DNA of 36,045 nucleotides from Marivita sp. (GTDB taxonomy: Bacteria; Pseudomonadota; Alphaproteobacteria; Rhodobacterales; Rhodobacteraceae), in NCBI RefSeq assembly GCF_017643905.1, contig NZ_JAEPMO010000024.1, positions 1 to 36,045 of the forward strand, given 5' to 3'. Each line of letters opens with the position of its first letter. Positions within the stretch are counted from its first letter, which is position 1. Shown piece by piece: positions 1 to 36,045 of this stretch. The notes under the pieces are model-generated. The model made no database searches and was not told where the DNA came from. It saw only the letters and a program-made list of their open reading frames with translations. The translations under genes were made by a program, and so were the position numbers.

Positions 1-84
1 AGATTCAACTAAACAACACCAATATAGGCAATGTGTGTGACTACAGAAATTTGCCCGAACACAACCGCTAAATCATTGAAATAA

Positions 85-531
85 CTCAGCCAGCCACCCT
101 CAATTCAGGCGAATTTCGGCGGATTTTGTCGAACTTGGGAAGCCAGCGTCGACCCGGTTGGTGAAGGTGTGACACCTGCGGCTGAATCAACTGAACTGGC
201 GATGGCAACAACCGAACAGGAACGCTCCAGCGTGCCGAATGTGGTCAAGTTCAACCTGCCGCTGGTCGCCCCCGGCTCGGTGATTGACGGAGTCATCCTG
301 TCGGAAATAACCCAAATGTCGCCGATGTTCCCGCCGGTTGAAGGTTTGCCGGACGAGTTCTGGAAAGAACAGTCCTGCTCCAACTGCCACGAATGGACAC
401 AGGAACGGCTTTGCGATCAGGCCAATGTCTACGTGAACCTGAGCGGTCAGAAATCCATGGAAAAACCCCATCCCTTCGGCGGCATTCTCAAGCGGAACCT
501 ACGCCAATGGGCGATGGGCGGATGCGAATGA
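85..531 (+). pseudogene. 5'-truncated CxxCH-motif protein (possible c-type haem protein fragment)
   Basis: The frame is open from just after a stop at 82-84 to the TGA ending at 531. The ORF-track start (GTG, 169) has no clear Shine-Dalgarno sequence. The C-terminal half looks like real protein: a CSNCH motif (CxxCH, the c-type haem attachment pattern) near the middle, then a conserved-looking end, HPFGG...LRQWAMGGC. No signal peptide is encoded upstream in any frame, although a CxxCH haem protein would need export, so I read this as the 3' part of a gene that lost its 5' end. It converges on the iclR-type gene (13 bp apart). Alternatively it is a small cytoplasmic protein whose CxxCH binds metal. 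The family is not recognised; the coding call is moderately supported and the haem function is only inferred. Confidence 0.45.
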
Positions 532-544
532 GCTTGGTGGACGG

Positions 545-1324
545 TTAGCTCCGGTTGAGCATTTCCAACCGCTTTGCTGCCTCCTGAACCTGCGGAACCA
601 CCTTGGTCAGGCTTTCGATATCGTGCCGCTGTCGTGGTGCGTGAATGGACAGCGTGGTCATCAAACGACCCTCGGTGTCCCGGATGGGCACCGCGACAGC
701 CACCATGTTGTCCATGAATTCCTGATTGTCGGTTGAGAACCCGCGCGACCGTGTAACAGCCAATTCCTCCAGAAGCTGGTCGGCTGTCGTAATTGATTGC
801 GCTGTCGATGGCTCCAGTTCGAGCCATGACAACACCCGCTTGAGCTTGTCGATCCGAAGCGAGGACAGGTACATCTTGCCGCTTGCCGTGCAATGAAACG
901 GCACCTGCGTGCCCACAGGCAGTTGCATCCGCAACGGCCAATGGGTTTCGACACGGTCCAGATAGACCATCCCGTACCGCCCCGGTGCCGCCAGATTGCA
1001 GGTCTCGCCCACTTCGCTTTCCAAGGCTTGCATGATCGCAAGGCGTTCTGTCCGCAACCGCTGCGAGGACAGCGTGTTCCCCGCCAGCTTGCGCAGCCGA
1101 CGACCCGGCCCGTAAGAACGTCCGTCGATGTCGCGTTGCAGGAACCCTTCTTCCTCAGCCGTCAAAAGAAGCCGATGAACGGTCGGCTTCGGCAATCTCA
1201 AAGCGTCGGACAAGGCAGATGGGGCAACCGGCACCCCCGCCTTGGCGACTTCTTCCAAGAGCAGAAGAAGCCGCAAGTTCGTGGGGATCTGCCCTTTGGA
1301 CTCAGTGGCAGAAGCGTCGGGCAT
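545..1324 (-). CDS. IclR-family transcriptional regulator
   Basis: This 259-aa protein has the IclR layout. An N-terminal winged helix-turn-helix spans about residues 15-75, with the recognition-helix region SDALRLPKPTVHRLL. A C-terminal IclR effector-binding domain follows (about 85-255), with typical segments such as MVYLDRVE, PFHCTASGK and the closing VAVPIRD...LSIHAP. It starts only 10 bp after the dctM stop on the same strand, so it is probably cotranscribed with the TRAP genes and may control them and the divergent GMC dehydrogenase in response to their substrate. The family is clear; the target genes and ligand are inferred from position only. Confidence 0.9.
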   Translation of the reverse strand: MPDASATESKGQIPTNLRLLLLLEEVAKAGVPVAPSALSDALRLPKPTVHRLLLTAEEEGFLQRDIDGRSYGPGRRLRKLAGNTLSSQRLRTERLAIMQALESEVGETCNLAAPGRYGMVYLDRVETHWPLRMQLPVGTQVPFHCTASGKMYLSSLRIDKLKRVLSWLELEPSTAQSITTADQLLEELAVTRSRGFSTDNQEFMDNMVAVAVPIRDTEGRLMTTLSIHAPRQRHDIESLTKVVPQVQEAAKRLEMLNRS

Positions 1325-1334
1325 GCAATCGGTC

Positions 1335-2696
1335 TCACCTATTTGGCAACAGAGACAACGCCAGCTCAGGCGTCAAAGCAACCAGAACCCAAACACTAAT
1401 CAACGCGATCAGATACGGCACCGTGTACTTGAGCAGCCGGAAATACGGAACACCCGTCACCCCGGACGCCACGTAAAGGTTAAGCCCGTAGGGCGGCGTA
1501 ATGAAACCGATGGACGCGCCAACAAGGAAGATCACCGAGAAGTGGATCGGATCCACGCCAACACTTGCAGCGATTGGCGCAAGAATGGGCGCAAGAATAA
1601 TCGTCACTGGCAACGACTCGAGCACCATCCCCGAGACGAACACGATGATCATCGCGGTAAAGAGTACCGCATAGTAGCCCCCCATGGCCGTCACGAAATC
1701 GCCGATCACCTGCTGCGCACCCAGCAAAGACAGGATCTGCTGCATCACCACCGAAATGGCGATCAGCGGCGCGAGGATGCCTGTGATCTCGGCTGACCGC
1801 ATGGTGATGCCGGGGATCTGCTTGAGGGTGAAGCCCTCGACCAGCAGCATTTCGGCATAGCTCTTGTCTTCCCAAGTCTTGTTGGGATCCTGACGCATGA
1901 CGCGGCTCAGCACCCAGGACACAAGCCCGGCGATGATGCAGAAACCCACCGTGACGCCAGCCGCCTCGGTCGGAGAGAACTTGCCGGTATAGATACCCCA
2001 AAGCACAAGGCCGATGGCGAAGAAGCCAAGCCACGCGCCGAAGGCTGTCTTCAGCACACGGTTCAGTTGCAACGGAATCAGGTAGCCCCAGCCGTTGATA
2101 CGGCAGATGATCCAGCACGCCACCTGCATGCCGATCACCATCAGCGCACCCGGAATGATCCCCGCCACGAAGAGGTCGGAAATCGGCAGATTCATCAGGA
2201 AGCCGTAGACGATAAAGATGATCGACGGAGGGATGATGATCCCAACCGTACCGCCCGCAGCGGCTGTCGCGGCCGAGAACCGTTCGTCATAACCACCTTT
2301 GACCATCTCGGGATGCAGCATCGACCCGATGGTCGCCGTCGTGGCCGAGTTGGACCCCGAGATCGCCGCGAACAGACCGCAGGCGCCAAGCGAGGCCATC
2401 GCCAGACCACCCCGCATCCAGCCCAGACAGGCATAGGCGAAATCCGACAATCGTCGTGCGATGCCGGACTTGTTGATCAGGTCGCCCGTCAGGATGAACA
2501 GCGGCATCGCAAGCAGGGCGAAGCCCTTGTTGAACACGTTGAGCAGCTCTGCCCCCATGTTGTCGAGCGTCAGCCCCAGCACGAAAGAACAGCCGATCAC
2601 CCAATAGGCAATGACCAGAAGCACCGGCACGCCAAGCATGAACAGAAAGGTGACACCAACCGAGATCAGTGTGATGATGGTTCCGTCGGTCATCAT
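1335..2696 (-). CDS. dctM: TRAP transporter large permease (DctM family)
   Basis: This is a 453-aa, very hydrophobic protein with about 12 predicted membrane segments, matching the usual DctM length. Diagnostic stretches include SGSNSATTATIGS and GIIIPPSI in the N-terminal half and the related FITPPYGLNLYVASG near the C-terminus, the two-fold repeated motif of the DctM ion-transporter fold. It forms the Na+-coupled transport channel of a tripartite ATP-independent periplasmic transporter. The start overlaps the dctQ stop by 4 bp, indicating translational coupling. The substrate (an organic acid or similar carboxylate-bearing compound) cannot be read from the sequence. Confidence 0.95.
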   Translation of the reverse strand: MMTDGTIITLISVGVTFLFMLGVPVLLVIAYWVIGCSFVLGLTLDNMGAELLNVFNKGFALLAMPLFILTGDLINKSGIARRLSDFAYACLGWMRGGLAMASLGACGLFAAISGSNSATTATIGSMLHPEMVKGGYDERFSAATAAAGGTVGIIIPPSIIFIVYGFLMNLPISDLFVAGIIPGALMVIGMQVACWIICRINGWGYLIPLQLNRVLKTAFGAWLGFFAIGLVLWGIYTGKFSPTEAAGVTVGFCIIAGLVSWVLSRVMRQDPNKTWEDKSYAEMLLVEGFTLKQIPGITMRSAEITGILAPLIAISVVMQQILSLLGAQQVIGDFVTAMGGYYAVLFTAMIIVFVSGMVLESLPVTIILAPILAPIAASVGVDPIHFSVIFLVGASIGFITPPYGLNLYVASGVTGVPYFRLLKYTVPYLIALISVWVLVALTPELALSLLPNR

Positions 2697-3361
2697 GCAT
2701 CCCCCCCGATCACAGATTGTTGGATCAGCGGTTCGCCCGCCCGGAAGTTTTTCATGTCATCCTGAATGTTCTCGATCGCCCGCGCGGCCATCAGCGTCCC
2801 GGCGAGCGGCGCCCCCAACAGGAACCACCACTGCATCGTGTTGTCGGTGCCCAGAACGATCTGAAAATTCGACGCCGACAACGCGACCACACGCATGGTC
2901 GTCACGAGGAAAATGAGGGCAAAACCGAACCAGAGCACGAAATCCAGCCAGAGGCACGCCATCTGGCCGCCACGCGGCATCCGGCTGCGGAATTCGGAAA
3001 AGCTCAGATGGGTGCGGACCCGGATGTTATAGGCCGCCCCGAACCACGCCATGACCATGAACAGGAACGGCGGAATGGTCGTGGACCACGGTTGCTGGTT
3101 GGAAAAGACAAAGCGGTCGATCACGCCCCAGAAGATGATCCCGGCAGTGCCAAGATAGCAGACGATCATCACGGTGCGTTCGAAATACCGCTCGATGACC
3201 GGCACGTGATGATACACCCAGGACAGCGCAAGCCCCGCCAACAGCAAGAAAACCAAGCCAAAGATGTAAACTGAATTCGGTGCCAAGGCCTGCCGGATCG
3301 TCCAGGAATCCTGACTGGCAAACGCACTGATGAGCGCGCTGAATTCGGACCAGAGCTCCAT
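2693..3361 (-). CDS. dctQ: TRAP transporter small permease (DctQ family)
   Basis: This is a 222-aa membrane protein with four main hydrophobic segments, as in DctQ subunits. One lies near residues 30-50, and there is a characteristic central region where NQQPWSTTIPPFLFMVMAWFG precedes an R.H....F amphipathic stretch. It partners DctM in the inner membrane. The start at 3361 is preceded by a strong Shine-Dalgarno (GGGAGGAA on the minus strand). Its stop overlaps the dctM start. It is separated from dctP by 111 bp that hold a hairpin, so the permease genes may be expressed below the level of the binding protein. Confidence 0.9.
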   Translation of the reverse strand: MELWSEFSALISAFASQDSWTIRQALAPNSVYIFGLVFLLLAGLALSWVYHHVPVIERYFERTVMIVCYLGTAGIIFWGVIDRFVFSNQQPWSTTIPPFLFMVMAWFGAAYNIRVRTHLSFSEFRSRMPRGGQMACLWLDFVLWFGFALIFLVTTMRVVALSASNFQIVLGTDNTMQWWFLLGAPLAGTLMAARAIENIQDDMKNFRAGEPLIQQSVIGGDA

Positions 3362-3425
3362 CTGTCCCTTCCTCCCATATGAAGACCGTGCCGGATTGAT
3401 CCGGTCTCTGTGTCTTTAGGTGAAA

Positions 3426-3447
3426 CAGCCCCGGCAATGCGGGGCTG
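3426..3447 (-). terminator. Hairpin between dctP and dctQ (attenuator or partial terminator)
   Basis: There is a perfect 8-bp inverted repeat, CAGCCCCG / CGGGGCTG, with a 6-nt loop. On the minus strand it is followed by only a short T run (TTTCA), so it would be a weak terminator or an mRNA-stabilising 3' hairpin for dctP. It sits in the dctP-dctQ gap, where it would let the binding protein be made in excess over the permease. Confidence 0.6.
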
Positions 3448-3472
3448 CGTCATGTCGTATCCTAAAGCCGGA

Positions 3473-4702
3473 TCAACCCTTCCACCAGCGGCGCGGCTCG
3501 ACGTTTTCGGCCAGCGTGTGCGGGTTGTTGCGGACTTCGTTGTAGATGTCCTGATAGGTGTCGATGCCGTCGGCCCAGCCGTTGATCCGCTCGCGCCACT
3601 GCTCCCAGAGCTGCGGCTGGAACTCGGGCGAACACATTTCTTCGGCCTTGCGCACTTCTTCGTCCGAAAGCTTGGCAACGCGCACGTTGTTCTGCGCAAA
3701 GATCGTGCCGGGCATGGGCGGATCGGTAAAGCCGACGGTGTTGACCAGCGCCGCTTCGTTTGCCGCCTGCACATGCACCTGCGTCAGGTACGAGGCCTCC
3801 ATGACAGCATCCTGCAATTCACCCGACAGACCGTCGAAGGTCTCGGACCGCATCGCGGTGTGCTCGGTGCCGCAGAAGAAACGCAGATCGACGCTCTGGC
3901 TGACCACCGGCGACATATTTGCATAGGCCACGGCCGATGCCCATGTTTCCGCGCCGTCGATGAGGCCCTGCTTGAGACCGTCGAGCGTTTCTTCCCACGC
4001 GATCGGAACCGGGTTCAGGTTGAGCGCTTCCATCGCGATGCGGCCAAGCTGCGTGCCGGTGACGCGGTTCTTGGTGCCCATGATGTCTTCGATCTTTGTG
4101 ACCGTCGGCTTGTCGGCAAAGCTTTGACCCATTTGAATGCCGCGCAGTTCGGCATGGGTGAAGAGGAACTTCAGACCATGACGCTTTTCGAACGGATCAC
4201 GCAGAATACGCTGCGATTCCGGCGAATACATAAAGTAGTACTGATCCGCGCGGCTGCGGAACATGTACGCGTAATCGAGAACGTTCAGGAACGGCGCACC
4301 TCCGGCCGAGTTCTGGGTCGAAGCCGCGTAGATGTCGATGATGCCTTGCTGCGCTTTCTCCACGCAGGACAGCTGGCCGCAGATCTGGTTGTTGCCGATG
4401 AATTCGATGCGGATCTCGCCGTCCGTGCGCTCTTCCAGATCGCGCGCGAACTCAAGGCAGCCTGCGCGTTCGATCAGCAGGTTCTGCGGGTTAAAGCCTG
4501 CGGCACCAAACTTCAGAGTGTGCTTGGCTTCTTTCGCAAAGCGCTTGTTGTAGGTCGATTCCGCAGCCTTGGCGAGGTTCGCAGCGGTCATCACACCACC
4601 GAATGTTCCCGCCGCCAAAAGCGTCGAACTCATCCCGTAAGTCCCCGCAATGCGGAAGAAATCTCGGCGCGAGACTCCCTTGATACGATCTCCGATTTTC
4701 AT
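3473..4702 (-). CDS. dctP: TRAP transporter substrate-binding protein (DctP family), Tat-exported
   Basis: This 409-aa periplasmic binding protein opens with a twin-arginine signal (SRRDFFRIAG, residues 11-20) followed by a hydrophobic stretch and an AKAA cleavage-like site. That start is fixed by a strong Shine-Dalgarno (GGGAGGAG) just upstream of the ATG at 4702. The body has the DctP pattern of a TRAP ligand-binding protein, including IEFIGNNQICGQ, an ELRGIQMGQ segment and the carboxylate-arginine region around KNRVTGTQLG. It delivers substrate to DctQM. Tat export suggests folding before export, as reported for some TRAP binding proteins. The substrate is unknown; the divergent GMC dehydrogenase is a plausible first catabolic step. 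Confidence 0.93.
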   Translation of the reverse strand: MKIGDRIKGVSRRDFFRIAGTYGMSSTLLAAGTFGGVMTAANLAKAAESTYNKRFAKEAKHTLKFGAAGFNPQNLLIERAGCLEFARDLEERTDGEIRIEFIGNNQICGQLSCVEKAQQGIIDIYAASTQNSAGGAPFLNVLDYAYMFRSRADQYYFMYSPESQRILRDPFEKRHGLKFLFTHAELRGIQMGQSFADKPTVTKIEDIMGTKNRVTGTQLGRIAMEALNLNPVPIAWEETLDGLKQGLIDGAETWASAVAYANMSPVVSQSVDLRFFCGTEHTAMRSETFDGLSGELQDAVMEASYLTQVHVQAANEAALVNTVGFTDPPMPGTIFAQNNVRVAKLSDEEVRKAEEMCSPEFQPQLWEQWRERINGWADGIDTYQDIYNEVRNNPHTLAENVEPRRWWKG

Positions 4703-4738
4703 TGCTTCTCCTCCCGTTTTAGCAATTATTGAGACTTA

Positions 4739-4751
4739 TTTTTTCAAAAAA
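4739..4751. promoter_or_regulatory. AT-rich palindrome in the dctP / GMC divergent promoter region
   Basis: The 109-bp gap between the divergent dctP and GMC genes carries a perfect 13-bp palindrome (TTTTTT-C-AAAAAA). It is placed where a regulator could act on both transcripts. IclR-family proteins bind short palindromes, so the linked IclR gene is a natural candidate, but a homopolymer palindrome can also arise by chance in AT-rich promoter DNA. Confidence 0.25.
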
Positions 4752-4811
4752 GACTAGAATGGCTTTTCCGTTCTGCATAGAGTTTTTTGCATCAACGGGA
4801 GGATTTCGTCA

Positions 4812-6434
4812 GTGGAAGCAGACTATGTGATCGTCGGAGCAGGCTCTGCCGGCTGCGTTCTTGCCAACCGTCTCAGCGCGAATCCAGCTGTCAAAGTCGT
4901 TCTCCTCGAAGCCGGGGGCCGTGATCTGAACCCATGGATTCACATTCCCGTCGGCTACTTCAAAACGATGCACAATCCGGCGGTTGACTGGTGTTATCGC
5001 ACCGAACCCGATCCCGGCCTGAACGGGCGGCAACTTGACTGGCCGCGCGGCAAGGTGCTTGGCGGATCGTCCTCGCTCAACGGATTGCTCTATGTGCGCG
5101 GACAGCCGCAGGACTACGACCGCTGGGCGCAGATGGGCAATCCCGGCTGGGCCTGGGACGATGTTCTGCCGCTTTTCAAACGCTCGGAGAATCAGGAACG
5201 CGGCGGGGATGATTTTCACGGCACCGAAGGTCCACTTTCTGTGTCCGACATGCGACTCAGCCGTCCCATCTGCGACGCCTGGGTCGAGGCTGCCCAAGCA
5301 GCGGGATACCCCTTCAATCCCGATTACAACGGCGCATCACAGGAAGGCGTCGGATATTTCCAGCTGACCACCCGCAACGGTCGGCGCTGCTCCAGCGCCG
5401 TCGCCTTCCTCAACCCGGTCCGGTCGCGCCCCAACCTCAAAATCGTCACCCGCGCCACCGCCAGCCGCATCCTCTTCGACGGCAAACGCGCCACCGGCGT
5501 CGCCTATCGCGATGCGGGCGGCATCGAACACACGGTCAAAGCCCGCGCAGAGGTGATCCTGTCGTCGGGCGCCATCGGTTCCCCGCAATTGCTGATGGTC
5601 TCCGGCATCGGTGAGGCGGATCACCTGCGCGAGCACGGCATCACCGTCCGCCACGACCTCAAGGGCGTCGGCAGGAACATGCAGGACCACTTGCAGGCCC
5701 GCCTCGTGTTCAAATGCAAGGAGCCCACCCTGAACGACGAGGTGCGCAGCCTGCTGGATCAGGCGCGAATCGCAGTGAAATACGCTCTGCACCGCCGCGG
5801 GCCGATGGCGATGGCGGCGAGCCTTGCCACAGGCTTCATGCGCACTGGCGACCATGTCGACACGCCGGACGTCCAGTTCCATGTGCAACCGTGGTCCGCC
5901 GACAGCCCCGGCGCGGGGGTCCACCCGTTCTCGGCCTTCACCATGTCGGTCTGCCAGTTGCGCCCGGAAAGCCGGGGCATGATCCGCCTCGCGTCATCTG
6001 ATGCTGCGGTTTACCCCAAGATCCACCCCAATTACCTTGCTACCGAAACTGACTGCCGTACGATTGTCGAAGGCATCAAGATCGCCCGCCGCATCGCGCG
6101 GCACGCTCCGCTGACCGACAAGATCTCCGAAGAGTTCCGCCCTGATGCTGCGCTCGACATTGACGATTACGACGGCACGCTGAACTGGGCGCGCAACAAT
6201 TCGACGACGATCTATCACCCCACCGGCACCTGCAAAATGGGACAGGGCGGCGATGCCGTGGTCGATGCCCGCCTGCGGGTGCATGGCATCCGCGGTCTGC
6301 GGGTGGTGGATTGTTCGATCATGCCCGAGATCGTCTCGGGCAACACCAACGCCCCCGCCATCATGATAGGAGAGAAAGCCTCCGACATGATCCTCGAAGA
6401 CCTCAAGGCGGGCGCGTTCGCCGGGACCGCGTAA
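4812..6434 (+). CDS. GMC-family FAD-dependent alcohol/choline dehydrogenase-like oxidoreductase
   Basis: This 540-aa protein has the usual length for bacterial GMC oxidoreductases. The N-terminal dinucleotide fold is [18 protein letters not shown] (GxGxxG). GMC signature 1 lies around [19 protein letters not shown] and signature 2 around [18 protein letters not shown]. The C-terminal catalytic region carries HPTGTCKMG (active-site His) and [14 protein letters not shown]. It starts at GTG 4812, which follows a GGGAGGA Shine-Dalgarno; the N-terminus fits the family exactly there. It oxidises a primary alcohol or polyol-type substrate using FAD. It is divergent from a TRAP operon, suggesting uptake and oxidation of the same compound. 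The specific substrate is undetermined, and a betA (choline dehydrogenase) name is not justified without betB or betI nearby. Confidence 0.92.
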
Positions 6435-6490
6435 ACTCCGCTGAAACACAGCCGCATTCGCCCTGCGTGAGCGCATGCCGGGTTCGGGAC

Positions 6491-7210
6491 TCAGGTCTCC
6501 AGCGTCAGGGTCACCCTGTCGCCGGCGAACCATGTCCGACCATATTCCACCGGATTCCCCGCAGCATCGACATTGACGCTGGTTGACCGCAAAAGCGGGT
6601 CCCCCTCACGCAGATGTAGGTGCAACGCCTGTGTGACATCCGCCAAAACCGCCGTCAGCCGTGTGGATGCGCGGGTGTAATCCGCAACCCCGGCCCGGTT
6701 TAGGGCGTCGGTCACGCTGCTGGTGTCAGCAAGATGACGGTCGATATCCGGCGTGCGCTCCAGAGGAAACACGCTTTCGAACACCGCAATTGGCGCTCCA
6801 TCCGCAAGCGATAACCCGCGATAGGCACAGACCGGCGCACCGTCGCCCACGTCAAGCGCCCGCGCTTCGCCAGCCGTCGCGGCCCGGCATTCAACATCAA
6901 GCACGCGCTTCTCGGGCCTGCGACCAGCCGCCAGCAGGTTCTCGTGGAACCGCACCCGCGCACCGATCGGGTAGTCGGTGGGCGTGGAAGCCACAAACGC
7001 CCCCGCCCCGCGCCGCGTGCGGACGAGGCCGTCATCGACCAACTGGGACAGCGCGTGGCGCACTGTGTGCCGGTTCACGCCGAACCGTGCAGACAACTGC
7101 GCTTCGGTCGGCAGCTTGTCTCCCGGCAGGTAACGGCCTTCGGAAATATCCGCCCGCAGCGCCCCGGAGATGGCTTGCCAGACGGGGGTCGAGGATCGGG
7201 TGTTACGCAA
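6491..7210 (-). CDS. phnF: Phosphonate metabolism regulator PhnF (GntR/HutC family)
   Basis: This is a 239-aa GntR-type regulator. An N-terminal winged helix spans about residues 8-75 (LPTEAQLSARFGVNRHTVRHAL). A C-terminal UTRA ligand-binding domain ends RSTSVNVDAAGNPVEYGRTWF, the usual HutC/PhnF closing pattern. It is divergent from phnG with an 81-bp shared promoter region and is therefore probably the local repressor of the phn operon, acting in the cytoplasm. It is convergent with the GMC gene. The assignment to PhnF rests on the family plus the C-P lyase neighbourhood. Confidence 0.9.
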   Translation of the reverse strand: MRNTRSSTPVWQAISGALRADISEGRYLPGDKLPTEAQLSARFGVNRHTVRHALSQLVDDGLVRTRRGAGAFVASTPTDYPIGARVRFHENLLAAGRRPEKRVLDVECRAATAGEARALDVGDGAPVCAYRGLSLADGAPIAVFESVFPLERTPDIDRHLADTSSVTDALNRAGVADYTRASTRLTAVLADVTQALHLHLREGDPLLRSTSVNVDAAGNPVEYGRTWFAGDRVTLTLET

Positions 7211-7249
7211 ATTTCACAAAACTCCACTGTCCCGCATGGGGGAATCTGC

Positions 7250-7272
7250 TATGATATGTCTAGTTGTATAGA
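7250..7272 (+). promoter_or_regulatory. Putative phnG promoter -10 and overlapping PhnF operator-like dyad
   Basis: A good -10-like hexamer (TATGAT, 7250-7255) is followed at once by an imperfect dyad, TGTCTAGTTGTATAGA (7257-7272), with TCTA/TAGA arms. The TTGTATAGA half resembles the TATAGA/TCTATA-type half-sites of HutC/PhnF GntR regulators. The position just downstream of the -10 element suits repression of phnG. No convincing Pho box was found in this gap. Confidence 0.4.
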
Positions 7273-7291
7273 AACTTGCAAAGTTGTCGAG

Positions 7292-7747
7292 ATGAAAGAC
7301 ACGTTCGATCCAAACGCTGACCGCAAGGCTTGGATGAGCCTGATGGCCAAGGCCCCCGAGGGTCGCGTGTCGGCCCTTCTGGATGCCGCCCTGCCCCGTC
7401 CGGCCCACACATGGCTGCGTGCGCCTGAAATCGGCAGCGTCATGGTGCGCGGCCGCGCAGGTGGGACAGGCGCACCGTTCAACCTTGGCGAAATGACGGT
7501 CACCCGCTGTGCGCTCAAGCTGCCCGGCGGTGAGGTTGGACACGCCTATATACAAGGCCGCAACAAAGCAGATGCCGAAGCCGCCGCCTTGGTGGATGCG
7601 CTGATGCAGACCGGTGCTGCCACTGTCATGCGCACGAAGGTGCTTGAGCCGTTGGAGAGCGAACAGTCCGCGCGACGTACCACGCGCGCCGAAAAAGGCG
7701 CCGCCACCAAGGTCGATTTTTTCACGATGGTGCGAGGGGAAGACTGA
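7292..7747 (+). CDS. phnG: C-P lyase complex subunit PhnG
   Basis: This 151-aa protein is a subunit of the C-P lyase core complex (PhnGHIJ), which with PhnI transfers ribose-triphosphate from ATP to phosphonates. Typical PhnG segments are WLRAPEIGSVMVRGRAGGTGAPFNLGEMTVTRC and the GHAYIQGRNKADAEAAALVDAL region. I chose ATG 7292 (MKDTFD...) because it gives the family-typical length and clears the operator. The longer ORF-track version starts inside phnF on the other strand. Its TGA overlaps the phnH ATG (TGATG), so the two are translationally coupled. Confidence 0.93.
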   Translation: MKDTFDPNADRKAWMSLMAKAPEGRVSALLDAALPRPAHTWLRAPEIGSVMVRGRAGGTGAPFNLGEMTVTRCALKLPGGEVGHAYIQGRNKADAEAAALVDALMQTGAATVMRTKVLEPLESEQSARRTTRAEKGAATKVDFFTMVRGED

Positions 7748-8310
7748 TGCAGGCCCAGACACTTGAAGGCGGTTTTGCGCACCCGGCCACCGACGCCGCC
7801 CATGCCTTTCGCGGCGTGATGGAGGCGATGGCCCGTCCCGGCACGATCCAGACATTGGCAGGGGCAACGCCTCCTGCGCCATTGTCGGTGGCTGCCGGCG
7901 TCGTACTTTTGACCCTTTGCGATACGGAAACTCCGCTTTATCTGGCGGGCGAGGTTGACTGCGACGCAGTCCGCACATGGGTGGCGTTCCACACCGGTGC
8001 GCCCATCGTGCGGCCATCGCATTGCATGTTCGCCTTGGGCACTTGGGACGCACTTGGTCCCTTGTCCGCCTATCCAATCGGAACGTCCGAATACCCGGAT
8101 CGGTCGGCGACACTGATCGTGGAATGTGCAGACCTTGCCGCGGAGGGCGCAACGCTGACCGGCCCAGGCATCCGCGACACCGCAAGCCTTTCTCTGCCGG
8201 AAACACAGGCGTTTCAGGACAACGCAGCCCTTTTCCCGCTGGGGTTGGATTTTGTCTTCACAAGCGGCGACCGCATCGCGGCGCTGCCGCGCAGTACGAA
8301 GGTTGTTTGA
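7747..8310 (+). CDS. phnH: C-P lyase complex subunit PhnH
   Basis: This 187-aa protein begins LEGGFAHPATDAAHAFRGVMEAMARPGTI, the typical PhnH opening, and contains the conserved LLTLCDTETPLYL segment and the GPGI element before the C-terminus. PhnH is a structural and functional subunit of the C-P lyase core complex with PhnG, PhnI and PhnJ. It overlaps phnG by 1 bp (TGATG) and phnI begins 1 bp after its stop. Length and order match the standard operon. Confidence 0.93.
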   Translation: MQAQTLEGGFAHPATDAAHAFRGVMEAMARPGTIQTLAGATPPAPLSVAAGVVLLTLCDTETPLYLAGEVDCDAVRTWVAFHTGAPIVRPSHCMFALGTWDALGPLSAYPIGTSEYPDRSATLIVECADLAAEGATLTGPGIRDTASLSLPETQAFQDNAALFPLGLDFVFTSGDRIAALPRSTKVV

Positions 8311-8311
8311 T

Positions 8312-9406
8312 ATGTACGTGGCAGTCAAAGGCGGCGAACGCGCCATCCAGAATGCCCATGCTTGGCTGGCCGAGGAACGGCGCGGCGACACATCTGTGGC
8401 CGAACTCTCGGTCGCGCAGATCCGCGAACAGCTTTCCCTTGCCGTAAACCGCGTGATGGCAGAAGGGTCGCTTTACGATCCCGATCTGGCCGCTTTGGCC
8501 ATCAAGCAGGCACGCGGTGACCTGATCGAGGCGATCTTTCTCATCCGCGCCTATCGCACCACCCTGCCCCGCTTTGGCGCGTCCGCCCCGGTGGACACCG
8601 GCAATATGGCTTGCGACCGGCGCATCTCGGCCACGTTCAAGGATCTGCCGGGTGGACAGGTGCTTGGCCCGACCTTTGACTACACGCACCGCCTGCTGGA
8701 TTTCAAACTCGCCGCCGATGGCGAAACACTGGAAGCGCCGATGCGCGAGGCCGAACCCGGCCCAGTTCCGCACGTCACCGAATTTCTGAACAAGGAGGGG
8801 CTGATCGAAGAGGCCCCACAGGACGAAACAACGCCGCCCGACCTGACGCGCGAGCCTTTGGAAATGCCAGCAGACCGCGCGCTGCGCCTGCAAGCGCTGA
8901 CCCGCGCCGACGAAGGCTTTACCCTGTCGATGGCCTATTCCACCCAGCGTGGTTATGCCCGCAACCACGCCTTTGTCGGCGAATTGCGCATCGGCACCGT
9001 CCCGGTCGAGATGGAGATCCCCGAATTGGGCTTTGCCATCGAAATCGGCAAGATCACCCTCACCGAATGCGAAACCGTCAACCAGTTCAAAGGCTCCAAA
9101 ACCGAGCCGCCCCAATTCACGCGCGGCTACGGTCTGGTCTTCGGCCAAACCGAACGCAAGGCGATCTCAATGGCGCTGGTCGACCGGGCGTTGCGGTGGG
9201 AGGAACTGGGCGAAGACAATGTCGGCGCCCCGGCGCAGGACGCGGAATTCGTCCTTTACCACGCGGACAACATTCAGGCGACAGGGTTCCTCGAACATAT
9301 CAAGCTGCCGCATTACGTGGATTTCCAGTCCGAACTCGAGCTTGTTCGCAAACTGCGCCGCGAGGTCGAGGCATCGCAGAACCAGCATCAGGAAGCGACA
9401 GAATGA
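8312..9406 (+). CDS. phnI: C-P lyase complex subunit PhnI (nucleosidase-like)
   Basis: This 364-aa protein matches PhnI in length and sequence: it opens MYVAVKGGERAIQNAHAWLAEE and has TGNMACDRRISATFKDLPGG in the middle. Near the C-terminus it carries the Cys/His-rich-to-acidic region around LTECETVNQFKG and a closing DFQSELELVRKLR. PhnI with PhnG and PhnH exchanges the adenine of ATP for phosphonate, giving ribosyl-triphosphate phosphonates. I chose ATG 8312, 1 bp after the phnH stop; the ORF-track start at 8252 lies within phnH. It is followed by a 250-bp gap before the next plus-strand gene, unusual inside this otherwise tightly overlapping operon. Confidence 0.94.
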   Translation: MYVAVKGGERAIQNAHAWLAEERRGDTSVAELSVAQIREQLSLAVNRVMAEGSLYDPDLAALAIKQARGDLIEAIFLIRAYRTTLPRFGASAPVDTGNMACDRRISATFKDLPGGQVLGPTFDYTHRLLDFKLAADGETLEAPMREAEPGPVPHVTEFLNKEGLIEEAPQDETTPPDLTREPLEMPADRALRLQALTRADEGFTLSMAYSTQRGYARNHAFVGELRIGTVPVEMEIPELGFAIEIGKITLTECETVNQFKGSKTEPPQFTRGYGLVFGQTERKAISMALVDRALRWEELGEDNVGAPAQDAEFVLYHADNIQATGFLEHIKLPHYVDFQSELELVRKLRREVEASQNQHQEATE

Positions 9407-9408
9407 CC

Positions 9409-9576
9409 TCAGTCGCCGCCGCCATCTCCGCCGTCACACCCGCTGTCGCCATCACCATCCGACGACCCTTCGAGCGCCGAATTCAGCCAACTGCCCTCAA
9501 AGCAGATGCCGATAACGGTTCGACCAGCCAGCAGGGCGACAAAGCCCAGCACAATCAGGTTCACCGTCCAGTCCAT
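9409..9576 (-). CDS. Small membrane protein with Gly/Asp-rich, Cys-containing tail (antisense, phnI-HAD gap)
   Basis: This 55-aa ORF runs opposite to the phn operon. One N-terminal membrane segment (VNLIVLGFVALLAG) is followed by a short linker and a low-complexity tail rich in Gly and Asp (SDGDGDSGCDGGDGGGD). The chosen ATG (9576) has a GAGG Shine-Dalgarno 5 nt upstream; the longer ORF-track start lacks one. Its stop lies 2 bp from the phnI stop, and it fills most of the phnI-HAD gap. Small alphaproteobacterial membrane proteins with such tails are familiar, but no function is known to me. The good start, membrane segment and gap-filling position favour a real gene. Confidence 0.5.
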   Translation of the reverse strand: MDWTVNLIVLGFVALLAGRTVIGICFEGSWLNSALEGSSDGDGDSGCDGGDGGGD

Positions 9577-9656
9577 AATACCTCGCGCACTTTCCGAGCG
9601 AAACGCGTAGCGCAAGAATACGGCCCTCTTGAGGCACTCCGTCCGGAGGGCTGCGC

Positions 9657-10259
9657 ATGACCAGGAAGCACGTCGTTTTCGACATCGGCGGTGTGCTGGT
9701 GGACTGGCAACCGCACCTCGCTTGGGCCGACCGGTTCGGATCAGCCGAGGCTGCCCATGCCTTCATCGAGCGCACCAATTTCCGCGCTCTCAACGCGCGC
9801 GGTGATGCCGGCGAACGCTTTGCCGATCTGGCGCTTGAGGTGAAAGACCCGGACGACCGAGCGCATTTTGCCGATTACGTGTCGCTCTACACGAAAACCG
9901 TCGTCGATCCGATACCCGGCACATGGGCCATTCTCGACAGGCTCAAGGCGCAGGGAACCTCGGTGCATGCCATCACCAATTGGTCAGCGGAAACCTGGCC
10001 CGAAGGGCTCAAGATGCATCCGCGTCTCGGTGAGGTGTTCGACGCGCTGGTCGTGTCCGGTCAGGAAGGCATCATCAAACCCGATGCACGGATTTTCCAC
10101 CTGCTGTGCGACCGCGCGGGCGTCGCGCCCGAGGCCTGCATTTTCATCGACGACGGTCTGCACAATGTCGAAGGTGCGCGCGCCGTTGGCATGGACGGCA
10201 TCCATTTCACCTCGCCCGAGGGGTTGGAAACCGCGCTGATCGAACGGGGGGTTCTATGA
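9657..10259 (+). CDS. HAD-superfamily hydrolase (HAD-IA type) within the phn operon
   Basis: This 200-aa protein has all four HAD motifs: nucleophile Asp9 in VFDIGGVLVDW, Thr in the TNWS motif II, Lys in GIIKPDARIF, and the acidic pair in FIDDGLHNVEGA. The residue two after the nucleophile is Gly, not the usual acid/base Asp of DxD phosphatases; YihX-like proteins share this DxG form. A GGAGGG Shine-Dalgarno 7 nt upstream fixes the start. It lies between phnI and phnJ on the same strand, so it may act on a phosphate ester made by C-P lyase, or clean up a side product. Substrate not determinable; dehalogenase or phosphatase activity both possible. Confidence 0.85.
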   Translation: MTRKHVVFDIGGVLVDWQPHLAWADRFGSAEAAHAFIERTNFRALNARGDAGERFADLALEVKDPDDRAHFADYVSLYTKTVVDPIPGTWAILDRLKAQGTSVHAITNWSAETWPEGLKMHPRLGEVFDALVVSGQEGIIKPDARIFHLLCDRAGVAPEACIFIDDGLHNVEGARAVGMDGIHFTSPEGLETALIERGVL

Positions 10260-10264
10260 CCCTT

Positions 10265-10468
10265 TCAGCCGCGACGACGCTTCAGAGGCAGGTCGAAAAT
10301 GCCGCTCTGGTTGGACGTGTCGGCAAGCCAGCCGTCCGGACCAATCAGGTCGCTGGGCAACAGCCGTTCCAGACGTGGCAGGATACGGAACAGGACGGAT
10401 TCGAGGGCCAGCCAAGCCACAAGGGACCCGCCTGCCCACCAAAGAAAAGACATCAGCAACGCGACCAT
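10265..10468 (-). CDS. Small hydrophobic protein (antisense, HAD-phnJ gap)
   Basis: This 67-aa ORF runs opposite to the phn genes. It has an N-terminal membrane segment (MVALLMSFLWWAGGSLVAWL) followed by a basic/hydrophobic soluble tail ending in PLKRRRG. I chose the ATG at 10468 because a GGGGG Shine-Dalgarno-like run lies 5 nt upstream and the membrane segment starts right there; the ORF-track start at 10582 lies within phnJ. It ends 5 bp from the HAD stop and fills the HAD-phnJ gap. I do not recognise a family. It mirrors the other antisense small membrane ORF at 9409-9576, which raises suspicion that both are real. Confidence 0.4.
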   Translation of the reverse strand: MVALLMSFLWWAGGSLVAWLALESVLFRILPRLERLLPSDLIGPDGWLADTSNQSGIFDLPLKRRRG

Positions 10469-10533
10469 AAGACCCCCGGGTTTTCGGACAGCGACTCGTT
10501 GCGTCGCATTAACCACAGCAGTGAGACAGTCTT

Positions 10534-11394
10534 GTGACACCCTCCTCAGAATATAATTTTGCCTATCTGGACGAGCAAACAAAGCGCATGATCCGCCGCG
10601 CGATCCTCAAGGGTCTGGCGATCCCCGGCTATCAGGTGCCCTTCGCCAGCCGCGAGATGCCGATGCCGTATGGGTGGGGCACAGGCGGCGTACAGGTCTC
10701 GGCCGCCGTGCTGACGCCGGATGACCGGTTCAAGGTGATTGATCAGGGCGCTGACGACACCACAAACGCCGTGTCCATCCGCACCTTCTTTGAACGTACC
10801 GCAGGCGTCGCCATCACCACCGCCACGACCGAGGCAACGGTGATCCAGACCCGCCACCGCATCCCCGAAGTGCCGCTCACCGAAGGCCAGATCCTTGTCT
10901 ATCAGGTGCCGATCCCGGAACCGCTGCGTTTCCTCGAACCGCGCGAGAGCGAGACCCGCAAGATGCACAGTCTTGAGGAATACGGCCTCATGCATGTGAA
11001 GCTGTATGAGGACATCAGCCGTCACGGCCACATCGCCACCTCCTATGCCTACCCGGTCACGGTCGAGGCGCGCTATGTGATGGACCCGTCGCCCATTCCG
11101 AAATTCGACAACCCCAAACTGGGGGATTGTCCTGCGATCCAGTTGTTCGGTGCAGGCCGCGAACAGCGCATCTACGCGCTGCCGCCCTACACGCAGGTGG
11201 TCAGCCTCGATTTCGAGGATCACCCGTTCGAGGCCTCGAAAGCCGACCACCCTTGTGGTCTTTGCGGGGCCGAGGACAGCTATCTCGACGAGGTGATCGT
11301 CGACGATGCCGGCGGACGGATGTTCGTCTGCTCCGACACCGATTATTGCGAAGGGCGGCAAGCGGCCGGTCATCGCGGAAAGGACGCGGCATGA
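10534..11394 (+). CDS. phnJ: Carbon-phosphorus lyase PhnJ (radical SAM)
   Basis: This 286-aa protein is the catalytic C-P lyase, cleaving the C-P bond of 5-phosphoribosyl 1-phosphonate to give 5-phosphoribosyl 1,2-cyclic phosphate plus a hydrocarbon. Counting from the GTG at 10534, Gly32 (the glycyl radical residue in E. coli PhnJ) is in place in AIPGYQVP. The four cysteines of the non-canonical Fe-S cluster region fall at 241, 244 (CGLC), 266 and 272 (CSDTDYC), the same numbers as in the E. coli enzyme. The GTG start has only a weak Shine-Dalgarno, but the numbering agreement supports it. It overlaps phnK by 4 bp (ATGA). Confidence 0.96.
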   Translation: MTPSSEYNFAYLDEQTKRMIRRAILKGLAIPGYQVPFASREMPMPYGWGTGGVQVSAAVLTPDDRFKVIDQGADDTTNAVSIRTFFERTAGVAITTATTEATVIQTRHRIPEVPLTEGQILVYQVPIPEPLRFLEPRESETRKMHSLEEYGLMHVKLYEDISRHGHIATSYAYPVTVEARYVMDPSPIPKFDNPKLGDCPAIQLFGAGREQRIYALPPYTQVVSLDFEDHPFEASKADHPCGLCGAEDSYLDEVIVDDAGGRMFVCSDTDYCEGRQAAGHRGKDAA

Positions 11395-12161
11395 CCCCCC
11401 TTCTGTCAGTTCAGGGCATCACTAAACGCTACGGCGCGCATATCGGGTGTGCTGATGTCTCCTTCGACCTTTATCCCGGCGAAGTCATGGGCATCGTGGG
11501 TGAATCCGGGTCCGGCAAGTCCACGCTGCTTAACTGCATGGCAGGCCATCTGCGCCCCGATGCGGGATCGGTGGTGTTCGACACACGCGGTCACGGCCCC
11601 CGCGACACCGTCACCATGTCCGAACCCGAGCGCCGGATGCTGGGCCGCACCGATTGGGCCTTTGTCCACCAGCACGCCCGCGACGGTCTGCGCATGGGCG
11701 TGAGCGCGGGCGGCAATGTGGGCGAACGGCTGATGGCCGTGGGCGCGCGTCACTATGGCGACATCCGCGACAAGGCTGTGGATTGGCTCGAACGGGTCGA
11801 GATCGACGCGAGCCGCGTTGATGACCGCCCTACGACGTTCTCCGGCGGGATGCAGCAGCGTCTGCAGATCGCGCGCAACCTTGTCACCGGGCCGCGACTG
11901 GTCTTCATGGACGAACCCACCGGCGGGCTGGACGTGTCGGTGCAGGCGCGGCTTCTCGATCTTCTGCGCGGGCTGGTGCGCGACATGGGGCTGTCGGCGA
12001 TCATCGTGACCCATGACCTTGCCGTGGTGCGCCTTCTGGCGGACCGTCTGATGGTGATGAAGGATGGACATGTCGTCGAAAACGGCCTGACCGATCAGGT
12101 GCTCGACGATCCGCAGCACGCCTACACGCAACTCCTTGTCAGCTCTGTTTTGCAGGTGTGA
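11391..12161 (+). CDS. phnK: Phosphonate C-P lyase ABC-type ATPase PhnK
   Basis: This 256-aa ABC ATPase has Walker A GESGSGKST, signature FSGGMQQRLQIARNL, Walker B LVFMDEPTGGLD and an H-loop in VTHDLAVVRLLA. PhnK docks on the C-P lyase core complex rather than serving a transporter, and ATP turnover by PhnK/PhnL is thought to open the complex. I chose ATG 11391 (MTPLLSVQG), which overlaps the phnJ stop (ATGA). The ORF-track start at 11127 is inside phnJ. phnL starts 4 bp downstream. Confidence 0.95.
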   Translation: MTPLLSVQGITKRYGAHIGCADVSFDLYPGEVMGIVGESGSGKSTLLNCMAGHLRPDAGSVVFDTRGHGPRDTVTMSEPERRMLGRTDWAFVHQHARDGLRMGVSAGGNVGERLMAVGARHYGDIRDKAVDWLERVEIDASRVDDRPTTFSGGMQQRLQIARNLVTGPRLVFMDEPTGGLDVSVQARLLDLLRGLVRDMGLSAIIVTHDLAVVRLLADRLMVMKDGHVVENGLTDQVLDDPQHAYTQLLVSSVLQV

Positions 12162-12165
12162 GACC

Positions 12166-12888
12166 ATGATCGACCTTTCCAACGTGTCCAAGACCTTCAC
12201 CCTCCACAATCAGGGCAGTGCGGTGATCGAGGTGCTGAGCGATGTCAGCCTCACCGTCGCCTCCGGCGAATGTGTCGCACTCACAGGCGCATCAGGCGCG
12301 GGCAAATCCACGCTGATGCGGATGATCTACGGCAATTACTGCGCCCAATCCGGCGCGATTCGGGTCGGCCGTGTGGACCTCGTGCAATCCGAACCGCGCG
12401 AGATCATCCGGCTGCGCCGCGAAGTGTTGGGCTATGTCAGCCAGTTCCTGCGTGTCGTGCCGCGTGTGCCGACGCTTGACGTTGTGGCAGAACCCCTGCG
12501 CGCCGTCGGTGTCGGCAGCGATGAGGCCCGCACACGGGCCAAAGAGCTTCTGACCCAACTCAACATCCCCGAACGGTTGTGGTCACTGTCGCCCACCACG
12601 TTTTCGGGCGGCGAACAGCAGCGCGTGAACATCGCGCGCGGCTTTGCCCACCCCTATCCGGCCATGCTGCTGGATGAACCAACCGCCAGCCTCGATGCCG
12701 CCAACCGCGAGGTTGTCCTGTCGCTGATCGAAGCGGCCAAGGCCCGTGGTGCCGCGATCATCGGCATCTTCCACGACGAAGCCGCCCGTGCCCGCGTCTG
12801 CGACCGCGAAATCGACGTGAGCCGTTTTACCCCCGGCATGTCCTCAAGCAGCGAAGCTGTGGGACACTGCAACGAGTCTGCAGCATGA
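12166..12888 (+). CDS. phnL: Phosphonate C-P lyase ABC-type ATPase PhnL
   Basis: This 240-aa ABC ATPase has Walker A GASGAGKST, signature FSGGEQQRVNIARGF, Walker B AMLLDEPTASLD, and an H-loop in GIFHDEAAR, as expected for PhnL. It pairs with PhnK on the C-P lyase core complex. I chose ATG 12166 (MIDLSNVSKTF), 4 bp after the phnK stop; the upstream ORF-track start lies within phnK. It overlaps phnN by 4 bp. Its D-loop and Walker motifs are intact. Confidence 0.94.
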   Translation: MIDLSNVSKTFTLHNQGSAVIEVLSDVSLTVASGECVALTGASGAGKSTLMRMIYGNYCAQSGAIRVGRVDLVQSEPREIIRLRREVLGYVSQFLRVVPRVPTLDVVAEPLRAVGVGSDEARTRAKELLTQLNIPERLWSLSPTTFSGGEQQRVNIARGFAHPYPAMLLDEPTASLDAANREVVLSLIEAAKARGAAIIGIFHDEAARARVCDREIDVSRFTPGMSSSSEAVGHCNESAA

Positions 12889-13430
12889 GCGCGGGTCGCC
12901 TCATCGCCGTCGTCGGACCATCAGGTGTCGGCAAGGACAGCGTCATGGCGGGCATGATCGCCGCGCAGCCCGATATGCGCCTTGTCCGTCGCACCATCAC
13001 CCGCGCACCGGGTTTGGGGGGCGAAGACTACGACGCCGTGACACCGTCAGAGTTTGACGCGGCAGCACGCAACGGTGCGTTCTGCGTTCATTGGTCGGCG
13101 CACAGCCTGTCCTACGGCATCCCGTCGGATGTTCTGTCCGACGTACGAAACGGCAAAGACTGCATCGCGAACTTCTCGCGCAGCGCACTTGCGCAGGCAG
13201 CAGAGATCTTTCCAAGACTGATTATCCTCAACATCACAGCCTCACCCGCCACTCTGGCCCATCGTCTGGCAGGGCGCGGACGGGAAACCGAAGCGGAAAT
13301 CGCCGACCGTCTGGCGCAGGCCGACAAATGCCTGCCCACTGGTTTGGACGTGGTGACCATCGCCAATGACGGCGCGCTTGCGGACACCATCGACATGGCG
13401 CTCTCGGCCCTTCAACCGGCAAGGGTATAG
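12885..13430 (+). CDS. phnN: Ribose 1,5-bisphosphate phosphokinase PhnN
   Basis: This 181-aa guanylate-kinase-like P-loop kinase has Walker A VGPSGVGKDS and the usual PhnN pattern of RRTITRAP near residue 45 and SYGIP near residue 75. PhnN phosphorylates ribose 1,5-bisphosphate to PRPP, recycling the ribosyl product of phosphonate breakdown into central metabolism. The ATG overlaps the phnL stop (ATGA). The 3' end overlaps the convergent DUF1045 gene by 19 bp. Confidence 0.93.
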   Translation: MSAGRLIAVVGPSGVGKDSVMAGMIAAQPDMRLVRRTITRAPGLGGEDYDAVTPSEFDAAARNGAFCVHWSAHSLSYGIPSDVLSDVRNGKDCIANFSRSALAQAAEIFPRLIILNITASPATLAHRLAGRGRETEAEIADRLAQADKCLPTGLDVVTIANDGALADTIDMALSALQPARV

Positions 13431-14083
13431 CGTTGGATCAACTCGAACCGCCCATCCTCACGCTCTCCGACCAAGCCCACCTCGTTCATCACGAACGGTG
13501 CAGGCAAGGACGGCAAATGCACTTGGGCCAATTCCTTCCAATGGTCGATCTCGTCTACCGGCAGTCGCCCGGTCAGGGTCAGGTGAAAGCGGAATTCCTC
13601 CATCACGTACGGGTATCCCCAGCGTTGCAGCAACGCCTCCTGCCGGTCCGACAGCCGCGCTTTGCGACGGCGCTCCAACTCTGGCTCATCGGGCGGTGCG
13701 CGGAACGCATCCAGTGCCTCGACACATGTGGCGGCAACGCGCGCGATGCCGGATGTGTCCCCAACCGGAGTGAGCGCAAGGAAGCGACCCAGCGCGGTCA
13801 ACGCGAGACCATCGCTCAGGGCAGGCGCACAGGCCGCCGCCATCTGCGACACCGCATCCTGCAACCCCGAAACATCCGTCCCTTCGGCCAGCCGGAAGGG
13901 CGGTTTCAGCGTTCCATGGAAGCCATATTTTCGCTGTGTCATTGTCACGTCATGAAGACCGGGCACATCTTGCGGAATCGAGTCGCGAGCAGAAACGCAA
14001 TCCCAACCCAACCAGGCCGCACCAAAATCGGCCAATGCCCCTTCGGGCGGCAGATAATAAATCGCAAAGCGAGTGTATGACAT
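13412..14083 (-). CDS. DUF1045 phosphonate-operon protein, 2H phosphoesterase-like
   Basis: This 223-aa protein belongs to the DUF1045 family found in phn operons. Two HxT motifs of the 2H phosphoesterase fold are visible, GFHGTLKPPF and FRFHLTLTGRL. 2H enzymes open cyclic phosphates, and C-P lyase makes 5-phosphoribosyl 1,2-cyclic phosphate, normally opened by PhnP. No phnP is in this window, so this protein is a plausible substitute (inference). ATG 14083 is chosen because AGGAGAG lies just upstream; the ORF-track ATG 5 codons earlier overlaps this ribosome-binding site. It is divergent from phnM with a 49-bp gap and convergent with phnN. Confidence 0.88.
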   Translation of the reverse strand: MSYTRFAIYYLPPEGALADFGAAWLGWDCVSARDSIPQDVPGLHDVTMTQRKYGFHGTLKPPFRLAEGTDVSGLQDAVSQMAAACAPALSDGLALTALGRFLALTPVGDTSGIARVAATCVEALDAFRAPPDEPELERRRKARLSDRQEALLQRWGYPYVMEEFRFHLTLTGRLPVDEIDHWKELAQVHLPSLPAPFVMNEVGLVGEREDGRFELIQRYTLAG

Positions 14084-14132
14084 GAACTCTCCTTTCATTT
14101 CGACCCATGTGGCAGAGGCTCATGACGGTTCC

Positions 14133-15275
14133 ATGTCAGAGGTCCTGCATCTTGCCAATGCTCGCCTCGTTTTGCCCAAAGAAGTGATCGTCGGACAGAT
14201 CCTGATCGTGGATGGCCTGATCGCGAAGATCGAAGAAGGCGACAGCGTGCCGCGCGGCGCAATCAATTGCGACGGCGACTATGTCATGCCGGGGCTGGTG
14301 GAGCTGCACACCGACAATCTCGAACGGCATATCGAACCGCGTCCCAAGGTGGATTGGCCCCACCTGTCCGCGCTGCTGGCTCATGATGCCGAACTGGCGT
14401 CGACCGGGATCACAACCGTGTTCGATGCGCTGCGCGTCGGGTCCATCCACAATTCGAAGTCGGGCTATGGCGAATATGCCCGCAAGCTAGCGGATGAACT
14501 TCTCGAGGCACGGGCGGCCGGACATTTCAAGATCAGCCACTTCCTGCACCTGCGCGCCGAGATCTGCTCAGAGACCCTGCTCGAGGAAATGGCTGCGTTC
14601 GGTCCCAAAGACCGGGTCGGCATTGTCAGCATGATGGACCACACCCCCGGCCAGCGGCAATTCCGTGACATGACCGCGCTCAAGAATTACGTCACCAAGA
14701 AGCGTGGGATGAACGACGCGGAATTTGCCGAGCACGTCGCCAATCTCAGGCAACTGCAGGAAAAGTATGGCGAGCTACATGAAAAGGGGGCGGTTGCCGA
14801 AGCCCGCCGCTATGGCGCTGTGCTGGCCAGCCACGACGACACCACCGCCGATCAGGTCGATGTTTCGGCCGCCAATGGCGTGGGCTTTGCCGAGTTTCCC
14901 ACCACCCGCGAAGCTGCTGCCGCATGCCGGTCGCACGGGATCGCGGTGATGATGGGCGCCCCCAATCTTGTGCGCGGCGGGTCGCATTCCGGCAATGTGG
15001 CAGCACGCGAACTGGCCGAGGCCGAGATGCTCAACATCATCTCGTCCGACTACGTACCCTCCGCACTGCTGCTTTCGGCGTTCCTGTTGGCGGATATCTG
15101 GGACAACCTGCCAGCGGCAGTTGCTTGCGTCAGCGCCAACCCAGCCAAGGCAGCAGGACTGTCGGATCGCGGGCGGCTGGAGACCGGGCTGCGCGGCGAT
15201 GTGATCCGCGTGCGCACGGTGGGCACCACACCCTTGCTGCGCGGCGTCTGGAGCCGGGGAGAACGCGTCGCCTGA
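14133..15275 (+). CDS. phnM: Alpha-D-ribose 1-methylphosphonate 5-triphosphate diphosphatase PhnM
   Basis: This 380-aa amidohydrolase-fold enzyme removes diphosphate from the ribosyl-triphosphate phosphonate before PhnJ acts. Visible metal-site and family motifs are ELHTDNLERHIEPRPKV, VSMMDHTPGQRQF, SHDDTT, GAPNLVRGGSHSGNV and SSDYVPSALL. I chose ATG 14133 (MSEVLHLANARLVLP), which matches the start of PhnM proteins. The 20 extra codons in the ORF track overlap the DUF1045 ribosome-binding site. It is set apart from phnJKLN, with the DUF1045 gene on the opposite strand between them, and probably has its own promoter. Confidence 0.95.
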   Translation: MSEVLHLANARLVLPKEVIVGQILIVDGLIAKIEEGDSVPRGAINCDGDYVMPGLVELHTDNLERHIEPRPKVDWPHLSALLAHDAELASTGITTVFDALRVGSIHNSKSGYGEYARKLADELLEARAAGHFKISHFLHLRAEICSETLLEEMAAFGPKDRVGIVSMMDHTPGQRQFRDMTALKNYVTKKRGMNDAEFAEHVANLRQLQEKYGELHEKGAVAEARRYGAVLASHDDTTADQVDVSAANGVGFAEFPTTREAAAACRSHGIAVMMGAPNLVRGGSHSGNVAARELAEAEMLNIISSDYVPSALLLSAFLLADIWDNLPAAVACVSANPAKAAGLSDRGRLETGLRGDVIRVRTVGTTPLLRGVWSRGERVA

Positions 15276-15300
15276 TCCGGCAGCGACCACGATTGCGACA

Positions 15301-15325
15301 GCGGCAGGATCGGCCTTCCTGCCGC
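15301..15325 (+). terminator. Hairpin downstream of phnM
   Basis: A perfect 9-bp inverted repeat, GCGGCAGGA / TCCTGCCGC, with a 7-nt loop lies 25 bp after the phnM stop and 143 bp before the MFS start. The downstream T run is poor (ATCTTG), so it may be only a weak rho-independent terminator, or a Rho-assisted one. Confidence 0.6.
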
Positions 15326-15468
15326 ATCTTGCATCGCGGCATCGCATGCCGGACAAACCTGCACAGCCAGACTCAGTTTGACAGAAAGCCACCCATGGCC
15401 GTCCTGCGCCCTGACATGTTGAAAAAGCCGAGCCGCGGCATGGTCGAACGGCGCCTTGGCCGCGCTCT

Positions 15469-16674
15469 ATGATTACGCGCGACCATCTGCCTGCAATCGG
15501 GCTTGGGATCAGCCAGATCATCGGCTACGGCACGCTGATGTACGCCTATGCAATCCTTCTGCCGCACATGGCCGAGGATCTGGGGCTGAGCCTGTCTGAC
15601 GTCTTCGGCATCCTGTCGCTGGGGTTGTTCTTTGGGGGTCTCATGTCCCCCGTGGCAGGCAAGCTGGTGGACCGATATGGCGGGCGCTGGGTCATGACGA
15701 TCGGGTCGGTGGTGGCGGCGGGGGCCGTTCTGTCGCTCAGCCGCGTGGACAGCACACCAGAGCTTTTCGTGGCGATCCTGCTTGCCGAAAGCGCGGGCAT
15801 GTTCGTGCTCTACAACGTGGCGTTTGCGTCGGTGGCACGGCTGGACCTGTCCATTCCTCCACAAAAGTCGATCTCGATCATCACCCTGTTTGGCGGGGTC
15901 GCATCTACCATCTTCTGGCCATTGACGCTGGCGCTTTACACAGCGCTAGGCTGGCAAAGCACATGGGTCGTTCTGGGGATCGCACTTCTCCTGACCTGCG
16001 CGCCGATCCATTTCATTGCCCTGCGCGGAACCAAAATCACCCCGGACAGCCCCCCGAGAAGCCCACGCCCCAACTGGCCCGAACTGACAGGCCCGCTGCG
16101 CAAGCAGGGGATGCTCTGGATGGTGATTTCGTTCGTCTGTTCGGGCTACATCATGGGCGCGGTGATGACGCTTTGGGTCACCAATGTGCAGGACCTCGGC
16201 CATTCCGCCACGCTGGCAGCGCTTGCTGGTGCCGTGATCGGCCCATTCAAGACCGTGGGCCGGTTCTTCGAGATGGTGGTCAGTCGCAACCTCTATCCGC
16301 GTGTCACCTATGCGCTGAGCCTTGGTCTGATGTTCGCAGGGTTTTCCGTCCTGCTGGTCGTCGGTTTCACCCTGCCCGGTCTCATGCTGGCTGCGGCGCT
16401 TTACGGCATGGGGGACGGGATCAAGACAATCGCCCGCGGCACCCTGCCCCTCGCCCTGTTCGGAGCCAAAGGATATGGCGCACGGCTGGGCTGGATTTCC
16501 TTTGTGCAGATGGGGATCAACGCCTCTGCCCCCTTCGCCTTTGCGTGGCTCACCCAGGCCTATGGCGGCTGGTGGTCGTTCCTCGTCATGGCGCTGTGCC
16601 TCTGCGCCGCCATTGCCACATTCCAGTTGATCCCGGACCCAAGACCCAAAGCCTCTGACACGGCGCTGGGGTAA
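15469..16674 (+). CDS. MFS transporter
   Basis: This is a 401-aa major facilitator superfamily protein with about 12 hydrophobic segments. After the second segment it has the MFS loop signature in GKLVDRYGGRWVMTIGSV. The N-terminal opening ISQIIGYGTLMYAYAILLPHM resembles the oxalate/formate- or CynX-like MFS antiporter clades, but no substrate can be assigned. The ATG overlaps the stop of a 25-codon upstream frame (ATGA at 15469-15472), which may be chance. It follows phnM on the same strand after a hairpin; a role in export or import of a phosphonate-related compound is possible but unsupported. It is convergent with the next MFS gene. Confidence 0.88.
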   Translation: MITRDHLPAIGLGISQIIGYGTLMYAYAILLPHMAEDLGLSLSDVFGILSLGLFFGGLMSPVAGKLVDRYGGRWVMTIGSVVAAGAVLSLSRVDSTPELFVAILLAESAGMFVLYNVAFASVARLDLSIPPQKSISIITLFGGVASTIFWPLTLALYTALGWQSTWVVLGIALLLTCAPIHFIALRGTKITPDSPPRSPRPNWPELTGPLRKQGMLWMVISFVCSGYIMGAVMTLWVTNVQDLGHSATLAALAGAVIGPFKTVGRFFEMVVSRNLYPRVTYALSLGLMFAGFSVLLVVGFTLPGLMLAAALYGMGDGIKTIARGTLPLALFGAKGYGARLGWISFVQMGINASAPFAFAWLTQAYGGWWSFLVMALCLCAAIATFQLIPDPRPKASDTALG

Positions 16675-16689
16675 TCACGGACGCCTGGA

Positions 16690-18009
16690 TCAGAACTGCG
16701 AATCCCACCGCGGATGTGCATCGTCGATGACCAAAGCATGACTGTGCCGCCGATGCCCCCTCAGATGCGGATGATCGAGCGGCAGGTTCTCATGGGTATG
16801 TTCCACTTGGTCCGGATCGCCCGAAGGCCAGAGCCGCAGCGCCGCAAGAATGCCCAGCGTCGCCAATGCGGCCAGAACCAACAGGGCCGGAACCGTTCCA
16901 AAGGCTGTCATCAGCCACCCGGACAGCGGATAGCTCACCAGCCAGCAGGCATGACTTAACGCGAATTGCGCCGCAAAGACCGCCGGTCGATCCTCGGGGT
17001 GGGCCGACCGCTTCAAAAGACGGCCCGACGGTGTCTGCACCGCTGCGTAACCAAGCCCGGTGACCAGCCAGACTACAAGCAGCAGTCCCCAATTGAACCC
17101 ACCCGCCGCTGTTGCCACCGCAAGACAAAGCAGCGCCACCACCATCAGCCAGCCGCCCGCCATCATAACCGGACGATCCGGCATCCGATCCAACAGGCGC
17201 GGCAAGATCAGCGCGGCGATCATCGATCCTGCGCCAAAGGCAAACATCGTCCAGGCCAGCGCGGTCTCGCTCAACCCAGGCACGCCGCGCACCAGAACCA
17301 CCGAATTCACCAGCACCATTGCGCCAGCAGAGGCCACGGCCAGATTCAGACCCAACATCCCGCGCAGGCGCGGTGTGGCTAGGTAAATGCGGATGCCGCG
17401 CGTGGTGCGGTCATAGATGCCGCGCTGCTCTGACGCTGTCGGGCTGGGCAAGAGCACGGAGACCACAAGCAACGCCGACCCGATGAAGCCGACCACTGTG
17501 CCCAGAAACAGCAGGTTATAGCCCACTACCAGCAAAAGCAGGGCCGCGAGGGTCGGCGATACGATGTTTTCCAGATCATAGGCCAGACGCGACAACGACA
17601 ACGCACGCGTGTATCGGGCCTCATCCGGCAGAACGTCCGGGATCGTCGCCTGAAAGGTCGGTGTGAACGCAGCCGAGGCGGATTGCAGCACGAAGATCAG
17701 TACGAAGACCTGCCAGATCTCGGTCACGAAAGGCAGGCAGAGGGCCGCCGCCGCCCGCACCACATCCAGCGCTACCAAGAGGGCACGGCGGTTCACCCTG
17801 TTCGCGAACGCACCCGCAATCGGCGCGATGCCGACATAGGCGACCATCTTGATCGTAAACACAGTGCCCAGCACCATCGCGGCTCCGTCACCCGCCAGAT
17901 CAAAGGCCAGAAGCCCAAGCGCCACAGTCGCGAGGCCAGTGCCCAAGAGCGCCACGATCTGAGCCAGAAACAGGTGCCTGTAGGTGCGATCGGCAAGGAT
18001 ATCGAACAT
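16690..18009 (-). CDS. MFS transporter with His-rich C-terminal tail
   Basis: This 439-aa MFS transporter of the drug-exporter-like (EntS/MFS-3-like) style opens with LADRTYRHLFLAQIVALLGTG and has about 12 hydrophobic segments. After the last segment comes a soluble tail of about 40 residues, rich in His, ending DDAHPRWDSQF and including DHPHLRGHRRHSH. Such a tail on the cytoplasmic face suggests metal sensing or binding, or a metal-complex substrate, but no substrate can be assigned. It converges on the other MFS gene (15 bp apart). The start at 18009 fits the family N-terminus. Confidence 0.88.
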   Translation of the reverse strand: MFDILADRTYRHLFLAQIVALLGTGLATVALGLLAFDLAGDGAAMVLGTVFTIKMVAYVGIAPIAGAFANRVNRRALLVALDVVRAAAALCLPFVTEIWQVFVLIFVLQSASAAFTPTFQATIPDVLPDEARYTRALSLSRLAYDLENIVSPTLAALLLLVVGYNLLFLGTVVGFIGSALLVVSVLLPSPTASEQRGIYDRTTRGIRIYLATPRLRGMLGLNLAVASAGAMVLVNSVVLVRGVPGLSETALAWTMFAFGAGSMIAALILPRLLDRMPDRPVMMAGGWLMVVALLCLAVATAAGGFNWGLLLVVWLVTGLGYAAVQTPSGRLLKRSAHPEDRPAVFAAQFALSHACWLVSYPLSGWLMTAFGTVPALLVLAALATLGILAALRLWPSGDPDQVEHTHENLPLDHPHLRGHRRHSHALVIDDAHPRWDSQF

Positions 18010-18514
18010 CAGTGATCCCTAGGGCGACAGCACACCGTCCGGACCGAAAGCGAACACCCTCTCGAACCGCGTCGCTGCGACAGCCCATGGCTACCTCTGC
18101 ATTATCCCCGGATCAAGGTGCCACGGGAAACCGCGAAGGGCCTGGCCTAGTGGCTAAGCTTTGCCTTGCCGCTTGTCCGGTCGCGCAACAGTTCGATGTC
18201 AACGCGTCGTCGACAGCGGTGTGGCTTGCGGTCCGGGACAGGCAAGACCCACGTCATGCTATGCATCATTTCCTGCAGCTTTACCGTGCGATGAAGACCG
18301 GTATGCATCGACATCCGGCCCACCACGAACCAAGCGGAATCGCACGATCTTTAATTCGTTTTGAATCAAAGGTCAGGGAAAAAATCCGTAGGGAAATGGC
18401 GGAGACGAAGGGAGCACAACCCACCTTGCTCACAAGGTTCAATTGGGTTACTTTATCCATACATGACAGCTAGTTAGCGCATATATGTTCCACAGTGATC
18501 CAGAGCGTTCCTGC
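18010..18514. other. Non-coding 0.5-kb stretch upstream of the integrase
   Basis: No supported gene. The ORF-track frame at 18012-18473 has no recognisable protein features and no Shine-Dalgarno. The 3' half becomes AT-richer approaching the integrase. A tRNA or other attachment gene, often beside integrases of this type, was looked for here and not found. This stretch probably contains the chromosome/island junction, but I cannot place it. Confidence 0.4.
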
Positions 18515-18551
18515 TGTATCCACGGCTCAAAGTGTATCCAGAGTGTATCCA
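18515..18551 (+). repeat. Three direct repeats TGTATCCA at the integrase 5' end
   Basis: TGTATCCA occurs at 18515-18522, 18533-18540 and 18544-18551. The last two are part of a longer AGTGTATCCA repeat with an 11-bp period, about one helical turn. The final copy runs into the integrase ATG, and a degenerate version (AGTGATCCA) lies just upstream. The helical spacing suggests binding sites for the integrase (arm-type sites) or for a repressor of its promoter. Confidence 0.65.
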
Positions 18552-19813
18552 TGGCAACAGCATTATCGACCGACATCGCGATCAAGAAATGGAAGCCTTC
18601 AAAGGAAGGCGAAGCTCGTAGCGTAGGAGGCCGCGACGGCCTCTATGTGCGGGGATGGCCCACCGGAGCAAAAGCTTTCTACCTGCGTCAGGGCACTTGG
18701 CTGAAACTTGGCGACTATCCAGAGGTCAAGCTCAGCTCAGCCCGCGAGTTCGCTCTCGTTGCCAAGCGGCTACGCGACGAAGGGTTTGGCACAGCCACCA
18801 TCAAGAAGGGCCTGACGAACGCCAAAGACGCCTCAACATTCGAAAAGGTTGTCCGTGGCGAAATCTTGGGGGGCGTTACAGACGATGCGGCGCGCGTGCC
18901 AACTTACGATGAAATGTGGAAGGAGTGGTTCGCCGACATCGAGCCCCTTTTGCAGGAGGGACCGAGCCGTCGTCGGCCTCGCGCAATTCACGATCAGCAT
19001 ATCAGCCCCGTGATCGGCAAGCGCCCCATCAACGAAATCCGGCGCAGGGAAATCTACGACATGCTGCTGCCGATGTTCCGCGAGATCCCTGTCTCGGCCG
19101 GGCATGCGCTTGGTCATGTCAATAAGGTTTTCGAGTTGGCGATCACGCGCGAGTTCCGAGAGGAAAATCCAACGCCGCCCCGCTCGCAATTCCCGAAGCG
19201 CACGACAACCAAGAAATCACATGGCACCCTGCCCTACGAGAAGATGCCGGAGCTTTGGCAGGCTGTCACAGAAGGCAATGCCGGCATGTCTACACGGCTC
19301 GCCATCCTGACCGCGATGGTCACAGGGCACCGTATCGGTGTGGTCGTCCAAGCCAAGTGGGAACACATCGACTTCGAGACTGGGAGCTGGACCATACCTG
19401 CCCGCAAGAACAAACAGGACAAAGGCCGGATGAAGTCTGGCCGCGAGTACGCCCTGCGCTTGCCAGATGGTTTATTGACCCGCTTGAAAGCCCAGAACAC
19501 GCGGAACGAATACGTCTTCGAGAGCCCCACGACAAAGGGCAACGTCTCCGCCAACGCGCTGCTCAAAGTTCTCAAGCGGTTCGATCCTGAGCTGACGAAC
19601 CATGGCTTCCGAAACGCAATCAAGGAGTTCTGCCGCAAAGCCGAGCCACCGGTGCCTGACCACATCGCCGACGCGTTCTGCGACCATTCCTTGAAAGGGC
19701 TGGATGCCTCCTACCGCCGGATGGATACGTCGAAGGAACGGGCTGAACTTGCCGCGCGCCTGTATGACTTCGTCGTCGGAGTGGTTCCAGCGAAGGATGT
19801 AGCGGCCGGATAG
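18551..19813 (+). CDS. Tyrosine-type site-specific integrase (DUF4102 N-terminus)
   Basis: This 420-aa protein has the usual length for island integrases with an N-terminal DUF4102 arm-binding domain (GLYVRGWPTGAKAFYLR, LGDYPEVKLSSARE), a core-binding region in the middle and a C-terminal catalytic domain. The catalytic residues are in place: Arg in the MVTGHRIG box (about residue 261), His-x-x-Arg in TNHGFRN, a following DHS, and the nucleophile Tyr in ASYRRMDTSKE (about residue 387). The enzyme should be functional. ATG 18551 is preferred because the family N-terminus starts there; the ORF-track frame has 22 extra unlikely residues. It marks the left side of the acquired island. Confidence 0.92.
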   Translation: MATALSTDIAIKKWKPSKEGEARSVGGRDGLYVRGWPTGAKAFYLRQGTWLKLGDYPEVKLSSAREFALVAKRLRDEGFGTATIKKGLTNAKDASTFEKVVRGEILGGVTDDAARVPTYDEMWKEWFADIEPLLQEGPSRRRPRAIHDQHISPVIGKRPINEIRRREIYDMLLPMFREIPVSAGHALGHVNKVFELAITREFREENPTPPRSQFPKRTTTKKSHGTLPYEKMPELWQAVTEGNAGMSTRLAILTAMVTGHRIGVVVQAKWEHIDFETGSWTIPARKNKQDKGRMKSGREYALRLPDGLLTRLKAQNTRNEYVFESPTTKGNVSANALLKVLKRFDPELTNHGFRNAIKEFCRKAEPPVPDHIADAFCDHSLKGLDASYRRMDTSKERAELAARLYDFVVGVVPAKDVAAG

Positions 19814-19896
19814 ACGTGGCTAAGAGACAATGGTGACACCAACGGTCAAGCCAAGTCCCTATTCCACTGCGACGCAAGAGCGACTACGCTTCTTGC

Positions 19897-21144
19897 ATGT
19901 CATGGTCCTTTTCCATCGGTCACATTCTTGGCTCGGACCTCCGGGTCCACGCCACGTTCTTTCTTCTTCTCGCCTGGATCGGCACGGCCACATGGCTTGC
20001 AGAGGGTCCTGCGGCAGCCTTTGCCAATCTGGCCTTCGTTCTCGCGCTTTTTGCCTGTGTGGTTGCGCATGAGTTTGGCCATGCGCTGATGGCGCGCAGA
20101 TACGGGATCCGGACACCGGACATCACACTGCTGCCGATCGGTGGCATGGCGCGGCTCGAAAAGATTCCTGAAAATCCACGCGAGGAAATCGCCGTCGCTC
20201 TCGCAGGCCCGGCGGTCAACGTGGTGATCTGGCTGGTTTTGGTTCTCGGCTTTGGCGTGCCGGGCAATCCGGCCGAGCTCGCTTCGCTTGAAGACCCGAG
20301 CCAAAGCTTTCTTGAGCGTCTCGCGGCGGTGAACCTTTTTCTCGTCGTGTTCAACATGATCCCGGCCTTCCCGATGGATGGCGGCCGGGTGTTTCGGGCG
20401 GTGCTGGCAGGGTCCATGGGCCGCGCGCGCGCCACGCGATGGGCGGCGCGGGCCGGACAGGCCATTGCCTTTCTCTTCGGCTATCTGGGGCTGGTCAGCG
20501 GAAATCCGATCCTGATCCTGATCGCGATCTTTGTCTTCATGGCGGCCATGGCAGAAAGCTCGGATGTGGAAATGCAAGACCTTGTGAAAGGCGTGATGGC
20601 CCGAGATGCGATGATCACCGCCTACGAGGCGCTTGCCCCGAGTAACACGCTCCACGCCGCCGAGATGGCCTTGCTGAGTACGACCCAGTCTGAGTTCCCT
20701 GTCGTGGATGCAGACGGCACCTTGGCAGGCATCCTCACCAAATCCGCTATCATCGCGCATCATCAGGGGGCGACGCAGGGGGCGACGGTCGCGGATGTGA
20801 TGCTCACAGAGGTGCCCAGCCTAGAGCTGACCGGACCGCTTGAACGCGCGCTCGATGCCTTGCACCTTCCAGACATCGCCACGTCAGCGCGCAAGCCCAA
20901 CAGCACGCTGGTCAAGGCGCTGGCCCGCGCGTTCCACTGGAAGCCGATGCAGGAGTCTGGGGAGTTCGCGACGATCACCGAACTGGCCGCGCGCGAGGGC
21001 ATCGCGCCCTCCTACATGATGCGCGTTCTACGGCTGACACTGATCGCGCCAGCCAACGTGACGGCAATCCTGGAAGGAAAGCAGAAGCCGGAGGTGACGC
21101 TTGCACGGGTGCTGGAGCCTTTTTCAGCAATCTGGACCGCGTAG
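19897..21144 (+). CDS. Site-2 protease-like metalloprotease with CBS region, fused to a serine-recombinase-type C-terminus
   Basis: The 415-aa protein has an N-terminal S2P/M50 membrane protease: HEFGH zinc motif at residues 58-62, the second metal motif NMIPAFPMDGGR at about 152-163, and several membrane segments. A CBS-type region follows (about 228-325; FPVVDADGTLAGILTKS, then a second, incomplete half). From about residue 329 the sequence changes to TLVKALARAFHW, ITELAAREGIAPSYMMRVL and LTLARVLEPF, the style of the C-terminal segment of alphaproteobacterial serine recombinases. So the second CBS repeat seems cut and replaced by recombinase sequence, near 20880. No obvious Shine-Dalgarno, but ATG 19897 fits the S2P N-terminus. 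The fusion is inference from recognition. Confidence 0.8.
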   Translation: MSWSFSIGHILGSDLRVHATFFLLLAWIGTATWLAEGPAAAFANLAFVLALFACVVAHEFGHALMARRYGIRTPDITLLPIGGMARLEKIPENPREEIAVALAGPAVNVVIWLVLVLGFGVPGNPAELASLEDPSQSFLERLAAVNLFLVVFNMIPAFPMDGGRVFRAVLAGSMGRARATRWAARAGQAIAFLFGYLGLVSGNPILILIAIFVFMAAMAESSDVEMQDLVKGVMARDAMITAYEALAPSNTLHAAEMALLSTTQSEFPVVDADGTLAGILTKSAIIAHHQGATQGATVADVMLTEVPSLELTGPLERALDALHLPDIATSARKPNSTLVKALARAFHWKPMQESGEFATITELAAREGIAPSYMMRVLRLTLIAPANVTAILEGKQKPEVTLARVLEPFSAIWTA

Positions 21145-21332
21145 CGAAAAGCTCGGCTCTGATCGACTTTCTCGGTCCGTTTCAGGCAATCCTGCACGAT
21201 GCGACGAAGATCTGAAACCGACATTTCGATAGTTATTCCCGGAAAGAAGTCCTGTGCGACCGCCGAGAATATTGCCCAGGCGCCAAGTCTACCATACCTT
21301 TTGTGAGCCCTCGATGCCGACTGATCGTCCCG

Positions 21333-21923
21333 TCAGTGATTGTGCCCAGCATGGCTATGCTGGCGGGCACCAGCAGACTCGACGGCGACGGTCAAGGCTA
21401 TAGTCCCAGCAGATGTCACCAGAGACATTTTTGCTGTGTCGCCTTCGGTGAAACGCCGATTTAGGCCAGATGCTAGAATGGCCAGCCCTTCCGGTTGGAG
21501 ATCCAGACTGCGGCCCGGCTGAACCGGCACGGAGGGCAAAGGCTGATACGCTCCTTCCCCATCTTTCAGAGCGAAACCGACCAGCATAGCAGTCTCGGCA
21601 AAGGGCACCTCGGCACCCTCCAGCGACACTGACGCATCGCTTGAATTTTCAAGCTCAAGGAAGATCAGCGCATCACGCCCATTGGTGGCATTCATCCACG
21701 GATGAACGACCTTGACGCCGTCGACGTCAAAGGAATGGGCCGCGTCGTCGGCATTTTCTTCATGCCCGTGGTCGTCGTCTCGCGCATGATCGTGATCGTC
21801 CTCATGCGCTTCGGTTGCCGCGTCCACGGTGTGATCATGCCCTTCGCCGGCGACGACCGGATAGGCCAGAGTAAGTACGGCAAGGAGGGCTGCAAGGCGG
21901 GAAGCGGCGGTGCGGATGGGCAT
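21333..21923 (-). CDS. His-rich periplasmic PCu(A)C-like protein
   Basis: This 196-aa exported protein has a signal peptide (about residues 1-25, ending PVVAG) and a long His/Asp-rich stretch (HEDDHDHARDDDHGHEEN). A PCu(A)C-like beta domain follows (VHPWMNATNGRDALIFLELEN ... QPGRSLDLQPEGLAILASGL), and the end is again His-rich (HSHAGHNH). In classical PCu(A)C copper chaperones a Met/His set binds Cu(I). Here those places read AETAMLV and GLAILASGL, without the canonical His and Met-His, so metal binding has probably moved to the His-rich ends, which would suit Zn2+, Ni2+ or Co2+. It is the last gene of the ABC operon. GGAG lies 8 nt before the ATG. Confidence 0.8.
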   Translation of the reverse strand: MPIRTAASRLAALLAVLTLAYPVVAGEGHDHTVDAATEAHEDDHDHARDDDHGHEENADDAAHSFDVDGVKVVHPWMNATNGRDALIFLELENSSDASVSLEGAEVPFAETAMLVGFALKDGEGAYQPLPSVPVQPGRSLDLQPEGLAILASGLNRRFTEGDTAKMSLVTSAGTIALTVAVESAGARQHSHAGHNH

Positions 21924-21951
21924 GGCAGGTTCTCCATGAGTGAGTCAGGGA

Positions 21952-23268
21952 TCAGGCGCGCAAGCCCTCGACGACAGGCTGGCGCAGAGTGGCAAGGGCG
22001 GGAAGGACGGACAGCAGGCTGGTCAGCGCAAGAAATGCGGCGGCCAGATGGATCTCACCCCAGCCCAATGACGCATTCACGAGGATGTCGGTGCGCTGCG
22101 TGACCACGAACGAGATCGCAGCTGTGGCCACAACACCCAGCGCAATACCGACCAGCGTCCCGGCGACCAGCAGGCTGGCAGCATAGCTCCATACAACAGA
22201 CAGCACGAAGCGGCGCGGCGCACCCAGTGCGCGCAGCATCGCTACCTGTCGTTGGAACAGCCGCGTCAGGATGAACAGGCCCAGCAGCACCGAGGCCGCC
22301 ACGAGAACCTGCGTGACAACCGCCATGATCGACATCACCTGCCGCACGTCGCCCATCACCCGGTACAGGTTGGACAGGACCGTGCCGGGGAAAAAGGCCA
22401 TCGTCTCATTCTGCCGCGTGAACTCGGAGCGCAGGGCGTAATTCACCCACAAAGCCTCGGCCCGAACGATGATCGAAGGGGTGCCGGGGAAATAGGCTGC
22501 GTCGAAGGGCGGGCCCAGTTGGTTGGGCGCGTCGGGCGCGTGGCCGTTGGCAAGACCGTGCACTTCCCATACCGCTTCAACGGGCACCAGGATCGCGCGG
22601 TCCCAAGGTGTACCAGTGCGGGGGAAGGTGCCGACCACAGTGAAATCTACCAGCCCATGGGCACCCAGATCCGCCTCGTTTCCCATGCCGTGAGCGGGGG
22701 TAAACACCTGCCCCAAGGACACCGGCGCGGCGGGGCCGGCGATCGCCTCGAAGGGCTGCTGCCACATGCGGCCCGCGATCCGGTCTTCCGACAGATGGCG
22801 CGCGAAATCCTCGGTCGTGCCAATCACCGGCGCGTCGCCATAGCTGTCACCGAAGGCGAGCGGTGCGGCCAGCCGAACGTCGGGATGGTTCGCGACCATG
22901 TTGTAAGTCTCGCCATCTAGCAGCGGCACGTCCGAGGGTTGCAGGAACACCGTGGCAAGCATCATAGTCATCTCGGAGCCGGGCGCCGACACGATCAGGT
23001 CGAACTTGTCCGCGGCCGCCGCCGTGCCCTGGCGCAGACCGCGTTCCTGCGCTATCAGGCCGATCCCCATGCCAACGGATATCGCGATCAGTGCGACGAA
23101 CATGGCATTGGCCCAGCGGAACCGCCATAGCACAGCGCGCACCAGCGGCCAGGGCGCGAAGCCGCGCAAGAGCCAGCCGCCGATCAGCAATAGCGGCGCC
23201 AGCAACGCCAGCAGCACGGCCACCTCCTGCACCAGAACCGGCAGCCCGTCCCAGAGATCACGCAGCAT
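21952..23268 (-). CDS. FtsX/MacB-like ABC transporter permease
   Basis: This is a 438-aa membrane protein. An extra N-terminal membrane segment (VAVLLALLAPLLLIGGWLL) precedes the FtsX-type layout: one membrane segment (ANAMFVALIAISVGMGIG), a large periplasmic domain of about 220 residues, then three C-terminal segments with the FtsX-like loop LTRLFQRQVAMLRALGAPRRFVL. Such permeases power periplasmic or envelope transactions (MacB, LolCE, HisQ-free systems) rather than classic import. ATG 23268 is chosen because the ORF-track start lies within the ATPase gene; the overlap is 11 bp. It sits between the ATPase and the His-rich protein, suggesting a metal-related envelope task. Confidence 0.85.
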   Translation of the reverse strand: MLRDLWDGLPVLVQEVAVLLALLAPLLLIGGWLLRGFAPWPLVRAVLWRFRWANAMFVALIAISVGMGIGLIAQERGLRQGTAAAADKFDLIVSAPGSEMTMMLATVFLQPSDVPLLDGETYNMVANHPDVRLAAPLAFGDSYGDAPVIGTTEDFARHLSEDRIAGRMWQQPFEAIAGPAAPVSLGQVFTPAHGMGNEADLGAHGLVDFTVVGTFPRTGTPWDRAILVPVEAVWEVHGLANGHAPDAPNQLGPPFDAAYFPGTPSIIVRAEALWVNYALRSEFTRQNETMAFFPGTVLSNLYRVMGDVRQVMSIMAVVTQVLVAASVLLGLFILTRLFQRQVAMLRALGAPRRFVLSVVWSYAASLLVAGTLVGIALGVVATAAISFVVTQRTDILVNASLGWGEIHLAAAFLALTSLLSVLPALATLRQPVVEGLRA

Positions 23269-23938
23269 CGGGACCCTCCATGCGCAGCACACCGTCCTCG
23301 ACCCACAGGACACGGTCCATCCGCGCCAGCAAGTTCAGATCGTGGCTGACCGCAATCAGCGTCCTGCCATGCTCGCGGGTCAACACCACCAGATCGCCGA
23401 TCAGCGTTTCGGCGGCCTCCCGGTGCAGGCTGGCGGTGGGTTCATCTGCCAGCAGAACCGGCGCGTTCGAGGCGAGCGCCCGCGCCACGCCGACTCGCTG
23501 GCGCTCGCCGCCGGAAAAGCTCGCCACCGGGCGGGCGCCAGGCTCTAAGCCCAGATGCCGCAGGTTGGCCGCCGCCGCCTCGCGCGTCGCCTTGCGGCTG
23601 GCGCGGGGCGCGAACATCGCGGGCAGCGCGGCATTGTCGGTGCTGCCCAGTTCCTCGAACAACAGGAAATCCTGAAATATCATACCGATATGGACGGCGC
23701 GAAAGGCGGTGCGGCGCTCCTCGGACAATGATAGAAGCTCGGTCTCGCCCCACCGGACCGCGCCCGCGGCCGGCAGCAAGCCTCCAAGTGCATAAAGCAG
23801 CGTTGACTTCCCCGCGCCCGAGGGTCCGCGCACTCCGACAAGGCTGCCCGGCGCGAGGTCCAGCGCATCGACTGCCAGAAGAACGCGACCTGAGGGCCCC
23901 GTGACCCGAAGGTCGCGTATGGCAAGCGGCAGACTCAT
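23258..23938 (-). CDS. LolD/MacB-like ABC transporter ATPase
   Basis: This 226-aa ATPase has Walker A GPSGAGKST, a Q-loop in GMIFQDFLLFEEL, signature FSGGERQRVGVARAL, Walker B VLLADEPTAS and an H-loop in AVSHDLNLL. The D-loop, normally SALD/GNLD, reads SLHR, so its conserved Asp is missing; this is unusual and could reduce coupling between the two ATP sites. ATG 23938 overlaps the stop of the Tat gene (ATGA). It pairs with the FtsX-like permease immediately downstream. Confidence 0.88.
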   Translation of the reverse strand: MSLPLAIRDLRVTGPSGRVLLAVDALDLAPGSLVGVRGPSGAGKSTLLYALGGLLPAAGAVRWGETELLSLSEERRTAFRAVHIGMIFQDFLLFEELGSTDNAALPAMFAPRASRKATREAAAANLRHLGLEPGARPVASFSGGERQRVGVARALASNAPVLLADEPTASLHREAAETLIGDLVVLTREHGRTLIAVSHDLNLLARMDRVLWVEDGVLRMEGPDAA

Positions 23939-24360
23939 CAGCCGTATGTCGCGTCCTCGAGCCGCACGAGCGACAGAAAGCCCGTTTCCGGATCGCGGTA
24001 GGAGCCAGTCTCCAACCGGCCGCGCACCTCGATCTTGCGGTTGAAGGGGATCACGTCGATCACGCGCTTGGAATACACCGCGACGATGTTCGTGGGCCAT
24101 TCGGCCTCTGTCTCGCAGAAGGGGCAGACCGACATCGGCAGCGCGGTCAGCACGAAGAATGTGGAATTCGCCTTGAGCGGCGGCGCCATGTAGCCCTCGA
24201 AGGTGACGCGGTCGCCGACATTGGACTGCGCCCAGTCGCTCAGGTCGCGGCCGGCGGAATAGAGATCGCGGATCTTCGCGGCATCGGCCGTAGCGGGCCC
24301 AGTCAGGATCGGGGTCGCTGCAAGGGCCAGGCCCGTTGTCAAGAAAGTGCGGCGCTTCAT
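23938..24360 (-). CDS. Tat-exported periplasmic protein with CPFC motif
   Basis: This 140-aa protein starts with a twin-arginine signal (KRRTFLTTGLALAATPILTG), so the mature protein is periplasmic and probably folds or binds cofactor first. The mature part is an OB-like beta-rich domain (VTFEGYMAPPL ... IEVRGRLETG) with a CPFC motif (SVCPFCETEAEW), which could bind a metal or act as a redox pair. I recall DUF3299-like proteins with a similar beta core, but this is not a confident match. AAGGAG upstream of ATG 24360 sets the start. First gene of the four-gene operon with the ABC pair and the His-rich protein. Confidence 0.7.
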   Translation of the reverse strand: MKRRTFLTTGLALAATPILTGPATADAAKIRDLYSAGRDLSDWAQSNVGDRVTFEGYMAPPLKANSTFFVLTALPMSVCPFCETEAEWPTNIVAVYSKRVIDVIPFNRKIEVRGRLETGSYRDPETGFLSLVRLEDATYG

Positions 24361-24423
24361 CTGAAAACTCCTTGTCGAAGGGTCTGCGGCCGAACGTTTA
24401 ACCAAAGAGTGTAACTAGCGAAA

Positions 24424-24456
24424 GACAACGGCCCAGGGATGCGCCCCCGGGCCGCT
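24424..24456 (-). terminator. Terminator-like hairpin after the alkaline phosphatase gene
   Basis: On the minus strand a GC-rich dyad (CGGCCC ... GGGCCG, with inner GGG/CCC pairing) is followed by TTGTCTTT. It lies 20-50 bp after the alkaline phosphatase stop and before the Tat-protein Shine-Dalgarno, so it probably separates the phosphatase transcript from the ABC operon. Confidence 0.55.
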
Positions 24457-24476
24457 GCCGTGTCAGGTGGCTGCGA

Positions 24477-25949
24477 TCACTCTACGGTGGCGGCGTGGTG
24501 CATCACGTGAAAGATCACATTCTGCTCGATCGTGCCGTCAAGAAGATGCGCCCAGGGACCCTTGGCATAGACTGCCACGTCTTCGCCGGCGTGAGTTTCC
24601 GACGACTTGGGGACCAACGCCTGCTGTGGGTAGTCGAGATCAGTCGCATTTTCTTCGGTTACGTTCGGACGGGTGCCGAAGAAGGAACCATCGGGCTGCT
24701 CGATCAGAACCGAGCCGGGGCCATTCAGGTAACCCGCAACAGTGTAGGGCTTGCCGTCCGAAGCAAGCTCAGGTTCGCCATTGTGGCCGACACCGGAACC
24801 GTCGATGCCCATGCAAAGGCCCAAGATGTTGGAGCCGCGTCCGCAATAGCCGTTGAACGAAATCGCGTGCTCGTGATCAGCAGTGACAATGATCAGTGTG
24901 TCCGCGTCATCAGTCATTTCGTCGGCCATGGCCACGGCGTCGGCGAATGCCTTCTGGTCTCGCACCACGCGGGCAAGGTTGCCGGCGTGGTTGGCATGGT
25001 CCACGCGGCCCGCTTCGACCTGCAGGAAGTAGCCGTTGTCGCTTGCCTTGGCCGACAGCGCGCTGATTGCAGCGGCGGTCATCTCGGCGAGGCTCGGTTC
25101 GTCGGCGCGGTCAGCTTCGTACATCATGTGGCTGTTTTCGAACAGGCCCAAGATCGGCGTACCATCCAGTGGCGCGGCCTCGAACGACGCCTGATCGGAC
25201 GCGAAATGCGCGCCGAGCGATTGCGCCCGCTCGATCAGGTTGACGCCATCCTCACGGCGGCCGCCTTCATTGCTGTGGAAATTGCGCAAGCCACCGCCCA
25301 TGGCGACGTCGACGATGCCGGCTTCCATCGCGTCGATCAGCTGTGTCGCAATGTCCTTCTGAGTGTCGCAACCCTCCGGAACCGACGCTTCAAAGTTGCG
25401 GTCCACGGACTTGGCATAGGCCGACGCGGGCGTTGCGTGCGTGATGCGCGCAGTGGACACGATGCCCGTTTCCTTGCCCATCTCGGTCATGATCTCGTTC
25501 ATCGACGCCACAGTGTTGCCCGGCAGGGTCGAGCAGTCGCCGCGCACGACGTTTTCATTAACGCCGATGATCCCAGCCTTGGTCTTGACGCCCGACATCA
25601 TCGCAGTGCCGGTGCCGGCGCTGTCTGGGGTCTGGGCGTTAACGTTGTAGGTCTTGACCAGCGCAAGATTTGGGAAAGCCTCGAATGGCTGGACGTATTC
25701 ATCGCCAAATCCGCCTTCCTGCTGGCCTGCGAACAGGCGCGAGGCGTAGTTGGTGCCGACGCCGTTCCCGTCCGAGATCAGCAGGATCACGTTCAGCGCG
25801 CGGTTGGTGTTCACCTGCTTAGCCAGTTCGGCCTGCAGACGTGCTTGACCGGCAACGAACCATTCGTTGTCGGCTTGCGGCAGGTCCTGCGCGTACACAG
25901 CGCCCGCTGCGGTCAGGGCGAGTACGGAAGCTACGATTGTCTTTTTCAT
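24477..25949 (-). CDS. phoA: PhoA-type alkaline phosphatase
   Basis: This 490-aa secreted alkaline phosphatase begins with a Sec signal peptide ending AVYAQD (about residue 20). The nucleophile is Ser110 in QTPDSAGTGTA. Metal-site residues are visible in the LLISDGNG, VEAGRVDHANHAGN, VTADHEHA and ETHAGEDVAVYAKGP segments. It hydrolyses phosphate monoesters in the periplasm using two Zn2+ and one Mg2+, releasing phosphate. A GAGGGAAA Shine-Dalgarno precedes ATG 25949. I saw no convincing Pho box upstream. The neighbouring His-rich/ABC operon could help supply its zinc, but a hairpin separates them. Confidence 0.93.
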   Translation of the reverse strand: MKKTIVASVLALTAAGAVYAQDLPQADNEWFVAGQARLQAELAKQVNTNRALNVILLISDGNGVGTNYASRLFAGQQEGGFGDEYVQPFEAFPNLALVKTYNVNAQTPDSAGTGTAMMSGVKTKAGIIGVNENVVRGDCSTLPGNTVASMNEIMTEMGKETGIVSTARITHATPASAYAKSVDRNFEASVPEGCDTQKDIATQLIDAMEAGIVDVAMGGGLRNFHSNEGGRREDGVNLIERAQSLGAHFASDQASFEAAPLDGTPILGLFENSHMMYEADRADEPSLAEMTAAAISALSAKASDNGYFLQVEAGRVDHANHAGNLARVVRDQKAFADAVAMADEMTDDADTLIIVTADHEHAISFNGYCGRGSNILGLCMGIDGSGVGHNGEPELASDGKPYTVAGYLNGPGSVLIEQPDGSFFGTRPNVTEENATDLDYPQQALVPKSSETHAGEDVAVYAKGPWAHLLDGTIEQNVIFHVMHHAATVE

Positions 25950-26028
25950 GGAATTTCCCTCAGATGGGACGCATGCGGCAGCGTCATGAAGCTGCTGACT
26001 AGGTCCTTCACGTGACTGTCAGGTGTCG

Positions 26029-26355
26029 CTAAGGAAACAGTTTTTTAAAATGTGGCTCCGTAAAAAAGTAGTCGTGCCAGCGCCTCAAGGACGAAGGATG
26101 AACCGGAGGGCGGTGCTGGAAGAAAGTCCCGCCTGTGAAGAAATGAAAATATAGGCTCTCCACCCAGCGGTCGATCAGGGCCTCATCGGACAGGCCATGC
26201 AGATACTGCAAGTACATCAGCCCTGCTACCAATCGCGGGGGTATGGCTGGTCGCCCCGTCGTCGTCGAAAAGAACCTGGCCCATTCCTGACCTGAGGATA
26301 AACCACACCGTTTGATGAACTGCAAAACGGCTAAAGCAAGTGTATTTCGGCGCAC
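26029..26355 (-). pseudogene. IS5-family transposase, N-terminal fragment
   Basis: The frame encodes 108 residues with the N-terminal signature of IS5-family transposases: GRPAIPPRLVAGLMYLQYLHGLSDEALIDRWVES, then YFHFFTGGTFFQHR and HPSSLRRWHDY. In an intact element this domain is followed by a catalytic DDE domain of over 250 residues. Here the frame diverges after the PSSLRRW motif and stops about 13 codons later, next to the alkaline phosphatase promoter. No DDE domain, and no intact ends, were found nearby. It is a dead remnant that marks past transposition in the island. Confidence 0.85.
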
Positions 26356-26361
26356 ACGTCA

Positions 26362-26520
26362 TCACTTCTCAAGCCGATACGGCTCACAATATTCTCGTCG
26401 ACATTCAAATGCGAGTTTACCTAATTCGAAAACAGGTTTTAAATCCAGCTCGGGTTCCACGGTAGCACTGGACTGCTTCAGGCACGCAATGACTTCGCGA
26501 ATGACAGCAGCACGGTTCAT
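26362..26520 (-). CDS. Possible 52-aa hypothetical protein (weak call)
   Basis: Too short for the ORF track. The frame starts MNRAAVIREVIACLKQ and ends CRREYCEPYRLEK, with a plausible amphipathic helix but no recognised family and no clear Shine-Dalgarno. It lies beside the transposase fragment and could be a remnant. The remaining stretch to 26705 shows no other supported coding sequence. Confidence 0.25.
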   Translation of the reverse strand: MNRAAVIREVIACLKQSSATVEPELDLKPVFELGKLAFECRREYCEPYRLEK

Positions 26521-26705
26521 TGTAAATAAGACTTCGTAGCCAGAAAACCACCTACGGCTTCCCGTAAATCAAGCAAAATTTGTTCGTTGGGTGAAACGCT
26601 GGAAACCAAGGGATAGCGCGATTGAGGCAAGATGCATGAGAGAAAGGACACCATAATCGCGGCCTGCAAGCTTCGGACAAGGCAACTGCCTGCTCAATCA
26701 TGTCT

Positions 26706-26879
26706 TCACCCTCCGAAGCCGACCAAGAACGCGAGAAACCCCAAAAAGGCGAGCGCCACAAGCGCCGAAAAGTTGAGGAATAAACGGCTGGTGAGGATGC
26801 GGAACAGAAGAACAAGCAGCCCTATCGCAACCATGCCGGCTAAGATGAGAAAGAGCAGTCCTGCGACAATCTCCGACAC
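26706..26879 (-). CDS. 57-aa small membrane protein, last gene of the exoI-HEPN operon (not in the ORF track)
   Basis: A GTG start (26879) gives 57 residues, MSEIVAGLLFLILAG... to ...FLAFLVGFGG, nearly all hydrophobic and able to form two membrane helices. A TGGGGA Shine-Dalgarno lies about 6 nt upstream, and the gene starts 12 bp after the stop of the HEPN gene on the same strand, which supports operon membership. The overlapping ORF-track frames at 26552-26925 are shadows. A small membrane protein beside a HEPN protein could be a membrane anchor, a pore-forming effector or an immunity partner; none can be shown. Confidence 0.55.
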   Translation of the reverse strand: MSEIVAGLLFLILAGMVAIGLLVLLFRILTSRLFLNFSALVALAFLGFLAFLVGFGG

Positions 26880-26891
26880 CTGGCGTCCCCA

Positions 26892-27569
26892 TCAATCCAC
26901 AACGGGATAATAAGGCGCACCCCAATCTTCGTTTGGGTTCGACATCATCGTGTCGACAAAGACGGGCAGAAGGCTCAGCAGCAACTCTGCCCCATTACGC
27001 ACCTGTTTACGGTTTACCTGACTGTTCCAGGTTGCGCCACCATGCACAAGCTGGTTGCGCAGTACATAGAGCCTGTCGAAGAGAATGCTCATCAGCTTCG
27101 CGGTCTCCTGCCCCTCGATCGCATATTGCGCGGCCTTCTTGGCGTTCTCGAAGCGCAGTTCCCAGTTGCCATACTGGGCATCGCCATTGTGGAATTTCCA
27201 GAACGGGCTGAAGATGTATTTGTTGTCCAGAAGCTCGGCCACCACCCCTTCGAAGTGGTGCCAGATTTCATGACCGATACGACCTTTTGGGTCGCACAGC
27301 ACAAGCGCGTCGAAGAAGTTCTGAAAATCTGCGCGCGCGAATGACCCTGGATCATCCCCCAAGTCCTTCGCGTAGGCGGCGTTGAAGGCAATCCAGCTGA
27401 AGATGAACGCGGCGTCAGGGTCTTCATCGATCAATGCTGCCGCCCGGGCGATCCAACTGATGGACCGGTGCGTGCGCAGGTTCAGCTCCGGGGAATTCTG
27501 TTCGCGCAACTGCCGGTGCTTGTCCCGCAAGTAATCGAATTCGTTCGATACCTCTGCCATCACGCTCAT
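26892..27569 (-). CDS. HEPN-domain protein (ApeA-like), putative RNase
   Basis: This 225-aa mostly helical protein has the HEPN hallmark RX4H, here Arg171-NQLV-His176 in LRNQLVHGG, near the end of a long helical region. HEPN domains with this motif are often metal-independent RNases in toxin-antitoxin, CRISPR-associated and anti-phage systems. The N-terminal half (WIARAAALIDED..., FIFSWIAFNAAY) fits the ApeA/RiboL-PSP-like HEPN style. Its ATG overlaps the stop of the 158-aa gene (ATGA), so it is translationally coupled to it. Activity and target are inferred. Confidence 0.75.
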   Translation of the reverse strand: MSVMAEVSNEFDYLRDKHRQLREQNSPELNLRTHRSISWIARAAALIDEDPDAAFIFSWIAFNAAYAKDLGDDPGSFARADFQNFFDALVLCDPKGRIGHEIWHHFEGVVAELLDNKYIFSPFWKFHNGDAQYGNWELRFENAKKAAQYAIEGQETAKLMSILFDRLYVLRNQLVHGGATWNSQVNRKQVRNGAELLLSLLPVFVDTMMSNPNEDWGAPYYPVVD

Positions 27570-28042
27570 GCTCCCAGTCTACGCGCAATGGCATTTCCGA
27601 GGCGCGACGTGATCAGCGCCCAGACGGTACCGCCGCCCGTGCCCGCGCCACCGTCACCCCAACGTTCACTTCTCATGGCATAATGCAGGATCCTTCGCAG
27701 GTCGCGCAGGCAGAGAGACTCGACAAGCTCGAGATTGTTCACGAGCTTTCGCATGAACTCTAGCACCGGCGTTTTTTTCGGGTCCCCCATGTCCTCCCCC
27801 TCATCGCGGCAGACAAAGCCACAGGAATGGGCCGCATTCATGAAGACGGACCATTCAGCCCAATAGATCGGTCGAAGCCGCTCTTCGCGCGAAGCACTTT
27901 CATACCGGTCCACCAAATCCCGCAAGCGCGCCCCAACGAACCGCACCTGTTGGATGGTCAGCTTTTCTTGAAGACTGAACGGAGCATCACGAATATCAGG
28001 ATCATTTTCCAGTGCTCGCATCTTCAGAACGGCTCCCCACAT
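27566..28042 (-). CDS. Hypothetical protein between exoI and HEPN genes
   Basis: This 158-aa protein is not recognised. It looks helical and charged, with a Cys-containing middle (HSCGFVCRDEGEDMGD) and a Gly-rich segment (GDGGAGTGGGT) before the C-terminus. The start at 28042 overlaps the exoI stop by 19 bp; an alternative ATG at 28021 would abut it. It overlaps the HEPN gene by 4 bp. Such tight coupling on both sides suggests that it works stoichiometrically with the HEPN protein, for example as an inhibitor or a sensor subunit. Confidence 0.65.
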   Translation of the reverse strand: MWGAVLKMRALENDPDIRDAPFSLQEKLTIQQVRFVGARLRDLVDRYESASREERLRPIYWAEWSVFMNAAHSCGFVCRDEGEDMGDPKKTPVLEFMRKLVNNLELVESLCLRDLRRILHYAMRSERWGDGGAGTGGGTVWALITSRLGNAIARRLGA

Positions 28043-29409
28043 GTGATGCTGGACCCTAGCGCAACTATGAATGCTTCGATTTCTTCAAGCATGGAGGGAT
28101 CCTGCGATTCTGCTACTTGCAGCTCCAAGAGCGCCTGGCGCGCATGCTCAAACGTCATCCATCCAGCCCCGGTGTCTGCGCTCCATCGCTCGCTTCGCCA
28201 CGCAATGTACCGGCGATGGTCACTGTCTGACAGCAGGTTGGGCGCGTAGAATGCGACAAGCCTCGCACCAAGCTGGCGCAAGCGGGCGTCTTCGAACGTT
28301 GCTACGATTTCTTGCCGACGCGGCCAATCAGCCCCCTGAAACTCCTTGAGCCGTGCCTTGTCGTTCCAGCTGTAGAAGCCGTTGAAAATCTGCTGTTCGA
28401 CATGCCGTGGCGTAGCGTCGGGTTCGGCTGGGTAACGCGTGGCCATCGCAGAGATCAGCCGCTGCCGTAATTCGGGCCCCTCTGCGAGCGCCCGGGCCCT
28501 GCGCTGATACTCATCCGTCAAGGTCAGCGGTGGTAAGAGCACCGGGATCTTGTTGATCGAGATCGACCGCAGGAGACGTGGCTCAGCGTCCCTGGCGGCC
28601 ATCAAGTCCTGGTCAGACGCCATAATCAACGCTTGCGGGTCCATCGCATCGAGATCGAAGAGATAGGCTTGGTTCTGGTTCTTGGCGGCATAGCCGCAGA
28701 GGCAACCCATGATTGCCTTTGAGGGAGCGTCTCCAAAGCGCCCAATCAACTCGATTGGCTCATACCGGTCCAGCTGCACCTGAACATGTCTTTTGTCGCG
28801 ATTGGCAAGAAGCTGGCCCCAGAGATCGGGCGCACGCTCTGCGATCAGCCGTGCGATGTGGATCGTCGCCTCCACGTCCCCCAAAGCATCATGTGCGTTG
28901 TGCCCCTTAAAACCATTCTCCGGTGCAAGGCGATCGAGCTTGAAGCGGACCCGACCTGTGTCATCCATTGGCCAGGTGAATTGGTCGGGGTGGCGCTGAA
29001 ACATCGCGAATACGGCCGTCATGATGTCGAAGCGCGTGTTGCCATTGAACTGGGTTGCAAAAATCTCAGCCTGCAGATTCTGATAGAATAGCTGGCGCAA
29101 CATTTCTTCATCAAAACGGATGCTGTTGAACCCCGTCCAGATCGCAGGGGACCAACGTGAGACCAGCGCAATCAACTTCTGTGCGAACTCAAACAAGCTC
29201 GGCAACTGTGGATCGACGATTTGAAGGGGTCGCAACCCAGTGACGACTAACGCCTGCGGCGATGGAATGACGTGCGGTGCCAGGCGGCAGCGCAGGTTCA
29301 CCCGCTCGATCTCCTTGAAGTTCAAGTCTGTAAGGATCGCTGCAAATTGCAGAGGATGGTCGAACGCTGTCGACGTGCCCGTGGTTTCAAGATCGTAAAA
29401 CGCAAAGTT
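28024..29409 (-). CDS. Exonuclease I homologue (SbcB-like, DEDDh)
   Basis: This 461-aa protein is close in length to E. coli exonuclease I. DEDDh motifs: Asp7/Glu9 in FYDLETTGT, Asp in GFNSIRFDEEML, and His/Asp in GHNAHDALGDVEAT. After the exonuclease domain comes an SH3-like and C-terminal helical region as in SbcB (NKIPVLLPP, FYSWNDKARL). It should degrade single-stranded DNA 3' to 5'. ATG 29409 (MNFAFYDLETTG) is chosen because the catalytic motif must sit near the N-terminus. It leads an operon with an unknown protein, a HEPN protein and a small membrane ORF, so it may be a defence component rather than the housekeeping sbcB. Confidence 0.9.
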   Translation of the reverse strand, partial: NFAFYDLETTGTSTAFDHPLQFAAILTDLNFKEIERVNLRCRLAPHVIPSPQALVVTGLRPLQIVDPQLPSLFEFAQKLIALVSRWSPAIWTGFNSIRFDEEMLRQLFYQNLQAEIFATQFNGNTRFDIMTAVFAMFQRHPDQFTWPMDDTGRVRFKLDRLAPENGFKGHNAHDALGDVEATIHIARLIAERAPDLWGQLLANRDKRHVQVQLDRYEPIELIGRFGDAPSKAIMGCLCGYAAKNQNQAYLFDLDAMDPQALIMASDQDLMAARDAEPRLLRSISINKIPVLLPPLTLTDEYQRRARALAEGPELRQRLISAMATRYPAEPDATPRHVEQQIFNGFYSWNDKARLKEFQGADWPRRQEIVATFEDARLRQLGARLVAFYAPNLLSDSDHRRYIAWRSERWSADTGAGWMTFEHARQALLELQVAESQDPSMLEEIEAFIVALGSSITCGEPF

Positions 29410-29486
29410 CATAAGGGTACATAAGCGGAACAAGCAATCAGGTCACGAGGTTTTCCGGGTCAGGTAACCGGAGTACGTCCGTATTT

Positions 29487-29507
29487 GACATACGCACGTG
29501 ATATGTC
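29487..29507. promoter_or_regulatory. 21-bp dyad GACATA-N9-TATGTC between the exoI and AAA operons
   Basis: A perfect 6-bp inverted repeat with 9-nt spacing, and CACGTG inside the spacer, overlaps a TTGACA (-35 consensus, 29485-29490) that points toward the AAA gene. It lies in the 121-bp gap between the two divergent operons. The WYL protein encoded in the AAA operon is the natural candidate ligand. No good -10 element at proper spacing is visible, so promoter assignment is weak; the dyad itself is certain. Confidence 0.5.
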
Positions 29508-29530
29508 TTGCGGATCATCAAGGAGGCCGC

Positions 29531-31567
29531 ATGAAAAACAAGTACGAACAGGCATATTTAATCGAATTAGCAACACGAATTGCCTTACAATTTCGCGCAA
29601 GAAGCATTGCCGCACAAGAATTGTCAAACTGGATGGAAAATTTCGATTTAGGTTTCGACTGGAATCCCGATTTTGACACTTACAAACAAAAAGGTGTTCC
29701 AGCGGATATTTGGAGTCAACTACGGGGCCTCCTAACTGAGCTGGACAGAACAAAGTTTGAACCAAAACCGGATGCACTTGGTCGCAACATTAACGTTCTG
29801 GCCACTCATGTTGCTTTGAATTCCGATGAACAGGTAATTTTCGAACTGGCCGTTCGCGCAACACGCAATGGCCCTGTCCGGTCGTTGTGCACCGGTCTTG
29901 TCGACGACGCTCGGCTTTCGGTGGAGGATGCAATTACAAGTCTTACGGGCCTTCCATCCGCAAGCGTTCGCCGGTCCCTATCATACTCCGGTCGCTTGTT
30001 ATCTTCGGGTCTAGTGCAATTCGAAAAGCACCCTTTTCATGGGCTTGGACTTGCTCCGCTGAATCTCATTGTAGAAGCCCTCGAACCCCCTTCGCGCAGT
30101 CTGGACGATATCCTGAGCAAACTATTCGCCCCTGTCAGCTCCACGACGTTAGCCTGGGAGGATTTCGAGCATCTTGGCGCTGGGCGCGACTTTGCCTTCC
30201 GCCTGCTGCGCGGTGCTCTTGATCGCTGCGAAAAGGGCGTGAACATTCTGCTACACGGAGCCCCCGGGACCGGCAAAACGGAGTTCTGCAAGGCGCTTGC
30301 AGAGCGCCTCGGTGCGGGATTGCATGCTGTCGGTGAGGCTGATGATGAGGGCGACGAACCATCCCGTTCCGAACGTCTGCAGCAATTGCGTCTCGGTCAA
30401 CGGCTGCTTACTGATCAGGGAAACAGCCTGATCCTCTTCGACGAAATGGAAGACCTGTTTCCCGGGCTCGACAATGGCCCCTTTGGTCTGTCGCTCCGCC
30501 GCTCCGGCTCGAAAGTCCACGTCAACAGGCTATTAGAAAACAACCCAATCCCAACATCGTGGACGACCAACAACATCAGGGACTGCGATCCAGCATTCCT
30601 CCGACGGATTTCCTTCACGCTGGAGTTGCGCACACCACCAGTTTCTGTGCGCAGCCACATATGGGAGAAGCTTGCCAAGCATCACCGGGTTGCGCTGCCC
30701 AAAGACCTCTGCCTCGAACTCGCCCAAAGCATGGAAGATGCGCCTGCACTTGCCGATAGCGCACTTCGCGCAGCGCGAATTACATGCGGTGGCGCGGACG
30801 ATGTGAAGCTTGCGGCATCTGCGATTTCGCGTGCCGTGCGAGGGGGGCACACCCCACTCGTAGCACCGAGCAGTGTCAGATTTGAGCCTGAACTGGCCAA
30901 TGCTGACCATGACCTTGCACTGATCACAGAAAGGTTCGTGGCCTGCGGTCCAGCCAATACCGGTGGGCTGTGCCTCAGCGGCCCTCCCGGCACCGGCAAA
31001 AGCGCCTTTGCCCGCTATCTCGCAGACCGAATGCAGATGCCGGTCCTCGAGCGACGAGCTTCTGATCTTCTGGATCGCTATGTCGGCGGAAGCGAGCGCA
31101 ACATCGCCGATGCTTTTGCCGAAGCGCGCGACACCAACGCGTTTCTTGTATTCGATGAAGCGGACTCACTATTGGGCGCGCGCGATGGCTCAAGGCATCG
31201 CTGGGAAATCTCGCAGGTCAACGAAATGCTGACTTGGATGGAAAACCATCCCCTGCCCTTCGCCTGTACCACCAACCTCATCGAACATCTGGATCCCGCC
31301 ACGACCCGACGCTTCAGCCTCAAGATCAGCTTCTTGCCGCTGAGCGCACAGCAACGTGAAGCGTGTTTTTGTCGCTTTTTCAAATCCGATCCGCCCTTGG
31401 GGCTTTGGGAACTCGACCAACTGACGCCCGGGGACTTCGCTGTGGTGGCCAAGCGATCGAAATTGCTTGGGATCCCTGAACCCGAAGCGATCCTCGTCGA
31501 GCTGCGCCGCGAGCAGGCAGCCAAGCCTAATAGGGGGAGCCCGATAGGGTTTCGTGTTGCAAGCTGA
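29531..31567 (+). CDS. Tandem AAA+ ATPase
   Basis: This 678-aa protein has an N-terminal region of about 200 residues with no recognised fold and two AAA+ modules. The first has Walker A GAPGTGKT (about 245), Walker B LILFDEMED and a TTNNIRDCDPAFLRRI sensor/Arg region. The second has Walker A GPPGTGKS (about 485), Walker B FLVFDEADS and TTNLIEHLDPATTRRF. Both look able to bind and hydrolyse ATP. The double-ring layout resembles Cdc48/NSF-like unfoldases. A strong AGGAGG precedes ATG 29531. The first 100 codons are AT-richer than the rest. It is followed by a WYL regulator and divergent from exoI, so a role in the same defence-like module is plausible. Confidence 0.88.
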   Translation: MKNKYEQAYLIELATRIALQFRARSIAAQELSNWMENFDLGFDWNPDFDTYKQKGVPADIWSQLRGLLTELDRTKFEPKPDALGRNINVLATHVALNSDEQVIFELAVRATRNGPVRSLCTGLVDDARLSVEDAITSLTGLPSASVRRSLSYSGRLLSSGLVQFEKHPFHGLGLAPLNLIVEALEPPSRSLDDILSKLFAPVSSTTLAWEDFEHLGAGRDFAFRLLRGALDRCEKGVNILLHGAPGTGKTEFCKALAERLGAGLHAVGEADDEGDEPSRSERLQQLRLGQRLLTDQGNSLILFDEMEDLFPGLDNGPFGLSLRRSGSKVHVNRLLENNPIPTSWTTNNIRDCDPAFLRRISFTLELRTPPVSVRSHIWEKLAKHHRVALPKDLCLELAQSMEDAPALADSALRAARITCGGADDVKLAASAISRAVRGGHTPLVAPSSVRFEPELANADHDLALITERFVACGPANTGGLCLSGPPGTGKSAFARYLADRMQMPVLERRASDLLDRYVGGSERNIADAFAEARDTNAFLVFDEADSLLGARDGSRHRWEISQVNEMLTWMENHPLPFACTTNLIEHLDPATTRRFSLKISFLPLSAQQREACFCRFFKSDPPLGLWELDQLTPGDFAVVAKRSKLLGIPEPEAILVELRREQAAKPNRGSPIGFRVAS

Positions 31568-31675
31568 TCGCACGTCTCCTTACGACACCACGACAGCGCA
31601 CGAAAACGCATGTCAATGGCTCTGCTTGAAGCCATGAAATGTTTGCGCCAGTCTACGGGAATTGGAGACACCACA

Positions 31676-32665
31676 ATGCGTTATGGCCGACTCACAGATC
31701 TTGTTAGGCTGGCCATGCAGATGCAGGGCCGCGCCGATGGTCTGTCGCTGGAAGACATCAGTCAGACCTTTGAAGTGTCGCGCAGGACGGCTGAGCGGAT
31801 GCGCGATGCAATTCGTGACGCATTTCCGCAAACGGAGGAACTTTTAGAGGAAGGCGGGCGGAAGCGTTGGCGCTTGCCGCCTGGCACCGCAGGCCGCCTT
31901 GCCGACCCGACTGTAGATGATATCGCCACACTTAAGCGGGCCGCCGACCTCGCTCGACAATCGGGCGACTTTGGCACCGCTGAGCGCCTCGACATGCTAT
32001 CAGACCGGTTGCGTGCTCGCCTACCAGGCAAAAGACGAGCACAGCTTGAGCCTGATATCGCCGCACTCCTCGAGGCAGACGGCGTTGCCCTACGCCCTGG
32101 TCCCCGCGAGCGCATTCCGAGGGAAACACTGAACACTCTTCGAGAAGCAATCCTTGCGGGAGTTTGGATCGACGTTGATCATAGGTCTCGCTCATCTGGG
32201 CTTTTGAGCCGCAAAGCCCGTCTCGGTCCCCTTGCCATGCTGCTTGGTGAGGGCAGGCAGTACCTTGTGGCCTTCAGCGCCTACGCGAAGGATGTGCGTC
32301 TCTTTGCGTTGGCCGGATTCGAGCGGATCGAACTGACCGAAGATGTTTTTCAGCGCCCCGAAGATTTCGACCTATCCACCTGGATGCAGCGATCCTTCGG
32401 CATCTGGCAGGAAGATGTCTACGATGTCGTTTGGCGCTTCACGCCCGAAGCGGCAAAGGACGCGCGCCTATATTTGTTCCATCCGACACAGGTCATGACC
32501 GACGAGCCGGATGGCAGCCTTACAGTGTCATTCCGCGCAGGTGGGCTGCGCGAAATGTGCTGGCATTTGTTCCGGTGGGGAAGTTCCGTAAAGGTTGTTT
32601 CACCTCGCAAACTTCAAGAAGAACTTTCAAGGACAGTCAAAGATAACTACCCGGAGTACATCTGA
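31676..32665 (+). CDS. WYL-domain transcriptional regulator
   Basis: This 329-aa protein has an N-terminal winged helix (residues about 1-65; LSLEDISQTFEVSRRTAERMRDAI), a helical linker, and a WYL-type domain (about 160-250; ARLGPLAMLLGEGRQYLVAFSA) plus a C-terminal WCX extension (VKVVSPRKLQEELS). This is the layout of BrxR/CapW-like regulators found beside phage-defence systems. Nucleic-acid or nucleotide signals are thought to act through the WYL domain. I chose ATG 31676 (MRYGRLTDLV) because GGAG lies upstream and the ORF-track addition is unlikely. It is downstream of the tandem-AAA gene. Confidence 0.88.
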   Translation: MRYGRLTDLVRLAMQMQGRADGLSLEDISQTFEVSRRTAERMRDAIRDAFPQTEELLEEGGRKRWRLPPGTAGRLADPTVDDIATLKRAADLARQSGDFGTAERLDMLSDRLRARLPGKRRAQLEPDIAALLEADGVALRPGPRERIPRETLNTLREAILAGVWIDVDHRSRSSGLLSRKARLGPLAMLLGEGRQYLVAFSAYAKDVRLFALAGFERIELTEDVFQRPEDFDLSTWMQRSFGIWQEDVYDVVWRFTPEAAKDARLYLFHPTQVMTDEPDGSLTVSFRAGGLREMCWHLFRWGSSVKVVSPRKLQEELSRTVKDNYPEYI

Positions 32666-32728
32666 AGTGCTTGCTTAAAAAGCTGGTAACACGCACTGAA
32701 CACTGGTCACCACCTAAAAGGATTATTT

Positions 32729-33391
32729 CTATGATGATTCCATTCCTGCCAGCCATTGGGGTATCTTCTTGTAACTTCTGTATATTCCCACAACAGTCGA
32801 AACGAAATTTTCAATCTCATCGTCCAAACTCATATTCTTCTTTGTTGAGCCAAACTCTTCAGCTTGAATCATCTTTCTAGCAATATCATTCCTTCTAACT
32901 GCATTGTCCAAATCAGCTTGTGGTGGAAATTCTTCATGTATACCACTTGCGCTCATGGCTTCCACTTTATCCCGAATGTGCTTTTTCGCGTCATCAAGCC
33001 CACGTCCAAAAATGCGCTGTTGAGGTAAGGAAGCCAATATTTCAAGCGCCAAGCGGCCGTCTTGTGCAGTTGGAAAATCTATCACTATTGCTCCCAGACT
33101 AACAGTATCAACTTCTTTTTCATTCTCATCAATATTTTCCAAAGCACGCTGCACACTAAATTTAGCTACAACTCCGTTCCCAGAATTTTGCCTCTTCACA
33201 TCTTCTACAATGTGACCAACATTGAGCTCTTCTGACAGACCCTCGTCATCCTTAATTGCATCTTCAAGTGCCTTGAGAAGTTCATCCCTCAATTCATTGC
33301 GGCGCTCCAACAAAACTTCAACAATTCGCCAATTGTTCCAAATTATCGACTCCACACTTTCGACCGCATTTATCTCGTTACTAGATGTCAT
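32729..33391 (-). CDS. Hypothetical acidic protein, AT-rich cassette
   Basis: This 220-aa protein is acidic and probably helical, with no recognised domain. ATG 33391 (MTSSNEINAVESVESII) is chosen because GGAGGGAG lies just upstream; the 18 extra ORF-track residues overlap the nuclease gene. It overlaps the nuclease stop by 11 bp, so it is coupled to it. Codon use is AT-rich, like the rest of the cassette. It may be a partner, regulator or immunity protein for the nuclease. Confidence 0.7.
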   Translation of the reverse strand: MTSSNEINAVESVESIIWNNWRIVEVLLERRNELRDELLKALEDAIKDDEGLSEELNVGHIVEDVKRQNSGNGVVAKFSVQRALENIDENEKEVDTVSLGAIVIDFPTAQDGRLALEILASLPQQRIFGRGLDDAKKHIRDKVEAMSASGIHEEFPPQADLDNAVRRNDIARKMIQAEEFGSTKKNMSLDDEIENFVSTVVGIYRSYKKIPQWLAGMESS

Positions 33392-34748
33392 GGATTCTCC
33401 CTCCAAGTTTCTCATAGACTGCTTCATCGCAACAGCTATCAACATGGTTCAGTTCTGCAAGTGCCACATCGAGGGACGCAGAAGATGCAACTGGAAACCG
33501 CCTAGTGAGTGCCGGTTCAGCTATTCTCAGCCTTAGATCTTCAATGTTAGACACCAAGTCTATACCAGTCGCCAAACGAAGAATTGTTGTTCTAAAAGAC
33601 CGAATCAAATCAAGTCGACCCAACTGCAGATCTCGATCAATACACAGACGATACAGCATCTTATCAATATCAAGCCAATCGATATGCCGCACTGGCAAAC
33701 CGTGCTCATATTTACGCTCACCCATATATTCATGCTTTGAGATGCACTGATGCCTTGGGTGAATCAGCACAGGAACCACAGCAGCCCTACCAGCATCAAA
33801 GAAATGTTTACTGCGCTCCAAGCCTTTATTTGCACGTGTGCATTTTTCCCATGCACCCCTCCAACCCTGAAAAGAAGAAAAATGCGATGATGATGTGTTT
33901 TTATCAAATCTCAAACTGCTTCTGTAGGCCTCAAGCATTAAACGCCACATTTCACCGTATAATGCTGCTTGCGCCCAAGTCTGATCATTAAATTTGTACA
34001 ATGACTCGCTAGCGTACACTTTAACTTCTACAGGAATAATGTAGCCTTGCACCATGATTAATATGTCGACGCGCAGTCTTCTAGACTTTTCAGATTTCTG
34101 TTGAGAAGTCTGCTCATATAAAGGCTGAAAAAGCTCACCATTGGGTATATCCCAACTTACCTCACTAACAATTTCAGCATTTAGGCTTTGAGAATAATCG
34201 AACAGACGACCCTGACAGTCCACGCCCAGGCGAGCAAGGAAAAGTCGTAGAAATGCATCTCCAACACCGTGTGAACTTTCAGGAGTTAATAGCCACAATA
34301 ACAACTGACAAAACACAGTTTCACTTCGGTCTACGCCCATCAGCGAAAGAATGTCGAAGTGTACCGGAAGGCCCTCGTATGGCTTGAGAACAGTTTCGGC
34401 TTCCCTTAAACGGTTCGCACTAGTTTCGCTATACAACAGAACTGTTTTATCAATAATAGCATGAAATTTTTTGATATCTTCCGCTGGTGAAGGAAAACCG
34501 ATCGCCCCATCTAAATATGATGCTTCTAATGAATCACCTTCTCCATTGATGACTTTTCGAGCCTCCTCAACGACCTTGACAACGCCATCCAAATACTTAT
34601 CAGTTTTTTCAAAAGCACTTGATGTAACTCGATGCGCAATCACAATGCTCGGATCAATTGCTACCCGCACATCACTAATAATAGAAAGTATGCGTTCGAT
34701 TTCTCCTTTAGAATCCATATCAATTGGTCTTTCATCTCTATTACACAT
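33381..34748 (-). CDS. PD-(D/E)XK nuclease-family protein
   Basis: This 455-aa protein carries the PD-(D/E)XK core of the PDDEXK_4-like family: a helix with ETVFCQLLLWLLTPESSHGVG (142-162), then Asp228 in RVDILIMV and the Glu241-Val-Lys243 pair in PVEVKVY, then a Gln-containing helix (NDQTWAQAALY). The motif is intact, so DNA cleavage is likely. The N-terminal 130 residues are unrecognised. It is in a minus-strand trio with a metallophosphoesterase and an acidic protein, with AT-rich codons unlike the flanking genes. A target cannot be stated. MDSKGE at 34718 is an alternative start. Confidence 0.78.
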   Translation of the reverse strand: MCNRDERPIDMDSKGEIERILSIISDVRVAIDPSIVIAHRVTSSAFEKTDKYLDGVVKVVEEARKVINGEGDSLEASYLDGAIGFPSPAEDIKKFHAIIDKTVLLYSETSANRLREAETVLKPYEGLPVHFDILSLMGVDRSETVFCQLLLWLLTPESSHGVGDAFLRLFLARLGVDCQGRLFDYSQSLNAEIVSEVSWDIPNGELFQPLYEQTSQQKSEKSRRLRVDILIMVQGYIIPVEVKVYASESLYKFNDQTWAQAALYGEMWRLMLEAYRSSLRFDKNTSSSHFSSFQGWRGAWEKCTRANKGLERSKHFFDAGRAAVVPVLIHPRHQCISKHEYMGERKYEHGLPVRHIDWLDIDKMLYRLCIDRDLQLGRLDLIRSFRTTILRLATGIDLVSNIEDLRLRIAEPALTRRFPVASSASLDVALAELNHVDSCCDEAVYEKLGGRIHDI

Positions 34749-34784
34749 TATGTTCGTCTACACCTCTGGATTAGCGCATCATTT

Positions 34785-35675
34785 TCATCGCTTCAGCACT
34801 TCAATATTATCATTAGACAATGATTTCTCCCCCACCCAATGATAAATGCAGATTTTTTCAGGGTAATCCAAACAAGCAGCTTGCTCAGACTCAATCAATG
34901 GCTCGCCTTTCATTTTGTAATGGCCCACTAGCACAGGAGATTTGCCTTCACCATAAACGGTAATTCCTTCTGTACCTGAAACAGACGTATCAGGCAACTG
35001 CGTAACATCTGGTACAGCGAGTGCCAAATCACGCCAACTTCCCTGCAATGATTTCCACCACGCAAGACGCACCTTATTCCGCTTCACACCTTTATAATCG
35101 TAGAACCAAAAATTATCTGGCAGCATAACCTCAGGACCTGACGTTAGCATCTCTACAGCCATAGCAAATTCACTTTCTTTGTGAGCTACCTCTTCAAGGT
35201 CATCAGCAGTAAGCCGCCCATCTGGTCGTCGCTCCTTCACCATTTCGATTGCAATCTGATCCCAGCAAGCATGCACAAGATTCAATCCTTCAAGTTCAAT
35301 CCAGAGTGGAATACTCAAAAACCATTCAGTCCATTCAATCGCGGAAGGTGTTGCGAAGCCTATATTGTCCAAGAAACTTGCATGCTGGCTGACGTTATTT
35401 GAGCTGTGCTGGCGCAGAGGTGCCCCTTTGTTATCTCTCCGGTGAAACAAAATAGCGTTGAGTTCATGGTTCCCCATGACTGCCAGAGCGCCCTCGTGGT
35501 CCACAAGTGATCGCACTTTGCGAAGTACGGAAGCATCATCAGGCACGTCGACAGAGTTGCCTGCATCAATAAAATCACCAAGAAAAGCAACATTCGATCC
35601 AGTTGCAGCATCCAGCGATGTATGCAAACGGGTAGGGTCCGCATGGATGTCTGGTATAATCGTTAAACTTGTCAT
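34785..35675 (-). CDS. Calcineurin-like metallophosphoesterase
   Basis: This 296-aa protein has the calcineurin-like motifs: PDIHAD (Asp9, His11), GDFIDAGN (Asp34), GNHE (69-71), a central NLVHACW His and GHYKM near the C-terminus. It should bind two metals and hydrolyse phosphoester bonds in a protein, nucleotide or nucleic-acid substrate; bis(5'-nucleosyl)-tetraphosphatase-like proteins share this style. It is the first gene of the AT-rich trio with the PD-(D/E)XK nuclease. A GGTAGAG Shine-Dalgarno precedes ATG 35675. Confidence 0.85.
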   Translation of the reverse strand: MTSLTIIPDIHADPTRLHTSLDAATGSNVAFLGDFIDAGNSVDVPDDASVLRKVRSLVDHEGALAVMGNHELNAILFHRRDNKGAPLRQHSSNNVSQHASFLDNIGFATPSAIEWTEWFLSIPLWIELEGLNLVHACWDQIAIEMVKERRPDGRLTADDLEEVAHKESEFAMAVEMLTSGPEVMLPDNFWFYDYKGVKRNKVRLAWWKSLQGSWRDLALAVPDVTQLPDTSVSGTEGITVYGEGKSPVLVGHYKMKGEPLIESEQAACLDYPEKICIYHWVGEKSLSNDNIEVLKR

Positions 35676-35753
35676 TTTTTCTCTACCTGTTGCTATGCTC
35701 CAAAATCACGACTGATTTCATGTCGAGTACTCGTCGCCAAATGTACTTCGCAT

Positions 35754-36045
35754 TCAGTCAACTTGAGAGCTTCCATCCCTGATCTCAACCGTCGCCCGGT
35801 CGATCCAATGAACCGCAATTTCTGCGAACCTAACCTGTTCAGCGAGTGCAAACACTTGCTGATAGGCCTGAAGTTGCGCAAAGTATGCCTTGAAAGATCC
35901 CGATCCGCTCTTGTGATCAAGAATCAGACACTTCCCTTCGCCCGTCGCCAGAAGATCAATGATCCCGTTGAATTCCGCGCCCGATGCTTCACGCTTCTGA
36001 ACCGGCACCTCGCATTCGATCTCCGTATAGCCCTCAGCCGTCAGC
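35754..36045 (-). CDS. C-terminal end of UvrD/AddA-like helicase-nuclease (partial, runs off the window)
   Basis: The minus-strand frame is open from the window edge to the stop at 35754 and encodes 96 residues. It shows a RecB-family nuclease domain: PVQKREASGAEFNGIIDLL, then CLILDHKSG (the D-x-K core) and a Gln-helix (YFAQLQAYQQVF). In AddA-type and other UvrD-like proteins this domain is at the C-terminus, following the helicase. The helicase part is outside the window. The high-GC codon use contrasts with the AT-rich trio just downstream. ORF-track ATG 36008 is internal. Confidence 0.7.
   Translation of the reverse strand, partial: LTAEGYTEIECEVPVQKREASGAEFNGIIDLLATGEGKCLILDHKSGSGSFKAYFAQLQAYQQVFALAEQVRFAEIAVHWIDRATVEIRDGSSQVD

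Follow-up and report, generated by a model that had tools for sequence, protein, structure and literature searches.

An AT-rich MPP-NUC-ACID segment as a probable filling of a variable AddA/WYL slot in a defence-type island of Rhodobacteraceae-like bacteria

The stretch of Marivita sp. DNA analysed here, referred to as the window, is the whole of contig C19 (36,045 nucleotides). Close to one end it carries an AT-rich block of three genes on the minus strand, which encode a metallophosphoesterase (MPP), a PD-(D/E)XK nuclease (NUC) and an orphan acidic protein (ACID). The reading we favour, with modest rather than strong confidence, is that this AT-rich trio occupies a variable slot between the AddA and WYL genes of a modular defence-type island in Rhodobacteraceae-like bacteria. 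The wider gene set of the island comprises a DSP-ADP-ribosylglycohydrolase (ARG), an AddB-AddA pair, MPP, WYL, an AAA ATPase and ExoI. MPP repeatedly adjoins ARG, WYL and AddAB-like genes, and NUC and ACID are confined to this allele. The features are as follows.

26892-27569 and 27566-28042, minus strand: H1 and H2, backbone proteins; H1 has homologues at L016, L155, L157 and C54
28024-29433, minus strand: SbcB/ExoI-like DEDDh exonuclease (PF08411, 1e-20; PADLOC RTasSbcB, 7.4e-140)
29498-31567, plus strand: double AAA ATPase, paired with WYL (PF00004, 6.2e-34)
31610-32665, plus strand: WYL-WCX transcription-factor-like gene, convergent with the cassette (PF25583, 4e-15; PF13280, 1.7e-7)
32580-35893, no strand: AT-rich non-backbone segment (ends of blastn similarity to C54 and G752; GC profile)
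32729-33391, minus strand: ACID, orphan acidic protein of 220 aa, pI 4.7; Shine-Dalgarno (SD)-like GGAGG before the ATG at 33391; overlaps NUC
33381-34748, minus strand: NUC, PD-(D/E)XK nuclease of 455 aa (PF14281, 6.6e-12; PADLOC PDC-S26, 3.5e-11)
34785-35675, minus strand: MPP, calcineurin-like (PPP/Pnkp/ApaH-type) metallophosphoesterase of 296 aa (PF00149, 5.7e-6; motifs intact)
35754-36045, minus strand: AddA-like UvrD helicase/PDDEXK_1, C-terminal end, cut by the contig end (PF12705, 3.4e-7)

Composition and boundaries of the block

The three genes form one tight run from 35675 down to 32729, with 36 bp between MPP and NUC and an overlap of 11 bp between NUC and ACID. The end piece of the AddA-like gene lies immediately upstream of the run, 78 bp from MPP. 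A sequence-only reading had already described the close packing, which we confirm with one correction, at the start of ACID. The open reading frame extends from 33445 to 32729, with an alternative start at 33391. GGAGGGAGAATCC precedes the ATG at 33391, and a gene starting there shares its first 11 nt with the end of NUC; no such SD-like site lies ahead of the ATG at 33445. Judged from these signals, ACID very probably starts at 33391 and not at 33445.

The GC content of 32729-35675 is 43.7%. Windows of equal size, taken from samples of the same genome totalling 180 kb, had a mean of 60.5% (sd 2.8, minimum 50.7%, n=276), and none of the 276 was as low, bearing out the earlier impression of a drop in GC relative to the flanks. 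Third codon positions followed the same pattern, with a GC3 of 0.36-0.41 in MPP, NUC and ACID versus 0.57-0.72 in the neighbouring genes. Within the run, NUC and ACID (GC 0.42-0.43) are lower than MPP (0.46). Low GC also extends beyond the three genes, to the 3' ends of WYL and the AddA-like gene on either side. DNA similarity by blastn ends in the same two genes, at 32580 inside WYL against C54, a second contig of the assembly, and at 35893 inside AddA against the relative G752. As alignments to other WYL genes also end at 32580, rapid evolution of the WYL tail may partly account for this boundary.

We found no transposon-type flanking repeats around the block, no tRNA or Rfam family in the region and no DNA match to the block in the plasmid collection; counts of promoters and terminators in the region were near chance level. 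Elsewhere in the window, a tyrosine recombinase with an Arm-DNA-bind_3 domain, of the island-integrase type, is encoded at 18485-19813, and the window yielded no tRNA. A transposase fragment (DUF772) at 26029-26355 lies where the backbone similarity between the window and C54 starts (26672).

The slot and the island in related loci

The same assembly contains a second copy of the backbone on C54, in the order H1-ExoI-AAA-WYL and with 77-86% DNA identity to the window; at the protein level the WYL-WCX and ExoI/SbcB-like copies are 80% and 81% identical. On C54 the C-terminal end of an MPP gene lies 62 bp past WYL, and neither NUC nor ACID is present. An IS-like ORF at the contig end interrupts this MPP and leaves only a remnant, so the C54 locus is partly decayed. 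In G752 the AddB-AddA pair is followed directly by MPP, with 76% identity to the remnant on C54. Since MPP occupies the same place at C54 and G752, the genes specific to the insertion are NUC and ACID, together with a divergent MPP allele. As read from these alignments, the AT-rich block is an alternative filling of the AddA-WYL slot, which holds MPP, NUC and ACID in one case and MPP alone in the other. The simplest reading of the sequences is that a divergent MPP-NUC-ACID segment replaced an MPP-only segment. The cassette had been proposed to be an insertion between two higher-GC defence-like genes. Its foreign composition and the nature of its neighbours agree with that proposal, but the loci compared do not support MPP as part of an unrelated insertion. 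Loci without NUC and ACID do exist; at C54 both are missing and the MPP remnant lies beside WYL.

Two other genes were observed next to these backbone elements. A RelA/SpoT-domain gene directly follows MPP in G752 (L186, 38-625) and is possibly an alternative effector in the slot. In G852 a 356-aa protein with a phospholipase-D-like motif, HxK...GSANASGNG, is encoded directly after WYL, at the slot position of an AAA-WYL locus (L155, 3376-4446).

The missing upstream part of the island is probably on contig C48, which carries an intact DSP-ARG gene and an AddB-like gene; an AddA-like gene also begins there and runs off the contig end after its N-terminal half. Both AddA pieces find their best match in the G752 AddA-like protein, to which identity falls from 95% for the C48 half to 71% for the window tail on C19 (residues 967-1054 of the G752 protein). 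As both are closest to the same protein, we infer that C48 and C19 are probably adjacent, joined over a gap of ~1.5 kb, although the fall in identity between the two pieces counts against this. It also counts against the favoured reading that the genes scanned in the window itself include no ARG. C48 also holds an AT-rich orphan pair between ARG and AddB at 3493-4648 (L165), encoding proteins of 137 aa (40% GC) and 244 aa (45% GC) with no Pfam match, along with a partial duplicate of ARG. The DNA similarity to G752 skips this region, which therefore looks like another insertion in the island.

In relatives the same parts recur in shuffled order. They are arranged as AAA-WYL-ARG-AddB-AddA at L188 and L189, as WYL-AddB-AddA at L190, L192 and L197, and with AddA/AddB, ARG and then MPP at L027 and L038. 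The order at L035 is AddB-AddA-PDDEXK_4-MPP, and the decayed locus L194 retains a PDDEXK_4 gene, remnants of WYL and MPP, and AddB-AddA. The AAA gene adjoins WYL in six of the seven AAA-bearing relative regions examined, and H1 recurs close to AAA, WYL and MPP. The ExoI/SbcB-like gene is paired with MPP on the viral contig L091 too; its product matches PADLOC RTasSbcB, yet the scanned genes included no reverse transcriptase.

The three proteins and the alternative readings

MPP retains the full set of metal-binding motifs (DIH at 9, GD at 33, GNHE at 68, H135 and GH at 251), as the sequence-only reading had claimed, and most of these are invariant or nearly so in an alignment with 19 relatives. 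A profile search of solved structures gave chain 4j6o_A, 'Metallophosphoesterase', as the best match (1.7e-15), followed by Ap4A hydrolases (ApaH) and PP1/PP2A. We take 4j6o_A to be the C. thermocellum Pnkp phosphatase domain, and MPP also weakly matches TIGR04075, the family of bacterial Pnkp. MPP shares its motif set with the bacterial Pnkp phosphatase domain, ApaH and PPP enzymes but differs in being a stand-alone protein and in scoring far below the equivalog cut-offs (25.5 of 750 for Pnkp, 17.9 of 176 for ApaH). MPP probably dephosphorylates products of the ADP-ribose or nucleotide type.

A search of genome contigs returned 149 relatives of MPP. Of 80 MPP loci, ten have an ARG relative within 6 kb, three have AddAB-like genes, three WYL and one AAA at that distance, and on a Paracoccus plasmid ARG and MPP form an operon with 10 bp between the genes. 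The 70 loci that have no ARG within 6 kb suggest that MPP serves other uses too. Given its place at C54 and G752, MPP belongs to the backbone and is a regular component of the larger cluster. A single conserved gene regularly placed 3' of MPP was considered and rejected, as the downstream genes vary. Large N-terminal extensions of MPP at Limimaricola loci, which resemble fusions, were set aside too; they are rich in Arg and His, contain no Pfam domain and are probably antisense ORFs.

NUC passes the PF14281 gathering score (46.2 bits versus 22.3), and the D...ExK core recognised in the earlier reading is in place at D228, E241 and K243. Its N-terminal extension of ~120 aa is missing from Pfam relatives, and its identity to other PDDEXK_4 proteins is 20-26%. 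Distant relatives in four of 296 genomes of the order align over ~45-60 residues at 42-44% identity; among 399 genomes of the phylum no relative was found at 1e-5, and the plasmid, phage and viral-contig collections gave no useful match. The core (residues 130-248) is shared with the PADLOC candidate family PDC-S26, although NUC covers only positions 34-125 of 413 in the best PDC-S26 model, short of a full-length match, and differs by its N-terminal extension and by its run with MPP and ACID. ACID had no significant family or relative in Pfam, PADLOC, NCBIfam, PHROG, the PDB or the genome, plasmid, phage and viral collections, and no orthologue in 385 genomes of the class. Two weak matches in class genomes were rejected because they coincide with a TonB-receptor-like ORF and with a NusA-like gene; weak PHROG, Pfam and PDB matches, at or near chance, were rejected too. 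AlphaFold models of NUC (pLDDT 36.7, from six sequences) and ACID (pLDDT 41.5) were too poor for use. Neither gene occurs at any of the 80 MPP loci. NUC and ACID, for which none of the searched collections yielded a close relative, are newcomers to the cluster; NUC is likely a swapped-in DNA-cutting effector and ACID likely its coupled partner.

Genes of the PF14281 family are scarce, with six hits in 61 genomes of the bacterial family. Non-orthologous PDDEXK_4 genes nevertheless stand beside MPP and AddAB at L035 and, in decayed form, at L194. The co-location at L035, at L194 and partially at L016, a small number of loci, is above the expectation for a random genome, given this rarity. The expected number near MPP in 0.88 Mb was 0.015-0.023 relative to a random genome, a baseline to be read with the clustering that defence genes show anyway, and for the L194 gene among AddA loci it was 0.004-0.006, with the same proviso.

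The main competitor of the slot-filling reading, which we regard as possible but doubtful, is that NUC and ACID are independent hitch-hikers, either a toxin with an acidic inhibitor or a solitary anti-phage nuclease with a partner, beside MPP by chance and unrelated to the island. It would account for the acidity of ACID and the overlap of its gene with NUC, for the fact that the two are never met with MPP elsewhere, for their GC below that of MPP and for PDC-S26 as the source of the nearest PADLOC models of NUC; the orphan pair on C48 shows that AT-rich gene pairs occur elsewhere in the island too. However, NUC begins just 36 bp past MPP on the same strand, the AT-rich composition and the breakpoints are common to MPP, and the non-orthologous PDDEXK_4 genes recur by MPP and AddAB at L035 and L194.

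It is improbable, in our view, that the three genes make up a self-contained defence system, newly inserted as a unit. All three are low in GC, closely packed and enclosed by the breakpoints, but none of the collections searched, including the plasmid, phage and viral ones, gave a second example of the exact trio, MPP homologues fill the slot without NUC and ACID, and a PDDEXK_4 gene lies near only two of the 80 other MPP genes (L035 and, partially, L016). Co-occurrence, which the earlier reading had left to be checked, failed for the exact trio and held at family level, as MPP with AddAB and a non-orthologous PDDEXK_4 gene at L035 and, decayed, at L194. Very improbable is a role for NUC as the endonuclease of a restriction-modification-type system, as suggested by other PDDEXK_4 genes of the family that adjoin MmeI-like methyltransferase genes, since no DNA methyltransferase domain was found among the Pfam-scanned genes at 26-36 kb and NUC is only distantly similar to those proteins and has an extra N-terminal part. 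One such gene is in the same genome, on C191 (L121, 14429-19999), where it adjoins an MmeI-like methyltransferase and a helicase. Judged on the genes seen, the island is not a restriction-modification system.

Comparison with ARG-centric systems and implications

The gene set had seemed unfamiliar in the sequence-only reading. The exact trio is indeed unmatched in the collections searched, but the combination corresponds in outline to a 2022 computational prediction of ARG-centric conflict systems that counter viral ADP-ribosylation (PMC9503650, section 3.8). The predicted systems have WYL or Nudix regulators, phosphatases of the DSP-type/rhodanese or calcineurin-like kinds, and exchangeable restriction-endonuclease-fold effectors with helicases, and they evolve rapidly (PMC9503650, section 3.8). 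They lack a coupled ADP-ribosyltransferase or sirtuin and often include a gene for a peptide-binding chaperone (PMC9503650). The island shares with them the WYL regulator (31610-32665), coupled phosphatases (MPP in the window and the DSP fused to ARG on C48), an endonuclease-fold effector with a helicase (NUC and the AddA-like helicase-nuclease), module exchange and rapid evolution. A general Pfam scan turned up no ADP-ribosyltransferase or sirtuin among the scanned proteins, and, with regard to the chaperone gene, the two orphan genes at 3493-4648 of C48 gave no Pfam match. The island differs in that ARG sits on a separate contig, C48, whose adjacency to the window is deduced, in the prominence of the AddB-AddA-like pair and the double AAA ATPase, and in the orphan status of both the PDDEXK_4 effector and ACID. 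With the adjacency of ARG taken as above, the island fits the published description. The backbone ATPase has also a likeness to IetA of the anti-phage system ietAS, in its second AAA domain (1.1e-26), but it carries two AAA domains and reaches 90.4 bits against an NCBIfam cut-off of 510, and no subtilisin-type protease partner (IetS) was seen among the scanned genes.

We hypothesise that AddB, AddA, MPP, NUC and ACID would form a single operon, which would continue on C48. The WYL protein may detect a nucleotide-like signal and govern the island, ARG would strip ADP-ribose off phage-modified molecules, and MPP would take phosphates off the products of that step. As a second line, the AddAB-like proteins and NUC may then attack DNA; NUC would be the exchangeable DNA-cleaving effector and ACID, translationally coupled to it, its putative specificity or inhibitory partner. 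A more specific proposal, which we put forward as an unlikely one, is that NUC and ACID are an undescribed effector-partner pair that entered an ADP-ribose-sensing island via the MPP slot, with a nucleotide signal made or removed by the phosphatase controlling the nuclease.

The two backbone copies offer a natural comparison, with and without NUC and ACID in one genome, for a class of island known so far from prediction, and they name a slot for effector exchange. Should the predicted function of the island hold, NUC with ACID would be a new effector pair and MPP would be a handle on the nucleotide product that is sensed or removed.
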